Assembly: GCA_017615635.1 (NCBI GenBank)
Contig: JAFZZR010000099.1
Coordinates: forward strand, 62,001-126,000
Reading direction: 5' to 3'
DNA from: Lentisphaeria bacterium
Lineage (GTDB): Bacteria > Verrucomicrobiota > Lentisphaeria > Victivallales > UBA1829
Length of the DNA: 64,000 nucleotides
In this document: positions 1 to 64,000 of the stretch, piece after piece
Layout of the letters: each line of letters begins with the position of its first letter
Position numbering within the stretch: position 1 is the stretch's first letter
Position numbers and translations under genes: made by a program
The notes under the pieces: model-generated
Seen by the model: only the letters and a program-made list of their open reading frames with translations
The model's database searches: none
What the model was told of the DNA's origin: nothing

Positions 1-267
1 TTCCGGTTCGCCGATCACATTTTCCGGCGGGATCGGCAGGACATTCCGGATCTCCCCGACGTAAAGCCGGTTGGTAATGACGAAGACCCGTTCCGGAGGG
101 ATCAGCGGGAAAAGACGGAAAACCGTCTCTTCGATCATGGTCTTTCCTCCGGTCAGGGAGAGAAGCTGCTTGGGACGCGAAGCCCGACCCGCGGGCCAGA
201 AGCGCTCGCCCTTCCCTCCGGCCATGACGACCGCATACAGATTCAAATTCTGATTACTTACGCTCAT
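1..267 (-). CDS. manC: Mannose-1-phosphate guanylyltransferase, N-terminal part (cut by window start)
   Basis: Makes GDP-mannose from mannose-1-phosphate and GTP in the cytoplasm, feeding LPS and exopolysaccharide synthesis. Only the first 89 codons are present. The start at 267 gives MSVSNQNLNLYAVVMAGGKG, where AVVMAGGKGERFWP followed by RPKQLL is the nucleotide-binding signature of the sugar-phosphate guanylyltransferases. The next stretch (MIEETVFRL, then VFVITN and IGEPE) also follows ManC order. The upstream repeat-protein gene lies 45 bp away on the same strand. No strong Shine-Dalgarno is visible, so translation may depend on read-through from that gene. The family call is secure; whether a C-terminal isomerase domain follows cannot be seen. 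Confidence 0.88.
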   Translation of the reverse strand, partial: MSVSNQNLNLYAVVMAGGKGERFWPAGRASRPKQLLSLTGGKTMIEETVFRLFPLIPPERVFVITNRLYVGEIRNVLPIPPENVIGEPE

Positions 268-312
268 TTTTCAATATCTTGCAACCTTTGGTGAATGCCG
301 CCGCCATGATCT

Positions 313-819
313 TTATTCGCCGAGAAGGATCACAACAAACATCAGCATCGGTTTCGGCATTTCATCCCATTGTTCAACGACCGCGATGGCCGACCCGGAA
401 GTTCCGTTTCCCCGGTAAATACGGAGAAGCGGCCCCTGATATTCCAGCGTGTAGGCGGCCGACCCCGATGTACTGCTGCCCCGGTAGATCCTGGGCGTCG
501 ATCCGTGCTCCCAGACATAGCAGGCCGATCCGGAGGTGGAAGATCCATGGTACATCCGGATCAGGGAGCCGCTGTATTCGAAACAGTATGCCGTTTCTCC
601 GGACGTGGAACTTCCACGGTAGATCCTAGGCGTGTTCCCCGGTTCGTACGTGAATATGGCGCTGCCGGAGGTGGAACTGCCCCGATAAAGACGCTTTTCG
701 GACGGAGGATAGTTGTATACGGCGGAACCGGAGGTGGAACTGCCCCGATAAAAAACGGCACCCTGCAGCGAAGGGATCGCCAGCAGACAGGCGAACAGCA
801 TAACATATCTCAAAAGCAT
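313..819 (-). CDS. Small secreted protein of six YRGSSTSGSA repeats
   Basis: I do not recognise a named family. The 168-residue product starts with a signal peptide (MLLRYVMLFACLLAIPSLQG) and is otherwise almost entirely six imperfect tandem repeats of 21-23 residues. Each opens with Y-R/H-G-S-S-T-S-G and continues with an alternating hydrophobic strand, a Gly/Pro turn and RI or RM before the next unit. The last copy is degenerate (YRGNGTSGSA). The chain ends in a hydrophobic segment, MLMFVVILLGE. The pattern fits repeated beta hairpins exported to the periplasm or surface. A promoter lies just upstream (874-902) and manC follows 45 bp downstream. Function unknown. Confidence 0.85.
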   Translation of the reverse strand: MLLRYVMLFACLLAIPSLQGAVFYRGSSTSGSAVYNYPPSEKRLYRGSSTSGSAIFTYEPGNTPRIYRGSSTSGETAYCFEYSGSLIRMYHGSSTSGSACYVWEHGSTPRIYRGSSTSGSAAYTLEYQGPLLRIYRGNGTSGSAIAVVEQWDEMPKPMLMFVVILLGE

Positions 820-873
820 CGGATCACCCTCAATTTTCGTACAGATTCCTTATCCCGGGATCTGACAACGGTA

Positions 874-902
874 AATATACAGCAGCGGAGCGAAGAAATC
901 AA
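874..902 (-). promoter_or_regulatory. Promoter of the repeat-protein gene
   Basis: On the minus strand TTGATT (897-902) and TATATT (874-879) are separated by 17 bp, about 50 bp upstream of the start codon at 819. It matches the promoter pattern repeated elsewhere in the window. Confidence 0.55.
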
Positions 903-1013
903 CTCCCATGAAGGACTTTCCTCAGAAAAGGACCGGAATGTGCGGTGAGGATCCCGCCCTGCAGTTCCATGAAAAACCTTTCCGATTCGATGGAGGGTGC
1001 TCAAACAGGCGTC

Positions 1014-2381
1014 TCAAAGCAGTTCCTCGTCCTGGACCACCAACGGTTCGCGCACAATTGGCTGATCCGTCGCTTCCTCCTTGCGCACGTATTCATCGAT
1101 CCGGAAGCGTTTGACCAGGAACCGGACGATGGAGGGCACGGGGATCGTGGTGATGACCGAGAGGATAATGATGGAGTTGAAGAACTGGGCGGAAAGCATT
1201 CCCAGGTCCTTGCCGATGGCCGCCGCCGCCAGAGTCGCGGAAAGCTGAGGCACGGTCATAAGTCCGGCCACCACGGCTTCCGGGTTGCGGAATCCGGTGA
1301 CCTTCATAGCGATGAATCCGGAAACGACTTTGGAAATCACCAACCCGCCCACGGTCAGCAGGATGAGGATGAAATTACCGCCTTGTGCAAACGCGGAAAA
1401 ATCGGTTTTCATGCCGATGGAGACGAAGAGGAAGGGAATGAGGAATCCGTATCCGATGCTTTCGAAACGGCGGAACAGCATCTTATCCTCCCCCTGGACC
1501 ACGCGGGAAAGACCGAGCCCGGCAATAAAGGCGCCGACCACCAGGTTGATTCCCAGGATCTCCCCGATCAGGACCGTGCAGAAGATGACCAGCAGAAGGA
1601 TCGTGATGAGCATATCCTCGCCGGGCTGGAAGATCCGCAGAAGAAACTTTCCCGTTTTATTGGTCACCCAGATGGAAATCCCCAGATAGGCGAGAACGAT
1701 CAGCAGGAAGACGGGTGTGAAGCTGTTCCCGAGAAGCGACCCATCGATGTGGTTGAAAATCGAAAGCGTGTCGCTGGCCATCATGTGGGAAGTCTGCATG
1801 TTCTGCCGGTAAAGCTGCACGGAGACCGCCAGAAGGATGATACTGGAAATATCGGTGATGACCGTGGAGATCAGAACCGCCGCACCGAACCGGGACTGGG
1901 AAAGCTTCAGCTCGCGGATGACCGGGAATACGATGCCCACGGAGTGCGACGCGAAAAGAGATGCATAGAGAAGTTTGCCGGGCAGATCGTCCGGACAGAA
2001 ATACGCATAAACGAAGTAGCCGGTCACCGCCGGCACCAGAAAAGTCAGGATACTCAGGGAGATGACCGGATTCCTCGCCGACCGGATCAGCTTGAAATCC
2101 GCCTCCATTCCCGCCAGCGTCATCAGGAAGACAAGTCCCAGGGCGCCCAGGGAATTGACCAGCGAGGTGAACGATCCGGCCGTCGCCGCGGGATCCGAAC
2201 CTAGGAAACGGAGGGAGCGCGAAAAGAAGCCGATAACATCCAGTCCGGTGGGTCCGATAAGCATTCCGACGATGAGCAGGGAAATGACCATGGGGATCCC
2301 GAAACGGCGGAAAACGAAGGGAACGACGGCCATCATGGCGGTAAAAGCCAGGAACAGGATCAGGAATGCACTGTCGGACAT
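1014..2381 (-). CDS. Cation:proton antiporter, CPA2 family
   Basis: A 455-residue integral inner-membrane protein with about twelve hydrophobic segments, beginning MSDSAFLILFLAFTAMMAVV. The order of motifs (FRRFGIPMVISLLIVGMLIG, then LGALGLVFLMTLAGMEAD, then INLVVGAFIAGLGLS) is that of the Kef/Nha-type CPA2 antiporters, which exchange Na+ or K+ for protons. No TrkA-N or TrkA-C regulatory domain follows; the tail after the last helix is only about 30 mostly charged residues. The start at 2381 is chosen because the frame continues open far upstream through the antisense of the peptidase gene, while the hydrophobic protein begins here after a GAAAGG motif. It is transcribed divergently from the M20 peptidase. 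The ion cannot be told from sequence. Confidence 0.85.
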   Translation of the reverse strand: MSDSAFLILFLAFTAMMAVVPFVFRRFGIPMVISLLIVGMLIGPTGLDVIGFFSRSLRFLGSDPAATAGSFTSLVNSLGALGLVFLMTLAGMEADFKLIRSARNPVISLSILTFLVPAVTGYFVYAYFCPDDLPGKLLYASLFASHSVGIVFPVIRELKLSQSRFGAAVLISTVITDISSIILLAVSVQLYRQNMQTSHMMASDTLSIFNHIDGSLLGNSFTPVFLLIVLAYLGISIWVTNKTGKFLLRIFQPGEDMLITILLLVIFCTVLIGEILGINLVVGAFIAGLGLSRVVQGEDKMLFRRFESIGYGFLIPFLFVSIGMKTDFSAFAQGGNFILILLTVGGLVISKVVSGFIAMKVTGFRNPEAVVAGLMTVPQLSATLAAAAIGKDLGMLSAQFFNSIIILSVITTIPVPSIVRFLVKRFRIDEYVRKEEATDQPIVREPLVVQDEELL

Positions 2382-2494
2382 AAAATCGGATGCCTTTCGG
2401 AAAATTGTTCGGACGAAGCGGAACGCTTCATCCCGTAAGGTAGCCCGCCTTCTTTCTTTTGCAAGCCGGGATGTACGGTTTTTTACGGAAAAGC

Positions 2495-2522
2495 TTGTTT
2501 TTTCTCCGATGCAAGGTACAGT
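2495..2522 (+). promoter_or_regulatory. Possible promoter of the M20 peptidase gene
   Basis: TTGTTT (2495-2500) and TACAGT (2517-2522) are 16 bp apart, about 55 bp before the ATG at 2577. The -35 box is weak, so this is tentative. Confidence 0.35.
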
Positions 2523-2576
2523 ATAAAACCGGACGGATATCCCGTCCGTATTTTCAAACTCCGGAGGATAACCAGA

Positions 2577-3650
2577 ATGAACGATTCGATCTCCTTTCTC
2601 ATGGATCTGATCCGCACCCGCCCCGTCACGCAGGACATTGAAGCCGTCAACCGTACCGCCGCCAAAGTCCGCGCCCGCCTGGAATCCGCGGGGATACGCT
2701 GCGTCGTGGAAAAAATCGGGGGACGGGATACGCTGTACGCTTCCCTGGTCACCGGCAAAACGCCGGATTATCTTTTCAACGCCCACCTGGACGTGGTCGC
2801 CGCCCGGCCCGAACAGTTCGAACCGGTACTCTCCCCGGATGGCGGCGTCCTTGCCGGACGCGGAGCCTGCGACTGTCTGGGCCCCGCCGCCGCGATCACG
2901 GACGCACTCCTGGCGCTGAAGGCGAAGGGCGGCGCCTCCTGCGGTGCGATTTTCACGACGGATGAGGAGACGGGCGGACAGACGACCCTCGCCATGGTGG
3001 AACGCGGATATCATGCGAAAAAGGCGATCGTGATCGTGGATGGAGAATACGCCTCCGTGTGCATTGCGCAGAAGGGGATTCTTACCGTGAAGCTGACCCG
3101 CGTTTCGAAAGAGGGCGGCGGACACGCATCGGAACCGTGGGCCATGGAGAATCCCATCGACACGCTTCTGGACGCCTATCATGAACTGCGGGCCGGATGG
3201 AAAAATCCCACCGCGTCGAAGCCGTGGGGCGACTCCATGGCGGCGACCGTGATCTCCGGCGGATCGGTGCACAATCAGATCCCCGGCTCCGCCTCCATGA
3301 TCCTGAATTTCCGTCTGACGGAGGAGACGGGCGAGGCCCGCGTTCTCGAACGGCTTCGGAAACTGCCCGGCATCCGGGTGGAAACCCTGACCGGCTGTCC
3401 GCCTGTGGTCTTTTCCGAAGACGAACCGGTTTTTCTCAGGCTGAAGGAGATCTACGGAAAATATCTTCCGGGACGCGACATTCCCTTTGTCCGGATGAAC
3501 GGAGCCACCGACGCCCGGCATTTCCGTTCTCTGAACGTTCCGCTGGCAATCCTCGGCGTGGACGGCGAAGGACTCCACGGCGCAAAAGAAACGCTCCGGA
3601 CCGATTCACTCCGCGTGATAAGCTCGGTCCTGACGGATTTCTGCTCCTGA
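2577..3650 (+). CDS. M20 family metallopeptidase (ArgE/DapE-like amidohydrolase)
   Basis: Predicted cytoplasmic zinc-dependent peptidase or deacylase of 357 residues. The M20 metal-site order is present: FNAHLDVV (His and Asp ligands), GRGACDCLGPAAA (bridging Asp), TTDEETGG (general-base Glu and metal Glu). A dimerisation-type middle domain starts near VKLTRVSKEGGGHASEP, and a late GATDARHF segment supplies the last His. GGAGGATAACC immediately precedes the start. It could act on a dipeptide, N-acetyl amino acid or carboxypeptidase-type substrate; the sequence does not say which. It converges on the TetR gene with a 5-bp gap. The neighbours give no pathway context. Confidence 0.85.
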   Translation: MNDSISFLMDLIRTRPVTQDIEAVNRTAAKVRARLESAGIRCVVEKIGGRDTLYASLVTGKTPDYLFNAHLDVVAARPEQFEPVLSPDGGVLAGRGACDCLGPAAAITDALLALKAKGGASCGAIFTTDEETGGQTTLAMVERGYHAKKAIVIVDGEYASVCIAQKGILTVKLTRVSKEGGGHASEPWAMENPIDTLLDAYHELRAGWKNPTASKPWGDSMAATVISGGSVHNQIPGSASMILNFRLTEETGEARVLERLRKLPGIRVETLTGCPPVVFSEDEPVFLRLKEIYGKYLPGRDIPFVRMNGATDARHFRSLNVPLAILGVDGEGLHGAKETLRTDSLRVISSVLTDFCS

Positions 3651-3655
3651 AAAAA

Positions 3656-4243
3656 TCAGGGACGGAGCGCCCGGATCACCATATCCCGGAAAACCGTCAT
3701 CCCTCTTTCCACATCCAGCGGTTCGCCCGTGCGCAGCAGATACCGGAACTGTCCGATCAGCGCATTCCGGATGAAGAGTGCGGTATCCTCCACGGCGACG
3801 GGCCGGAAGGAGCCTTCGGCGATCCCCTTCTGAAGGATCTCCGAGAGAAGCTGCACGTTCCGGTCCGGACGGCGCGGGGCGGGAAACGGATTTTTCCGGT
3901 AGAATTCCAGGCGGAGCCACCGGCTGCGGCGGAAATCCTCCATCATGGTTTCCGCCCAGAAGCCCAGAAGCTCCGGGGCGGGGAACTTCCGGCGGATCCT
4001 CCGGCATATCTTCCGGTACCGGGCATCCTGTTCGGCTGTCCAGGCATCCAGAACCAGTTCGTCCTTTGTCCGGTAGTACAGATAGAGCGTCCCCTTGGCG
4101 ATGCCCAGCGATGCGGCCACATCCTCCATGGTCACGTCCTGCCCATCCTGTTTTCCGGCGATCAGACGCACGAAGGCGCTGCGGATCTCCGTCCGCATGA
4201 CCGAGTTCAGGCATTCACGGGTTTGTCTGCACAGCCGCGGCAT
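3656..4243 (-). CDS. TetR/AcrR-family repressor of the RND efflux operon
   Basis: A 195-residue DNA-binding regulator. The N-terminal helix-turn-helix reads DVTMEDVAASLGIAKGTLYLYY followed by RTKDEL, the TetR signature, at about residues 35-62. The C-terminal ligand domain is unspecific. The start at 4243 is preferred over the internal Met at 4198 because AGGAG lies about nine bases upstream of it, while no ribosome site precedes the later one. It is the last gene of the efflux operon and overlaps the pump gene by 29 bp, so it is probably made together with the pump it controls. The likely operator is the palindrome at 8656-8673. That pairing is inferred, not shown. Confidence 0.85.
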   Translation of the reverse strand: MPRLCRQTRECLNSVMRTEIRSAFVRLIAGKQDGQDVTMEDVAASLGIAKGTLYLYYRTKDELVLDAWTAEQDARYRKICRRIRRKFPAPELLGFWAETMMEDFRRSRWLRLEFYRKNPFPAPRRPDRNVQLLSEILQKGIAEGSFRPVAVEDTALFIRNALIGQFRYLLRTGEPLDVERGMTVFRDMVIRALRP

Positions 4244-7200
4244 GACCCGTTTCTCCTTTCTTCTTTTTCTTCGACTGCATCCCCTCCAGCAGAGAGTACG
4301 CGGCGGGGATGAAGAACAGCGTGATGATCGTGGAGGTGGTGAGGCCGCCGATGACCACCCGGGCCAGCGGAGCCTGCGCTTCTCCGCCGTCGCCCAGGCC
4401 CAAAGCCAGCGGGACCAGCCCCAGCACGGTGGTAAGCGTGGTCATGAGGATGGGACGGAGTCTCCGTCTTCCGGTCGTCCGGATGGCCAGATGGAGGGAC
4501 ATTCCGTCTCGCCTCCGAAGCAGATTGGCGGTATCGATGAGCAGGATCGCGTTGTTGACCACGATCCCGGCCAGCATGATGCATCCGATGAAGGACTGCA
4601 TATTGAACGTGGTCTTCGTGAGGATGAGGGCAGAGATGACGCCGATGGACGCCAGGGGGACGGAGAACATGACGATCAGCGGGTCCTTCAGGGATTCGAA
4701 CTGGCAGACCATGACCATATAAACGAGGATCAGAGCCAGGATGAAGGCGAAAAGGAGTTCCCGGAACGTTTCCTGCTGATCTTCGTATGCACCGCTGAAC
4801 GAAATGGAAAAATCCGAGGGCAGCGGCTCCAGCGCACGCAGCTTCTCCCGGAATTCCTCCACGGCAGACCCCATATCCCGGTCCAGCAGATTGGCCGTGA
4901 CCGTCAGCACCCGCTGCTGGTTTTTCCGTTCGATAGTCACAGGGCCCAGCGTGGGTTTCGTGGTGACCACGTTCTGCAGGATCACGTTTTCTCCGTTTCC
5001 GTTCTGGACGGTCATATCCATGACGTCCGGCACGGTCATGCGGTCCGCATCCTTCACCTTGACCCGGATCGTGTATTCGTCGCCGCGCTCCCGGTAATTG
5101 CCGGCTTCGCTGCCTGCCAGGATCGTCCGGAGCGCATCGGCAATGGTCTTGACCGAGAGATTCAGCGTTTCGGCTTTTTCCCGGTCGATGGCGATCCGCT
5201 GTTCCGGCGTTCCCTCGTCGCGGCTCAGCTGAACGTCGGTCACGCCGGCGATCGTCCGGGCGATCTCGGCGGCCCGGCGGCCCAGTTCGTCCGCCGTCTT
5301 GAAATCGTATCCCCGGATGTCCAGCTTGATTTCATCGGTGCCGGAGGAGCCGCCGCCCATGAAGGAACGTCTGGGACGGACCCGGAAGGTGGTCCCCGGC
5401 AGCTTGTTCAGTTCCCCGTTCAGTTCCAGGCAGACCTCGTCCGTGGTGATCTTGCGCCGGGATCGCGGCAGAAGTTCCAGACTGTACGTTCCCTTGTGGC
5501 CTCCGGACGCCCGCCAGCTGGAGGCGCCGGCCCGGGACGTCAGATTGATCAGATTGTCTCCGCAGATGCGGTGCACAATGGGCTCGCAAAGCTGGAGAGT
5601 CCGGTTGATGAAGGAGGGCGACGTGCCCACCGCGTCTTCGTAGTTGATCTGGATCTCGCCCTCGTCGGTGGGCGGCATCATTTCCGTGCCGATGACCAGA
5701 GCCAGGAAGCACGAGGCGCCGAGGACGGCCAGGATCAGCAGAATGAAAACGATCCGGAACTGCAGGACCCGTTCCAGAAGGATGGCATACCAGGCCGAAA
5801 AACGGGAGAAGCCGCGCTGGATCCGGCGGAAAAATCGTCCGCCGGAAACACGGGCCCGGCCGGATGGATCCTCCGCCAGAAAATGACCGGCCAGCATGGG
5901 GACCAGAGTCAGAGCGGAAACCAGCGAGCACAGGAGAGAAAACACGATGACCATGGCCAGCTGTTTGAACATGACGCCCGCGATCCCCTGCGTGAAGACC
6001 AGAGGCAGGAAAACGGCCACGGTGGTGAAGGTACTGGCGATCAAAGCGCCGGTCACCTCCTCCGTCCCTTTTACGGCCGCCTCACGGCGCGGCATGCCGC
6101 CATCGTGCAGACGGACAATATTCTCCAGCACCACGATGGAGTTGTCCACCAGCATGCCGACTCCGAGAGCCAGTCCGCCCAGCGTCATGATGTTGATCGT
6201 GTATCCGCAGAAATAGACGAGCACGAAAGTCGCCACAACGGAAAGAGGGATGCTTATGGCGATGATCATCGTACTGCGCAGATTGCAGAGGAAGAGGAAG
6301 AGGATCACGATGGCGAGAAGTCCGCCGGTAATGGCCGAATTCGCCACGTTGTCGATGGACCGCCGGATGTATTTGGAGGAATCGCTGACCGCGGAGATGC
6401 GGAACTCGTTGTGCATGTCCTCGTTGATTTTCTCCAGCTCCTTCTTCACCGCATCAGCCACGGCCACCGTGTTGGATCCGGACTGTTTGTAGATTCCGAT
6501 GAAGATGCCCGGTTTTCCGTTGACCCGTACGAAATTGGTGACCTCCTCGTTGGTGTCCCGGACCTCCGCCACATCCCGCAGCCGGATGCCCGATCCGTCG
6601 GGCGCGGCGGCCAGATAAAGCTCCCGCAGCTGGTCCAGCGAATCGAAGGCGCCGATGGTCCTCATGCGGACTTCCATGGTGCCCGATTTCAGGTTGCCCG
6701 CGGGAGTGGTGACGTTGGCGTGCTGAAGCTTCGCCAGAATCGTTTCCAGCGAAACGTTCAGGGTCTTTGCCTTGTCCACATCCAGCAGGACCTGGATCTC
6801 CCGGGTAAGTCCGCCGAAAATGTTGGCGGAGGCTACGCCGTTGATCCGCTCCAGCCGGTACTGGACCTGATCCTCCAGCAGTTTTTTCGCCTTCAGAAGA
6901 TCCATGTCGGTACTGACGCCCAGGCGCATGATGGGCATGGAGGCCGAGTTGAACCGCCGGAGCGTGGGACGGTCCACGTCGTCGGGCAGATTCCGCATGG
7001 CGCGGTCGATCTTGTCACGGATATCCGAAACAGCCTCGTCAAGATTCGTTCCCCAGGTGAATTTCACCGTGATGGAGCTGTTCTCCTCGCCGGACACGGA
7101 GTAGATTTCCTTGATGCCCGTCACGGCGCTGATGGATCGCTCCAGGGGACGCGTGATAAGCTCCTCCACCTCCTCCGGGCTGGCGTCGGTGTATTTCGTG

Positions 7201-7343
7201 TTGAGCGAGACCGAGGGGAAATCGATTTCCGGGAAAAGGTCCACCGGAAGATATTTCAGGGATATGCCGCCCAGGACGATCACGATGCATCCGATCATCG
7301 TAATGAAGAGCGGACGCGAAACGGAGAAACTGGCCGCAATCAT
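4215..7343 (-). CDS. RND-family multidrug/efflux pump, inner-membrane subunit
   Basis: A proton-driven inner-membrane transporter of 1042 residues, the normal AcrB/MdtB size. It starts MIAASFSVSRPLFITMIGCI and continues with the periplasmic porter motif GGISLKYLPVDLFPEIDFPS. The first transmembrane block contains GGLALGVGMLVDNSIVVLEN with the paired acidic residues of helix TM4, and the second ends in FIGCIMLAGIVVNNAILLID. The C-terminal tail has five consecutive Lys. It overlaps the adaptor gene by 4 bp upstream and the TetR gene downstream. No outer-membrane TolC-like channel is encoded nearby, so a shared one is presumably used. The similarity is to hydrophobe/amphiphile pumps rather than metal pumps, but the substrate is not predictable. 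Confidence 0.95.
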   Translation of the reverse strand: MIAASFSVSRPLFITMIGCIVIVLGGISLKYLPVDLFPEIDFPSVSLNTKYTDASPEEVEELITRPLERSISAVTGIKEIYSVSGEENSSITVKFTWGTNLDEAVSDIRDKIDRAMRNLPDDVDRPTLRRFNSASMPIMRLGVSTDMDLLKAKKLLEDQVQYRLERINGVASANIFGGLTREIQVLLDVDKAKTLNVSLETILAKLQHANVTTPAGNLKSGTMEVRMRTIGAFDSLDQLRELYLAAAPDGSGIRLRDVAEVRDTNEEVTNFVRVNGKPGIFIGIYKQSGSNTVAVADAVKKELEKINEDMHNEFRISAVSDSSKYIRRSIDNVANSAITGGLLAIVILFLFLCNLRSTMIIAISIPLSVVATFVLVYFCGYTINIMTLGGLALGVGMLVDNSIVVLENIVRLHDGGMPRREAAVKGTEEVTGALIASTFTTVAVFLPLVFTQGIAGVMFKQLAMVIVFSLLCSLVSALTLVPMLAGHFLAEDPSGRARVSGGRFFRRIQRGFSRFSAWYAILLERVLQFRIVFILLILAVLGASCFLALVIGTEMMPPTDEGEIQINYEDAVGTSPSFINRTLQLCEPIVHRICGDNLINLTSRAGASSWRASGGHKGTYSLELLPRSRRKITTDEVCLELNGELNKLPGTTFRVRPRRSFMGGGSSGTDEIKLDIRGYDFKTADELGRRAAEIARTIAGVTDVQLSRDEGTPEQRIAIDREKAETLNLSVKTIADALRTILAGSEAGNYRERGDEYTIRVKVKDADRMTVPDVMDMTVQNGNGENVILQNVVTTKPTLGPVTIERKNQQRVLTVTANLLDRDMGSAVEEFREKLRALEPLPSDFSISFSGAYEDQQETFRELLFAFILALILVYMVMVCQFESLKDPLIVMFSVPLASIGVISALILTKTTFNMQSFIGCIMLAGIVVNNAILLIDTANLLRRRDGMSLHLAIRTTGRRRLRPILMTTLTTVLGLVPLALGLGDGGEAQAPLARVVIGGLTTSTIITLFFIPAAYSLLEGMQSKKKKKGETGHAAAVQTNP

Positions 7344-8578
7344 GGCTTCTTCTCCGCTTCGACCGGTTTTTCCTCCACTCCGGATTTTTTCTTCTGCTGT
7401 TCCGCCATTTCCGCACGGGAAAGCTCCGACATGATGATTTCACGACCGTCCTTCAGCAGATGATTCCCCACCGTCACCACGGGCCCGCGGATCTCCGGGG
7501 AAAGGATCTCCACATGTTCTCCGTCGGTCAGACCGGTCCGCACCGGTGTCCGCACGGCTTTCCCGTCCCGGCTGCAGAATACCATCTGCATGTCGTCATC
7601 CTGAATGACGGCGATGAGAGGCAGAGTCAGGGCGTTTTTGTGAATGCCGAGAATGACCTTTGCGCGGAGGAACATGCCGGGGCGGAGCCGGAGATCCTGA
7701 TTCTCGATGGTGATGACGGCGACGGCGCTCCGCGTCTTGTCCGAAAGCGTATTGCCGATATGGGTGATCGTCCCCTCGAAAACGGCATCCGGATAGGCAT
7801 CCGTGGTGATCTCCGCCTTCTGTCCTTCATGCAGCAGCGGATAATCCCGCTCGATGATCTGGATGTACGCCTTCACCCGGTTCAGCTCCACGATGCTCAC
7901 GATCGGCGTGCCTACGGAAAGGAGCGTCCCCTCGTCCACGTACCGGTTCCCGATGTGGCGGATCTCGCCGTCCCCGTTCCAGTCGGCCAGGATTTCCGTA
8001 TCGGAAAGTTTCAGCTTCGCGTTGTCCAGCAGCGCCTGACACCGTTTGACTTCCGCCTTGCACATTTCCAGAGCGGCCTCGGCGGACACCATATCGCTTT
8101 CCGCCTGCTCGTAGACGGATTCCGAGGTGGCGTTCCGTTCCCGCAGCCTCTTCTGCCGTTCGAACTCGTTCCGCTTCGTCGCGGCAAGCCCTTCCGCCTC
8201 CTTCTGCTTCGCCTGCGCATAGTCCAGGTTCGCCGCAGCCTGACGGACCTGCTGCACGTATTCCGTATCGTCGATCTTTGCAATCAGCTGTCCCCGCTTC
8301 ACCGTATCCCCGATATCGCAGTTCAGGCGGATCAGGCGCCCCGCGACCTTCGGGGATATATCGTAGTCGCTCCAGGCCAGAGCCGTGCCGGAAAACCGCC
8401 GTTCGTCCCGCATGGTCCGCCGCTCCGGCATGACCATGTTGACGGAGAGAGCGCCCCGTTCCTTTTTTTCTTTGCGCCCGGATTCCTTCAGCCGGGCTTC
8501 CCGATAGCGGTAGACAGTCAGGGCGGCGAGGCCGAGGATGGCCAGCAGACAAATGAAAGCGAAGATTTTTCTTGCCAT
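7340..8578 (-). CDS. RND efflux periplasmic adaptor (membrane fusion protein)
   Basis: Links the RND pump to an outer-membrane channel. The 412-residue product has one N-terminal anchor (MARKIFAFICLLAILGLAAL), a lipoyl-like half motif (SPKVAGRLIRLNCDIGDTVK), a long alpha-hairpin rich in Ala, Glu and Gln at about residues 110-190, the second lipoyl half, and beta-barrel and membrane-proximal domains ending in VITIENQDLRLRPGMFLRAK. The anchor has no lipobox Cys, so it is a transmembrane rather than lipid-anchored adaptor. It is the first gene of the operon and has the operator-bearing promoter upstream. The tail is Lys- and Glu-rich. Confidence 0.93.
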   Translation of the reverse strand: MARKIFAFICLLAILGLAALTVYRYREARLKESGRKEKKERGALSVNMVMPERRTMRDERRFSGTALAWSDYDISPKVAGRLIRLNCDIGDTVKRGQLIAKIDDTEYVQQVRQAAANLDYAQAKQKEAEGLAATKRNEFERQKRLRERNATSESVYEQAESDMVSAEAALEMCKAEVKRCQALLDNAKLKLSDTEILADWNGDGEIRHIGNRYVDEGTLLSVGTPIVSIVELNRVKAYIQIIERDYPLLHEGQKAEITTDAYPDAVFEGTITHIGNTLSDKTRSAVAVITIENQDLRLRPGMFLRAKVILGIHKNALTLPLIAVIQDDDMQMVFCSRDGKAVRTPVRTGLTDGEHVEILSPEIRGPVVTVGNHLLKDGREIIMSELSRAEMAEQQKKKSGVEEKPVEAEKKP

Positions 8579-8650
8579 AAAAGGCTCCCTTTTTTGTGAG
8601 GCAAAAAACTGCCTCTTTGTGAAATATTGCTATTCAGAACGGATGGGTAT

Positions 8651-8679
8651 AATATAATGACTCATCGGTCATTTTTCAA
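8651..8679 (-). promoter_or_regulatory. Promoter of the RND efflux operon
   Basis: Read on the minus strand: TTGAAA at 8674-8679, a 17-bp spacer, TATATT at 8651-8656, about 70 bp upstream of the adaptor start. The spacer is almost entirely occupied by a palindrome. Confidence 0.7.
8656..8673. promoter_or_regulatory. Probable TetR operator inside the efflux promoter
   Basis: AATGACTCATCGGTCATT is an 18-bp inverted repeat with perfect 6-bp arms (AATGAC/GTCATT) and a symmetric central AT, placed exactly between the -35 and -10 boxes. A repressor bound here would block polymerase. The TetR encoded at the end of the same operon is the natural candidate, which would give negative feedback. Confidence 0.65.
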
Positions 8680-8824
8680 GTGCGGAATTCCGAAGTTTTT
8701 TTCGGCTGCGGAAACGAGGGAAAGGATTTCCGTGTCGGCAACAAAGGCACTCAGCCTCGCTCCAACGGGATCGAGGCACACGGAGAATATGCCGTTTATC
8801 GGCGGAACCGGGCAAAAAGGGCAC

Positions 8825-8855
8825 AAAAAAACCCGGTCCCTTGCGGAACCGGGCT
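8825..8855 (-). terminator. Rho-independent terminator of the 59-aa protein gene
   Basis: On the minus strand a stem of GCCCGGTTCC and GGGACCGGG around a CGCAA-type loop is followed by seven T. It lies 25 bp after the stop codon at 8880. Confidence 0.85.
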
Positions 8856-8879
8856 TCTGACATCAAACAGGGAAAAAGA

Positions 8880-9059
8880 TTACTTGCCCTGCGCCTTGTC
8901 CCAGTCGGCCTTGGAAACGAAGGCGGTCAGCGGACGGCCGTCTTTGGTCTCGCCCTTGAAGGCGAAGCGCTTGGAGGATCCTTTGCCGTAGCTCTTGAAA
9001 CCCTTGACTTCGGCGGTGACTTTCTTGCGGAGCTTGACATCGTAGAACGAGTGCTTCAT
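8880..9059 (-). CDS. Small basic hypothetical protein (59 aa)
   Basis: A complete 59-residue frame starting MKHSFYDVKLRKKVTAEVKG and ending SKADWDKAQGK. It is strongly basic (many Lys) and has no signal peptide or membrane segment. The middle reads SSKRFAFKGETKDGRPLTAF, an alternating strand pattern that could form a small beta fold. AGGAGA lies eight bases before the ATG. A full promoter (9134-9162) and a strong terminator (8825-8855) make this a stand-alone, probably well expressed gene. I recognise no named family. The basic FYDVK..KKV and GRPLTAFVSKADWD segments suggest a nucleic-acid-binding role, which is speculative. Confidence 0.82.
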   Translation of the reverse strand: MKHSFYDVKLRKKVTAEVKGFKSYGKGSSKRFAFKGETKDGRPLTAFVSKADWDKAQGK

Positions 9060-9133
9060 CTCTTTCTCCTGTTTAGGATTTTTTTGTATGGGTTTTTACA
9101 CCCGGTGAACACAACTTTGCCTCATCTGCGCTT

Positions 9134-9162
9134 AATATAGGCACGCGAAAAGCAAAAGTCAA
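9134..9162 (-). promoter_or_regulatory. Promoter of the 59-aa protein gene
   Basis: Minus strand: TTGACT (9157-9162), 17-bp spacer, TATATT (9134-9139). The A/T tracts immediately upstream resemble an UP element, consistent with strong expression. Confidence 0.7.
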
Positions 9163-9299
9163 ATGAAAAAAACGCAGTTTTTCAAAAAAAATCGCTTTTT
9201 TTTTTGTTTTTTTTACTTTTTCCGGCTGAATAAGCAGACGGACAGCCCGAAAAAAAACGTTTTTTCCCATTTCCGCAAAGGGATACGCGGTTTTCCCGT

Positions 9300-9327
9300 T
9301 TGAAAAAAACGCGAATCATGATATAGT
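9300..9327 (+). promoter_or_regulatory. Promoter of the fabB-dus operon
   Basis: TTGAAA (9300-9305), 16 bp, TATAGT (9322-9327). It matches the consensus seen at other starts in the window. Confidence 0.65.
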
Positions 9328-9467
9328 ATCGACATGCAGGATGTCCCTGCAAAAAGGTTCGGCAAAGAGATTTTTGCGAGACGCGGAAAGACCGGCCGGA
9401 GTTTTTTGCAGGAGCATCTAAAAACTGAACTCAAAACCAATTTTTCTCCCAGAAAAGGTCGAAGGCA

Positions 9468-10697
9468 ATGCACAAAGCAGTGATCACAGGCCGTGGATTG
9501 GTCACTCCCATCGGGACCGGTCTCGCCGCCAACCTGGAAAGTCTCCGGTCCACGAAAAGTGGAATCGTCTTTATGCCGGAATGGCGCGAGCAGTCGCTGG
9601 AAACCAACGTGGCGGGAATCTGCCATGTGCCGGAGGAATGTCCCGCATACGACCGCAAGAAGCTGAGATTCATGCCGTGGAATGCCCAGATGGCGGCGGT
9701 GGCGGCGTATGAGGCTATCACGGAGGCCGGCTACACCATGGAAACGCTGCCGGGCGACCGGATGGCGGTCATCAACGGGTGTGCCGGCAGCGTGTATCCG
9801 GAAGTCTGCGATTCGGTGAAGCGGTTCGAAGCCACGCGGAACCTCCGGCGGATCTCCGCCTTCTCCGTGCCTCGGATCATGCCGTCCTCCGCGGTGGCCA
9901 ATCTTTCGCTGATCTTCGGAATCCAGGGGGAAAGCTACGATATCAGCTGTGCCTGCACCAGCGGCGCCATGGCCATCATTGCGGGCGCGAGGCTGATCGA
10001 GTCCGGTGAATACGAAATCGTCATGGTGGGAGGCTCCGAAGAGGTCTCCTGGCATCAGGCTCTCGGCTTCAATGCCATGCGTGCCCTCTCCAGAAAATAC
10101 AACGACACCCCGGAACGGGCGAGCCGCCCCTTCGATAAAAACCGCGACGGCTTCGTGCTGGCGGAAGGCGCGGGGATCCTGATTCTGGAAAGCGAGGAGC
10201 ACGCGAAGGCGCGGGGTGCGAAAATCATCTCCGTTCTTTCCGGCTTTTCCTGCAACAGCAATGCCTGCGATATGGTGGCGCCCAGCGTGGATCCCAGCGC
10301 AAATGTCATGGCGGCGGCCGTGAAGAATGCCGGGCTGACGCCTGCGGATATCGGCTACATCAATACGCACGGAACCAGCACGCCCATCGGCGACCCGGTG
10401 GAGATGGAGGCGATCCGGCGCGTATTCGGAGAAGTGCATCCCGCGATCAACAGCACGAAGTCTCTGACGGGTCACGCCATCGGAGCGGCGGGCGCCATGG
10501 AGGCGATTTTCTGTTCGCTGATGCTGGAGCACTCCTTTGTTTCGGCCTCGGCGAACCTGGACGAACCCGAAGACGCCTTTGCCTGGGCGGATCTGGTCCG
10601 GACGCCCCGGGAATGCGCGCTGCGTCACGCCCTCAGCAACAGCTTCGGGTTCGGCGGCACCAATGCCTGCCTGATCCTCTCCCGTCCCGATCTCTGA
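9468..10697 (+). CDS. fabB: Beta-ketoacyl-ACP synthase, FabB-like
   Basis: Condenses malonyl-ACP with an acyl-ACP during cytoplasmic fatty-acid elongation. The 409-residue product has the thiolase-fold triad: Cys163 in CACTSGAM, His in NTHGTSTP and His in KSLTGHAIGAAG. It resembles FabB more than FabF: the length is FabB-like, the active Cys falls at the E. coli FabB number, and the block ALSRKYNDTPERASRPFDKN parallels FabB closely. That would imply a role in anaerobic unsaturated fatty-acid synthesis, usually paired with FabA, which is not in the window. It is followed after 16 bp by dus. The KAS call is certain; the FabB rather than FabF assignment is likely. Confidence 0.88.
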   Translation: MHKAVITGRGLVTPIGTGLAANLESLRSTKSGIVFMPEWREQSLETNVAGICHVPEECPAYDRKKLRFMPWNAQMAAVAAYEAITEAGYTMETLPGDRMAVINGCAGSVYPEVCDSVKRFEATRNLRRISAFSVPRIMPSSAVANLSLIFGIQGESYDISCACTSGAMAIIAGARLIESGEYEIVMVGGSEEVSWHQALGFNAMRALSRKYNDTPERASRPFDKNRDGFVLAEGAGILILESEEHAKARGAKIISVLSGFSCNSNACDMVAPSVDPSANVMAAAVKNAGLTPADIGYINTHGTSTPIGDPVEMEAIRRVFGEVHPAINSTKSLTGHAIGAAGAMEAIFCSLMLEHSFVSASANLDEPEDAFAWADLVRTPRECALRHALSNSFGFGGTNACLILSRPDL

Positions 10698-10713
10698 GCC
10701 GGAACGTCCTTCC

Positions 10714-11724
10714 ATGGCCGATCCGCTGTATCCTGATGGAGCCGTTCTGCTGGCCCCGGTCGCCGGTCATACGGATCTGCCGATGCGCCTCGTCTGCCGC
10801 GAACAGGGATGCCGTTACGCCTTCACGGAAATGCTGGACGCCGGTTCGCTGGTCTTTCAGACAACGAAAACGCTCCGGATGGCCGTCCGTTCCGAAAAGG
10901 AATCCTTTCTCGGCGTTCAGCTGGTCGGATCCGAACCCGATACCCTCGCGCGGGCCGCGGAGATCCTCAATGACATGGATTTCGATGTTCTGGACTTCAA
11001 TCTGGGCTGTCCCGCCCCCAAAGTCGCGCGGAAAACCGAAGGGATCAGCCTGGCGCTGAAGCGGCCCGATGATGCTTTGCGCGCCGTGGAAACGCTGGTC
11101 CGGACATCCCGGATACCCGTCAGCGCAAAAACCCGGATCCAGTCGGAGACCGACCCGGAAAAAACCGTTTCCTTCTGTCGGAGGCTGCGGGATGCGGGAA
11201 TCGCCGCCCTGACGCTCCATGGACGCGTCATGAGCGCATTCTACGGAGGCCCTGTCCATTATGAGATCATCCGCGCCGTCCGGGAAGCGCTGGACATCCC
11301 CGTGATCGCCAACGGCGGCGGGCTCACGCCGGAATCATTCCGGACCCTGCTGCGGGAATCCGGGTGCTCCCGCGGCATGATCGCCCGCGGGGCGCTGGGA
11401 AATCCCTGGATCTTCCGGGAACTGGCCGGAGGCGGACCGCCCCGTCTGTCGGAATTCTGCGACGTGCTGGAACGTCATGTGAATGCCATGCTCGATTTGT
11501 ACGGAGAGGAAACCGGCTTCCCCGTCTCACGGAAAACCGTTCTGGCCTATCTGCGGGGACGCGGCTTCCCCGGATCGCTCCGGGCCTCGGTTTCCTTTCT
11601 CTCCGACCGGACGGGATTCGCCCGTTTTCTGGAGGAGGTCCGGAAGGGGCCGTCTCCCCGTTACACGGAGTTTCTGGCGGAAAGGCCGGAAGAGGTCGAG
11701 CGCAAACTTCTGCCCGATCTGTGA
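10714..11724 (+). CDS. dus: tRNA-dihydrouridine synthase
   Basis: Flavin enzyme reducing uridine to dihydrouridine in tRNA D-loops. The 336-residue TIM-barrel protein begins with the FMN-site segment LLAPVAGHTDLPMRLVCREQ. It contains the catalytic-region motif DFNLGCPAPKVARK, the HGR segment (LTLHGRVMSAFYGG) and the phosphate-binding VIANGGGLTPESF...GCSRGMIARGALGNPW. The C-terminal helical domain is short. It sits 16 bp after fabB and is probably cotranscribed. The DusB-type layout is likely, but the exact subgroup and target position are not decided. Confidence 0.9.
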   Translation: MADPLYPDGAVLLAPVAGHTDLPMRLVCREQGCRYAFTEMLDAGSLVFQTTKTLRMAVRSEKESFLGVQLVGSEPDTLARAAEILNDMDFDVLDFNLGCPAPKVARKTEGISLALKRPDDALRAVETLVRTSRIPVSAKTRIQSETDPEKTVSFCRRLRDAGIAALTLHGRVMSAFYGGPVHYEIIRAVREALDIPVIANGGGLTPESFRTLLRESGCSRGMIARGALGNPWIFRELAGGGPPRLSEFCDVLERHVNAMLDLYGEETGFPVSRKTVLAYLRGRGFPGSLRASVSFLSDRTGFARFLEEVRKGPSPRYTEFLAERPEEVERKLLPDL

Positions 11725-11751
11725 AAAAAAATACAGGAAGAACCTCCCTGT
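11724..11751 (-). terminator. Terminator after the GH106-like gene
   Basis: Minus strand: ACAGG, a 9-nt loop, CCTGT, then A and eight T. The T tract abuts the dus stop codon on the other strand. Confidence 0.6.
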
Positions 11752-11792
11752 TCCACGCCGGAACAGATCCGAAAGCGGCCCGGCTCCGCTTT

Positions 11793-14700
11793 TCAGCAGA
11801 TGAACTCAAAATCCTGCGTACCGAAACACACCACGCTGTAATTGGGATCGTACGGCTTTTCCCCGCCCAAAACGTCTTCCCGGGTGAAGGAACGGGTCCC
11901 GACCCAGAAACTTTCGCCGTCGGGAAGGTGGAAAGGTCCCAGCATATTGCGGAGAGACAGAGTCAGCTCGACGTCCAGCGTGTTTTTCCCCTGCTTCAGC
12001 AGTCCGGCGGCCGATACGGCATTCGTCCCCGCGCTGAACGTGAATCCTGCTTCATGCCCATTGATGAACACCCGTGCGGAATTCACGCTTTTCAGAGTAA
12101 ACCGCAAGATCCGGAAGTTCTCCGCCTCGTTTCCGGTCAGTTCGAACTCCTTGTGCAACCGGAGCTTCCCGGAGAAGAACGGCAGACCGCCGGCAATGAG
12201 ATCGGCACTGTCGATCGGTTTTGACAGGGGAGATGCGCCCAGCGAGAACTCGCCGTGCAGGCGGGCGGCGTTCCGCAAAAGAGGCTCTCTCCGGCCGCTG
12301 CAGCGGACCGAAAAGCCGCCCAGCAGACAGATATTTTCGATTTCGGAATCGAAGACAAGTTTGTTGTATTCGGACTCGAACTTCCGGGCCCGTTCCAGAC
12401 ATTCGTATACGCTCTCCGGCTGATAGAAGCAGGTCTTCAGGCAAAGGGTATTGACTCCGTACTTCAGCGCGGCGGGCAGAGCGAGCCGGTGGAACGCCTG
12501 GTCGAAAAGGGTGCCCGATGAAGTATTGTCCACGGGACATCCGTTGAGGGAGATGGAAAATCTTTCCGGCGTTTCCAGAATCAGCGTCGGCGGGACGGAC
12601 AGATCGAAATCTTCATCGATCCGGAAGGTGCACTCCATTTCCAGATCGCACGAACGGGCCAGCTTCAGAAGACGAGGATGAATGACGCCGATCTCATCGG
12701 AGATCCACTCACCTCCGTCCACCCGGTAGCGGCAGCGGTCGATAACGAGGATATTGCCCTGATCCATTCCGGCGAGGGTGAACGGGCCGGACAGTTTTTT
12801 CGCAGCCGCCGGCAGCCGGAAGTCGGCGAAACCGGCGTTCCGGGTCCCGTGCCGTTTGTCACTGACGCAGAGCAGAAGAGATTCCGCAGGTCCGAAGGTG
12901 AAATCGAAGCAGAAATACCCGTCCTTCCGCTCCGCATGATCCAGAGCCGCATACTCTCCGGTATCGCCTGCAACAGCCTCGATATACCGTCCGGAGGCGG
13001 GAATGCTCAGACGTACCCGGAGTTCCTGGTCGGCAGCCTGGCTGCAGATGAAATAATACCGTTCGCCGTCGTGCAGCCGGGAGGTGCTGACGATCCGCCG
13101 GGAGGGGATGCCGTTTTCCGTGGCCTTGATCCGGCCCTCGATCAGGGAAGCCGTTTTCCCGGCCAGGACCGCTTCATCGGAGTAAGTCTCCAGCGAACGG
13201 AACCAGGCGGCGCTTTCGTCATCCGCCGGTTCGCCGTCGATGGTAAACATACCGGGCTCGATGCCGTTGAAGAGTTTCATCACGATCCCGCCGGACGCGG
13301 CGAAGCGGCGGAGCAGTTCCGTCATGGGACGGGAAAGATTGCTGACGGCGGGGATGAGAACGATACGGTAGGAACACGAGCCGATCACAAGGCGGCCATC
13401 CCGGACCGAACCGCATTCGTCGGTGGTCAGTTCATCGGCGTAGTGGTGATCGACCTGAAGCACATCCAGCTCCCTTGTCAGTTTTTCCAGCGCGGCGGAA
13501 TACCCGGCAATGGCCGCGGATCCGTTGTCGCCGGTATACAGTCCCCAGGCGCTCGACATGGGATGCACGACCACGACATCGACGTGTCCTTCGCCCTCGG
13601 CCAGCATTTTCCCCGCACGGGCGAACTCGCGGTTGATCCGGCCCGCATCCTTCCACCAGGGCTGATGGACGAAATTGGAGCTCGGGTAGTCCCGTTTGCG
13701 CATTCCGCGAAGGGAATACCCCTGAAGATGCTGGCAGAGCAGATTGATCCCGTGAGCCAGCTGATAATTGTAGACGAGGCGCATGCCGGAAAAATTGATG
13801 TTCCATCCGGTACAGGCGAAACTTTCGGTCAGGATCTGTTTTTTCCCGAACTGGGCGGCAATGGAGGCCACCTGATTCAGCGCCACCGGGTTCGGCGCCT
13901 CCCGTCCCAGCTTGTCTATGCCCGGGATGTCGTAGTAGCGGTACTGGGGCATGATCGCGCCATTGGCCGAGAGCTGACTCTGGCACGTCTCCTCGAGGAC
14001 GTGATGCCCGGTGAGAAGCCATCCGTGAGCGGAACACCAGTCGTGGATCTGCTTCATGAAATTGTCGCGGAAAAGTTCGGCGGCCAGCTTCCAGAAACGG
14101 ACACGGACTCCGCGGCTTTCCCCGCCGTCGAGGAAGAGAAACGGGAGTTCCTTGAGCAGATCGCGCCGATACGCTCTGGCGTACTCCGCCTCCATGACGA
14201 ACGACCAGAGAAGCCCTTTGCGGGAAAGCTGCGGCTCATCGGTGAAGACACCTTTGAGATATTTTTTCAGTTCCGGACGGATATTCCGCTCATACTGCTC
14301 GTGGGTGGAATCCAGAAAAGCGCGGACGACCTTGGGATCCAGATTGTCCACATAGTAGGAGTTGACCTCATAAAAGCAGCGAAGGATCCGCCCGGGATAT
14401 TCCTGCGGGATCTCACGGCTGATGAATTCTCCGTCGGGCGTATAGCAGGCAATGGTATTCTCCGTGCCCAGATCCTTCGCCTCGGCGGTCTCATACCGCA
14501 GATATTTCTGCTGATATGCCAGACCGAGGCCGTTGACTGCACCGCAGCCAAAGCCGCTGGGCCATCCGTTTTCATCGTACAGCCACGCTTCCATTCCCAG
14601 CTTTCCGGCCTCGTCGAGACAGGCGTTGACGCATTCGAACCAGTCCGGCGAAAGATATTCCGTCTGAAGACCGCCCCGGGCGTGCATGAAGAATCCGCCG

Positions 14701-14819
14701 ATGCCCTGTTCATGCATTTCCCGGATCTGGGCACGCAGGACTTCCGGTTCCAGTTTATCGTTCCAGCTCCAAAAAGGCACGGGACGGTACTTCATTTCCA
14801 GATCGGACAAAAAGCTCAT
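11793..14819 (-). CDS. GH106-like glycoside hydrolase (alpha-L-rhamnosidase type)
   Basis: A 1008-residue glycosidase. The N-terminal third has the conserved opening of the GH106/PF17132 group: VPFWSWNDKLEPEVLRAQI, GIGGFFMHARGGLQTEYLS and EAWLYDENGWPSG, part of a TIM-barrel active site. Beta-sandwich modules follow; the last third includes the VFINGHEAG jelly-roll motif of sugar-binding domains. No signal peptide is visible, so the enzyme appears cytoplasmic and would act on imported oligosaccharides such as rhamnose-containing pectin fragments. It lies 41 bp downstream of the protease gene. GH106 members characterised so far cleave alpha-L-rhamnosides, but this broad family also holds unassigned activities. 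Confidence 0.85.
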   Translation of the reverse strand: MSFLSDLEMKYRPVPFWSWNDKLEPEVLRAQIREMHEQGIGGFFMHARGGLQTEYLSPDWFECVNACLDEAGKLGMEAWLYDENGWPSGFGCGAVNGLGLAYQQKYLRYETAEAKDLGTENTIACYTPDGEFISREIPQEYPGRILRCFYEVNSYYVDNLDPKVVRAFLDSTHEQYERNIRPELKKYLKGVFTDEPQLSRKGLLWSFVMEAEYARAYRRDLLKELPFLFLDGGESRGVRVRFWKLAAELFRDNFMKQIHDWCSAHGWLLTGHHVLEETCQSQLSANGAIMPQYRYYDIPGIDKLGREAPNPVALNQVASIAAQFGKKQILTESFACTGWNINFSGMRLVYNYQLAHGINLLCQHLQGYSLRGMRKRDYPSSNFVHQPWWKDAGRINREFARAGKMLAEGEGHVDVVVVHPMSSAWGLYTGDNGSAAIAGYSAALEKLTRELDVLQVDHHYADELTTDECGSVRDGRLVIGSCSYRIVLIPAVSNLSRPMTELLRRFAASGGIVMKLFNGIEPGMFTIDGEPADDESAAWFRSLETYSDEAVLAGKTASLIEGRIKATENGIPSRRIVSTSRLHDGERYYFICSQAADQELRVRLSIPASGRYIEAVAGDTGEYAALDHAERKDGYFCFDFTFGPAESLLLCVSDKRHGTRNAGFADFRLPAAAKKLSGPFTLAGMDQGNILVIDRCRYRVDGGEWISDEIGVIHPRLLKLARSCDLEMECTFRIDEDFDLSVPPTLILETPERFSISLNGCPVDNTSSGTLFDQAFHRLALPAALKYGVNTLCLKTCFYQPESVYECLERARKFESEYNKLVFDSEIENICLLGGFSVRCSGRREPLLRNAARLHGEFSLGASPLSKPIDSADLIAGGLPFFSGKLRLHKEFELTGNEAENFRILRFTLKSVNSARVFINGHEAGFTFSAGTNAVSAAGLLKQGKNTLDVELTLSLRNMLGPFHLPDGESFWVGTRSFTREDVLGGEKPYDPNYSVVCFGTQDFEFIC

Positions 14820-14860
14820 GATGATCTCTTCCTCAGGTAATAGCGCGGTTCAGGACAGGC

Positions 14861-17101
14861 TCAGTTCTTCCGTTCCTGCCGGGTATGGGCGATCTCGATC
14901 AGATCGCAAAGAACGTTGAGGGTTTCGGAAAGATAGATATCCTTCTCCTCGTCCGCCTCGTTTTTCTTCTCTTTTCCGTCCTCAGCCCAGCCTGCGGCGG
15001 CACGGTTGCGGGCGGTACGCTTCGGTTCGTAGAGCGCTTCCTGTTCCTTCCGGAGGTTTTCCTGCCGCTGATATTCTTCCCAGCGGGCTTCCATATTCAG
15101 GGGAACGGATTTACGGTCCTTGAACTTGCGGAACTCCTCGATCCAGGAGTTCAGGAGCTTGAAATCGGGATCCTGCGCCGTACGGGCGAGAGACCTGCGC
15201 CGGAGCTCTTCGCGGACTTCGGGCGTGACGGCCCAGGGCGCTTTGAAGTGCTCGAATCCGGTGGGCTTGATGGTGTCCCAGGGCAGCGCATGGTCCAGCT
15301 TGTCCTCGCCCACATCCATGAAGTCGGTGAAGGATGGGAACGGCACGTCGGCCTCGACGCCCTTGAGCTGCGTGGATTCGCCGTTGATCCGGTAGAATTT
15401 CGAGCTGGTGAGCCGGATGGATCCGGCGGGGAACCGTTTGCCGGTGAAATAGGGCATGTAGCGGTCCAGATCGTTCACGAACTGCACGGTCCCCTTCCCG
15501 TGGGTCTTGACATCGCCGGTAATGACGCCCCGTTCATAGTCCCGGATCGCGGCCGCGAATATCTCGGAGGAAGAGGCGCTGTACTGATTGATGAGGACGG
15601 CCAGGGGGCCCTGATAGACGAGCAGTCCGTCATCGTCGTCACACTCGATCTCGGTTTCGTGACGTCCGCGCACCTGAACCACGGGCCCTTCCTTGATGAA
15701 GAGGCCGGTGAGCTTGAGCGCTTCACGGAGACTGCCGCCTCCGTTGGACCGGAGGTCAATGACGACGCCGTCGAGTTCTTCGGGGTGGAAGTCAAGAAGG
15801 ATTTTCATAACGTCGCCCGACGCGGACCGGAAATCCTTGGCGCCCAGCTTGGCGGCATTGAAATCCATGTAAAACGAGGGAAGCCGGATGACGCCGAAGC
15901 GTTTCCCGTTGCGGAGAACGATCTTCCCCTGCGCCGCGGAATTCTTGAGCTCGATCTTGGCGCGCTTGATGGTGACTTGGACCGGCGAGGAAAGACCGCG
16001 TCCCGCCTTGAGGACCGTCAGGTGGACGATGGTATCCTCCTTGCCCCGGATCATGGAAACGACCTTGTTCAGCGGCATATCGATAACATCCACCTTTTCC
16101 TCTTTGTCCTGCCGGACGGCAATGATCCGGTCTCCGGCCTTCAGCTCGCCCGACAGATCGGCAGGCCCGCCGGGAATGATCTCCACGATCTTCGTATACC
16201 CGTCGTCAGAGGAAAGGACCGCGCCGATGCCGACGAGGGAGAGACTCATATCGATATCGAAATCTTCGTTCGAACGGGGCGACATATAGGCGGAATGAGG
16301 ATCGAGGACCTGGACGGCGCTGGTCAGATAAATTTCCAGGACGTCCATGGGCTCCATCTCCTGAAAATACCGCAGCGTACGGGAGATCCGCTGAAGGATC
16401 CGTGCCTCGGGCGTCTTCTTTTCGGGGACCTCCGCCGGAGCTTCCGCCCTGGCCTCCGCCGGTTCATCTTTCTTCTCCTCCTGCGCGCCTTCCCTCCGTT
16501 CCGATTTCTCCGATTCGGCCTCCGCACGGTCGGCAAGACGAAGCACGATGAGGTCGTTCAGGATTTTTCTGCGCCAGAAATCCTTCATCTCCTTTTCATC
16601 CGCGGGATACGGAGCCTTGTCGTGCTCCAGATCGAATTCCTCGTCGGTGGAAAGATCCTGTTCCTGTGAAAGAAGCTCCTTCGCGTACTCCTCATAGCCG
16701 GCCATGCGCGACACCATGAGATTGAACGCCTCAAAGGCGAATGCCACATTCCCCTTGAGGAGCTGGGCGGAAAGAAATTTTTTATCCTTTGCCAGTTTTT
16801 CCACGTCGGACCGGAGGAAAAACATGTGGAACGGATCCAGGCTCTTCAGGTAATCGTCGAAAATCATGGCGGAAAGTTCAGAGTCGTAGCGCTTTCCCGA
16901 GTAATGCTGATTGGCCGCAAGACGGATCAGAAGCGTGGCGATGCTGCCCATATTGGACGTGGGCTTTTGAGGCTTGTACGGTTTCTGAACGGCCGTCCGG
17001 GAATCCGCGGCGAAAAGCGTGCATGCGGCAAAAAGGAAAAGGAAAATCAGATGTGCGGACCGCATTTTCCATGCGGCGGTATGAAAACGGCTGAAAGTCA
17101 T
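14861..17101 (-). CDS. prc: Carboxy-terminal processing (tail-specific) protease, Prc type
   Basis: A periplasmic serine protease that degrades misfolded or tagged envelope proteins and in other bacteria affects peptidoglycan enzymes. The 746-residue length matches Prc/Tsp rather than the shorter CtpA. After a signal peptide (MRSAHLIFLFLFAACTLFA) come the Prc N-terminal helical domain, a Glu/Lys-rich insert (about 195-230), a PDZ domain (VGIGAVLSSDDGYTKIVEII), and the S41 core with QYSASSSEIFAAAIRDYERG and GKGTVQ supplying the Ser and Lys. A Prc-like C-terminal domain follows. The start could instead be the Met at 17068, which would shorten the n-region of the signal. Confidence 0.93.
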   Translation of the reverse strand: MTFSRFHTAAWKMRSAHLIFLFLFAACTLFAADSRTAVQKPYKPQKPTSNMGSIATLLIRLAANQHYSGKRYDSELSAMIFDDYLKSLDPFHMFFLRSDVEKLAKDKKFLSAQLLKGNVAFAFEAFNLMVSRMAGYEEYAKELLSQEQDLSTDEEFDLEHDKAPYPADEKEMKDFWRRKILNDLIVLRLADRAEAESEKSERREGAQEEKKDEPAEARAEAPAEVPEKKTPEARILQRISRTLRYFQEMEPMDVLEIYLTSAVQVLDPHSAYMSPRSNEDFDIDMSLSLVGIGAVLSSDDGYTKIVEIIPGGPADLSGELKAGDRIIAVRQDKEEKVDVIDMPLNKVVSMIRGKEDTIVHLTVLKAGRGLSSPVQVTIKRAKIELKNSAAQGKIVLRNGKRFGVIRLPSFYMDFNAAKLGAKDFRSASGDVMKILLDFHPEELDGVVIDLRSNGGGSLREALKLTGLFIKEGPVVQVRGRHETEIECDDDDGLLVYQGPLAVLINQYSASSSEIFAAAIRDYERGVITGDVKTHGKGTVQFVNDLDRYMPYFTGKRFPAGSIRLTSSKFYRINGESTQLKGVEADVPFPSFTDFMDVGEDKLDHALPWDTIKPTGFEHFKAPWAVTPEVREELRRRSLARTAQDPDFKLLNSWIEEFRKFKDRKSVPLNMEARWEEYQRQENLRKEQEALYEPKRTARNRAAAGWAEDGKEKKNEADEEKDIYLSETLNVLCDLIEIAHTRQERKN

Positions 17102-17247
17102 GATTCGAAATCCCTGTATTTCTTCAGATTCTCATCTATTCGGGTACAATACCACGCAAAGGCGGAAAACGCAAATGCGGCACGCAAAAAAGAACCGTCT
17201 TTTTGAAAGACGACCCCAGGGCCGTCTCCGAAAGATTTATCCGGGAT

Positions 17248-18102
17248 TTATCCGACTGAAGTTCCGCGGTCCGGATCTGCCTTTTTCCGCTCGCACCGGA
17301 AGGAGTCCGGCGGCAGGATCGAAAACGTTCCGCTTCCCTTGACATCACGCATGTCGAGGCATTTTTCGAGGAACGATTGAAAGTGTTCCCATTCCTCGGG
17401 GAAATCGTTGCTGCCGAGGATGCGACGCCGCACGCCGGAACGAAGGCGGAGCTCCATGGACCAGCTGACGCCGTCGCAGACACACGGATCCACATAGCGG
17501 GAACGCCAGGCAAGGAAATTGCAGCGCCGGAGGGCCGGCATGGCAAAGGCATCCCATTTTCTGGGATAGAAACGGATGGAGACCTGCTGTACGGGAGAGT
17601 CCTGAAGCTCGGCGGACTTCCGATAGACAAGAGATTTCTCCTGGAAAGAGAGCATCACCGAGACGAAAGGACGGAATAATCCGCTCTGCCGGAATTCGAG
17701 CGAGGCCAATTCATCCGGAGCGAAGATGATCCGTTCGTAAACCGCGATCCGGATCCGGCCGGACGAACACCCTTCGGTACCGACCCATCCGGCAAGGCAG
17801 AACCCCTCATCCATGCGGGCAGCCCACTTCTCCGCATCGGAACGGGGAACGTATCCGATGAGGGTCCCGCCGTAAGGACCGCGATGGCATTCCGCCCGGA
17901 GGCAGGAAGATTCGTCCGCAGCGGATTTTTCCCGTGCAAACCGGACCCGGCGTCCTTCCACGAGCCAGTCCCGGACTTCCGGAGAGACGGTTGAAGCGGA
18001 AAGAGGGATCAGCACGGATTTGAGGAAACGATAATGCCTGGGATCAGGCAGGATCGGATCTCCCGCCCCGTCGTTTCCCGATCTGTCATCCGCAGACGTC
18101 AT
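17248..18102 (-). CDS. HIRAN-like domain protein of unknown function
   Basis: A 284-residue protein without signal peptide or membrane segment. Residues about 40-130 resemble a HIRAN domain: EGRRVRFAREKSAADE, then GGTLIGYVPRSDAEKWAARM and DEGFCLAG, matching the family pattern of a charged L/F-R-E segment followed by GY(I/V)PR and a variable acidic end. HIRAN domains bind single-stranded DNA ends or occur alone in small proteins; the usual NPYD element is not obvious. The C-terminal half (SIRFYPRKWDAFAMPAL and later WSMELRLRSGVRRRILGSND) is unrecognised and Trp/Arg rich. It lies between lpxB and prc on the same strand with gaps of 73 and 146 bp. Confidence 0.65.
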   Translation of the reverse strand: MTSADDRSGNDGAGDPILPDPRHYRFLKSVLIPLSASTVSPEVRDWLVEGRRVRFAREKSAADESSCLRAECHRGPYGGTLIGYVPRSDAEKWAARMDEGFCLAGWVGTEGCSSGRIRIAVYERIIFAPDELASLEFRQSGLFRPFVSVMLSFQEKSLVYRKSAELQDSPVQQVSIRFYPRKWDAFAMPALRRCNFLAWRSRYVDPCVCDGVSWSMELRLRSGVRRRILGSNDFPEEWEHFQSFLEKCLDMRDVKGSGTFSILPPDSFRCERKKADPDRGTSVG

Positions 18103-18175
18103 GAGCCCGAATCCCCGATTGTTCCGTGAAATACATTTTCCGTTCGGCCGTTCCCGTCCAGCCGCCTGAAGTCAG

Positions 18176-19384
18176 TCAGGAACGGGAATTTCCTGCGAGT
18201 CCGGCAGTTTCGAGAATGATCCGTGCGGCACGCTCCAGGGCACTCCCGGAACCGGACTTCAAAGCCGCGCGCAGATCCTCCATATCGCGGAGGACGGTCT
18301 CCCTCCGGGATCCGCCGGGCATGATCTTCTCGAGAGAGTCGGCCAGAGCTTCGGGCGTGACCTGAAACTGCAGGAATTCTTCGAAGGCGCAGCGGTTGAG
18401 AATGATGTTGACCATGGTGAAGAATCCGCGGTAAAGTTTCCGGATGATCAGTCTGGCCAAAAGAAACGTGCCCGGGTTCAGCCGGTACGCCACCGTAAGA
18501 GGCAAACCGGCAATGGCGGATTCCACCGTCACAGTCCCGGACGCGGCGAAGGCGGCGGAGGCGATCTGCATCCAGTAGGCGGTTTTTCTGCAGGTGAGCT
18601 CGACCTCGGGCCAGTCGGAATCGGGATGCCGGCGGACGTGGTCGGCAAGGATGTCCTCCAGATCGCGGTATGTCTTTTCACGGGGCGCGGAAACGGCAAA
18701 GGTCCAGTCGGGATGCTGTTTTTTGAGGATGGCGGCCGCCTCCATAAAGGGGACCAGAAGGCGGCTGATCTCGCTTTTCCGGCTGCCCGGCAGAATCAGG
18801 ACCCGCTTCGGATCCCGCTGAAGAGCCGGATCCGTGCGCTGCCGGACGATATCGAGGAGAGGATGTCCGGCGAACTCGGCATCCATACCCGTATCCGCCC
18901 AGAATTCCTGCTCGAAGGGAAAAATGACGATCATCTTGCGGCAGTAGCGAACATATTTCGGGATGTTGGATTTCCGCCAGACCCACACCTGGGGGCTGAT
19001 GTACCAGATCACCGGAATTCCGGACCGCCAGAGGAGCCGGGCGAACCGGATATTGAATCCCGGGTAGTCGATGAGGACGACCGCCTCGGGGCGCTCCTTC
19101 CGGGCCTGCCGGATCAGGAAAAACAGGATCCGGATGAATTTGAAGAGGCTGCCCAGGACTTCCACAACGCCGATGACGCCCAGCTCGGAGGAGTCCACCA
19201 GAATGTCCACTCCGGCCTCGCGCATGCGGACGCCGCCCATTCCTGCGATCCGCAGAGAGGGATCGGACTTCCGCATGGCCTCCGCGATCCCGGCGCCATA
19301 AAGGTCACCGGAGGATTCGCCGGCGATCAGCCAGACGGATCTCTGCTTCCCATCTCCGGACGGATCCTGAACTTCCGAAACCAT
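18176..19384 (-). CDS. lpxB: Lipid-A-disaccharide synthase
   Basis: Joins lipid X to UDP-2,3-diacylglucosamine to form the lipid A disaccharide at the inner membrane. The GT-B fold opens with VWLIAGESSGDLYGAGI. Typical blocks follow: MGGVRMREAGVDILVDSSEL, LIDYPGFNIRFA, WYISPQVWVWRKSNI and late LPGSRKSEI and SGTVTVESAIAGLP. The start at 19384 is preferred to the longer frame (19429) because AGGAGGT sits six bases before it; the upstream 15 residues are not family-like. The presence of lpxB indicates an LPS outer membrane. The gene follows ppdK by 84 bp. Confidence 0.95.
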   Translation of the reverse strand: MVSEVQDPSGDGKQRSVWLIAGESSGDLYGAGIAEAMRKSDPSLRIAGMGGVRMREAGVDILVDSSELGVIGVVEVLGSLFKFIRILFFLIRQARKERPEAVVLIDYPGFNIRFARLLWRSGIPVIWYISPQVWVWRKSNIPKYVRYCRKMIVIFPFEQEFWADTGMDAEFAGHPLLDIVRQRTDPALQRDPKRVLILPGSRKSEISRLLVPFMEAAAILKKQHPDWTFAVSAPREKTYRDLEDILADHVRRHPDSDWPEVELTCRKTAYWMQIASAAFAASGTVTVESAIAGLPLTVAYRLNPGTFLLARLIIRKLYRGFFTMVNIILNRCAFEEFLQFQVTPEALADSLEKIMPGGSRRETVLRDMEDLRAALKSGSGSALERAARIILETAGLAGNSRS

Positions 19385-19468
19385 GTCGGCACCTCCTGGG
19401 CAGCATGACAGCCGGACGGAGCGGAACATCGGTTCTGCCTCCGCCCGGCGTTTTTGCGGGAAGATGAG

Positions 19469-22204
19469 TTACTTCTCGCAGTTGATGGCGGCCTGAGCCG
19501 AAGCCAGACGTGCAATGGGCACGCGGAACGGGCTGCAGGAGACGTAGCTGAGACCGGCCTTGTGGCAGAACTCGACGGACTTGGGATCGCCGCCCTGCTC
19601 GCCGCAGATACCGATCTTCAGACCCTTCCGGGCCTTCCGGCCTTCCGTAACCGCATGCTGGATCAGCCAGCCGACGCCGTTGACGTCGATGGTCTGGAAG
19701 GGATCGGCGGAAAGGATGTCCTTGCGGAGATAGTCGCTGAGGAACGATCCGATATCGTCGCGGCTGAAGCCGAAGGTCATCTGGGTCAGGTCATTGGTAC
19801 CGAAGGAGAAGAATTCCGCTTCGGAGGCCATCTGGCCCGCGAGGATCGCAGCGCGCGGGATCTCGATCATGGTACCGACCTTGTACTCCAGTTCCGACTG
19901 TTTGAACTTGGCGGCCACTTCCTTCGCAATTTCCGCAATGATCTTCTTCTGATTGCGGATCTCATTGACGTCGCAGGTCACGGGGATCATCATCTCCGGC
20001 ATGCACTGGATCCCGTCCTCCTTGCGGAGTTCGGCCGCCGCCTCCAGAATGGCGCGGGCCTGCATGGCCGTGACTTCCGGATAGGTGACACCCAGACGGA
20101 CGCCGCGGTGGCCCATCATGGGGTTGTTCTCCTTGAGGGCTTCCGCACGGCGCAGGAACTCGGCATGGGAGATTCCGATGGAACGGGAGAGCTCCAGCTG
20201 CTGGTCGCGGGTATGGGGAATGAACTCATGCAGCGGCGGATCCAGGAAGCGGATGGTGACGGGAAGCCCGGCCATGGCCTTCATGGTGCCCTTGATGGAA
20301 GCCTTCACATACTTGAAGAGCTTGTCCACCGCCTGCTTGCGCTCTTCCTGCGTGCTGGAAAGGATCATCTGACGCAGAGCGAACAGGGGCTTTTCGGAGC
20401 CTTTTCCGTAGAACATGTGCTCGGTACGGAAGAGTCCGATGCCTTCGGCGCCGAAGGAACGCGCCTGCTGGGCGTCTTCGGGCGTATCGGCATTGGCGCG
20501 AACGCCGAGCTTGCGGAACTTGTCCACCAGACCCATGAATTTCTGGAACCGGGGATTCTCGCTGGCATCCATGGTCTCGACCTTATCGGCATAAACGTAA
20601 CCCTTGGTTCCGTTCAGGCTCAGGAAGTCGCCTTCCACGAACTTCACGCCCTTGTCCGTCTTCACGGTGCGGGCGATCTCGTCGATGACCAGAGTCCCGG
20701 CGCCCACGATACAGCACTTGCCCCAGCCGCGGCACACCAGAGCGGCATGACTGGTCATACCGCCGCGGGCCGTCAAAATACCGGTGGCGGCACGCATGCC
20801 TTCCACGTCTTCCGGGTTGGTCTCCTCACGGACCAGGATGCAGGGGATCTTCTGCGCACGGCAGCGGACTGCATCCTCGGAGGTGAAGACGATCTTGCCC
20901 ACGGCGCCGCCGGGATCGGCGGGAAGGCCTTTGGCGATCAGGCGGTCGGCGGAGGCGGCGGCCTTTTCGGAATCGGGCGCGAGAATGGGATGGAGGAGCT
21001 CATCGAGCTGCTGGGGCGACATGCGGAGGACGGCGTCCTTCTCGCTGATCATGCCTTCTTCCAGCATATCCATGGCCATATTGAGCGAAGCGGTGCCGGT
21101 GCGTTTGCCCACGCGGCACTGGAGCATGTAGAGCTTCGTCTCCTGAATGGTGAACTCGATGTCCAGCATGTCGTGGTAATGGGCTTCCAGCTTGTTGCGG
21201 ATATCGTACAGCTGACGGTAGGTATCCGGAAGCATGCTCTGCATGGATGGCAGGTATTTGTTCTGTTCGTTCTTGGTCTCTTCGTTCAGCGGGTTCGGAG
21301 TCCGGGTGCCGGCCACCACGTCTTCACCCTGGGCATTGACCAGCCATTCGCCGTAGAACTTGTTGTCGCCGGTGGCCGGGTTCCGGGTGAAGGCCACGCC
21401 GGTGGCGGAGGTGTCGCCCATATTTCCGAAGACCATGCTCTGGACGTTGCAGGCGGTGCCCCAGTCGTCGGGAATGCCTTCGATACGGCGGTAGGAGACG
21501 GCCTTTTTGCCGTTCCAGCTCTTGAAGACGGCGCCGATGGCTCCGTTCATCTGAGCGCGGGCGTCATCGGGAAACTCGGTGCCGAGGACTTCCTTGATTT
21601 TCTCCTTGAAAGCACGGCAGAGAAGTTTGAGGTCGTTGACCTGAAGTTCGGGATCGCTCTTGTATCCCTTGCGGCGCTTGTATTCGTCCAGCATGGCATC
21701 CAGCATCTTGCGGATCCCCTTGCCGTCGGCGGGCTCGATCCCTTCCGCCTTCTCCATGACCACGTCGGAATACATCATGATGAGGCGGCGGTAGGCATCA
21801 TACACGAAACGCTCGTTGTTCGTGCGGCGGATCATGCCGGGGATCGTGGCGGTGGAGAGACCCACGTTCAGCACGGTTTCCATCATGCCGGGCATGGAGC
21901 TTCTGGCGCCGGAACGGCAGGAGACCAGGAGCGGATTCTCCGGATCGCCGTATTTCATGCCCATGGCCTTTTCCACTTTGGCCAGGGCGGCGGGGATCTG
22001 ATCGGCCAGTTCGGCGGGTTCCTTCATGCCGTTGTTGAAATAGTCCACGCAGCACTCGGTGGTGATGGTGAACCCGGCGGGGACGGGGAGCCCCAGATTC
22101 GCCATTTCGGCGAGGTTGGCGCCTTTGCCTCCCAGCAGTTCCTTCATGGAGGCGTTGCCATCGGTCATACCTTTGCCGAAGAGATAAACGTACTTCTTTG
22201 CCAT
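19469..22204 (-). CDS. ppdK: Pyruvate, phosphate dikinase
   Basis: Interconverts pyruvate, ATP and phosphate with phosphoenolpyruvate, AMP and pyrophosphate in the cytoplasm. It works in gluconeogenesis or as a PPi-linked glycolytic step in anaerobes. The 911-residue length is normal. The N-terminal ATP-grasp domain starts VYLFGKGMTDGN and includes GGKGANLAEMANLGLPVPAGF. The phosphohistidine domain has TARGGMTSHAALVCRGWGK with the swivelling His. The PEP/pyruvate barrel contains PEMMIPVTCDVNEI and ends GICGEQGGDPKSVEF. An AAGGAAGG ribosome site precedes the start. A hairpin at 22246-22279 separates it from pnp. Confidence 0.97.
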   Translation of the reverse strand: MAKKYVYLFGKGMTDGNASMKELLGGKGANLAEMANLGLPVPAGFTITTECCVDYFNNGMKEPAELADQIPAALAKVEKAMGMKYGDPENPLLVSCRSGARSSMPGMMETVLNVGLSTATIPGMIRRTNNERFVYDAYRRLIMMYSDVVMEKAEGIEPADGKGIRKMLDAMLDEYKRRKGYKSDPELQVNDLKLLCRAFKEKIKEVLGTEFPDDARAQMNGAIGAVFKSWNGKKAVSYRRIEGIPDDWGTACNVQSMVFGNMGDTSATGVAFTRNPATGDNKFYGEWLVNAQGEDVVAGTRTPNPLNEETKNEQNKYLPSMQSMLPDTYRQLYDIRNKLEAHYHDMLDIEFTIQETKLYMLQCRVGKRTGTASLNMAMDMLEEGMISEKDAVLRMSPQQLDELLHPILAPDSEKAAASADRLIAKGLPADPGGAVGKIVFTSEDAVRCRAQKIPCILVREETNPEDVEGMRAATGILTARGGMTSHAALVCRGWGKCCIVGAGTLVIDEIARTVKTDKGVKFVEGDFLSLNGTKGYVYADKVETMDASENPRFQKFMGLVDKFRKLGVRANADTPEDAQQARSFGAEGIGLFRTEHMFYGKGSEKPLFALRQMILSSTQEERKQAVDKLFKYVKASIKGTMKAMAGLPVTIRFLDPPLHEFIPHTRDQQLELSRSIGISHAEFLRRAEALKENNPMMGHRGVRLGVTYPEVTAMQARAILEAAAELRKEDGIQCMPEMMIPVTCDVNEIRNQKKIIAEIAKEVAAKFKQSELEYKVGTMIEIPRAAILAGQMASEAEFFSFGTNDLTQMTFGFSRDDIGSFLSDYLRKDILSADPFQTIDVNGVGWLIQHAVTEGRKARKGLKIGICGEQGGDPKSVEFCHKAGLSYVSCSPFRVPIARLASAQAAINCEK

Positions 22205-22245
22205 TCTTTTTTCCTTCCTGAAAAATTAAAAATACGAACCGGGCC

Positions 22246-22279
22246 GCCGTCTGACCTGCAAAGCTGCTGTCACGACGGC
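22246..22279 (-). terminator. Hairpin between pnp and ppdK, possible terminator
   Basis: GCCGTC and TGAC pair with GTCA and GACGGC (ten base pairs, one bulge) around a 13-nt loop. On the minus strand it is followed by a GC stretch and then ATTTTTAATTTTTC, so the T tract is displaced. It may instead be a leader structure of ppdK. Confidence 0.4.
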
Positions 22280-22309
22280 GGGATCCGTTGATTTCTGAGT
22301 TGTTCCGGC

Positions 22310-24430
22310 TTACTTTTCGTCCTGCAGCGCGGCTTTGCGGCTGAGGCGGATCTTGCCGGTGCGGCTGTCGATCTCGACCACCTTGACGGAGACGTAATCG
22401 CCTTCCTTGCAGATGTCGGAGACGCTGTTCACGCGGTAGTTGGCCATTTCGGAAATGTGGAGGAGTCCTTCCTGTCCGGGCAGGATTTCCACAAAGGCGC
22501 CGAAATCCTTGACGGACTTCACCAGTCCGCGGTAGATCTTGCCGATTTCCGCTTCGGCCGTGTAGTACTGGACCTTGCGCTTGACCTCGTCCAGCACTTC
22601 CTTGTTCCGCGCGAGGATGCTCACGGAACCATCGTCCGCGATATCCACCTGGGCGCCCGTGGACTCGGTGATCTCCTTGATGTTCTTTCCGCCGGTCCCG
22701 ATCAGAGCGCCGATCTTGTCCGGGTTGATCCGGATCACTTCCATCTGAGGTGCCCGCTCGCTGACATGGTCGCGAGGCGCGGGGATACAGGCGGTAACGA
22801 CCTGCATGATCTTTTCCCGGGCTTCCTTGTTCTGGTACATGGCTTCCACCAGGCGTTCGATGGGAATGCCGGGGAGCTTGAGGTCCAGCTGCCAGCCGGT
22901 GATGCCGTTCTTGGAACCGCAGATCTTCCAGTCCTGATCGCCGTAGTGATCTTCGGCGCCGATGATATCGGTCAGGATCACGTACTTCTCAGGATTCTCC
23001 AGATCGGTGACGAGTCCGCAGGAAATTCCGACCACAGGGGAGGAGATGGGCACGCCCGCATCCATCAGCGCCAGGGAGGCGCCGCAGGTACTGGCCATGG
23101 AAGTGGATCCGTTGGACGCCATAATCTCGGAGACGCAGCGCACTGTGTAGGGGAAGTCCGCGGGTACAACCTGAGCCACGGAGCGTTCCGCCAGATTGCC
23201 GTGACCGATCTCGCGCCGGCCCGGTCCGGTCACGCGGCCGACCTCGCCCACCGAGTAGTTCGGGAAGTTGTAGTGCAGATAGAATTTCTTCTTGCTGTTC
23301 TGGGTGTCGGTGATGACGTCCGCTTCTTCCGCATCGCCGGGACCGCCCAGGGTGGCGATCACCAGCGCCTGGGTCTCACCGCGCTGGAAGAGGGCGGATC
23401 CGTGCACCACAGGGAGGACGCCGACTTCAGCGGAGAGGGGACGCAGATCCTTGACGCCGCGTCCGTCCATGCGCTTGCCGTTGTAGAGGATGTTGTCGCG
23501 GACGGACTTCTGGACCGCCTTGTCCCAGCCCATCTTCACGAGGAAATCGAAATCTTCCTCGCCGAGCTGTTCCAGATATTTGGGCTTCAGAGCTTCGGCG
23601 ACCTTGGCAAAAACGACTTCCAGCGCCTTGGTGCGCTCCTCCTTGCCGGGCAGGAACGCCGCGGACTCCAGTTCGCTGCCGGCGGCGGCGCGGATGTCGG
23701 CCATCATTTCGGGAGAGACCAGATGCAGCTCGGGAGTCTTCTTGGTGCGTCCGGCCTTGGCGGCCAGCTCTTTCTGGGCGGCGATCTGCTTTTTCACGAT
23801 CTCGTTGGCGAAATAGAAGGCCTGGGAGAGGAATTCTTCGGAAACCTCTTTCGCATCGCCTTCCACCATGATGACTTTGTCTTCGATCCCGGCGTAGATC
23901 AGCTCCAGGGTGCTCTGACGCATTTCATCGTTGGTGGGGTTCGCAATGAAGCCCTGCCCCTCGATGTATCCCACACGCACGGCCCCGATGGGTCCCATGA
24001 AGGGAAGATCGGAAAGGCAGAGCGCCGTGGAAGCACCCACGACCGAGAGGATGTCTCCCTCGTTCTTCCCGTCGGCGGCAAGAAGGAGTCCGTAGATCTG
24101 GACTTCATCGAAGAATCCTTCCGGCCAGAGCGGACGGATAGGCCGGTCCGTGAACCGGCAGGTGAGGATCTCTTTCGTGCTGGGACGGCCTTCCCGTTTG
24201 ATGTATCCGCCGGGGAATTTCCCGGCCGCGGAATACTTCTCGCGATAGTCCACGGAAAGCGGGAAGAAATCCTGTCCCTTTTTCGCGGGCCCGGAGCAGG
24301 CGGCGGAGAGGACCACGGTTTCGCCCATCTGAACGGTGCAGGAACCGTTGGCCAGGGCGCAGAGTTTGCCGGTGGAAAGGATCATGTCCTTTCCCGGCGC
24401 GATGTTGACGACGACTTTCGTCTCGGGCAT
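22310..24430 (-). CDS. pnp: Polyribonucleotide nucleotidyltransferase (PNPase)
   Basis: A 3'-5' phosphorolytic exoribonuclease and the core of RNA turnover with RNase E- or Y-type enzymes. The 706-residue order is complete: first RNase PH domain (TGKLCALANGSCTVQMGETV...GGYIKREGRPSTKEIL), all-alpha linker, second RNase PH domain (RMDGRGVKDLRPLSAEVGVL and LMDAGVPISSPVVGIS), KH domain (KIGALIGTGGKNIKEITEST) and S1 domain (GLVKSVKDFGAFVEILPGQE). An AAGGAGG ribosome site precedes the start. It has a long leader and its own promoter. No rpsO lies next to it, unlike the common rpsO-pnp order. RNase Y is encoded 12 kb away. Confidence 0.97.
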   Translation of the reverse strand: MPETKVVVNIAPGKDMILSTGKLCALANGSCTVQMGETVVLSAACSGPAKKGQDFFPLSVDYREKYSAAGKFPGGYIKREGRPSTKEILTCRFTDRPIRPLWPEGFFDEVQIYGLLLAADGKNEGDILSVVGASTALCLSDLPFMGPIGAVRVGYIEGQGFIANPTNDEMRQSTLELIYAGIEDKVIMVEGDAKEVSEEFLSQAFYFANEIVKKQIAAQKELAAKAGRTKKTPELHLVSPEMMADIRAAAGSELESAAFLPGKEERTKALEVVFAKVAEALKPKYLEQLGEEDFDFLVKMGWDKAVQKSVRDNILYNGKRMDGRGVKDLRPLSAEVGVLPVVHGSALFQRGETQALVIATLGGPGDAEEADVITDTQNSKKKFYLHYNFPNYSVGEVGRVTGPGRREIGHGNLAERSVAQVVPADFPYTVRCVSEIMASNGSTSMASTCGASLALMDAGVPISSPVVGISCGLVTDLENPEKYVILTDIIGAEDHYGDQDWKICGSKNGITGWQLDLKLPGIPIERLVEAMYQNKEAREKIMQVVTACIPAPRDHVSERAPQMEVIRINPDKIGALIGTGGKNIKEITESTGAQVDIADDGSVSILARNKEVLDEVKRKVQYYTAEAEIGKIYRGLVKSVKDFGAFVEILPGQEGLLHISEMANYRVNSVSDICKEGDYVSVKVVEIDSRTGKIRLSRKAALQDEK

Positions 24431-24684
24431 AGTAAAAGCCTCCTTGTTTCAGGCAAAGAAAATGGAGACCAGACTGTGCCGACTGCACGCACGACTGCGC
24501 CGGATGCATCGGATTCCCTTAAGCGGAATCGCGGTATCAGGCTCCGGAGAAAGGGGATGGATCCCCGGGGACTGATAACGTCCGAATTCCACAGGAGAAA
24601 ATCCGGTTCTGCAATACGGCATCCTGCGAGCCGATGTCTGAAAACAAACGACTCCGTTCTTCCATGCACTGATGTTATCCGGTA

Positions 24685-24712
24685 CTTATAGCATCATTTC
24701 CCGTATTTTCAA
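24685..24712 (-). promoter_or_regulatory. Promoter of pnp
   Basis: Minus strand: TTGAAA (24707-24712), 16 bp, TATAAG (24685-24690). Confidence 0.6.
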
Positions 24713-24820
24713 GTAATTTGCGAAAAAAAGCAGAAAACTTCCCGGTTTTTCCCGGACACTTTTTCCCGCAGATCCGATATCCGAAGGAAGAAAAAAACAG
24801 GGAAGAAAGCGGGAAACAGC

Positions 24821-24849
24821 TTGACATACGCACGTTGCGCGTGTATAGT
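24821..24849 (+). promoter_or_regulatory. Strong promoter of the GT2 glycosyltransferase gene
   Basis: TTGACA (24821-24826), exactly 17 bp, TATAGT (24844-24849). The spacer contains GCACGTTGCGCGTG, a partly palindromic stretch that could be a regulator site. Confidence 0.75.
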
Positions 24850-24886
24850 AAGGGTCTCAGGAAAGAGAAGCACATCCGGAGCGAAA

Positions 24887-26353
24887 ATGAACAGAATCCA
24901 AAAAAACAAAGAAAGCGATCTCATGCAGAAAGAGTCCGGCGGGGCCCGGGGGCTTGTTTCCGTGCCCGGACTGATCCGCCTCATCTGCACCGGAGCGCTT
25001 TTGATCGGATCCGGCATGTATTTCGTGGTGGGAGAAACCATGATGCCTGTCCGGTTTGCCGCCGGCAACGGATTCGTCTTTCTGTTTCTTCTGCTGGGTC
25101 TGCTCCTCCTCTCCGTCAACCTGTTCTATTTTGCCTGGCAGATCCTTCTGGCGGGCCGCTATAAGACCTTCGACGATCCCGGCGACGAAGCGCTGCCCAC
25201 CTGCGCCGTGGTGGTCCCCGCCTTCAACGAGGGACGGCAGGTCGCTCTGGCGCTGGAAAGTCTTCTGAAAAGCGATTATCCCGCGGACAAGCTGGAGATC
25301 ATCGCCGTCAACGACGGAAGCCGGGACGACACCTGGCAGTGGATGAAGAAGGCGGCGGACGAATCCGGCGGCCGTATCCGCGCCGTCAATCTTCCCGTAA
25401 ACGGCGGGAAGCGCCGGGCCCTCATGGCAGGGTTTCTCACCACGAAGGCCGAAGTTCTGGTCACCTTCGACAGCGACTCCATGGCCGTGCCGGACACCAT
25501 CCGGGCCATTGCCGCCCCCTTTGTGGCGGATCCCACGGTGGGAGCCACGGCGGGGAACGTCCGCGTGCTGAACCGGGATGCCGGAATGATCCCGAAGATG
25601 CTGGATGTCAGCTTTGTATTCGGGTTCGAGTTTCTCCGTTCGGCGCAGAGCATGGTCCGGAGCGTTCTCTGTACGCCGGGCGCGCTGAGCGCCTACCGCC
25701 GTTCCGCCGTCATGCCGTTCCTGAACGAATGGGTCAACGAAAAATTCATGGGCCGGCCCTCCAATATCGGAGAAGACCGCGCCATCACGAACATTCTTCT
25801 GAGGGAAGGCTGGGGTGTTGTTTTCCAGCGGAACGCCGTCGTTTATACGGAGATGCCCGTCACCTACGGCACGCTCTGCCGGATGCTCATACGCTGGGGC
25901 CGAAGCAATGTACGGGAAAACATCACCATGTCGAAATTCGCGTTCAAGAGGATCGATCTTCAGGATGACGATCTGGTCGGCATGCAGATCAATCTGATCG
26001 TTCAGTTCTTCTGGATGCTGGCACCCGTGGTCTTTACCGTCTACGCCGTCTTCTGCTTCCTCGGCAACGCGATCCCGTTCATCTGCGGCGCGGCTTTCGC
26101 CATCGTGTTCTGGGCCACCATGCCCGCATTCATCTATGCGCGGAGAAGACATAACGCGGCGGATTCCCTCTGGTCCTATGTGTACGGGATCTACAGTTTC
26201 CTCACCCTCTTCTGGATCTCGCCCTACTGCGTCTTCACCGTCCGGAGATCCGGATGGCTTACCCGTCAGACGCCCAAGACGGACGAGGATAAGGTCCTTG
26301 CCGGAAACGGAAGCGTCCCCTCCGGCGATCTGCCGAAAGTTTCTCACGGATGA
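24887..26353 (+). CDS. Membrane-bound family 2 glycosyltransferase (processive type)
   Basis: Predicted inner-membrane polysaccharide synthase of 488 residues. Two hydrophobic segments at the N-terminus precede a GT-A catalytic domain with VVVPAFNEGRQV, IIAVNDGSRDDTW, TFDSDSM (the DxD-type metal site), GEDRAITN (catalytic Asp) and LIRWGRSN, the last equivalent to the (Q/R)xxRW motif of hyaluronan, chitin and poly-GlcNAc synthases. Several membrane helices follow. The start at 24887 is supported by a GGAG motif and excludes the -10 region; the longer frame would begin inside the promoter. It stands alone and faces the amidase gene. The product polymer is unknown. Confidence 0.85.
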   Translation: MNRIQKNKESDLMQKESGGARGLVSVPGLIRLICTGALLIGSGMYFVVGETMMPVRFAAGNGFVFLFLLLGLLLLSVNLFYFAWQILLAGRYKTFDDPGDEALPTCAVVVPAFNEGRQVALALESLLKSDYPADKLEIIAVNDGSRDDTWQWMKKAADESGGRIRAVNLPVNGGKRRALMAGFLTTKAEVLVTFDSDSMAVPDTIRAIAAPFVADPTVGATAGNVRVLNRDAGMIPKMLDVSFVFGFEFLRSAQSMVRSVLCTPGALSAYRRSAVMPFLNEWVNEKFMGRPSNIGEDRAITNILLREGWGVVFQRNAVVYTEMPVTYGTLCRMLIRWGRSNVRENITMSKFAFKRIDLQDDDLVGMQINLIVQFFWMLAPVVFTVYAVFCFLGNAIPFICGAAFAIVFWATMPAFIYARRRHNAADSLWSYVYGIYSFLTLFWISPYCVFTVRRSGWLTRQTPKTDEDKVLAGNGSVPSGDLPKVSHG

Positions 26354-26374
26354 ATCATCTTCCCGTGCGGCGGA

Positions 26375-26398
26375 TAAAGCGCCGTTTCTGAATTCTGC
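26375..26398 (+). terminator. Weak hairpin after the GT2 gene
   Basis: CGGCG and CGCCG pair around a 7-nt loop and are followed by only three T. It lies in the 57-bp gap between convergent genes. Confidence 0.3.
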
Positions 26399-26410
26399 CG
26401 GAAAAGTCCG

Positions 26411-27535
26411 TCAGCGTTTCTGTGTCTTACCGCCCGCGGAAGACTGCGTTCCGGAAGCGGCTGCGCCGGTCCCCGCTTTTTTCTCCTCTGCCGGATTCGG
26501 CAAAGGTTTCACAGCTTCCGCATACCGCGCCAGTCCGGAGAGGATGCCGGCCACGATTTTATTCTGTCTCTCGTTGGAGGCCAGAAGCCGCCCCTCGGAA
26601 TCATTGGAAAGGAAGCCGCACTCGATAAGGATGGAGGGACAGACGGAATTGCGGAGAACAAAGAACCGGGCATGCCGGACTCCGCGGTCCTCGCAGCCCG
26701 TGAACTTCAAAAGGGAACGGTGCACGTCGTAGGCCAGGCGGTAGTTGTTCTGATCGTAGGCATTGCCGGTATAACGGGTGGACTGCGGCGTTTTGTCAGC
26801 GGTGGAGCAGGCTCCGGCGGGAGTGACCAGGAAGGTCTCGATGCCCCGGACGGCGGTGTTCGCGGCGGAGTTGCAGTGAATGGAAATAAAAAGATCCGGC
26901 TTGTATTTTTTTGCCATATCCGTACGGTCCTTCAGGGCGGGGAAGGTATCGCCCGTCCGGGTCATGATCACGCGGAATCCCAGTTTTTCCAGTGCCCGCT
27001 TCAGCTTGACGGCAATCAGCAGATTGATCTGCTTCTCCGACTGGACAGGACCTTTGGCACCGGGATCCGAGCCGCCGTGTCCGGGATCGATCATAATGGT
27101 GCGGATCGTCTGTTTCCGGGAAATGCGGGTCCGGAGAGCGGGATCTATCACACGCAGAAAATCCGATTCGGTGATGTAGGGCCGCTTGTCCAGATACAGC
27201 ACGGGTGCCAGGAAGAAGGTCTTGGTCCCGTTGATGGAACCCTCCCGTTTCTCGTAGAACATCTCCACCCGGCGCGTAGAGGAATAGAGCACGACGCCCT
27301 TCTTTGTATATTGCGAAGTCAGGCCATAAAAATCCGCCACGTCGAAAAGAAGAACGTAGCGGACTCCCGAATAAAAAATATACCGGATCGGTTTCGCCGC
27401 CTTGGTCTCCTGACCCGCCAGTTTCCGCAGCGCCTCCGCCGGATCCGCCGATCCGGCTCCGTTTTCCGCACCCGGCAGGGAGAGGACGAGAGAAAGAAGA
27501 AGAAGAAGAAAAACGAACCGGGACTTCATCATCAT
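26411..27535 (-). CDS. N-acetylmuramoyl-L-alanine amidase (Amidase_3), exported
   Basis: Cleaves the amide bond between MurNAc and the stem peptide of peptidoglycan in the periplasm. The signal peptide (MMMKSRFVFLLLLLSLVLSL) is followed by a small N-terminal domain (YIFYSGVRYVLLFDVADFYG), then the zinc amidase domain: MIDPGHGGSDPGAKG (His ligand), DRTDMAKKYKPDLFISIHCN (second His) and SILIECGFLSND (catalytic Glu). The Ala/Gly/Lys-rich tail is low complexity. The start at 27535 overlaps the thiD stop in an ATGA arrangement; the long upstream extension of the frame is antisense to nothing real and lies inside thiD. It is the last gene of a seven-gene operon. Confidence 0.92.
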   Translation of the reverse strand: MMMKSRFVFLLLLLSLVLSLPGAENGAGSADPAEALRKLAGQETKAAKPIRYIFYSGVRYVLLFDVADFYGLTSQYTKKGVVLYSSTRRVEMFYEKREGSINGTKTFFLAPVLYLDKRPYITESDFLRVIDPALRTRISRKQTIRTIMIDPGHGGSDPGAKGPVQSEKQINLLIAVKLKRALEKLGFRVIMTRTGDTFPALKDRTDMAKKYKPDLFISIHCNSAANTAVRGIETFLVTPAGACSTADKTPQSTRYTGNAYDQNNYRLAYDVHRSLLKFTGCEDRGVRHARFFVLRNSVCPSILIECGFLSNDSEGRLLASNERQNKIVAGILSGLARYAEAVKPLPNPAEEKKAGTGAAASGTQSSAGGKTQKR

Positions 27536-28392
27536 ATGCTCACCAGACGTATCTTGTCGGACTCGTCCGCCCCGCAGCGGAAATCCGGCGGCATGGCGGC
27601 CACGGGCGGGACACCGGGTTTCGATACAAGAGCGGCGCCGGCCAGCGATTCGAAGACGAAACGTTTTGCGTACGTCAGGGCGCTTTCCGGGGAGAGGCCC
27701 CGGGCCAGTCCGGCGGCCAGAGACGAACTGAAGGTGCATCCGGTCCCGTGCGCGGCGTGCGGCAGAGTCCGGATCCGCGGAGAAAGCAGGATCATGCCCC
27801 TGCCCCCGAAGAAAACGGCGTCCCGGGCTTCGGGATCGTCTTCCGCATGTCCGCCCTTGAGGACCACGCCGCAATGGAAACGGCTTGCGAGTTCCTTTGC
27901 GCCTTCAAGCAGCTCGTCGAAGCTGTTCAGTTTCCGATCCAGCAGCAGCTCCGCCTCCGGGATATTGGGCGTGATCCAGTCCGCCGCGGGAAGAAGCTCC
28001 CCGCAGACCGCCTGAACGGCATCCTGCCGAAGAAGCGGAACACCGCTGGTGGATACCATGACAGGATCCACGACCACCGGGCAGGTGAACCGTTTCAGTT
28101 CGGCCACGACGGTCCGGATCAGTTCGGCGGAAAAGAGCATGCCGGTTTTGACGGCGCCTACATGGAAAACGGAGGCCACCGCTTCGATCTGAGCTTGAAG
28201 AGATTCGGGGGGGAGCGGATCGATCCGGAGCACCCGTGCCGGATTCTGCGCCGTTATGGCGGCAATGACCGAACAGCCGAACACGCCTGCGGCGCGAAAC
28301 GCCCGCAAGTCAGCCTGGATTCCCGCGCCGCCGCCGGAATCGCTCCCGGCTATGGTCAAAGCAACGGGAAATGAATTCTTTTCCCCGCTCAT
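27532..28392 (-). CDS. thiD: Hydroxymethylpyrimidine/phosphomethylpyrimidine kinase
   Basis: Phosphorylates HMP and HMP-phosphate in thiamine synthesis or salvage. The 286-residue ribokinase-fold protein begins ALTIAGSDSGGGAGIQADLR, the diagnostic ThiD start. It continues with GVFGCSVIAAITAQN, VVDPVMVSTSG, WITPNIPEAE and the catalytic-loop motif HGTGCTFSSSLAAGLA. The final 40 residues are slightly longer than usual. It overlaps the DUF4340 gene by 4 bp upstream and the amidase by 4 bp downstream. No other thiamine gene is nearby and no TPP riboswitch is apparent in the operon, so its presence with envelope genes is odd. Confidence 0.95.
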   Translation of the reverse strand: MSGEKNSFPVALTIAGSDSGGGAGIQADLRAFRAAGVFGCSVIAAITAQNPARVLRIDPLPPESLQAQIEAVASVFHVGAVKTGMLFSAELIRTVVAELKRFTCPVVVDPVMVSTSGVPLLRQDAVQAVCGELLPAADWITPNIPEAELLLDRKLNSFDELLEGAKELASRFHCGVVLKGGHAEDDPEARDAVFFGGRGMILLSPRIRTLPHAAHGTGCTFSSSLAAGLARGLSPESALTYAKRFVFESLAGAALVSKPGVPPVAAMPPDFRCGADESDKIRLVSI

Positions 28393-29549
28393 TTCTCCTT
28401 CTCCTTTCCGCCCGCAGCGGCGGGAAGCGGCTGTTCCGGAACTTCCGCCAGCTGTGCGGGCAGCGCGGGATCCACCACGAAGACGCGCCCGTCAAAAGCC
28501 TTCCCCGTCTCCGCCACGCGGAACGCCTGCGCCTGACGGCGCCGCTCGTAATCCGCGTCGGATTCGCCCGTTGCCCGCGGGAACTGCTCCGGATAGAATT
28601 TTTCGGAAAGTCTGGCAGCGCACGTTCCATCGCTCCGCGAAGCGAAATCGAGGGTACTGACCACGCCGTTTCCGCATACCAGCGTCAGGGAACGGTCGAA
28701 ATGCAGAGACGCCGCCTCTTCGGCGGGGACCAGTCCGCGGCTGAACGGAGCGGAAAGCTGTTCCAGCCGTTTAGCAAGCTCGGGAAACGCCAGAACGGAT
28801 CCGGCGGGATAGATCAGCATGAACGATCGTGATGCCGGATCCGGCACAACGATCCAGACAGGGGTCTTTTTATCATCCTGCCCGATCCGCAGGAACTGAA
28901 TCCGGCGGACTCCGGAAGAGACGGATTCGATACGGAGAGGCTCCAGCCAGGCGGACACCGCAGGGATGCAGTTTTCGAATACCCGGGAGACCAGAAAGAC
29001 ATGCGCCGTACCGTCCGGATCGTCGGTCCGGAGGTACCGCCCGTCGTACGACGCCCGTGCGGAAACGGCGTTCAGCTCGTCCTGTTTCCGCACATGAGCC
29101 CGGCCCATGAGGATCGAAAGGATCGTTCCTCCGGAGCCGGAAAGAGTCAGGCGGATCCCGGTGCCGCGTCCCGGCTTCAGGGAGGGATCGGAAGAAAGGT
29201 TCAAGCTTCGGAGCATATCTTCGCCGGAAAGGGGGATCTCACGCAGAGGCACGGTTTTGGAGAGCGAAAGCAAAAGCTCTGTGACAGCCGTCCGCGAGGC
29301 GGAAGCATCCCCCGCCTCCGGAATGATCCAGCGGCCGTCCCGGCTGACCATGGTAAGCACGTCGTTCCCGGCGGAGATCCGGATCTCCGTAACGGATTCC
29401 GGCGTAAAGGACGGCCACAGTGCCTCCGCCCGGGTGCCGGACTCCGCCTTGATCTCCGCCTCGCCGGTCCGGTAGAAGAAAGCGCAGGCCGCCGCCGCGG
29501 TGGCGATCAGCAGAATGGCGCTCCGGAAGAAAAAAGTCCTGCGATTCAT
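28389..29549 (-). CDS. DUF4340-domain protein linked to a Gld-like ABC transporter
   Basis: A 386-residue protein with one N-terminal membrane anchor (FFFRSAILLIATAAAACAFF) and a largely beta-rich exported part. It fits DUF4340 by context and by two repeated modules of the type FTPESVTEIRISAGNDVLTM ... DGRWIIPEAGDASAS, each followed by LLLSLSKTVPL-like segments. Proteins of this type are regularly encoded directly after GldG-like genes, as here, where the two overlap by 4 bp. The role is unknown; it may be a periplasmic partner of the transporter. The C-terminus is Pro- and Lys-rich. Confidence 0.72.
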   Translation of the reverse strand: MNRRTFFFRSAILLIATAAAACAFFYRTGEAEIKAESGTRAEALWPSFTPESVTEIRISAGNDVLTMVSRDGRWIIPEAGDASASRTAVTELLLSLSKTVPLREIPLSGEDMLRSLNLSSDPSLKPGRGTGIRLTLSGSGGTILSILMGRAHVRKQDELNAVSARASYDGRYLRTDDPDGTAHVFLVSRVFENCIPAVSAWLEPLRIESVSSGVRRIQFLRIGQDDKKTPVWIVVPDPASRSFMLIYPAGSVLAFPELAKRLEQLSAPFSRGLVPAEEAASLHFDRSLTLVCGNGVVSTLDFASRSDGTCAARLSEKFYPEQFPRATGESDADYERRRQAQAFRVAETGKAFDGRVFVVDPALPAQLAEVPEQPLPAAAGGKEKEK

Positions 29550-32164
29550 GATTTCCGTCTCCTCCGGATGCCTTTGCGGAAGAGTCCCCAGAGCAGACCG
29601 AGGAGAGCTGCCGCCGCAGGCATGATCACGATATTGAGCCGCCGTGCGTCCGCGCTGATGGCATCCAGTTCCGTTTTGAGCCGTCCGCGGAATTCCTTGA
29701 TCTCCCGCTTGAATTCCGCCTCGCGGCGCGCATGGGTCAAAAGCAGTTTCTCCTGCACGGGAGTCAGCTGGACGCGTCCCGGATTGGCCAGCATGGTGCG
29801 CCGGATCGTATCCACGGTCCGGGATTCCTTTTCATATTCCCGCATCAGGGAAAGAATACCGTCCCGGAACTGGAGTTCCGCCTTCTCGCGAGCCTCACGA
29901 ATGGCGCGCATGGGCCGGTTCATGGGAACGCGGCTGCGGAGTTCCGCCAGAGATTCCAGTCCGGCGGCGGCTTCCAGCATATTCTGGAACAGCGTGATAT
30001 TGTCGCTGCACCGGAGAAGAAGACGCTGCCCGAAATCGTCCTGCGTCTGAATCACACAGGCATCGTGAAAAAGCATGTCCATATCGAGGAAGAGCCAGAC
30101 TTCGCCGGTCTTCTTTTCCATGCCGGAAGCGGCTCCGGATTCCGTCTTCGACGCGGGGAACATGCCGGAAATGTGCCAGGCCAGAGGCAGCGGATCACGC
30201 TCCGTGTTTTTGAAGTCCGCAAAAACCTGTTCCTGCCGGGCGGAAACGGGAACGGTGCAGGCTTTCTTCGAGGTATGCAGAAGAAGCTCGTACGTGAGAC
30301 CGTCCCGGGGATCCGTCAGCTCCGGAACGCCCGCATAGTTCATCCAGACCGACAGGAGCCGGGCGGTGCAGTCCGGCAGACGGGCGATCCCCTCCCGGGT
30401 GATCCGAAGGGCCGAGGGCACCGTCTGCCGCACGCCGGAGGAACCGACGCGGTCCAGCTTGAAAACCAGGTCGGCGGCCATGGATTCGGGATCGTAGGTA
30501 AAACCCCACTCGGGCAGAAGTTCGGGAAGATCGGAACGCACCTTGTCCATCATGGAGTAATCCTTCCGGGCGGACGCCTCGGCGAAGGACGATCTCGGAT
30601 CCAGAAAAACGAGGGCACGGCCGCCCCGGGCCAGATACTGCCGGATGGCATTCTCTCCCCGTTTTCCGATGGAGACGGGATGCACGACGAGCAGCACGTC
30701 CACGCCCTCCGGGATCGCAGGCGTATCCAGCGGGATCTCGGCAAAATCATAATCGCCGGAGACCTCGCGGAAAATGTGCCAGGCAGGGAAGGCGGAAATA
30801 CCATGCTGCGGTTCGGGCATACGTCCCAGCAGCGGGAATTCGCTCATCAGCCCGACGACCTTCCGCTTGCGGGCGGAAACGTTGCGGATCTTCCGGATCA
30901 CGTTGTACTCCAGCAGACTTTCCTCCTGCGGGAACAGGAACGGGATCACCTCGTCCTCCGCTCCCCGGGAAACGGCCAGTCCCAGGAAAAAGCCCTCGCC
31001 CGTCTGACTGCGGACGGGCCGGACGCCGTCCAGAAGTGCGATCTCTTCGCCCCGGGCGTCGTTTTCCGGTGCAATCACGGAGAGTTCGATCTTCCCCCCG
31101 GACTCGCGGGCCAGCTCGGAAAGAAGCCAGCGGACCCGTTCCCCGTACTGGCGATAGGAATTCGGCATATCGGCGGATTCGGACGACAGATAGAACCGGA
31201 TCGATACCTTGTCGGGAAGTTCGCGGACCAGTTTCCGCGAAAGATCCGAAATCGAATACGCACGGTCCGACGTGCAGTCGATCCGCGCGTGGAACGATCC
31301 GGCCGCATACAGGATGCAGAAGAAACAGTAGAACGCTGCCAGGATCCCGCCGGCCAGACGTCCGAGAGATTTCCAGGTCTTCCCGTCCGAAAGCGCGCCC
31401 GGGGTCAGAAGACCGGGATTCCCGGCGGCGGAAAAGGAAAGAGCGCTGCCCGTACAGAACAGGAAAAGGACCGTGATGGAAAGGCAGTAGACGATCTCCG
31501 TCGTATCCAGCAGGCCCCGCTGGAATGCCTGATAATGCGGAATGATCGAAAGTGCGGCGATGCCGTCTGCAACCGGGCCGGGCAGATATTGCCGGATCAG
31601 GACCGCGATCCGGTCCCATCCGGTAAAGACAAGGATCCCGCAGAGCATCAGGGCAAGCAGGAAGCTGGCCGTCTGGCTCTTCGTGAGCGCGGAACAGAAA
31701 GAGGTGACAGAAAGAAAGGCGGAACCGATCATCAGGGCGCCGAAATAGCCGCAGAGCACGGCTCCGGTATCCGGACTGCCCAGGCGGTAGACCGTAACAG
31801 GCGTGGCCAGCGTGAAAAGAAGAGCTGCCGCCAGCAGGAACATCCCCGCCAGATATTTTCCTGTGACGAGCTCGGAAATCGTCACCGGATAGGAAAGAGT
31901 CAGATCGAATGTTCCGGTCCGCCGCTCTTCCGACCAGAAGGGCATGCCCAGCGCCGGGACCAGAAAGAGGAACAGCCAGGGCATCCAGTTGAAGAATCCG
32001 CCGAGATCCGCCTGTCCCGAAGCCAGAAGGTCGCTGGCAACAAAGGTGCAGATCCCGCTCATGACCAGAAAGAGGACCAGGAAAACCCATGCGGCGGGGG
32101 AAGCCAGCGAGGCCGAGATCTCCCTCCGCGCCACGGCGGAAATGCGGAGGAACGAATGTTTCAT
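29546..32164 (-). CDS. GldF-GldG fusion: ABC-2 permease plus Gldg-type periplasmic domain
   Basis: An 872-residue fusion. Residues 1-265 form an ABC-2 permease with six or so helices, including the family block LGMPFWSEERRTGTFDLTLS and VTGKYLAGMFLLAAALLF. A further helix then leads to the Gldg-type ABC-associated domain (CTSDRAYSISDLSRKLVREL, VSIRFYLSS, and LARGGRALVFLDPRSSFAEA), and a last helix near the C-terminus (IVIMPAAAALLGLLWGLF). Gld-like transporters are best known from gliding Bacteroidota but occur in many non-gliding bacteria with unknown cargo. The gene overlaps both neighbours by 4 bp, so ATPase, fusion and DUF4340 protein are likely one complex. Confidence 0.85.
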   Translation of the reverse strand: MKHSFLRISAVARREISASLASPAAWVFLVLFLVMSGICTFVASDLLASGQADLGGFFNWMPWLFLFLVPALGMPFWSEERRTGTFDLTLSYPVTISELVTGKYLAGMFLLAAALLFTLATPVTVYRLGSPDTGAVLCGYFGALMIGSAFLSVTSFCSALTKSQTASFLLALMLCGILVFTGWDRIAVLIRQYLPGPVADGIAALSIIPHYQAFQRGLLDTTEIVYCLSITVLFLFCTGSALSFSAAGNPGLLTPGALSDGKTWKSLGRLAGGILAAFYCFFCILYAAGSFHARIDCTSDRAYSISDLSRKLVRELPDKVSIRFYLSSESADMPNSYRQYGERVRWLLSELARESGGKIELSVIAPENDARGEEIALLDGVRPVRSQTGEGFFLGLAVSRGAEDEVIPFLFPQEESLLEYNVIRKIRNVSARKRKVVGLMSEFPLLGRMPEPQHGISAFPAWHIFREVSGDYDFAEIPLDTPAIPEGVDVLLVVHPVSIGKRGENAIRQYLARGGRALVFLDPRSSFAEASARKDYSMMDKVRSDLPELLPEWGFTYDPESMAADLVFKLDRVGSSGVRQTVPSALRITREGIARLPDCTARLLSVWMNYAGVPELTDPRDGLTYELLLHTSKKACTVPVSARQEQVFADFKNTERDPLPLAWHISGMFPASKTESGAASGMEKKTGEVWLFLDMDMLFHDACVIQTQDDFGQRLLLRCSDNITLFQNMLEAAAGLESLAELRSRVPMNRPMRAIREAREKAELQFRDGILSLMREYEKESRTVDTIRRTMLANPGRVQLTPVQEKLLLTHARREAEFKREIKEFRGRLKTELDAISADARRLNIVIMPAAAALLGLLWGLFRKGIRRRRKS

Positions 32165-32892
32165 GTGCGGCCTCCTTCGCCGGTCAGCCGGGCAAAGAGC
32201 GCGGACATATCTTCACCGGCCCCGCGGAGAGCCAGGAAATCTTCGCGAGTTCCTTCAAAAACCTTTTTTCCGGCGCAAAGCAGGAGAACCCGTGTGCAGA
32301 CGGCCTCCACCTCCTCCAGTATGTGCGTGGAAAGAATGACGGCGGAGGTACTCCGCAGCGTTTCGATCAGCGCACGGATCTCACGCTTCTGATTCGGATC
32401 GAGTCCGTCCGTAGGCTCGTCCAGAATCAGAACCGGCGGCTCGTGAAGAATCGCCTGCGCCAGCGAAACACGGCGGCGGAATCCCTTGGACAGAGTCTCG
32501 ATCTCTTTCTCCATGACGGACTCAAGACCGCACCGGGCGGATGCCAGAGCAATTTTCTCCCGGCGCGCCCGCCGGCCGCCGATCCCGCGCATCCGGGCGG
32601 CGTAGTCCAGGAACGAGGAAACCGTCATGGACGGATGAAGAGGCGCGTTCTCGGGGAGGAATCCGACCTTTTCCCGGGCGGCACGGGGATCTTTGGAAAG
32701 ATCGATGGAGCAGATGCGTACGGATCCGGAATAGACGGGAAGCACGCCGCAGAGCATTTTCATGGTCGTGGTTTTTCCGGCGCCGTTGGGCCCGATGAAT
32801 CCGAGGACATCCCCCTGTCCGACGCGGAAGGAGAGGCCGTTGACCGCCGTATAGAAGCCATACCGCTTGGAAAGATCCTCGACTTCGATCAT
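32161..32892 (-). CDS. ABC transporter ATP-binding protein (GldA-like)
   Basis: A cytoplasmic ATPase driving the adjacent permeases. The 243-residue protein shows Walker A (GFIGPNGAGKTTTMKMLCGV), Q-loop area (REKVGFLPENAPLHPSMTV), a degenerate signature (LSKGFRRRVSLAQ in place of LSGGQ, as in GldA/NatA/CcmA-type exporters), Walker B (PVLILDEPTDGLDP) and the H-loop (ILSTHILEEVE). The start at 32892 (ATG) is chosen; a GTG at 32913 would add seven residues outside the domain. It overlaps the fusion gene by 4 bp and follows the other permease gene closely. Confidence 0.92.
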   Translation of the reverse strand: MIEVEDLSKRYGFYTAVNGLSFRVGQGDVLGFIGPNGAGKTTTMKMLCGVLPVYSGSVRICSIDLSKDPRAAREKVGFLPENAPLHPSMTVSSFLDYAARMRGIGGRRARREKIALASARCGLESVMEKEIETLSKGFRRRVSLAQAILHEPPVLILDEPTDGLDPNQKREIRALIETLRSTSAVILSTHILEEVEAVCTRVLLLCAGKKVFEGTREDFLALRGAGEDMSALFARLTGEGGRT

Positions 32893-32916
32893 ATTTTCCG
32901 TCAGACTCCGCACAAT

Positions 32917-33885
32917 TCAGCGGCTGTCCTTCGCCAGCTCGTTTTCCTGAAAAAGAAACACCGCCCAGAAAACCCAGACGACGATCTGAAGCAGAACGTA
33001 AAGAACAGCCCACACCACATAGGACCAGGGAATCTTCGTCATGTTCGTCAGCGCATCGGCCATCCAGAAGAACTGCCAGTTCGGCAGGATCGATCCGAGC
33101 AGCCCCGAGAGAACCGAATCCCCAAACCAGGCGTGCAGGAAATACTGGGAGACCAGGCCCGTCAGGAAAATGGCCAGGCAGATCAGCAGATTGGAAATGA
33201 AATCGAGTTTGACGGCCAGCGCCGTGCTGACAGCCCCCATGACCCACACCGCCGGGAAGAGCAGAAGCAGAGCCGGCAGCAGCAGTCCCAGAGGAATGGT
33301 ATCCGCGCCCATCGCATCCTGGCTGAAATGGCGGATGACCGAAAGCACCACCGTGATCAGGGGAAAGAGCAGAAGCAGAGCGCCCGCGGCATGGGAGGAA
33401 AAGGACTTCTGGGAAAGAAAGTTCCGGATCCCGCCGTAGAGGCAGGCCACTGCGATCGCGGCGAAGTAGGTGTAGAGAGCCGGATCGTCCAGACGGAACT
33501 GATCTTTGGCGATCAGCACGGAAATGCAGGTCGCGCAGCTGCAGATCACCACGAAGATCGTCAGCGCCGTCAGAATGCCGAGAACCTTCGCCAGAACGAA
33601 GGAAACACGGGGAACGGGCTTGGACATAAGAAGAAGCACCGTCCCGTTCTTCATTTCACGGCTGATGGTATGCCCGGCGCAGAGAACGGCAATGAAAAGC
33701 CCGAACAGCATGGTCGTGGCCATGGAACTGTCCACCACGAGCTTGATCTGTTTGCGGAACACAAACATGGAAAGGCTGGGGAACAATCCGATCAAAACCA
33801 GCGCCGAGGCAAGGATCAGAAAAAACACAGGCTCGCGAAGGCACTCCTTCAGCGTATTCTTTGCCAGACGGTAAATCGTTTCCAT
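32917..33885 (-). CDS. ABC-2 type permease
   Basis: A 322-residue inner-membrane protein with about seven hydrophobic segments, beginning METIYRLAKNTLKECLREPV. The stretch CAGHTISREMKNGTVLLLMS followed by KPVPRVSFVLAKVLGI is the typical ABC-2 permease link between the first helices. It lies directly upstream of the ATPase gene and is probably its partner, either with or alternative to the GldFG fusion. The 31-bp gap to the upstream secreted-protein gene keeps it in the same operon. Cargo unknown. Confidence 0.85.
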   Translation of the reverse strand: METIYRLAKNTLKECLREPVFFLILASALVLIGLFPSLSMFVFRKQIKLVVDSSMATTMLFGLFIAVLCAGHTISREMKNGTVLLLMSKPVPRVSFVLAKVLGILTALTIFVVICSCATCISVLIAKDQFRLDDPALYTYFAAIAVACLYGGIRNFLSQKSFSSHAAGALLLLFPLITVVLSVIRHFSQDAMGADTIPLGLLLPALLLLFPAVWVMGAVSTALAVKLDFISNLLICLAIFLTGLVSQYFLHAWFGDSVLSGLLGSILPNWQFFWMADALTNMTKIPWSYVVWAVLYVLLQIVVWVFWAVFLFQENELAKDSR

Positions 33886-33916
33886 GTATCCTTCCTTTCC
33901 GTTTCAGGGACCCGGA

Positions 33917-34636
33917 TCACTTCACGGACGCCGATTCGGCGCCCTGCTGCGCTTCCCGGGCCTTCTCCGCCTTCTCCGCCTGGATCATGCGCTGCTTGTT
34001 GTACGTCCGGTAGGCATGATAGATGGAGGGAGAGGTATTCAGAAGGTCGTCCAGGCGGATCGCATTCACCTTCCACGCACGGTCATTCACCTGAATCAGC
34101 TTGGAGCCGGAGGGCACGGCCAGAGAATAGATCGGCGGAACCACATCGCTGTTTCCGAGAATGATCACGTTCCGGGGACGGAGGTAAGCCAGGAACCGGG
34201 AAAGATCTTCCGCGCGGATCATGACGGTTTCGTCGCCGGGCATACGGACCGTAAGGAGGGTGCCTTTTTCCGGAAAGGGAAGCGCTTCGGGGACGACGAT
34301 CACGGGGCATTTCGTCTTCTTCTGGGCGGTTTCCGCCAGGAAAAGCGGGGTCGCGTAATTCGACGTGAGGATCAGATACGGAATCAGTTTGCTGGCCTTG
34401 TAGACCGGCTTCTTCTCCGCCTTCTTTTCCGCAACATCTTCCTTCTCGTTCACGGTCGATGCGGGATCCGGCGCCGGTTCGCCGACGGCGGCAGGCTGAA
34501 CCGTCGGTTCCGCTTCCACGGCCGGAGCGGGCGCAGCCGTTTCGGGCGCGGGCTGGGCGGCGGCATCATCGGCGGTCAGAGAGGAAAGAGCGAAAAGCCC
34601 CGCGGCGAAAGCGGACAGAAAGCTGAATCTGAGCAT
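33917..34636 (-). CDS. Secreted protein with Ala/Pro/Glu linker and CWB2-like domain
   Basis: A 239-residue exported protein. The start at 34636 follows GGAGATAAT and gives a signal peptide, MLRFSFLSAFAAGLFALSSL. Residues about 25-75 are a low-complexity Ala/Pro/Glu/Val linker and then a charged stretch. The core (YLILTSNYATPLFLAETAQK, CPVIVVPEALPFPEKGTLLT, LRPRNVIILGNSDVVPPI) resembles one cell-wall-binding repeat 2 unit, where hydrophobic strands alternate with VIVVP and VIILG segments. The C-terminus is Lys/Glu/Ala helical. It is the first gene of the Gld-like operon, which ends with an amidase, so an envelope role is plausible. Family match is tentative. Confidence 0.65.
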   Translation of the reverse strand: MLRFSFLSAFAAGLFALSSLTADDAAAQPAPETAAPAPAVEAEPTVQPAAVGEPAPDPASTVNEKEDVAEKKAEKKPVYKASKLIPYLILTSNYATPLFLAETAQKKTKCPVIVVPEALPFPEKGTLLTVRMPGDETVMIRAEDLSRFLAYLRPRNVIILGNSDVVPPIYSLAVPSGSKLIQVNDRAWKVNAIRLDDLLNTSPSIYHAYRTYNKQRMIQAEKAEKAREAQQGAESASVK

Positions 34637-34732
34637 ATTATCTCCTATTCTTCGGTTGTGTGCGGAAGGACGTCGTCCGCCCGGTCCGGCACGGTTTTCA
34701 TTAAAATAAATCAAAAAATCAAGGATCCCGGC

Positions 34733-34761
34733 TTGCCAAGAGGGAAGCCAGTGTATATATT
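34733..34761 (+). promoter_or_regulatory. Promoter of the formyltransferase gene
   Basis: TTGCCA (34733-34738), 17 bp, TATATT (34756-34761). An alternative -10, TATACT, lies at 34763-34768. The start codon is at 34802. Confidence 0.5.
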
Positions 34762-34801
34762 TTATACTGGAAAACGGATTTTTCAAATTGAAAGTGTCAT
34801 T

Positions 34802-35677
34802 ATGCGTCAATTTTTTTTGAATTCTTCTGAAAAAATACCATCCGCCGCTCTGTTTCTGAGCGGTTCCGGCACCAACGCGGAAAAACTTCTTCTGGATGCG
34901 GACTCACCGGACTCCCCCTGGCGCCCTGCGGTCCTCGTCACGGACCGTCCGGAGACCAGCGAGGCGCGAAAGCTGGCCGCCAGATTCCGTCTGCCGCTGA
35001 TCGAACATGACATCTCCGCCTTCTGCCGGAAGCACGGACGGAGCCGCGTTTCCCTGGCCACGGAAGAAGATCTGCGCGTGCGGGAGAAATGGACCGCGGA
35101 ACTCCGGGAAAAGCTTCAGGCATTCCCCGTGGATTTCGGGATCCTCGCCGGATTCATGACCCTCTGCAACATCACGAACGATCTGTTCTGTCTCAACGTC
35201 CACCCCGGTGACCTGACGGTGCAGGAAAACGGAAAAAGGATCTTCGCCGGACTGCACCGCGGCCCCACGGAGCGGGCGATCCTCCGGGGAGACAGCGCCA
35301 TCCGGAGCAGCGTGATCCTGGCCGGTCCGGTTGGAATGAAGGGATCCGGCATGGACGAGGGACCCGTTCTCGGGATCTCCGACCCCATGCCGCTGGATCT
35401 CCGGGGAATGACCGTCTCCTTTCTGAAGGAAACGGCGGCCCGCCGGGCGGGGAAAGCGCCCGGAGAATACGCGCAGGATGCTCTGGCGCAGCTGGCCATC
35501 CACAACGTGGAGAGGCTCAAGGAAGCGGGAGACTGGATCGTGTTCCCCCGTGTGGTGCGGGACTTCGCCTCCGGGCTCTTCAGCATGGAAGACGGCATCC
35601 TGTATTACCGGGATCAGCCGGTATCCTCCGTCCTGTATCCGAAGGACGGCGCGCCGCAGCCGCTTCCGCTGACCTGA
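34802..35677 (+). CDS. Formyltransferase family protein (PurN-like)
   Basis: A 291-residue protein of the formyltransferase fold, larger than classical PurN (about 210). AALFLSGSGTNAEKLLLDAD matches the N-terminal nucleotide-binding loop, and LNVHPGDLTVQ the Asn-x-His-Pro catalytic motif. GSGMDEGPVLGIS carries the Asp of the D-G-P element. The insertions between these blocks and the C-terminal region (about residue 215 on) are not PurN-like. It probably transfers a formyl group from 10-formyltetrahydrofolate, perhaps to an amine other than GAR. 5-formyltetrahydrofolate cyclo-ligase is encoded next on the same strand, a folate link. The exact acceptor is unknown. Confidence 0.75.
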   Translation: MRQFFLNSSEKIPSAALFLSGSGTNAEKLLLDADSPDSPWRPAVLVTDRPETSEARKLAARFRLPLIEHDISAFCRKHGRSRVSLATEEDLRVREKWTAELREKLQAFPVDFGILAGFMTLCNITNDLFCLNVHPGDLTVQENGKRIFAGLHRGPTERAILRGDSAIRSSVILAGPVGMKGSGMDEGPVLGISDPMPLDLRGMTVSFLKETAARRAGKAPGEYAQDALAQLAIHNVERLKEAGDWIVFPRVVRDFASGLFSMEDGILYYRDQPVSSVLYPKDGAPQPLPLT

Positions 35678-36072
35678 CACAGTCCGCCAAAACTTTTTTT
35701 CAAAAAAAATCAGAATATCGCTTTCATTTGCGGAAAAAGGGTATATCTTACGCATAAGGGCGGGATCCCGTTGAGGGATCCGGCATAACATATATACATT
35801 GAAACAACAAAATCGACCGAAGTGCATCCCGTCCCGGACGTGGTGTGTGCGGAAAATACGTGGTTGGCAGAAACATGATGAAACAGAAAGGATTTAGATC
35901 GACGCGAAGCGGGACCCGTCCCGGATCGTACGCCTTGAATCCATGAAGTTCCTTTTCAACGGAATGTGACCTCATTCCGCATAAATTGCCCCCGTCGTTT
36001 CCACGCATCCGTATCCGGCCCGGCTGCCGGCTTCGGCCTCTGCCGATGTCAGACCGCTGTGCCTTGAAAAAC
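35678..36072 (+). ncRNA. Structured intergenic region, candidate 6S RNA upstream of fthC
   Basis: The 395-bp gap between the formyltransferase and cyclo-ligase genes has no convincing frame but contains inverted repeats: GGATCCC/GGGATCC (35763-35781), CGGGAC/GTCCCG within 35910-35923, GGATT/AATCC enclosing that hairpin (35890-35942), and CGGAATG/CATTCCG (35960-35979). GUGC-AUCC near 35823-35830 can pair with GGAU-c-GUAC near 35922-35930. A possible promoter (TTGAGG, 16 bp, TATACA) ends at 35798, giving a transcript of about 180 nt. In many bacteria the 6S RNA gene (ssrS) is immediately upstream of this cyclo-ligase (ygfA). That synteny plus structure is the whole argument; primary sequence alone is not decisive. 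Confidence 0.3.
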
Positions 36073-36726
36073 ATGGACACGAAAGAGTCCTCGACGGTCC
36101 TGCGCGAAGAGAAAAAAGCTCTCCGCCGGGAGAAGCTCGCTTTGCGCCGGGCCCTGGAGCCCGCCCGCCGTGCACAGGCGGACCGGTCGATCTGTCATAC
36201 CCTCCTCACGCTGATCCGCCGGAGAAAGCCGTCCTGCGTCGCCGCCTACATGACGGACGGGACGGAACCGGATCTCCGCGATGTTTTGGAATCCGTTCTC
36301 CGTTCTCCGGCGAAGCTCTGTCTTCCCCGGTTCGAGAAGGACGGATCCTACCGGATGGTGCGTGCGGAACACCTGGATCTGCCCATGGGGCCCTGGGGGA
36401 TCCCGGAGCCTGCGGAGGATGCGCCCGACGCCCCGGAGGAGGAACTGGATTCCGCGCTCTGGTTCGTGCCGGGCGTGGCTTTCGATGCCTCGTGCCGCCG
36501 TCTCGGCAGGGGAAAGGGTGTCTACGACCGGCTTCTGACCGCACCCCGGTACGGAGTCGGTGTTTTCTACGAATGTCAACGCTGTGCGGAAGTTCCCTCG
36601 GAAGGACACGACAGGATCCTGGATCTGGTCGTGACGGAAGCGGGCAGTTTCGCGCCGGCGGGATCGAACCGCGGAGGAAACGGGGATACGCCCTCCGCGT
36701 CATATCATCATCCAACCATAGAGTAA
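36073..36726 (+). CDS. fthC: 5-formyltetrahydrofolate cyclo-ligase
   Basis: ATP-dependent conversion of 5-formyl-THF to 5,10-methenyl-THF in one-carbon metabolism, cytoplasmic. The 217-residue call starts at the Met at 36073; the frame is open earlier (36046, 35986), but those extensions are not family-like and no ribosome site decides it. Family blocks are the basic N-terminal helix (KKALRREKLALRRALEP), CVAAYMTDGTEPDL, LCLPRFEKDGSYRMV, WFVPGVAFDASCRRLGRGKG-VYDRLL, and a C-terminal VGVFYECQ segment. Rny follows after 17 bp. E. coli calls this gene ygfA/fau. Confidence 0.9.
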   Translation: MDTKESSTVLREEKKALRREKLALRRALEPARRAQADRSICHTLLTLIRRRKPSCVAAYMTDGTEPDLRDVLESVLRSPAKLCLPRFEKDGSYRMVRAEHLDLPMGPWGIPEPAEDAPDAPEEELDSALWFVPGVAFDASCRRLGRGKGVYDRLLTAPRYGVGVFYECQRCAEVPSEGHDRILDLVVTEAGSFAPAGSNRGGNGDTPSASYHHPTIE

Positions 36727-36743
36727 GTCAAGGAGAACTGTTT

Positions 36744-38297
36744 ATGGAAATGTACATCTGGCTTGGAGCGGGACTGGCCGTCGGGATCGGCGCCGGCCTC
36801 GTGATCCAGTTCCTCGTCACAAAACTGCGCGGAAACCGTATGGCCCGGGAAGCGGAAACGCTGAAAAAAGATGCGGAACGCGAAGCCGCCCAGATGCTTC
36901 GGGAAGCCCGCGTCACGGCGAAAAGCGACGCCATGAAGATCAAAGACGAAGTGGAGTCGGAGCTGAAGGAACGCCGCAGGGAGGTTTCCCAGCAGGAAAA
37001 ACGCCTCGCGCAGAAAGAGGAAAATCTGGAACGCAAAGGCGACTCGCTGGACGCGAAGATCAAAGGTCTGGAACGCAAGGAGCATGACCTCGATGCCCTG
37101 AAGGAACGTCTCTCCCAGAAGGAGGAGGAGCTCCGGAAAACCATCTCCCGTCAGGTGGACGAGCTGGAACGGATCGCCTCGCTGGACCGCGAAACGGCCA
37201 AGAGCATGATCCTCGAGAAGCTGAAGGGCGAGGTGGAAAACGAATGCGGGATCCTGATCCGCGATGTACTGGACGAAGCGAAGCAGCGGGCGGAACGGGA
37301 ATCCCAGCAGCTCCTGGCCTACGTAATCCAGCGCTACGCCGGAGACTGCACGTACGAACGCACCACCGCCACGATCCCCCTGCCCAGCGATGAAATGAAG
37401 GGCCGGATCATCGGACGGGAAGGCCGGAACATCCGCGCCCTGGAAGCCGCCACCGGCGTGAACATTCTGATCGACGACACCCCCGAAGCGGTGGTGATCT
37501 CCTGCTTCGATCCCCTCCGCAAGGAAACCGCCCGCCGTCTTATGGAGAAACTTATCTCCGACGGCCGTATCCACCCGACGCGCATCGAGGAGCTGGTCAA
37601 GAAGATCCGCAAGGAGATCGATGAGGAAGTTTATGATGCCGGTGAACGTGCCGTCCTGGACTGCGGTCTTCAGGGCGTGCCCAAGCCGCTGATCTCCCTT
37701 CTGGGACGTCTGCAGTTCCGCTACAGTTTCTCCCAGAACGTGCTGAAGCACTCCATCGAGACGGCCGCGTTCATGGGAACGATCGCGGCGGAGCTCGGAC
37801 TGGACGAGCAGAAAGCCAGAAGGATCGGACTCTTCCACGACCTGGGCAAGGCAGTGGACCACGAGGTGGAAGGGACCCATGCCCAGATCGGCGCGGACAT
37901 CCTGCGCAAGCACGGCGAAAACAAAGACGTGGTGAACGCCGTTGCCGCGCACCACGGCGAAGTGGAAGCCACCTCCATCTACGCGATCCTGGCCAACGCC
38001 TGCGACGCCCTGAGCGCGTCCCGGCCCGGCGCCCGGAGCGAAACGACGGAACTCTACCTGAAACGGCTGGAACAGCTGGAAAGCATCGCCGGGGAATTCT
38101 CCGGTGTGGAGTCCTGCTTTGCCCTGCAGGCCGGCCGCGAGGTCCGCGTGGTGGTGCAGCCGGAAAAGGTTTCCGAGGCGCAGGCACAGGTCCTGGCCCG
38201 GGATATCTGCCTCCGCATCGAAAAGGAGATGAACTATCCCGGCCAGATCAAGGTCACCATCATCCGGGAGACCAGGTCCGTCGAATATGCAAAGTGA
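36744..38297 (+). CDS. rny: Ribonuclease Y
   Basis: A membrane-anchored endoribonuclease that starts mRNA decay. The 517-residue protein has one N-terminal transmembrane helix (MEMYIWLGAGLAVGIGAGLV), a long charged coiled coil at about residues 30-195 (repeated EK/ER/KE heptads), a KH domain (MKGRIIGREGRNIRALEAAT), the HD phosphodiesterase domain (HSIETAAFMG ... GLFHDLGKAVDHEVEG) and the short C-terminal domain (VVVQPEKVSEAQAQ). AAGGAGAA lies upstream of the start. The last codons overlap the next gene by 11 bp. Confidence 0.97.
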   Translation: MEMYIWLGAGLAVGIGAGLVIQFLVTKLRGNRMAREAETLKKDAEREAAQMLREARVTAKSDAMKIKDEVESELKERRREVSQQEKRLAQKEENLERKGDSLDAKIKGLERKEHDLDALKERLSQKEEELRKTISRQVDELERIASLDRETAKSMILEKLKGEVENECGILIRDVLDEAKQRAERESQQLLAYVIQRYAGDCTYERTTATIPLPSDEMKGRIIGREGRNIRALEAATGVNILIDDTPEAVVISCFDPLRKETARRLMEKLISDGRIHPTRIEELVKKIRKEIDEEVYDAGERAVLDCGLQGVPKPLISLLGRLQFRYSFSQNVLKHSIETAAFMGTIAAELGLDEQKARRIGLFHDLGKAVDHEVEGTHAQIGADILRKHGENKDVVNAVAAHHGEVEATSIYAILANACDALSASRPGARSETTELYLKRLEQLESIAGEFSGVESCFALQAGREVRVVVQPEKVSEAQAQVLARDICLRIEKEMNYPGQIKVTIIRETRSVEYAK

Positions 38298-39075
38298 CTT
38301 CTCCCTCTTCGAACGCCGCTTCCGGGACTACGCCGCGCAGTTCCGGAATGCGGACGGCACATTCGATTTTCCCATCCGGCGCAAAATCGAACATACCTTC
38401 GACGTCTGCCGGACAACGGAGGAGATCTGCCGCCGCGAGGGACGGTCGGCGGACGAGACACAGCTTTTTCTGCTGTGCGCGCTGTTTCACGATCTTTCCC
38501 GGTTCGAACAGTTCCGGAAATTCCGGACGTTCCGGGACGCCGATTCCTTCGATCACGGGAACCGGAGCGAGGAAATCATGCTTTCAGGCGGTTTTCTCCA
38601 GGATGTGCCGCCCGACCGGCAGGCCGTCATTGCCTGTGCGGTCCGCCTGCATAACAAGGCATCGATCCCGCCCGATACGCCGGAGGAAAGCCTGCCCGCT
38701 GTCCGGATGGTCCGTGACGCGGACAAACTGGATATTCTGAAGCTGGTCTACGAGTTTTTCACGGATCCGGCCAAGTCCGATCCGACCATGAGGCTGGATC
38801 TGCCCGTCTCACCGGGCTGTACGGACTCCGTTCTGCGGGCCGTTCTGGAAGGCAGGCCGATCCTCTACTCGGATATGCACAATGTCAATGATTTCATCCT
38901 GACGCTGTTCAGCTGGCCGAACCAGCTGAATTACGCAGGATCCGCCGAACTCGCCCTGGAACGGGAGCTTTATCCGCACCTGTATTCCCTGCTCTCGCTT
39001 CCGGGTAAGGAGATCACCGCCCTGCCCGCTCTGACGGAACAGCGCCTCCGGGAAAAGGCAAGGAGGAAATCATGA
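38287..39075 (+). CDS. HD-domain phosphohydrolase of unknown substrate
   Basis: A 262-residue cytoplasmic protein. The metal-binding pattern is H ([14 protein letters not shown]), HD ([14 protein letters not shown]), further residues ([15 protein letters not shown]) and the late Asp ([13 protein letters not shown]), the order of metal-dependent HD enzymes. Close relatives cleave phosphate esters or nucleotides but most are uncharacterised. It starts inside rny, overlapping by 11 bp, and its stop overlaps the ABC ATPase start by 4 bp, so it is translated with both. The substrate cannot be inferred. Confidence 0.82.
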
Positions 39076-40043
39076 GCGGATCCGAGCCCAGTCTTCTGGA
39101 AGTCCGTGATCTCCGGAAATACTATCCGGCAGGCGGCGGTTTGTTTTCGCCCCGGCGTTTTGTGAAGGCTGTGGACGGCGTCCGTTTCACGCTGGAAAAA
39201 GGCGAGACGCTCGGACTGGTGGGCGAAAGCGGATGCGGAAAAAGTACGCTGGCCCGGGTCCTGCTCCGGCTGGAGGACCCCACGTCCGGCTCGGTTTTCC
39301 TGAACGGAGAAGATCTCTGCTCGCTCCGGGGAGAGGCCCTGCGGCGGCGGCGCGGCGCATTCCAGATGATCTTTCAGGATCCTTACGCATCCCTGAACCC
39401 GAAAATGAGCGTGTTCTCCATTCTGGAGGAACCGCTGAAACTTCATACGTCACTTTCTCCGGCGGAACGGGAGAAAAAAATCGCCGATCTGCTGGATATG
39501 GTGGGACTGGATCCGGGGTATGCCCGGCGCTATCCGCACCAGTTCAGCGGCGGACAGCGTCAGCGCATCGGCATAGCCCGTGCACTGGCCGTGAATCCGG
39601 AGTTCATCGTGGCGGACGAACCGGTTTCGGCGCTGGACGTCAGCGTGCAGGCCCAGATCGTCAATCTTCTGCGGTCCGTTCAGGAGCGGACGGGCGTGGC
39701 GTTCCTCTTCATCGCCCACGATCTCGCCGTGGTGGAACACATCAGCCGCCGCATCATGGTCATGTATCTGGGAAAGATCGCGGAATCGGGCCCTGCCGGT
39801 GAACTCTGCCGGAAGCCCCGCCATCCCTATACGGCCGCCCTGCTCTCCGCAGCGCCCGATATCTCCAAACGGTCTCTTTCGCGGGTCTGTCTCTCCGGCG
39901 ATGTGCCGTCTCCCCTGGATCCGCCCTCCGGATGCCGGTTCCATACGCGCTGTCCCTTTGCGAAGGAGATTTGCGGAAAAACGGAACCGGAATTGAGGGA
40001 AGTCGAACCCGGACGCTTCTGCGCCTGTCATTTCCCGCTTTGA
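39072..40043 (+). CDS. Oligopeptide/dipeptide-type ABC transporter ATPase (OppF/DppF-like)
   Basis: A cytoplasmic ATPase of 323 residues. Walker A ([20 protein letters not shown]), Q-loop ([16 protein letters not shown]), signature ([19 protein letters not shown]), Walker B ([15 protein letters not shown]) and H-loop ([12 protein letters not shown]) are all intact. The C-terminal oligo-HPY region carries four Cys ([15 protein letters not shown] then FCACHF), typical for the group. Such ATPases normally act with OppB/C permeases, a substrate-binding protein and an OppD partner, none of which is here. It is coupled to the rny-HD pair, an unusual place. Its 3' end overlaps the opposite-strand gene by 16 bp. 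Confidence 0.9.
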
Positions 40044-40798
40044 AGCGTGAAATACAGCGGGGCATCGTCCCGGTCGGTCATACGCACGTTGAGCCGGCGC
40101 TTTTTGCCGTCCGGCCCCTTGCTTTCAAGCAGGATCTTCGTTTCGCCTTCGGGCAGATCCAGAACGGCGGTGAAGGGCTGCTTCCGGTTGAAAACTTCGT
40201 TTTTATTTGCGGCGGAGTGCCAGACTTCCTTCCCGTCCACGCTGGCGGAAAGTGACCCGTTGAACACCATGAGCAGCTTTGCGCCCGGGATCGGACGATC
40301 CGTCTTCAGGCGGATCTCCAGAAGGAACCCCGCGGCTTCCTTATCGCGGATTCCCGGCATGCCCCGGCCCGGCTCCAGATCCCCGTTCAGCGCCGTAAAG
40401 GTGTAGATGCGGGGCGCGCCCTCCGCCGTATCCGCGGTCTGAGGCGAAGTGATGAGCCAGCTGCGGAAGCAGGAATCGGCTATGACCTTCCCCGTTCCGG
40501 AGCAAAGAACGAACAGCGGCGCACAGGTGGAAGCCTCGGATTGGATCTGACCGGCCTTCCGTTTCACGGCGCCGCCCGCTTTTTTGTCGAGTTTCTCTTT
40601 CGGAGCAAACTTTTTGGAGGCATCCGACCGGTCCGCCTTCGTATAGACCGGTGTCTCGCCGGCCCGGACAAGAACGGAGGAGACCATCGAAGAGACGGGG
40701 ACCCGCATATAGCCGAATGCCAGGGAGCCGGCGACAAACAGGACCGCGGCACAGGCGGGGATCCACAGCACACGTAATTCTTTCCAGGAAGATTTCAT
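40028..40798 (-). CDS. Hypothetical anchored protein with beta-sandwich-like C-terminus
   Basis: Not recognised. The 256-residue product has one N-terminal transmembrane helix or signal anchor ([20 protein letters not shown]) and a Lys-rich linker (about residues 55-80). The globular region, with [19 protein letters not shown]-type strands ([45 protein letters not shown]), has the look of the ligand-binding or PA14-like beta sandwiches found on bacterial surface and glycosidase modules. It probably faces the periplasm. The following gene on this strand is unrelated. Its 3' end overlaps the ATPase gene. Confidence 0.6.
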
Positions 40799-40826
40799 GC
40801 GGCGGATTCCTTTCGTTCAGGGGCGA

Positions 40827-41327
40827 TCATTCTGCAGGCTTGTTATCCGGAGTCTTCGCTTCAGATACACTGTCCGATGTCTTTTCTTCACCTTCTGGAT
40901 CACTGTTCCAGACCTTCGCCCCGGTATTATCCAGCGCCTTCAATCTGGGAACGACGGAATCGCGCCACGAAGCCTCATGGGCTGCGCTCCAGTCCGCCAG
41001 AGAATAATTTATCTGGAAATATTCATACCCGAAGCCGATCAGCCGGTCTTCGTCTTCATCGAAAACAAACGGGGTGCATTCATCCCGGGTCACCATGCCG
41101 TCGTACCACTTGGGATCGGTGTAGTAAAACACCACTTTCTTTCCCTGAAAGACACCTTCCGGCGGCTCACCCATGATCTCGCGGACTTCCGCCTGGGTCA
41201 TGCCGATCCGGATATCCTCCAGCTTCGACTTGTTTGCCGAAGCCTCGAAATATCCGCAGGATGCCAGCAGAAGCAGGGCCAGACAGCCCAGCGGTAAGAC
41301 GTACGCCGTTTTTATGCCGATTTTCAT
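40827..41327 (-). CDS. Outer-membrane lipoprotein with BamE/SmpA-like domain
   Basis: A 166-residue lipoprotein. The lipobox LLLASC places the lipidated Cys at residue 24 after MKIGIKTAYVLPLGCLALLL. The next segment, KLEDIRIGMTQAEVREIMGE, is the G-M-T-x-x-E-V hallmark of the SmpA/OmlA (BamE) fold. After it comes VFYYTDPKWYDGMVTRDECT, also the strand layout of the family, and a polar tail. It may assist outer-membrane protein assembly but could equally be one of many BamE-fold lipoproteins with other roles. The start at 41327 is used because upstream codons do not fit; the promoter is at 41356-41384. It stands alone upstream of tRNA-Glu. Confidence 0.72.
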   Translation of the reverse strand: MKIGIKTAYVLPLGCLALLLLASCGYFEASANKSKLEDIRIGMTQAEVREIMGEPPEGVFQGKKVVFYYTDPKWYDGMVTRDECTPFVFDEDEDRLIGFGYEYFQINYSLADWSAAHEASWRDSVVPRLKALDNTGAKVWNSDPEGEEKTSDSVSEAKTPDNKPAE

Positions 41328-41355
41328 GAAACATTCTTCCCGTTGATTTTCCTGT

Positions 41356-41384
41356 ACTATACACCGTGTTCGGCCATCTTGCAA
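41356..41384 (-). promoter_or_regulatory. Promoter of the BamE-like lipoprotein gene
   Basis: Minus strand: TTGCAA (41379-41384), 17 bp, TATAGT (41356-41361), 29 bp before the start codon. Confidence 0.65.
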
Positions 41385-41491
41385 ATCATCCTTTCGCCGA
41401 GACGCAAAAGACGCCAAGGGGACGGCTCTGACAAAAAGAGCCGCCCAGGCCCGCCGAAAAACTGTTTTTTGCTTTTTTCGTCTTTTCCGGC

Positions 41492-41519
41492 TTGCATTTT
41501 TCGTTCGGCGATGTATAGT
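41492..41519 (+). promoter_or_regulatory. Promoter of tRNA-Glu
   Basis: TTGCAT (41492-41497), 16 bp, TATAGT (41514-41519), placing transcription start near 41526, a few bases before the tRNA. Confidence 0.65.
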
Positions 41520-41537
41520 AAAAAATGCCTTAGATGC

Positions 41538-41613
41538 GTCCCTATCGTCTAGAGGCCTAGGACATCAGGTTCTCATCCTGGTAACCCGGGTTCGAATCCC
41601 GGTGGGGATGCCA
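41538..41613 (+). tRNA. tRNA-Glu (anticodon CTC)
   Basis: A 76-nt cloverleaf. The acceptor is GTCCCTA pairing with TGGGGAT, including a G1-U72 wobble. The D-arm contains CGTCTAGAGGCCTAGGAC. The anticodon loop TTCTCAT has CTC, the stem ends in CAGG/CCTG, and the T-arm is CCGGG-TTCGAAT-CCCGG. CCA is encoded. The D-loop and T-loop sequences are those of bacterial glutamate tRNAs. Confidence 0.95.
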
Positions 41614-41661
41614 ATTTGCAACTCATCATGCGCCGTACGGGCGAAAGGGCCGTCGTTTCAA

Positions 41662-42798
41662 ATGCTCTGTGAATGTTCCGATTTGCTCCGCACGGAGGAA
41701 CTTCATCTGGCGCCGTACGCTCTGCGGGCCCGTCTTTCCAGGGGCCGGGTCCACCCCGAGCCGAGCCATCCCTTCCGTACGGATTTCCAGCGTGACCGCG
41801 ACCGGATCCTGCACAGCAGGGCCTTCCGGCGGCTTGAATACAAGACTCAGGTGTTTCTCAGCGGATCCGGCGACCATCTGCGCAACAGACTCACTCACAC
41901 CATCGAGGTCGCCGCCATTTCCCGGACCATCGCAAGGGCGCTGGCGGCCAACGAGGACCTGACGGAAGTCATTGCGCTGGCCCATGACATCGGGCATCCC
42001 CCGTTCGGTCATGCGGGCGAACGCGCCCTGAGCAAAGTCATGGAGAATTTCGGCGGATTCGATCATAATCTCCAGGCGCTCCGGACCGTGGACCTGCTGG
42101 AGATCAAGTATCCCGATTACGACGGAATCAACCTCACGTACGAGGTGCGCGCCGGTCTTCTCAAGCACAGAGACGGCATCTCCGCCCTGCCGGACGGGTC
42201 CCCGCTGGATCCCACGCCCGGCATCGAAGCTCAGATCGCCGACCTGGCCGACGACCTTACATACTACGGACACGATGTGGATGACGGCCTCGAATCCGGT
42301 CTGATCCGCGAGGAGATGCTGGAGCCGCTGGCGATCTGGCAGCTCGCTTCGGAAAAGGCCCGCTCCGCCGGGCTCCCGGCTCCCTGCGAACGCTTCTCCG
42401 CATACACCGTCCGATGCCTCATCGACACCATGGTGGGCGATGCCATCCGCCACTCCGCCCGCCGGATCGCCGATGCAGATCCGCAGTCTCCGGACGAGGT
42501 GGCCCATCTGCCTGCCAATCTGATCTCGTTTTCCCCGGAATTCGAGAAAATGACCCTGGAGCTGAAACATTTCCTTTATCAGAATCTCTACTTCTGCAAG
42601 GAACTCCAGAAACTCAACGCACTCTCCCTCTCCCGGATCCAGTTCCTTTTCGACACCTTCCTCAAAAATCCCGCGCTCATGGGCGATACCGCACGCAGCC
42701 GTCTCGAAAAGGACGGCGCCGCACGCGCAGCCGCCGACTACATCGCCGGCATGACCGACAACTTCGCCATCATGGAGTATCTCAGGCTCCATAAGTGA
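41662..42798 (+). CDS. dgt: dGTP triphosphohydrolase (dGTPase)
   Basis: Hydrolyses dNTPs, usually dGTP, to nucleoside and triphosphate in the cytoplasm. The 378-residue protein has the HD-family metal site in order: RAFRRLEYKTQVFLSGSGDH, LTHTIEVAAISRTI, ALAHDIGHPPFGHAGE, and DLADDLTYYGHDVDDGL. The start at 41662 is used since the longer frame begins inside the tRNA. The ribosome site is weak. It lies 48 bp after tRNA-Glu. It may be the dNTPase subfamily active on several dNTPs; specificity is not predictable from sequence. Confidence 0.92.
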   Translation: MLCECSDLLRTEELHLAPYALRARLSRGRVHPEPSHPFRTDFQRDRDRILHSRAFRRLEYKTQVFLSGSGDHLRNRLTHTIEVAAISRTIARALAANEDLTEVIALAHDIGHPPFGHAGERALSKVMENFGGFDHNLQALRTVDLLEIKYPDYDGINLTYEVRAGLLKHRDGISALPDGSPLDPTPGIEAQIADLADDLTYYGHDVDDGLESGLIREEMLEPLAIWQLASEKARSAGLPAPCERFSAYTVRCLIDTMVGDAIRHSARRIADADPQSPDEVAHLPANLISFSPEFEKMTLELKHFLYQNLYFCKELQKLNALSLSRIQFLFDTFLKNPALMGDTARSRLEKDGAARAAADYIAGMTDNFAIMEYLRLHK

Positions 42799-42879
42799 GC
42801 GCATCGGGTATCCTGCGGACGGGGAAAAAATTTACGGCCATCCGAGTTCGGTTCAGACTTTTTCGCAACCGCTCTGACT

Positions 42880-44121
42880 TCAGGAGAACGTGATATCCGA
42901 GAGCCGGATCCCCTTATGATCGGGGAGTTCCGTTTCGGACACGATGAACCGGCAGTCACGGATTCGGATATCGTTCAACTGGAACTCCTCTTCTCCGGCC
43001 AGAAAACAGACTCGACGGCAGGTCAAATCCAGATTCTCCAGCAGAATGTGTTCGCCGAAGGACGGCAGAACCTCCGAAGTTTCGCGGAACTGCGCCCAGG
43101 AACTGAAGCAGAAAGCCTCTCCGGTGCAGGAGCCTCTTATCCCGGAAACGCGGATAAATTCATTCCTCTGCGGCGTGTCGGGCCTCATTTTCAGCCGGAA
43201 GAGCTGCCCCGCACCGTCCACACGGCAATTTTCCATGACAATGTTGCGGTTGCGGATCGTTTCGCTCCCGCAGGTCAGACAGGTATGACAGTACCCGAAG
43301 GAGCAGTTTTCGATCACGATATTGCAGTTTTCTCCGTTTTCCTCACGCAGGTCCGCATCGGCTCCCTTGCCGCCCTTCAGCGCAATGGCGTCGTCGTTGA
43401 CGGAGAAAAAGCACGACCGGATGCGCACGTTTTCGCAGTTGTCCAGGTCCACCGCATCGGAACTGGGCGCTCCGACCGGCTCGGCGGGCGCCGTGATCCG
43501 CAGATTTTCCAGAGTCAGGAACCCGCAGCGGTAATAATGAGTCGACCAGAACGGCGAATTGCGGATCCCGATTCCCCGGACCGTCACATTGCGGCTGTTG
43601 GAGATATACAGGATCCGGGGGCGCATTTCGTCCATGTTCGTGCAGTCCGGATTGAATTTCCTCCGAAGCCAGAAATGACGCCAGTACGGCAGTCCGTTGC
43701 CGTCCAGAACTCCTTCTCCGGATATCGTGAAACCGTCGCAGTGATCTGCATTGATCAGGGCGGCAAAATAGTTGACGCTCCGCCCCTCCATACGTGTCGG
43801 CAGAAGAGCAAAATCTTCGATTTCCGTGCTGCCCTGAAGCACCGCGCCTTTTTTCAGGTGAAGATGAACACCCGGACGGAAAAACAGAGATCCGCTCGAA
43901 TACACCCCGGACGGAAACACCAGTCTCCCGCCGCCTTCCCTCGACACGGCTTCGATGGCCTGCTGGATTTTTTCCGTCTGAAGAAGATCGGGACGGTCCG
44001 GACGCACCCCCAGTTCAACTGCGGAATACTCCCGGATGTCCGGCTCTTCCGAAACGGATCCGTGAAACCATTCCGGGATCGGCGTCCCGTCGGGAAAACG
44101 TGTTGACGAGGAATCATGCAT
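42880..44121 (-). CDS. GH28-like glycoside hydrolase (polygalacturonase family)
   Basis: A right-handed beta-helix glycosidase of 413 residues. Conserved GH28 regions are seen in order: an N-terminal pectate-lyase-like stretch (EKIQQAIEAVSREGGGRLVF), the SSDAVDLD segment (NTDGID equivalent), NDDAIALKGG with the paired Asp, and YCHTCLTCGSE (equivalent of GHGxSxGS). A later RLKM segment matches the R-x-K of this family. No signal peptide is present, so it probably acts in the cytoplasm on imported oligogalacturonides or rhamnogalacturonan fragments. A promoter lies upstream at 44192-44219. It is unrelated to its neighbours. Confidence 0.87.
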   Translation of the reverse strand: MHDSSSTRFPDGTPIPEWFHGSVSEEPDIREYSAVELGVRPDRPDLLQTEKIQQAIEAVSREGGGRLVFPSGVYSSGSLFFRPGVHLHLKKGAVLQGSTEIEDFALLPTRMEGRSVNYFAALINADHCDGFTISGEGVLDGNGLPYWRHFWLRRKFNPDCTNMDEMRPRILYISNSRNVTVRGIGIRNSPFWSTHYYRCGFLTLENLRITAPAEPVGAPSSDAVDLDNCENVRIRSCFFSVNDDAIALKGGKGADADLREENGENCNIVIENCSFGYCHTCLTCGSETIRNRNIVMENCRVDGAGQLFRLKMRPDTPQRNEFIRVSGIRGSCTGEAFCFSSWAQFRETSEVLPSFGEHILLENLDLTCRRVCFLAGEEEFQLNDIRIRDCRFIVSETELPDHKGIRLSDITFS

Positions 44122-44191
44122 AGCCTGTTTTTCTCCTTTTCAGCAGGCGGGTTCTGCAAGCGCCCGCGAGTCATGCTTGTGAGCTTGCGGA

Positions 44192-44219
44192 AATATAGCA
44201 CCATTCTCATACTCTGCAA
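44192..44219 (-). promoter_or_regulatory. Promoter of the GH28-like gene
   Basis: Minus strand: TTGCAG (44214-44219), 16 bp, TATATT (44192-44197). Confidence 0.55.
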
Positions 44220-44365
44220 GCCCCGGCTCGGATAGTATGCGGTGTATGCCGGAAAAACGACCGGGACAGCAGGAAGCAATGTGGGGTACGGAGAAGTACG
44301 GATTGGATACGGGGAAGGAGAAGGGGGAAAGAAAGGGGAAAGAAAGGGGAAAGGGGCGGAAGAAT

Positions 44366-44399
44366 CTGCCGGGGACGGGCAATCCCTGTCCCCGGGCAG
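44366..44399 (-). terminator. Strong hairpin after the GH63-like gene
   Basis: A 14-bp stem with two bulges (CTGCC-GGGGAC-GGG on the plus strand pairing with CCC-GTCCCC-GGCAG) lies 14 bp after the stop at 44413. On the minus strand it is followed only by ATTCTTCC, so the T tract is poor; on the plus strand it is followed by CTGATCTTTTATTT. The orientation is uncertain. Confidence 0.45.
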
Positions 44400-44412
44400 C
44401 TGATCTTTTATT

Positions 44413-46017
44413 TCACCGCCACTCGGGACGGTAAAGCATTTCGAGATAGAGCGTGGCGGACCATCCGTAGTCGTGGAAGGCCTGATGGAAGGGATGGTAT
44501 ACGCCGCCGGGCATTTTGCCCTTGCGTTCCAGAGCGCGGGGCTCAACCTCCTTGCGGTCGTCATAGAACTCGAAGAAGGTGCCGCAGCGGAGATACCATT
44601 TTTCCTGTTCGCGGAGAGTGTCCTGAACGATGGACTTTGCCAGATCGTGGTATCCGTACCGTTCGAGGCCCAGGGCGATCATGTAGTTGATATTGGTCCA
44701 GACAGGGCCGCGCCACATATCCTTCCTGTAGGCAGCGGTGTTGGACTTTGCGATGGAGGGAACGCGCAGAGGCGTGCCGAAGGTCTCGGGATCCGTGAGG
44801 TGGGCAGCGAGGATCTTTGCCTGTTCGGGGGTGGCGGCGCCGCAGTAGAGGGGAAGGAATCCGGCGCTGGACATGATGTCGGTGCGCCGATCGTTCTTGA
44901 CGTCGTAATCGACGAACATGCCGCACTTGTCGCTCCAGAGACGTTCGCGCATGAGTCGGCAGAGGCGGTCGTAATGGGCCATCCAGTAGTCGCGGCGCCC
45001 GGGGATGAACTGAGCAAGGGATTCGCATTCGAAGGCGAGGAAGGCGTTGAAGTCGGGAGCATCCAGCTGGATGGCGCCGTCGAACCGGGGGGAATTATCC
45101 ATGCCGCTTTCTCCGCTGCGGCAGTTCTTGTCGGCCGTAATCTGCCACTCGACCAGGCCGGCGCCGTCGGAATCGCGGTTGGCCATAATCCATTCCAGGA
45201 AGCGTTCCAGCTTCGGGGCGAGCTCGGCGATCCATTCGGGAGCGGGCTCGGTCTCGTGGATCAGCTTCATGGCCAGCGAGAGGACGGGCGGCTGGGTGCA
45301 GTCGTGATACCCGAAGGGATCGCCGCTGTGGGGGATGAGCCCGGAAGGCTGCTGCAGATCGAACATGGCGGAGACCATCTCGCGGGCAAGGCGGGGATCA
45401 TAGTGCCGCATGCCGAGGGAGTGGAAGACGGAGTCCCAGAGCCACATTTTTCTGTGGGGCCACCGGTCGGGCGTGCTCCAGCGGGAGTGGATCTGTCCTT
45501 CGGGCGCGTAGACCTGGGTTTTGATCTGCGACCAGGCCTTGAGGGCGGTCCGTGCGGAATCTTCGGAGACGCCCTGCGGGATCGGAGCGTGCGCGAGGAA
45601 GTCCGCGCGTTTCGAGATCAGGGAATCGGGATCGGATCCGAGCCACTCGCGCCGGAGAAAGCCCTTCGGGGCGATCAGAATGCAGTCCGCGGAAGAAGCC
45701 GACTCGAAGCCCGGGGCCAAATCCAGCTGAAAAGAGCCGGAGAGAAGAAGGTTCCAGGCATCGGCAATGACGCCGGAGGAAACGCCCGACGGAGAGTAAA
45801 AGCGGAAGAAGTCGCCGGTGAGCTCGACACGGTCCGGTTCGGGTCCCGTATAGCGGACGATGGCATCGGGTCTGGCCATGTCGCGGTCCTTGAGTTCCAG
45901 GGCGTAACCTTGCATGGCGGTACGGATGGTGAGGCCGTTTTTGAAGTCGGTCTGTCCGTCGATTCCGGAGAAGGCGAGAAGCTGTCCTCCGCCCCAGACG
46001 TTCGGGAATGAGTTCAT
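44413..46017 (-). CDS. GH63/MGH1-like (alpha/alpha)6-barrel glycosidase
   Basis: A 534-residue enzyme resembling the GH63-like alpha-glucosidase/mannosylglycerate hydrolase (MGH1) group and trehalase-type (alpha/alpha)6 barrels. The N-terminus is a beta domain. The barrel contains RKMWLWDSVFHSLGMRHYDP, GLIPHSG, MANRDSDGAGLVEW and SAGFLPLYCG. The C-terminal blocks are RGPVWTNINYMIALGLERYG and HPFHQAFHDYGWSATLYLEM. WDS with a catalytic acid and the late Y-G-W-S element fit. No signal peptide is present, so it is cytoplasmic. The substrate is uncertain: alpha-glucosides or mannosylglycerate are possible. A promoter-like element is at 46069-46096. Confidence 0.83.
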   Translation of the reverse strand: MNSFPNVWGGGQLLAFSGIDGQTDFKNGLTIRTAMQGYALELKDRDMARPDAIVRYTGPEPDRVELTGDFFRFYSPSGVSSGVIADAWNLLLSGSFQLDLAPGFESASSADCILIAPKGFLRREWLGSDPDSLISKRADFLAHAPIPQGVSEDSARTALKAWSQIKTQVYAPEGQIHSRWSTPDRWPHRKMWLWDSVFHSLGMRHYDPRLAREMVSAMFDLQQPSGLIPHSGDPFGYHDCTQPPVLSLAMKLIHETEPAPEWIAELAPKLERFLEWIMANRDSDGAGLVEWQITADKNCRSGESGMDNSPRFDGAIQLDAPDFNAFLAFECESLAQFIPGRRDYWMAHYDRLCRLMRERLWSDKCGMFVDYDVKNDRRTDIMSSAGFLPLYCGAATPEQAKILAAHLTDPETFGTPLRVPSIAKSNTAAYRKDMWRGPVWTNINYMIALGLERYGYHDLAKSIVQDTLREQEKWYLRCGTFFEFYDDRKEVEPRALERKGKMPGGVYHPFHQAFHDYGWSATLYLEMLYRPEWR

Positions 46018-46068
46018 GAGAAATGTGCTCCTTGATAAAGAAAATTCATGATTGTGATGACGTAAGTT

Positions 46069-46096
46069 ACAGTATCACGAAAAAAAGAGAATGCAA
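46069..46096 (-). promoter_or_regulatory. Promoter of the GH63-like gene
   Basis: Minus strand: TTGCAT (46091-46096), 16 bp, TACTGT (46069-46074). A short GTGAT/ATCAC inverted repeat overlaps the -10 region and could be a regulator site. Confidence 0.45.
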
Positions 46097-46185
46097 CCAT
46101 CCGAAATGGTTAAAATGTACGATATATTCTCAATAATGGCGGTTATATTTTCAAACGGGGCGAAACGGGCGCGGGGAACGCGGGG

Positions 46186-46229
46186 GAAACGGATCCTCCG
46201 CCGCGCTGCGCGCTATGGAGGACAAGGGG
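46186..46229. repeat. REP-like repeat, copy 1
   Basis: A 44-bp unit identical to copy 2 at 46300-46343, 114 bp later. Within it CCTCC and GGAGG flank GCGC/GCGC, so the unit can form a hairpin. Similar but looser sequence continues downstream of both copies. Confidence 0.85.
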
Positions 46230-46299
46230 GCACGGAAACCGAAGGCCGGGGGCGAGGGCAAAAGGGCGGCCGCCGCGGCAGCAGAAAGCCGCCGCGGGT

Positions 46300-46343
46300 G
46301 AAACGGATCCTCCGCCGCGCTGCGCGCTATGGAGGACAAGGGG
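46300..46343. repeat. REP-like repeat, copy 2
   Basis: Exact 44-bp duplicate of 46186-46229 in the same orientation, followed by a GCGGCTGC/GCAGCCGC hairpin. Confidence 0.85.
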
Positions 46344-46396
46344 ACGCGGCTGCCGGAGGCCGAGGGCAAGGGCGCAGCCGCCGCGGATGCGGGAAC

Positions 46397-47722
46397 TCAG
46401 CTCCGGATCAAGGCGAGAAGCTCGTCGCGCTTCTGCTCCATGTGTTCGCGGGTATGGGCTTCCACGATAAGGCGGAGAAGCGGCTCGGTGTTGGAGGCAC
46501 GGACGTTGAACCACCAGTCGGAATACTCCACGCTGATGCCGTCGAGCTCGAACATATGTCCGTCGGAATACTTCTCACGGATACGCTGAAGGACCTTCTG
46601 GACGTCGGCGACCTTGGAATTGATCTCGCCGCTCTGGACGTACTTGTTCCGGAGCGGATCCACAAGATCGGAAACCTTCCTGCCGCTCTTGCAGAGAAGA
46701 TTGGCCAGCTTGATCATGGCGAGTCCCTGGGATTCGGCCACGTAGTTTTCGCGGAAGTAGTAGTGTCCGGAAAGTTCGCCGGCGAAGACGGCGCCCTCCT
46801 GGCGCATCTGCGCTTTGATGAAGGCATGGCCGACGCGGGACATGATGGCCTTTCCGCCGTTCTCCTCAATGGATTCGGGAACGGCCTTGCTGCTGCGGAG
46901 GTCGTAAAGGATAGGCACGGAGCCGACGCCCTTGTCGGAAAGGATATCCTGTGCGATGAGCGCCGTGAACATATCCATGGGAATGATCTCGCCCTTGTCA
47001 TCGATGAAGCCGCAGCGGTCGGCATCGCCGTCGAAGCCGGCGCCGAAGTCGGCTCCGGTCTCGACCACCTTTTTGCGAAGGACATCGAGGGTCTGGGTGT
47101 GAAGCGGGTTCGCCTCATGATTGGGGAACGTGCCGTCGAGTTCCTTGTAGAGGGGGATGATGTCGAAGAGGTCTTCGATGCCCTTGATCTCATAGGAGCC
47201 CATGGCGTTGGCGTAGTCGACGACGACCTTGAGCTTGCGGTCCATCTTTGCATGACCGCGGAGGAATTTTGCGTACTGGGGCGCGATATTGAAGGAGGAG
47301 ATTTTGCCGGGTGCCGCCTCGGGCCAGGAATCCGCCTTGACCAGAGCTTCGATGTCGGCGATCCCGGTGGCGCCGCTGATGGGCACGGCCTGCGCGCGGC
47401 AGAGCTTGAATCCGTTCCATTCGCCGGGATTGTGCGAGGCGGTGATCATGATCCCGCCGTCGGCGCCGAGGAATCCGTTCGCATGATAGTTCATGGGGGT
47501 GGAGCAGAGCCCGAGATCGATGACGTCGGCGCCCTGTTCGGTGATGCCTTTGGCCAAAGCCGCGAAGAGAGGTTTCGAGTGGGGACGCATGTCGCGGCCG
47601 ACGACGACTTTCTTTGCGCCGGTGTGGACGACGAACGCACGGCCGATCTTTTCGGCGATGGTTTCGTTGAGCTGTTCAGGGTAAATGCCGCGGATGTCGT
47701 AGGCTTTGAAGATTCCGGCCAT
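46397..47722 (-). CDS. Phosphomannomutase/phosphoglucomutase
   Basis: Moves phosphate between C6 and C1 of mannose and/or glucose, feeding nucleotide sugars for LPS and exopolysaccharide. The 441-residue alpha-D-phosphohexomutase has AYDIRGIYPEQLNETIAE, the active serine loop GGIMITASHNPGEWNGFKLC, the Mg site FGAGFDGDADRCGFID, the sugar-binding GELSGHYYFREN, and the phosphate-binding end VRASNTEPLLRLIVE. The start at 47722 is supported by AGGAA and by the promoter at 47772-47800; the much longer open frame upstream runs through the antisense of murA. It fits the AlgC/ManB bifunctional pattern. Confidence 0.92.
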   Translation of the reverse strand: MAGIFKAYDIRGIYPEQLNETIAEKIGRAFVVHTGAKKVVVGRDMRPHSKPLFAALAKGITEQGADVIDLGLCSTPMNYHANGFLGADGGIMITASHNPGEWNGFKLCRAQAVPISGATGIADIEALVKADSWPEAAPGKISSFNIAPQYAKFLRGHAKMDRKLKVVVDYANAMGSYEIKGIEDLFDIIPLYKELDGTFPNHEANPLHTQTLDVLRKKVVETGADFGAGFDGDADRCGFIDDKGEIIPMDMFTALIAQDILSDKGVGSVPILYDLRSSKAVPESIEENGGKAIMSRVGHAFIKAQMRQEGAVFAGELSGHYYFRENYVAESQGLAMIKLANLLCKSGRKVSDLVDPLRNKYVQSGEINSKVADVQKVLQRIREKYSDGHMFELDGISVEYSDWWFNVRASNTEPLLRLIVEAHTREHMEQKRDELLALIRS

Positions 47723-47771
47723 GATCCGAATTCCTTTCTGAAATTGACTGTACTCGAAACGTGTATCGGTT

Positions 47772-47800
47772 AAGATAACGCCGGAAGGGGATTTTGTCAA
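47772..47800 (-). promoter_or_regulatory. Promoter of the phosphohexomutase gene
   Basis: Minus strand: TTGACA (47795-47800), 17 bp, TATCTT (47772-47777). Confidence 0.65.
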
Positions 47801-47820
47801 GGAAAGGAGAAAAAAATGAT

Positions 47821-47848
47821 TTGCAAAACGCGGTATGGATGATACATT
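47821..47848 (+). promoter_or_regulatory. Possible promoter of murA
   Basis: TTGCAA (47821-47826), 16 bp, TACATT (47843-47848). ATGATAC direct repeats lie at and after the -10 box. Confidence 0.4.
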
Positions 47849-47876
47849 ACGGCGTAAGCAATGATACGTATGATAC
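47839..47876 (+). promoter_or_regulatory. Three ATGATAC direct repeats upstream of murA
   Basis: ATGATAC occurs at 47839-47845, 47861-47867 and 47870-47876, between the promoter and the murA start at 47892. Repeat starts are 22 and 9 bp apart. This may be a regulator site or chance in an A/T-richer leader. Confidence 0.35.
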
Positions 47877-47891
47877 CGGGAGGTATGCCAC

Positions 47892-49172
47892 ATGTCTGAA
47901 ATCATCATAGACGGGCCCGTTCGCACACAGGGCGTCATTCGTCCGGGCGGAAACAAAAACGCGGCGCTTCCGATCATAGCGGCCGCCCTCCTGACGGACG
48001 AACCGGTGGTGATCCACAATCTGCCGATGATTCTGGATGCGGACGCCATGCTGAACATAGCCCGGAATCTGGGAGCGACCGTGACGCGGGACGGGACGGA
48101 CGTCACGATCTGCGCGGCCGGCTTGAAGAAAAGCGAACTGCCGAGAGCCCTGTGCGCCTCGGTCCGCACATCGATCCTCTTCGGGGCTCCGGTGACGATC
48201 CGCTGCGGCAAGGCGACGGTGGGGCTTCCGGGCGGAGATTTCATCGGGCGCCGCCGCCTGGATTCGCATTACTACGGATTGAAAAAACTGGGAATCAGCA
48301 ACAAACTGATGTCCGGCGCGGTGGTTTTCACGCAGGAAAAGAAACTCTCGGGGGCGGACATCTTCCTGGATGAGGCCAGCGTAACGGCCACGGAACACAT
48401 TCTTACCGCGGCGGTGCTGGCGAAGGGGACCACGATCCTCCGGAATGCGGCGGCGGAACCGCACGTGCAGCAGCTGGCGGAATTCCTGAATGCCATGGGC
48501 GCGGATATCACGGGAATCGACACGAACACCTACCGGATCCACGGAGTGGAACGGCTGCACGGATGCGAATTCACGCTGGAAGCGGACCATATCGAAGTGG
48601 CGAGTTTTCTGTGTCTGGCGGCGGCCACGGGAGGCGGCGTGGAGCTGGAAGGGAACATCCATCCGCGTCATTACTGGATGACGCGGCGCGTATTCGAAAA
48701 GCTGAACATACATTTCCGGCTGGCCAACGGGCATATCTCCATGAGACCGGGCCAGCGGCTGAAGATCGCCATGGATGCGGGAAACGCGATCCCGATGATC
48801 TCGGACGGTCCCTGGCCGCAGTTCCCCAGCGATATGATGAGCTGTCTGATCGTGGCAGCGACGCAGGCAAAGGGAACGATCCTCTTCTTCGAAAAAATGT
48901 TCGAAAGCCGCATCTACTTCGTGGACCGGCTGATCGCCATGGGCGCCAATGCCGTAGTCTGCGATCCGCACCGGGTCGTGATCTCGGGTCCGGCGAAACT
49001 GCGCCCTCTCAGGATGTCGAGTCCCGATATCCGGGCGGGCATGGCCATGATCATAGCGGCTTGCTGCGCCCGGGGACGCAGCACGATCCAGAACGCCGAC
49101 ATGGTGTTCCGGGGCTATGAAAACCTGATCGAAAAGCTCCGCGCGCTCGGCGTGCCCGCCGAACTCGTCTGA
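47892..49172 (+). CDS. murA: UDP-N-acetylglucosamine 1-carboxyvinyltransferase, Asp-type
   Basis: First committed step of peptidoglycan synthesis: transfers enolpyruvyl from PEP to UDP-GlcNAc. The 426-residue protein has the EPT fold, GGNKNAALPIIAAALL at the N-terminus and SDGPWPQFPSDMM carrying the catalytic-region Asp. The active-site loop reads LPGGDFIGRRRLDSHYYG, so residue 116 is Asp where E. coli has Cys115. Enzymes with Asp here (for example in Chlamydia and Mycobacterium) are active but not alkylated by fosfomycin. The next gene follows after 7 bp. Confidence 0.95.
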   Translation: MSEIIIDGPVRTQGVIRPGGNKNAALPIIAAALLTDEPVVIHNLPMILDADAMLNIARNLGATVTRDGTDVTICAAGLKKSELPRALCASVRTSILFGAPVTIRCGKATVGLPGGDFIGRRRLDSHYYGLKKLGISNKLMSGAVVFTQEKKLSGADIFLDEASVTATEHILTAAVLAKGTTILRNAAAEPHVQQLAEFLNAMGADITGIDTNTYRIHGVERLHGCEFTLEADHIEVASFLCLAAATGGGVELEGNIHPRHYWMTRRVFEKLNIHFRLANGHISMRPGQRLKIAMDAGNAIPMISDGPWPQFPSDMMSCLIVAATQAKGTILFFEKMFESRIYFVDRLIAMGANAVVCDPHRVVISGPAKLRPLRMSSPDIRAGMAMIIAACCARGRSTIQNADMVFRGYENLIEKLRALGVPAELV

Positions 49173-49179
49173 CCGGATC

Positions 49180-50826
49180 ATGGGGTTCCGGATCCTTCCT
49201 CCCGTTTTTGTTCCGTCTCCGCACGGCGGAAGGCTCTGCACGGTCGTCTGTCTGCCGGATGACCGGCCGGGTCCGTATCCGGCTTTGGGGATCCGGTCGC
49301 CCTACTCCATATGCGCGGAGCCGGAAGCCTCATGTCGTCCTTTTGAAAATCAGGGAGTTGCAGTGGTCCTTCAGGATTGCGGAGGCACGGGCCGGTCGGA
49401 GGGGAGCTCGGAATTTCTGTGGACGCAGGAACGGGAGGACGGGCGGAGTTTTCTGGATTTTCTTGTATCGCAGGACTGGTTCGACGGACGTGCGGTCATG
49501 ACCGGAGAATCCTACTCCGGCTTCACCCAGTGGCAGGCGGCGCGCAGCGGGCATCCGGCACTGGTCGGGATCGATCCCCGCAATGCCCCGGCGGACGGAT
49601 GCCGTACGGTGAATATCCCCTCGGGAGCCATTGCGCCTGCGGGCAGCGTATGCTGGTGCATGATCATGGGACGCCGCCGTCTGGGACTTCCGGATCCGAC
49701 GGACTGGACGCCGGTCCTGAAGCATCAGCCGCTTCTGACCGCGGATCGGGCGGCGGGTCTTCCGGAACAGCCGTTTTACCGGAAAATGATCTCGAATCCG
49801 CTGCGGAACCGCTTCTGGGAAGAGATGAATACGGAAAACGACGTATCCCGGATCCGGGCGCCCGCCTACCTTACCGGCGGATGGTTCGATCCGCTCCTGC
49901 CGGATACGCTGAACATGTTTATCCGCATGAAGTTGTCCGCCGGAGCAGAAGAAGCCCGCGAATGGACGCGCCTCCTGATCGAACCGGTGGACCACGAATC
50001 GACGACGCGCGGAGGCGCTTACGGCAGATTCTGCCGGGCGGGCGTGCTGGGCCTGCGCCGCCGTTTCCTTCTGAACAGGCTCCGGACTCCGGAGTCGGAT
50101 CCCCTGCCCGATCAGCCGCCGGTCCGGATCTTCGTTATGGGCGCCAACCGGTATCTGGAGGCGGAGGAATGGCCGCTGCCCGCGGAAGAGACCTCGTTTT
50201 TTCTGCGGACCGGGGGAAGGCTGTCCCGTCAGCAGCCGGAGCCGGACGAATTCGGGCCGGAAGAGATTTTCTGCGATCAGTCGGATCCGGTCCCTTCCTG
50301 CGGCGGATGCGATATCGGGCTTCCGGGCTTCACGGCGGGACAGGCGGTCCAGAACGAAATCGAAAAAAGAAAAGACGTTCTTCTGTATTCCACAGTCCCT
50401 CTGGAGGAGCCGCTCACGGTCATCGGGAACGTGCGCGCAGTCCTCTTCGGATCCAGCGACGCGCCGGACGCCGATTTCACGGTCAAGCTGTGCGACGTTC
50501 TGCCGGACGGGACCAGTCTGAACGTGTGCGGAGGGATCGCCCGCGCCTCGTTCCGGGAGGGCGATTCCCGCCGGGCGGCGCCTCTGCAAAAGGGGGAGAT
50601 CGTCCGTCTGGACGTTTTCTGCCGGGCAACGGCGTACCGGTTCGAAGCGGGGCACCGGATCCGGATCCAGGTATCGTGGAGCGATTATCCCCGTTTTCTG
50701 CCGAATCCGTTTACCGGAGGACAGGAAAGTCTGGCGGAAGAGAGACGGAACGCGGTGGAGAAAGTGTACCACAACGCGAGTCATCCGTCCCGGCTTGTTC
50801 TGCCGGTGTACCGCGGGGAAATCTGA
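49180..50826 (+). CDS. CocE/NonD-family alpha/beta hydrolase
   Basis: A 548-residue serine hydrolase of the X-Pro dipeptidyl-peptidase/cocaine esterase type. The alpha/beta core has the oxyanion segment VVLQDCGGTGRSEGSSEFLW, the nucleophile elbow VMTGESYSGFTQW, and a helical cap. The domain ends with LIEPVDHESTTRGG supplying the acid/His region. A C-terminal jelly-roll domain (FTVKLCDVLPDGTSLNVCGG ... FEAGHRIRIQVSWSDYPRFL) completes the family layout. No signal peptide is evident, and the real substrate (ester, amide or peptide) is unknown. The gene starts 7 bp after murA, but the roles do not connect. Confidence 0.87.
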   Translation: MGFRILPPVFVPSPHGGRLCTVVCLPDDRPGPYPALGIRSPYSICAEPEASCRPFENQGVAVVLQDCGGTGRSEGSSEFLWTQEREDGRSFLDFLVSQDWFDGRAVMTGESYSGFTQWQAARSGHPALVGIDPRNAPADGCRTVNIPSGAIAPAGSVCWCMIMGRRRLGLPDPTDWTPVLKHQPLLTADRAAGLPEQPFYRKMISNPLRNRFWEEMNTENDVSRIRAPAYLTGGWFDPLLPDTLNMFIRMKLSAGAEEAREWTRLLIEPVDHESTTRGGAYGRFCRAGVLGLRRRFLLNRLRTPESDPLPDQPPVRIFVMGANRYLEAEEWPLPAEETSFFLRTGGRLSRQQPEPDEFGPEEIFCDQSDPVPSCGGCDIGLPGFTAGQAVQNEIEKRKDVLLYSTVPLEEPLTVIGNVRAVLFGSSDAPDADFTVKLCDVLPDGTSLNVCGGIARASFREGDSRRAAPLQKGEIVRLDVFCRATAYRFEAGHRIRIQVSWSDYPRFLPNPFTGGQESLAEERRNAVEKVYHNASHPSRLVLPVYRGEI

Positions 50827-50893
50827 AATCCGCATGGAAATGATGATGAAAACTGCAGGAAACGTTTAGAAAAAAACTTGAAAAAAAGGGGAA

Positions 50894-50931
50894 ATGGTAC
50901 GATATTATTAGGATACAAAAATTCGTACCAT
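50894..50931. promoter_or_regulatory. 9-bp inverted repeat in the proS promoter/leader
   Basis: ATGGTACGA (50894-50902) and TCGTACCAT (50923-50931) are perfect inverted copies with 20 bp between them, 24 bp before the proS start. A -35-like TTGAAA lies at 50878-50883 and a 17-bp spacer would place the -10 (GATATT, 50901-50906) at the left arm. It could be an operator spanning the start of transcription or a hairpin in the leader RNA. Confidence 0.55.
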
Positions 50932-50954
50932 CAGGACAGGAAGGAAACGGAACG

Positions 50955-52691
50955 ATGAAAATGTCGCAGCTGGCCGGGCGTCGGCTCAAGGAAGACCCCA
51001 AGGACGCAAAGACCGTCAGTCACAAATATCTGGTGCGCGGCGGATACATTCGTCCGGTTTCGGCGGGGATCTACTCTCTGCTGCCGATAGCCAAGCGTAT
51101 CATCTCCAAAATCGAAGCGATCATCCGCGAAGAAATGAACGCTGTGGACGGACAGGAAGTCCTGATGCCCGTGGTACTGCCCGCCGATCTCTGGCAGGAA
51201 TCCGGACGCTACGATACCGTGGGAGCGGAGCTTCTTCGATTCAAGGACCGGAACGGGAAGGCCATGATTCTGGGGATGACCCACGAAGAGGCGGTGGTGC
51301 ATCTGATCCGGACGGAGATCAGCAGCTACAAGCAGCTGCCCGTGATGGTGTATCAGATCCAGACGAAATACCGCGACGAAGCCCGGCCCCGCGCAGGGCT
51401 GATCCGGGTTCGCGAATTCACCATGAAGGATGCCTACAGTTTCCACACGGATCAGGCGTCCCTGGACGAATACTACAAGCGGGTGCACGCCGCTTACGAG
51501 AAAATCTACCGCCGGGTCGGACTGACGCACGTGGTGTCGATCCTCTCCAACTCGGGCATGATGGGCGGAAGTGTATCCCACGAATTCATGCTTCTGGCGG
51601 ACTGCGGAGAGGACAGCATCTTCCTTTCGCCGGACGGAAAAAGCTACAAGGCGAACCGGGAAGTGGCGGTATCGGATTTGAAATTCGAGAAGAAGGGCGA
51701 AGAGCTTCCGCTGGAGAAGATCCATACGCCGGGGAAAAAGACCATTGAAGAAGTGGCGGATTTTCTGGGCGTGAAAGCGGATCAGACGGGCAAGGCCGTA
51801 TTCTACTCGGATCCGGAAGGGAAACTGATCTTCGCCATGATCCGCGGCGATTTCGAAGTAAACGAGACCAAACTGAAAAACGTGCTCGGCATTTCCGAGA
51901 TGAATTTTGCCAACGACGAACAGATCCGGGCGGCCGGCGCCGTGCCGGGCTATGCCTCGCCGCTGGGACTGGATCCTGCACGGATCCGTCTGGTGGTGGA
52001 CAAGTCCGCGGCAAATACGTCCAATCTGGTGGTGGGCGCAAACGAAGCGGATTACCACTACCGGAACTTCAACTTCGGGCGGGATCTGGATGCAAAGGAC
52101 GTGCTGGTGACGGATATCGCCTGCGTCCGGGAAGGCGATCCGTGTCCGGTGACGGGCGAGCCGCTGGTATTCCGCCACGGGATCGAGATCGGCAATATCT
52201 TCCAGCTGGGCACGAAGTATTCGAAGCCCATGAACTGCAGTTATCTGGACAAAGACGGAAAATCGCAGTACATGGTCATGGGCTGCTACGGGATCGGCGT
52301 GGGCCGGACCATGGCGTCCGTAATCGAAGATTCCCACGACGACTACGGACCGATCTGGCCCATGAGCGTGGCGCCCTGGCAGGTGCATGTATGCGCCCTG
52401 ACACCGCAGAAGGACGGAGTCGGCGAGGCGGCTTCGAAGCTGGTCGCCGAACTGGAGGCCCTGGGTGTGGAAGTGCTGTATGACGACCGGGGCGAAAAAG
52501 CCGGATCCATGTTCAGCGACGCGGATCTTATCGGGATCCCGTTCCGGGTGATCGTATCGCCCAAGAGTCTGGCGGGCGGCGCAGCGGAATTCCGACTTAG
52601 AAGCTCGCGGGATACGGAGCTTATCCCGCTGGAGACGGCGGCGGCGGAACTTGCCCGCCGCGTGAAGAGTGAACTTGAAAAATATCGTTGA
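50955..52691 (+). CDS. proS: Prolyl-tRNA synthetase, bacterial type
   Basis: Charges tRNA-Pro. The 578-residue class II enzyme has motif 1 (GGYIRPVSAGIYSLLPIAKR), motif 2 (YQIQTKYRDEARPRAGLIRV and REFTMKDAYSFH) and motif 3 (YGIGVGRTMASVIED). Between motifs 2 and 3 lies the YbaK-like editing insertion (about residues 225-400, including FYSDPEGKLIFAMIRGDFEV), as in bacterial-type ProS. The C-terminal anticodon-binding domain begins at about 470 (WQVHVCALTPQKDGVGEAAS). AGGAAGG-type ribosome site at 50939 on. The gene is first of an operon with the XRE-cupin-acyl-CoA synthetase and proC. Confidence 0.97.
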   Translation: MKMSQLAGRRLKEDPKDAKTVSHKYLVRGGYIRPVSAGIYSLLPIAKRIISKIEAIIREEMNAVDGQEVLMPVVLPADLWQESGRYDTVGAELLRFKDRNGKAMILGMTHEEAVVHLIRTEISSYKQLPVMVYQIQTKYRDEARPRAGLIRVREFTMKDAYSFHTDQASLDEYYKRVHAAYEKIYRRVGLTHVVSILSNSGMMGGSVSHEFMLLADCGEDSIFLSPDGKSYKANREVAVSDLKFEKKGEELPLEKIHTPGKKTIEEVADFLGVKADQTGKAVFYSDPEGKLIFAMIRGDFEVNETKLKNVLGISEMNFANDEQIRAAGAVPGYASPLGLDPARIRLVVDKSAANTSNLVVGANEADYHYRNFNFGRDLDAKDVLVTDIACVREGDPCPVTGEPLVFRHGIEIGNIFQLGTKYSKPMNCSYLDKDGKSQYMVMGCYGIGVGRTMASVIEDSHDDYGPIWPMSVAPWQVHVCALTPQKDGVGEAASKLVAELEALGVEVLYDDRGEKAGSMFSDADLIGIPFRVIVSPKSLAGGAAEFRLRSSRDTELIPLETAAAELARRVKSELEKYR

Positions 52692-52712
52692 GATGCCGGA
52701 GGAATAAGGAAA

Positions 52713-55034
52713 ATGGAAAATCAACTGCAGCAGGTGGGTCGTCGTATACGGGAAGCCCGGACCGTTCTGGACATATCCGTGGCCGAGATGGCGAAACTGC
52801 ATCACATGACGGAAGAAGAGTATCTGCGCTATGAAAACGGCGAGGCGGATCCCTCGTTCATGTTTCTCTTCCGGTGCGCCAACCGGTTCGGGATGGATCC
52901 GGGCGCGCTGGCAACCGGGGAATCTCCAAAACTTTCGTTCTATACACTGACCCGGGCAGGGACGGGACTGAATATCCGGCCCCGCCGTGCGGGATTCGAG
53001 TATCTGCATCAGGCGGCGCACCTGAAGAACCGTCTGGCGGAACCGTTCATTGTGACGGCGCCGTTCGTTTCGGAGGATGAGGAGATCCATCTGACGACCC
53101 ATCCGGGCCAGGAGTTCGATTACATTCTCAAGGGAACCCTGCGCTGCCGGTTCGAGGACAAGACGGAAATCCTTCATGCGGGCGACAGCGTGTTCTACGA
53201 TTCCGGGCATCCCCACGGAATGGTGGCGGCCGACGGCGAAGAGTGCGTATTTCTCGTGGTCGTCATCAAGAACGGGACGGACGAGGCTCTGGATCCGGTG
53301 GAATGGAGCGAAACGACCCGGACGGAAGTCAAGCGTCCGGAGCGGGATTTCCTGTACAAGCGGTTCATGGAAGAGACGCTGGACGAAAAAGGTCTTCTGA
53401 AGGCGGTGAAATTCCACATTCCGGAGAACTTCAACTTTGCGTACGACGTTATCGACGAACTGGCGAAGAAGAATCCGGACAAGCGGGCCATGCTCTGGAT
53501 TTCCGAAAAACATGAGGTGCGGGAATTCACCTTCCGCGATTTCTCCGTCATGTCGGCCAGGGCCGCCAACTATTTCACCTCGCTGGGCGTCCGGAAAGGC
53601 GACATGATCATGCTGGTGCTGAAGCGGCACTGGCAGTTCTGGGTCGCACTGCTGGCCCTTCACCGGATCGGCGCCGTGGCCATCCCGGCAACCTCGCAGC
53701 TGCTGACAAAGGATTATGTGTACCGGTTCAAGAGCGCGAAAGTGAAGGGGATCGTCTGTACGGCGGAGGACGGAGTCCCCGGCTATGTGGAAGAGGCGGA
53801 AAAGGAATACGGCACGCTGCAAGTCCGGATTCTGGCGAACGGGGAGCGCGAAGGCTGGCGCACGTTCGAAAAGGAGATCGGGTTCTACAGCGACAAGTTC
53901 GAACGTCTGCCGGATCAGAAGGCCTCCGATCCCATGCTTATGTACTTCAGCTCCGGGACGTCCGGCTATCCCAAGATGGTCCTCCACGCATTCTCGTATC
54001 CCATCGGGCACATCGTCACGGCCCGGTGGTGGCACAACGTGGATCCGGACGGGATGCATCTTTCCATTGCGGATACGGGCTGGGCAAAAGCCGGATGGGG
54101 CAAGATCTACGGACAGTGGATCTGCGAGACGTGCCAGTTCATATACGATTTCCGGAAGTTCCAGCCGGCGGACATTCTGCCCCTGTTCAAGAAGTACAAT
54201 CTGACCACGTTCTGCGCGCCGCCGACCATGTACCGCTTCTTCATCAAGGAAGATCTGCGCAAGTTCGATTTCTCCTCCATCAAGTATGCATGCACCGCGG
54301 GAGAGGCGCTCAACGCCGAAGTCTTCCAGCAGTTCCTTTCGGCCACGGGCCTGAAGATCATGGAAGGATTCGGACAGACGGAATCTCCGCTTCTGCTGGG
54401 AAATCTGGTGGGCATGACGCCGAAGCCCGGCTCCATGGGCAAACCGTCGCCGCAGTTCCATATCGATCTGATGGATGCGGACGGGAACAGCGTTCCGGCC
54501 GGAGAGGTGGGCGAGATCGTCATCAAGGCCGAACCCGGCGAAGTCCCGGGTCTGTTCCTCGGATATTACTGCGCACCCGAAAAGAACGCGGAATCCTGGC
54601 ACGACGGCTGGTATCATACCGGCGATACGGCCTGGCGCGATGAGGACGGATACTACTGGTATGTGGGCCGCGTGGATGACGTTATCAAGTCGTCCGGCTA
54701 CCGGATCGGGCCCTTCGAGATCGAAAGCGTGCTCATGGAACTTCCGTACGTGCTGGAATGCGCGGTGACAGGCGCTCCGGATCCCATCCGAGGTCAGGTC
54801 GTGAAAGCCACGATCGTTCTCGTGAAAGGCAAGGAAGGTTCGGAAGAGCTGAAGAAAGAGATCCAGACGTATGTGAAGACCCATACGGCTCCGTACAAGT
54901 ATCCGCGTCTGATCGAGTTCGTGAAGGAACTGCCGAAGACGGTAAGCGGCAAGATCCGCCGTGTGGCCCTCCGGGAGGAGTCCCGTAAAAAGGCCGGAAT
55001 CGCCTCGAAAGGAGCCGGAAATGAGCAGAAGTGA
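52713..55034 (+). CDS. XRE-cupin-acyl-CoA synthetase fusion
   Basis: A 773-residue three-part protein. Residues about 7-62 form an XRE/lambda-type helix-turn-helix (VGRRIREARTVLDISVAEMA). Residues about 108-185 form a cupin with THPGQEFDYILKGTLR and HAGDSVFYDSGHPHG metal-site blocks. Residues about 230-765 are an adenylate-forming ligase: P-loop MLMYFSSGTSGYPKMVLHAF, the GFGQTESPLLL aromatic-pocket motif, GWYHTGDTAWRDEDGYYWYV, and the catalytic-Lys end PKTVSGKIRRVALR. The ligase is like medium-chain acyl-CoA synthetases. It sits between proS and proC with a 14-bp overlap into proC. The fusion suggests regulated acyl-CoA formation or ligand-sensing by the enzyme. Confidence 0.9.
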   Translation: MENQLQQVGRRIREARTVLDISVAEMAKLHHMTEEEYLRYENGEADPSFMFLFRCANRFGMDPGALATGESPKLSFYTLTRAGTGLNIRPRRAGFEYLHQAAHLKNRLAEPFIVTAPFVSEDEEIHLTTHPGQEFDYILKGTLRCRFEDKTEILHAGDSVFYDSGHPHGMVAADGEECVFLVVVIKNGTDEALDPVEWSETTRTEVKRPERDFLYKRFMEETLDEKGLLKAVKFHIPENFNFAYDVIDELAKKNPDKRAMLWISEKHEVREFTFRDFSVMSARAANYFTSLGVRKGDMIMLVLKRHWQFWVALLALHRIGAVAIPATSQLLTKDYVYRFKSAKVKGIVCTAEDGVPGYVEEAEKEYGTLQVRILANGEREGWRTFEKEIGFYSDKFERLPDQKASDPMLMYFSSGTSGYPKMVLHAFSYPIGHIVTARWWHNVDPDGMHLSIADTGWAKAGWGKIYGQWICETCQFIYDFRKFQPADILPLFKKYNLTTFCAPPTMYRFFIKEDLRKFDFSSIKYACTAGEALNAEVFQQFLSATGLKIMEGFGQTESPLLLGNLVGMTPKPGSMGKPSPQFHIDLMDADGNSVPAGEVGEIVIKAEPGEVPGLFLGYYCAPEKNAESWHDGWYHTGDTAWRDEDGYYWYVGRVDDVIKSSGYRIGPFEIESVLMELPYVLECAVTGAPDPIRGQVVKATIVLVKGKEGSEELKKEIQTYVKTHTAPYKYPRLIEFVKELPKTVSGKIRRVALREESRKKAGIASKGAGNEQK

Positions 55035-55830
55035 ATATGCGTTCATCGGCGCGGGGAAAATGGCTACGGCCATTGCCCTGGGCCTGAAGAAAAGCGGGAT
55101 CCCGGCGGAAAAGATCCATGCTTACGATGTCTCTCCGGCCGCCGCGAAGGCGTTCTCCCGGACAACGGGCGTTACGACTTCGCAGACCATGGCGGAGGCT
55201 CTTGCAAAAGCGGATCTGGTGATCCTGGCGGTGAAGCCCCAGTATGCGGCGGCGGCGCTGGATGAAGCCCGGAGCTGCCTGCAGGGCAAACTTCTGGTCT
55301 CCATTGCGGCGGGCCTGACGATCCAATGGCTGAGCGAGCATGCTGGCACCACGCGGATCGTGCGGGTCATGCCCAATACCCCTGCCCTCGCAGGCGAAGG
55401 CATGAGCTGCTATGCCGGAGCTCCCGGGATCGCCGAAGACGATCTCGAGGCTGCGGGCGCGGTGCTGAAGTCCGTGGGACTGGCGCAGGTCGTTTCCGAA
55501 AGTCAGCTGGATGCCGTGACCGGACTCAGCGGAAGCGGTCCGGCGTACGTCATGGAATTCATTCTGGCGCTGGCGGACGGCGGCGTTTACTGCGGTCTGC
55601 CCCGGGCGCTTGCCATGGAAATGGCAATACAGACGGTTCTGGGCACGGCAAAGATGTGCCGGGAAAGCGGCCAGAGCGTTTCCGATCTGCGCGATGCCGT
55701 GATCTCCCCTGCGGGTACCACGGCACGGGGGATCCTGGCGCTTCAGAAGGCTGGATTCAAGGGCACGGTTTCCGAAGCCGTCATTGCGGGCGCCGAGCGG
55801 TCCGCCGAGCTGGGCGGGAAAAAGGGGTAA
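55021..55830 (+). CDS. proC: Pyrroline-5-carboxylate reductase
   Basis: Last step of proline synthesis, reducing P5C with NAD(P)H in the cytoplasm. The 269-residue protein starts AFIGAGKMATAIALGLKKSG, the Rossmann motif of the family. It has LVILAVKPQ, IVRVMPNTPALAGEGMSCY, and the dimer/active-site block DAVTGLSGSGPAYVMEFILA and DLRDAVISPAGTTARGI. The start at 55021 is preceded by AGGAG and overlaps the acyl-CoA synthetase stop by 14 bp. The proS-proC pairing is functionally sensible (proline supply and charging). A strong terminator follows. Confidence 0.97.
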   Translation: MSRSEYAFIGAGKMATAIALGLKKSGIPAEKIHAYDVSPAAAKAFSRTTGVTTSQTMAEALAKADLVILAVKPQYAAAALDEARSCLQGKLLVSIAAGLTIQWLSEHAGTTRIVRVMPNTPALAGEGMSCYAGAPGIAEDDLEAAGAVLKSVGLAQVVSESQLDAVTGLSGSGPAYVMEFILALADGGVYCGLPRALAMEMAIQTVLGTAKMCRESGQSVSDLRDAVISPAGTTARGILALQKAGFKGTVSEAVIAGAERSAELGGKKG

Positions 55831-55853
55831 TCCGGAAAACGTCATCGAAACGG

Positions 55854-55890
55854 ACGGACTGCCGCAGAACCGGCAGTCCGTTTTTCTTTT
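55854..55890 (+). terminator. Terminator after proC
   Basis: ACGGACTGCC pairs with GGCAGTCCGT around a GCAGAACC loop, followed by TTTTTCTTTT. It may also serve the convergent gene ending at 55911 on the other strand, but the T tract is weaker there. Confidence 0.9.
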
Positions 55891-55910
55891 CGTATTGAAC
55901 GGATCGGCGG

Positions 55911-56912
55911 TCAGCGGGGATACATGGCATCCGGGATCAGCTGTATGTCCGTCATATCGGTTTCGACGGTTTCCATGCGGGAGCCGGGCAGCAGAGCATT
56001 GCCTTCCGGCAGATAGGGATCCGCCACGAACAACGCCTTCCGCGAGATCCGGACGGGCCCGGAAGCGGCGGAAAAATTCTTTCCGTACGGATAAAACAGA
56101 GAAATCTCCAGCTTGAAATCGCATCCGGGGACGCCCGCCCCCTGGATCAGCATGTTCACCCGCCGGACGGGGATGCCCATGTAGAGACCGCTGCCGTTGT
56201 ACTCCGCAAAATACTCGATATCCTCCTTGTCGGCGGGGATCCCTGCCTGCCGGAGGGCCTGAAGCACGGGCGTGGGATCCAGCTCGGCGTGACGGCCCTG
56301 TTCCATCCAGGCGGACCGTCCCAGATAGTTCACGGCCGGATCGGACACATGTCCGAAGAGGGATCTCAGAAAATAGTGCAGTTCCGGAGGTATTTCATCG
56401 GAGGAGACGCCCGCCGTGCCTGTACCGAAAAGGACATCCGCGGCCATCGAAGCGGTCCGGCCGTTTTTTCCGCCCGCATTTTTGAGGCGGAAAGAGATGT
56501 CTTTCCCGGAAACGGTGATGCAGAAGGTCCGGCCGGAAAATTCGGGGTAGTCGAAACGCTCGCCATCGATGAAGCCGCAGATGGAATCCGGCGTGAACTC
56601 AAGCTCGCGGACCAGAAGACCGTCCTTACTGTGCTCCGACTTGAAAAACAGCAGACCGCCGGCAAGGATCTCCCGTGTATCGCGCCGGACAGGCGGACGA
56701 TCCATGCCCAGGATCTTTATTTCACAATTCCGGGTACGGATGCTCCGGATCCGGAAATGAAAGACGGTTCCCGGTGCAGGCGCCCCGGAAAAATCCAGAA
56801 ACACCTTTTCCGGTTTGGCTTTTTCCCCGTCGTCGGCCGAAACGGGGAGAACGGATGCCATTCCCAAAAGGAAGAAGAGTGCGGAAAGAAGGAAAGCGAT
56901 TCGGTTTGTCAT
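55911..56912 (-). CDS. Secreted hypothetical protein downstream of rdgB
   Basis: Not recognised. The 333-residue product has a signal peptide (RIAFLLSALFFLLGMASVLP) and no further membrane segment. The mature part is beta-rich with repeated DFSGAPAPGTVFHFRI and GLLVRELEFTPDS-type strands and a late FKLEISLFYPYGKNFSAASG. A helical stretch near residues 165-220 carries ELHYFLRSLFGHVSDPAV. The start overlaps the rdgB stop by 4 bp, so both are cotranscribed. The location is the periplasm or cell surface. No catalytic motif could be identified. Confidence 0.7.
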   Translation of the reverse strand: MTNRIAFLLSALFFLLGMASVLPVSADDGEKAKPEKVFLDFSGAPAPGTVFHFRIRSIRTRNCEIKILGMDRPPVRRDTREILAGGLLFFKSEHSKDGLLVRELEFTPDSICGFIDGERFDYPEFSGRTFCITVSGKDISFRLKNAGGKNGRTASMAADVLFGTGTAGVSSDEIPPELHYFLRSLFGHVSDPAVNYLGRSAWMEQGRHAELDPTPVLQALRQAGIPADKEDIEYFAEYNGSGLYMGIPVRRVNMLIQGAGVPGCDFKLEISLFYPYGKNFSAASGPVRISRKALFVADPYLPEGNALLPGSRMETVETDMTDIQLIPDAMYPR

Positions 56913-57529
56913 TCGAATTCGAAGTCGTCCATGCTGGAAAGTTCGGCACGGATGAAATCCGCCGCCTGGGAAAACGCCTTTGCCCTGTGGCTGATGGAAT
57001 CCTTGACCTCCGAAGGAAGCTCGGCAAACGTGCGGTCGTATCCCTCCGGAACGAATACGGGGTCGTATCCGAACCCGTTGGCGCCCCGGGGCGTGTCGAT
57101 GATCCGTCCGTTGACCTCGCCTCGGAACTGTGCGACCAGATTTCCGCGATAGGCCAGGGAAATGACGCAGACAAAGCGGGCGGCACGGTCTTCCCGGCCC
57201 TTCAGGTTCTCCAGAAGCTTGGCGATCCGGGCCTGATCATCGGCCTGTTCCCCGGCATACCGCGCGGAGTGGATCCCGGGCTCGCCGTTCAGGGCCCGGA
57301 CTTCCAGACCGGAGTCGTCGGCGAAGGCGGCCATATCGGAATAGCGGGAGGCAGCGCAGGCTTTTTCCGCGGAGTTTTCCTCGAACGAATTTCCGGATTC
57401 CGAGAGTTTTGGGAATCCGGGGATCTGGTCGGGAGAGAGGATGCAGACTTTCTCTTTGAGGTCCGGGATCATATCCATGAATTCGCGGATCTTGTTTTTA
57501 TTGGTCGTTGCCGCCAGAAGCTGAAGCAT
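56909..57529 (-). CDS. rdgB: XTP/dITP diphosphatase (RdgB/HAM1)
   Basis: Removes non-canonical purine nucleotides (XTP, ITP, dITP) by releasing pyrophosphate. The 206-residue HAM1-fold protein has LLAATTNKNKIREFMDMIPD, NSFEENSAEKACAASRYSDM, AFADDSGLEVRALNGEPGIH (metal-binding Asp pair), GFGYDPVFVPEGYDRTFAEL and SHRAKAF. The start at 57529 gives the family N-terminus; the earlier in-frame Met at 57604 overlaps the -10 box of the promoter at 57595-57623 and is rejected. It shares 4 bp with the following secreted protein gene. Confidence 0.93.
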   Translation of the reverse strand: MLQLLAATTNKNKIREFMDMIPDLKEKVCILSPDQIPGFPKLSESGNSFEENSAEKACAASRYSDMAAFADDSGLEVRALNGEPGIHSARYAGEQADDQARIAKLLENLKGREDRAARFVCVISLAYRGNLVAQFRGEVNGRIIDTPRGANGFGYDPVFVPEGYDRTFAELPSEVKDSISHRAKAFSQAADFIRAELSSMDDFEFE

Positions 57530-57594
57530 GAGTCCGAAATCCTTTCCCGGGCCGGAGCCCGATCCAAACGTTGAAAGCGCTGTGCATTTTCCGT

Positions 57595-57623
57595 AATTTA
57601 CCATGATTTCCGCGTTTTCGCAA
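57595..57623 (-). promoter_or_regulatory. Promoter of rdgB
   Basis: Minus strand: TTGCGA (57618-57623), 17 bp, TAAATT (57595-57600). Confidence 0.55.
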
Positions 57624-57714
57624 GACCGTTTTTTGAGATTCCGCGAAAATGCACGATATCGGAAGACGGCGGACGGATTCCGCCAAATGCAAAAAAAGTT
57701 TTAAACATGTTTCC

Positions 57715-57743
57715 TTGAAAAAACGCAAAGAACATGTATAGTC
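57715..57743 (+). promoter_or_regulatory. Promoter of the secreted 428-aa protein gene
   Basis: TTGAAA (57715-57720), exactly 17 bp, TATAGT (57738-57743), with a leader of about 95 nt before the start at 57847. Confidence 0.7.
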
Positions 57744-57846
57744 AGGAAAGAACGGAAGCTGCGCCGTTTGTCCGAGCCCGGCAATGAGGCTGCGGGCTGA
57801 ACGGGGAAACAGGCGCGTTCCATAGAAAAACAAAGGAGATGAATCC

Positions 57847-59133
57847 ATGAAAATGTTTCTGCGAGCGGCGGCCGTCCTGACAGTCTGCAGTCTGTCCCTT
57901 CCCGTCTTCGGTCAGAAGTCCGTGCCGGAGGTCTATGACCGCACCGTGTCCCACCTGGATACGAAAGGTCTTGTCCTGACCTATCGGAACGTTGCGGAAG
58001 GCTGCACGCTGGAAAAAGAGGTTCTGTCGATTCTGTGCTCTCTCGTGGCCAGGGAGAACGGCTGCGAAGATTCCCAGGTTGCGATCAAGGTCATCCGGGA
58101 ACTGATCCGGGAGTCCGGCTTCGAATCCATCTACGGAATCGGCTCCAGCGTGACGCCCGTACCCGGCGGCATGTTCCGCGCAAAATCCTTCATCTGCACG
58201 CCTCTGGGCCGGAGCGGACTTCTGGCGGATCTCGCCTCTGTCAACCGTCCCGCGGCGGACTTCTTCAACCTGGTTCCGTCGGAAGCGTTTCTGGCGGGCG
58301 GCTCGATTCTGAACCTCGCTCCGGCATTCGACAGGGTCCTGGATGTTCTGAAGAAGAATCTGCCGGAAGAAGACTATGCGGAGATCGGCGGATTTCTGGA
58401 TAATGCGAAGAATGAAGGAATGGATGTCCGGGCTCTTCTGGCATCGGTCTGCGGCTTTGCATTCTACGTGGAGAATGTGCCCGGCGCCGAGGCTCCGTTC
58501 CCGGGCGTTACCGATGGCGCCATCCTGCTGGAGACCACGGACGATTCCATCTACCGCGCCATTCTCGCCGCCACGGATCAGGAAGATATCCGCGACGGCA
58601 AAGTGATCGTGCTGGATAAGGATTCTCACATGGAAGCGGTCCAGATCGGAAAATATCTGGTCCTTTCCAACAACCTCGCCCGCGCGACGGACGTCCTGAA
58701 CGGAAAAGTCGTCTCCCTGGCAGCGAATCCCAAGTTTACGAAATTCATTCCCGGAGAAACGGACATACAGAGCTTCTGCCTTTGGACTCCCGAACTGGGC
58801 GCTCTGGCTGAAACTCTTGCCTCAATCGTCGTTCCCCAGGAAAATCAGCCCGACATCGCCCGCATGATCCAGGCATTCGGACTGAAGGCGCCGTTCTGCT
58901 CTGTTTCCTCCGTGAAACAGGATGGGATTGTCTGCATCGCCCTGACCTCCTCTCCCGGACTGGTCTGCGCGGTGGCGGCCGGCGGCGCGGGCGGCAACGT
59001 TGCTTCCACCATGCCGGTCATGGCGGGCATGCTTCTGCCGGCGATCCAGAAAGCCCGTATGGCCGCGGGGCTCTGCGTCGACGGTGATGACGACGATGCC
59101 GGCACCGACGATGCCGACGACGACGAAAATTGA
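57847..59133 (+). CDS. Secreted hypothetical protein with pseudopilin-like C-terminal motif
   Basis: Not recognised. The 428-residue protein has a signal peptide (FLRAAAVLTVCSLSLPVFGQ) and a long globular domain with LASVNRPAADFFNLVPSEAF, ILLETTDDSIYRAI and KYLVLSNNLARATDVLNGKV blocks. Near residue 380 the sequence becomes Gly/Ala-rich and then reads MPVMAGMLLPAIQKARMAAG, which echoes the MLLPALxKAR end of type II/IV pseudopilin helices common in PVC bacteria. The tail is a run of Asp. A good Shine-Dalgarno (AGGAG) precedes the start. It has its own promoter and a very strong terminator, so it is monocistronic. Function unknown. Confidence 0.75.
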   Translation: MKMFLRAAAVLTVCSLSLPVFGQKSVPEVYDRTVSHLDTKGLVLTYRNVAEGCTLEKEVLSILCSLVARENGCEDSQVAIKVIRELIRESGFESIYGIGSSVTPVPGGMFRAKSFICTPLGRSGLLADLASVNRPAADFFNLVPSEAFLAGGSILNLAPAFDRVLDVLKKNLPEEDYAEIGGFLDNAKNEGMDVRALLASVCGFAFYVENVPGAEAPFPGVTDGAILLETTDDSIYRAILAATDQEDIRDGKVIVLDKDSHMEAVQIGKYLVLSNNLARATDVLNGKVVSLAANPKFTKFIPGETDIQSFCLWTPELGALAETLASIVVPQENQPDIARMIQAFGLKAPFCSVSSVKQDGIVCIALTSSPGLVCAVAAGGAGGNVASTMPVMAGMLLPAIQKARMAAGLCVDGDDDDAGTDDADDDEN

Positions 59134-59141
59134 CCGAAAGA

Positions 59142-59171
59142 AAGTTTATACGTCCGTCTGCGGATAAACTT
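59142..59171 (+). repeat. Inverted repeat just after the 428-aa gene
   Basis: AAGTTTAT and ATAAACTT, perfect 8-bp arms with 14 bp between, in the 3' untranslated region just before the terminator hairpin. Confidence 0.5.
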
Positions 59172-59177
59172 CAAGAC

Positions 59178-59230
59178 TCCGGGCCCGATGTGCTGTTGCG
59201 CGGCGCATCGGGCCCGGATCGTTTTTCTTC
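59178..59230 (+). terminator. Strong terminator after the 428-aa gene
   Basis: A 16-bp stem (TCCGGGCCCGATGTGC with GCGCATCGGGCCCGGA, one G-U) around a 9-nt loop, followed after three bases by TTTTTCTTC. Confidence 0.9.
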
Positions 59231-59290
59231 CGGCGGACAGCGGCCCGTACCCGGCGTCTTCCATTCCGAAAATATAATGTAAAACGGCAG

Positions 59291-59318
59291 TTGCAAATGC
59301 GGCAAAACATGCTATCTT
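59291..59318 (+). promoter_or_regulatory. Promoter of the polysaccharide cluster
   Basis: TTGCAA (59291-59296), 16 bp, TATCTT (59313-59318), with a leader of about 65 nt before the first gene. Confidence 0.55.
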
Positions 59319-59387
59319 ACCGGAATATGGAAATCTCTACGGCGAAAAGCCGTCACGCAGAAGAATAAAGGACAAGAAGAATAGACG

Positions 59388-60326
59388 ATGAAGCTTTTTC
59401 TCACCGGATACCCCGGTTTTCTTGCATCATCCATCAAAACATGGTTTGAGGAACAGGGCTGGCAGGTGGATACACTGGGACTGCTTGCATTCCCGTCAGG
59501 AATAAAACAGACAGGGAAACACATTCAGTGCAACCTTGCTGCGGAAATTCCGGATTTGCTTGAGGAACGCTATGATCTTGTAATTCATGCCGCGGGGAAA
59601 GCCCATATAGTCCCCAAAACCGATGCGGAAAAGAAAAGCTTTTACGATGTGAATGTTACCGGGACAAGGAACGTTTTGACAGCGCTTCAAAAATCACCGC
59701 CCAAGGCTATCGTTTTCATCAGCAGCGTCGCCGTTTACGGTGTGGAAAAAGGCGAGAACATCCGGGAAGATGCCCCGCTTTTGGCAAAAACGCCATACGG
59801 TGAGAGCAAAATCATGGCCGAAAAACTTCTGCTCGAGTTTCCTTTTTCTTCGAATGTTATCCGCGGAATTGTCCGCCTTCCTCTCATCGCGGGCAAAGAC
59901 GCCCCCGGCAATCTGGGCAGCATGATCAAGGCGATCCGGAAAGGATATTATTTCAATGTTGCCGGCGGGAAAGCGAAGAGGAGCGTCGTTCTTAAGGAGG
60001 ATATCGCACCTTTCCTTTTGGCACTTGGGTGCCGCGGCGGTGTTTACAACTTCACAGACGGCCGCGGCCTGACCTATGACGAACTGTATCGTGCTATCCG
60101 GAAGCAAATCGATTGCCCGCGTCGTCCTGATCTGCCGTACTGGATTGCCTGGTGTCTTGCTTTTGCGGGCGAAACTCTCTCCCTTCTGCTTCACCGGTCC
60201 ATGCCCTTCGATTTCTACCGTCTTTCGAAACTGACGGAAAGTCTCACCTTTGACGGCTCGAAAGCGGAAAAAGAAGTTGATTTTGTCCCACATCAGGTTC
60301 TGGAAAATATTGGGCAAATACTGTAA
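59388..60326 (+). CDS. NAD-dependent epimerase/dehydratase
   Basis: A short-chain extended dehydrogenase of 312 residues with KLFLTGYPGFLASSIKTWFE (a G-x-x-G-F-x-A version of the dinucleotide loop), LVIHAAGKAHIVPKTDAEKK, FISSVAVYGVEKGENIRED and the catalytic Tyr-x-x-x-Lys (PYGESKIMAEKLL). It probably modifies a nucleotide sugar for a surface polysaccharide. Its GC is visibly lower than most of the window. The next gene starts 32 bp later. The exact reaction is not predictable; UDP-glucose or UDP-GlcNAc 4-epimerases are possibilities. Confidence 0.85.
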   Translation: MKLFLTGYPGFLASSIKTWFEEQGWQVDTLGLLAFPSGIKQTGKHIQCNLAAEIPDLLEERYDLVIHAAGKAHIVPKTDAEKKSFYDVNVTGTRNVLTALQKSPPKAIVFISSVAVYGVEKGENIREDAPLLAKTPYGESKIMAEKLLLEFPFSSNVIRGIVRLPLIAGKDAPGNLGSMIKAIRKGYYFNVAGGKAKRSVVLKEDIAPFLLALGCRGGVYNFTDGRGLTYDELYRAIRKQIDCPRRPDLPYWIAWCLAFAGETLSLLLHRSMPFDFYRLSKLTESLTFDGSKAEKEVDFVPHQVLENIGQIL

Positions 60327-60357
60327 CACGGATCAACACAAGGATTTGTTCACACCT

Positions 60358-61020
60358 ATGAAACGTTTTTTCGACATCATTTTATCCGGATTCGCCATTC
60401 TCTGTTTATCCCCTTTGCTGATTCCTGTAGTCATCATCCTGAAACTTACGGGAGAACATTACATCTTTTATACTCAGGAACGTATCGGTCGGGGCGGTAA
60501 ACCATTCGGGCTTCTGAAATTCGCCACCATGCTGAAAAACAGTCCCAATATGGGCACCGGTGACATCACCACGAAATCCGATCCCCGCGTTCTTCCTTTC
60601 GGGCGCATTCTGCGAAAAACCAAAATTAATGAGCTCCCTCAGCTCTTCAATATCTTCCTGGGTGATATGAGCATCATCGGCCCCAGGCCCCTCACCCCGC
60701 GGAATTACGGGTATTATTCTCCGGAAGTCAAGAAGGGAATCGAACAACTTACGCCCGGTTTGAGCGGAATCGGTTCCGTCATCTTCCGCGATGAGGAATC
60801 CATTATGGCCCGCTCCGGAATGAATTACACGGAATGTTACAAAACGAGAGTATCACCCTACAAGGGCGCGTTGGAGCTCTGGTATCTGGAACATAAGAAC
60901 CTCTGGGTCGACTTCAAAATCATCTTTCTGACGGCTTGGGTCATTCTGTTTCCCAAGAGCCGGCTGCCTTTCAAATGGTTCAAAGATCTGCCGGCGAAAC
61001 CGGACTGGATGGAGGAATGA
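60358..61020 (+). CDS. Initiating sugar transferase (undecaprenyl-phosphate glycosyl-1-phosphate transferase type)
   Basis: A 220-residue inner-membrane protein. KRFFDIILSGFAILCLSPLL is the N-terminal re-entrant membrane helix of the PglC/WbaP/WcaJ core family. It is followed by FYTQERIGRGGKPFGLLKFA, TKSDPRVLPFGRILRKTKIN, ELPQLFNIFLGDMSIIGPRP and LTPGLSGIGSVIF, the full conserved catalytic order. It transfers a sugar-1-phosphate to the lipid carrier to start a polysaccharide or glycan repeat. The start at 60358 is where homology begins; no clear ribosome site is seen. It directly precedes the CapD-like gene. Confidence 0.93.
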   Translation: MKRFFDIILSGFAILCLSPLLIPVVIILKLTGEHYIFYTQERIGRGGKPFGLLKFATMLKNSPNMGTGDITTKSDPRVLPFGRILRKTKINELPQLFNIFLGDMSIIGPRPLTPRNYGYYSPEVKKGIEQLTPGLSGIGSVIFRDEESIMARSGMNYTECYKTRVSPYKGALELWYLEHKNLWVDFKIIFLTAWVILFPKSRLPFKWFKDLPAKPDWMEE

Positions 61021-61022
61021 AC

Positions 61023-64000: not shown

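Follow-up and report, generated by a model that had tools for sequence, protein, structure and literature searches.

A repeat protein of a Lentisphaeria bacterium as a predicted six-fold beta-flower with uniform loops

The beta-flower fold was first described in 2023 from AlphaFold models as a shallow barrel of four-, five- or six-fold symmetry and up to twelve strands, whose loops are nine residues long on one side and short on the other (Durairaj et al., PMC10584680). In many beta-flowers, the barrel encloses a C-terminal hydrophobic helix, and a semi-conserved [DNEQ]xxG motif is located at the hairpin tip; the fold was placed in the Tubby clan, and searches of the PDB gave no similarity (PMC10584680). 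Relative to Tubby, the beta-flower has shorter strands and loops, and its helix has a different point of entry; Tubby-like proteins serve as scramblases or as binders of phosphoinositides (PMC10584680). Neither PDB sequence search nor Foldseek turned up a solved structure of the fold, and the literature searched contained neither a functional study of any beta-flower nor a reported ligand for one.

The gene and its six repeat units

The window, a stretch of 64,000 nucleotides from a Lentisphaeria bacterium, is part of contig 21 of a genome of 3.7 Mb. As noticed in a preliminary description made from the letters alone, an open reading frame on the minus strand (313–819) encodes a repeat protein of 168 amino acids (aa) plus stop. 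Its upstream neighbor on the same strand is a Na+/H+ exchanger gene (1014–2381, PF00999); on the downstream side, a further gene begins that we take to have a nucleotidyltransferase-like N-terminus (AGGKGERFWP). The features assigned are the following:

313–819, minus strand: gene of the predicted beta-flower protein, 168 aa plus stop (open reading frame, Pfam PF21786, AlphaFold2 model)
825–831, minus strand: probable ribosome-binding site GAGGGTG, 5 nt ahead of the ATG (read from the sequence)
874–902, minus strand: sigma-70-like promoter match TTGATT-17-TATATT, no better than chance (2 found versus 1.3 expected)
760–819, minus strand: putative signal peptide, aa 1–20 (signal-peptide rules)
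688–750, minus strand: unit 1, aa 24–44, YRGSSTSGSAVYNYPPSEKRL (repeat analysis)
622–687, minus strand: unit 2, aa 45–66, YRGSSTSGSAIFTYEPGNTPRI (repeat analysis)
553–621, minus strand: unit 3, aa 67–89, YRGSSTSGETAYCFEYSGSLIRM, tip EYSG (repeat analysis, model)
487–552, minus strand: unit 4, aa 90–111, YHGSSTSGSACYVWEHGSTPRI (repeat analysis)
418–486, minus strand: unit 5, aa 112–134, YRGSSTSGSAAYTLEYQGPLLRI, tip EYQG (repeat analysis, model)
364–417, minus strand: unit 6, aa 135–152, YRGNGTSGSAIAVVEQWD, loop and strand followed by the C-terminal segment (repeat analysis)
319–354, minus strand: C-terminal hydrophobic helix, aa 156–167, KPMLMFVVILLG, presumed barrel plug (DSSP on the model, mature residues 136–147)

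The units start at residues 24, 45, 67, 90, 112, and 135 (spacings of 21, 22, 23, 22, and 23 residues), and their 13-residue core has a mean identity of 69%. The YRGSSTSGSA-type 10-mer occurs in six copies, whereas none of 200 shuffled versions of the mature chain had more than one. Both the six units spaced 21–23 residues apart and the hydrophobic ending that the preliminary description had claimed were thus borne out, the latter being DEMPKPMLMFVVILLGE (aa 152–168), which comes after the loop and first strand of unit 6. This end is 82% identical to both orthologs described below, compared with 61–65% for strands and linkers. The linkers are of two kinds, G-[NS]-T-P-R-I at the end of units 2 and 4 and E-Y-x-G-x-L-[IL]-R at the end of units 3 and 5, so that a unit-pair pattern is superposed on the six-fold one; unit-versus-unit scores were 79–80 for the pairs 2/4 and 3/5 and 19–63 for the remaining pairs.

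Residues 1–20 resemble a Sec signal peptide, which points to export of the protein. Cleavage probably occurs after G20, and the GA junction is kept in both orthologs. No lipobox Cys is present at the end of the signal peptide; the only early Cys (Cys11) lies within the hydrophobic core and is missing from ortholog L034. The protein is apparently not lipid-anchored.

Family assignment and predicted structure

The Pfam model PF21786 (Bflower_3, '6-fold beta flower protein') matched the 168-aa protein with an E-value of 1.5e-8 and 35 bits, a marginal score, 1 bit above the curated cut-off of 34 bits; the closest ortholog, L002, was not reached by the model when taken alone. Since the match was marginal, the assignment was tested in further ways. 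In a profile–profile comparison, the 168-aa protein plus its ortholog matched seven PF21786 relatives of the same phylum (59–120 bits to PF21786, all above cut-off) with 99.5% probability and an E-value of 4.8e-23, the match being collinear from the signal peptide through the C-terminal helix. Because repeats inflate profile E-values, the argument rests on this collinear architecture besides the numbers. A bridge is provided by relative L024, which has six YRGSSTSG units and a C-terminal hydrophobic segment, scores 59 bits to PF21786, and is 38% identical to the 168-aa protein. We conclude with high confidence that the 168-aa protein is a six-fold beta-flower of the PF21786 kind. The preliminary description had found no family for the repeat and had held that a match to a known one would overturn this; the match just above cut-off, with a concordant profile comparison, supersedes that statement. 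Membership in PF21786 is an ordinary assignment, and it removes the puzzle of a repeat with no family.

A search of NCBIfam returned noise only, and no above-cut-off match to PF21784 or PF21785, the other beta-flower families, was found in the host genome. Ortholog L040 scored 26.8 bits to DUF5648 (cut-off 25), to which the 168-aa protein had no match.

Several further repeat proteins were seen in these searches. A PF21786 relative at L023:1444–1884 has five units instead of six, followed by a hydrophobic segment at the C-terminus, indicating that the unit number changes within the family. L051–L056, which come from several species of genus g9, all have six YPNGNCNGIPVGYF-type units and a hydrophobic C-terminal segment and may represent a further beta-flower variant missed by Pfam. 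Repeats of the type YYYDxxGxPAGRSxTSGNTT with signal-like N-termini were found in L027, L028, L030, and L031 (22–32 bits to PF21786, below cut-off), L027 and L028 reading alike though from different genomes. Beta-flower genes also occur on viral-collection contigs (L035:2953–3423 and L062:1935–2384) and in phage record MT837148 (6523–6894).

The best of five AlphaFold2 models of the mature chain had a pLDDT of 92.9 and a pTM of 0.87, with twelve strands and a C-terminal helix at mature residues 136–147 (precursor 156–167). As the pLDDT of the five models ranged from 92.9 down to 56.4, the model quoted is the best of a spread. The alignment used had four rows, namely the 168-aa protein, ortholog L034, and the PF21786 proteins L035 (93.7 bits) and L062 (70.1 bits); the latter two are from viral-collection contigs, and both rows were out of register around units 4–5. 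Splitting a viral-collection relative into fragments gave no better alignment, and AlphaFold on the bare single sequence gave an unusable model (pLDDT 40).

The protein fits the published beta-flower layout in its twelve predicted strands, its RGSSTSGSA loops of about nine residues, and its C-terminal helix. The [DNEQ]xxG tip is present in only two of the six units (EYSG in unit 3, EYQG in unit 5), units 2 and 4 having ExG. By analogy with the published fold, a closed twelve-strand barrel can be inferred, with the helix KPMLMFVVILLG likely acting as its internal plug. Six hairpins in a secreted protein had been among the earlier suggestions, and the twelve-strand model supports them. With the model as query, Foldseek matched nothing in the PDB or the viral set at E ≤ 0.001, in agreement with the lack of similarity in PDB searches reported for the fold (PMC10584680).

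Orthologs, distribution, and loop evolution

Searches of other genomes, of the kind that the preliminary description had proposed for other Lentisphaerota proteins, revealed orthologs in addition to the YRGSSTSG relative L024. An ortholog in another genome shares the six units and their register at 65–67% identity, and a second one, from a different taxonomic family, is 62% identical. As orthologs keep six units in register, the reading frame is real and conserved. The sequence of L034, which is that of L002, belongs to a Lentisphaeria MAG obtained from sheep colon. The closest subgroup consists of the 168-aa protein and those of G011 and G064 (62–65% identity); its hallmark is the terminal DE[MLV]PKPMLMF, in which form the helix segment is kept in the orthologs.

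Of 388 genomes sampled from the phylum, 16 had PF21786 matches and 22 had matches to a profile of the subgroup of the 168-aa protein, some of the weakest being doubtful; one of these, L057, resembles an unrelated FAD-type enzyme. The gene stands alone and has a patchy distribution, and its flanking genes vary among hosts; a conserved gene neighborhood was seen among the family loci only for the two sister genomes G009 and G010. With the 168-aa protein alone as query, pattern-based searches of genome and viral contigs and tblastn in phages and plasmids gave no matches. The weak matches L003, L004, and L007–L013 (G024, G025) were rejected as relatives; they resemble CRISPR arrays read in frame. 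Such CRISPR-like arrays of G024 and G025 mimic repeat proteins in translated searches, and a Cas1-like open reading frame is found at L004 1216–2106.

The loops were compared within and between proteins that had been picked by similarity and unit patterns and thus form a non-random sample. In a set of seven canonical relatives, positions 7 and 8 of the unit were 95% identical among the units of one protein and 16% and 22% identical, respectively, between proteins, and positions 11–20 showed no within-protein excess (mean +0.01); the strands lacked a contrast of this kind. In the subgroup of the 168-aa protein, the within-protein excess was largest at positions 4–7. YRG is followed by Tyr in 6/6 units of G064 and by Ser or Asn in the 168-aa protein; despite this loop change, linkers and tail of G064 are still 1:1 orthologous to those of the 168-aa protein. 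The loops of the 168-aa protein and its nearest ortholog are 87% identical. At most loop positions, codons for the same amino acid were more alike within a protein than between proteins (0.62 versus 0.14 at canonical position 9), and at positions 12–15 they were nearly equally alike, a comparison in which codon bias differences between genomes are only partly controlled for. At the sequence level, these data suggest short-tract DNA exchange centered on the loop.

The sister genomes G009 and G010 carry a divergent flower-like gene (L068:8251–8799 and L069:6310–6858) with six units and W[QK]GG..DYDS loops, which read GRVDY (4/6) in one and GSTDY (4/6) in the other. The two proteins are 77.6% identical, compared with 92–99.6% for the products of eight flanking genes; dN was 0.135 (0.002–0.042 in the flanking genes) and dS 1.22 (0.15–0.61). 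The C-terminal codons resemble the flanks (dN 0, dS 0.37). The simplest reading of these sequences would be that the repeat part was swapped for a divergent allele.

Loops near-invariant within a protein and different between proteins are expected if the ring of loops is one six-fold surface. The pattern fits such a symmetric contact surface, and DNA homogenization alone could also yield it. We further consider it conceivable, if rather improbable, that a symmetric recognition ring evolves as one unit: short DNA exchanges would spread a new loop to each of the six petals and ligand specificity would switch, with strands, linkers, and plug helix unchanged.

Proposed role, alternatives, and comparison with known systems

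As the best overall explanation, held with modest confidence, we propose a Sec-exported six-fold beta-flower whose loop ring binds a ligand outside the cytoplasm. The 168-aa protein would be exported via Sec and act as a secreted or periplasmic binding protein. Each unit would contribute two strands, xIYRG and AYTLEY; the nine or so residues RGSSTSGSA would make up the loop after the first strand, and xG a short tip after the second. The six units would close into a shallow twelve-strand barrel, the hydrophobic channel of which would be filled by the C-terminal helix, making the scaffold rigid. On one face, the Ser/Thr/Gly-rich loops of the six units, almost identical to one another, would be arranged as a six-fold ring. 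That this ring is the ligand-binding face is a tentative assignment, to which we give slightly less than an even chance; a glycan, an anionic lipid head group, or a cell-surface polymer may be bound outside the cytoplasm.

With regard to the fold, the preliminary description had suggested a small propeller or solenoid, which we consider very improbable. Six units are present, and a weak profile match to WD-repeat chains was obtained (5nnz, E 0.0014); however, the best single stretch reached only E 0.48, and this match, like one of the sequence to an agglutinin (E 0.18), was rejected as a match of repeat composition. The unit has two strands in about 22 residues, whereas a WD or kelch blade has four in about 42, the PDB propellers listed by Foldseek (kelch, WD40) had TM-scores of 0.12–0.27 with E ≥ 0.027, and the sequence matches PF21786 instead. 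That the open reading frame is a chance or low-complexity one without a folded product is hardly credible: the repeats are Ser/Gly-rich and the single-sequence model is poor, but orthologs at 65% and 62% identity retain the six units, the 1:1 linkers, and the C-terminal segment, and the PF21786 match is accompanied by a confident model.

With regard to function, the same barrel might have its C-terminal helix swung out into the membrane, yielding a tethered protein that binds or moves lipids in the manner of the Tubby/scramblase relatives of its clan. In favor of this, the helix combines strong hydrophobicity with good conservation, clan CL0395 unites beta-flowers with Tubby C-terminal domains, the latter's relatives have the lipid-related activities cited above, and Arg or His follows the first Tyr in 6/6 units. 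Yet a helix of about 12 residues preceded by P-K-P is too short for membrane crossing, the basic residue varies in relatives (P, S, or R in L024; E, K, or R in L045), and many published flowers were described as enclosing the helix; we regard this alternative as unlikely. The protein could also be a secreted factor against competitors or other environmental agents, its loops changing fast in an arms race. The loop tips that vary among relatives and are uniform inside each protein, the divergence between G009 and G010, and the solitary, patchy gene are all compatible with this. However, dS is raised as well in G009/G010, so that a swap for a divergent allele accounts for much of the divergence without selection, no conserved partner gene lies alongside, and the loops of the 168-aa protein are near those of its nearest ortholog. 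An arms race thus appears quite unlikely, and we retain the exported beta-flower with a ligand-binding loop ring as the preferred reading.

The fold itself was already known, and it is the loop pattern that offers a testable lead on what beta-flowers recognize. Since loop tips are uniform within and changed between proteins, few residues would have to be swapped for testing recognition by the fold, and the family-wide pattern merits a proper test. Being small, predicted with high confidence, and apparently without a lipid anchor, the 168-aa protein is a good candidate for the first beta-flower structure.

Among known systems, beta-propellers with near-identical blades likewise have internal repeats that are alike inside one protein; the 168-aa protein differs from them in unit length and strand number and in the low TM-scores given above. 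With the Tubby C-terminal domain and phospholipid scramblases (clan CL0395) it would share a twelve-strand barrel around a hydrophobic helix, and the [DNEQ]xxG hairpin-tip motif of these proteins is present in its units 3 and 5; there was no sequence match to them, and none was among the 50 best Foldseek PDB matches listed. PF21784 and PF21785 share their fold class with PF21786. The PF21786 relatives have in common with the 168-aa protein six collinear units of two predicted strands each, with loops of around nine residues at one side and short tips at the opposite one, as well as a predicted C-terminal hydrophobic helix and a putative N-terminal export signal. They differ in unit length (19–20 residues in the relatives compared, 21–23 in the 168-aa protein) and in the loop (Y[RK]GxSTxxSDC versus YRGSSTSGSA), and the 168-aa protein is set apart by linkers that alternate in two types and by a C-terminus with PKPMLMF.
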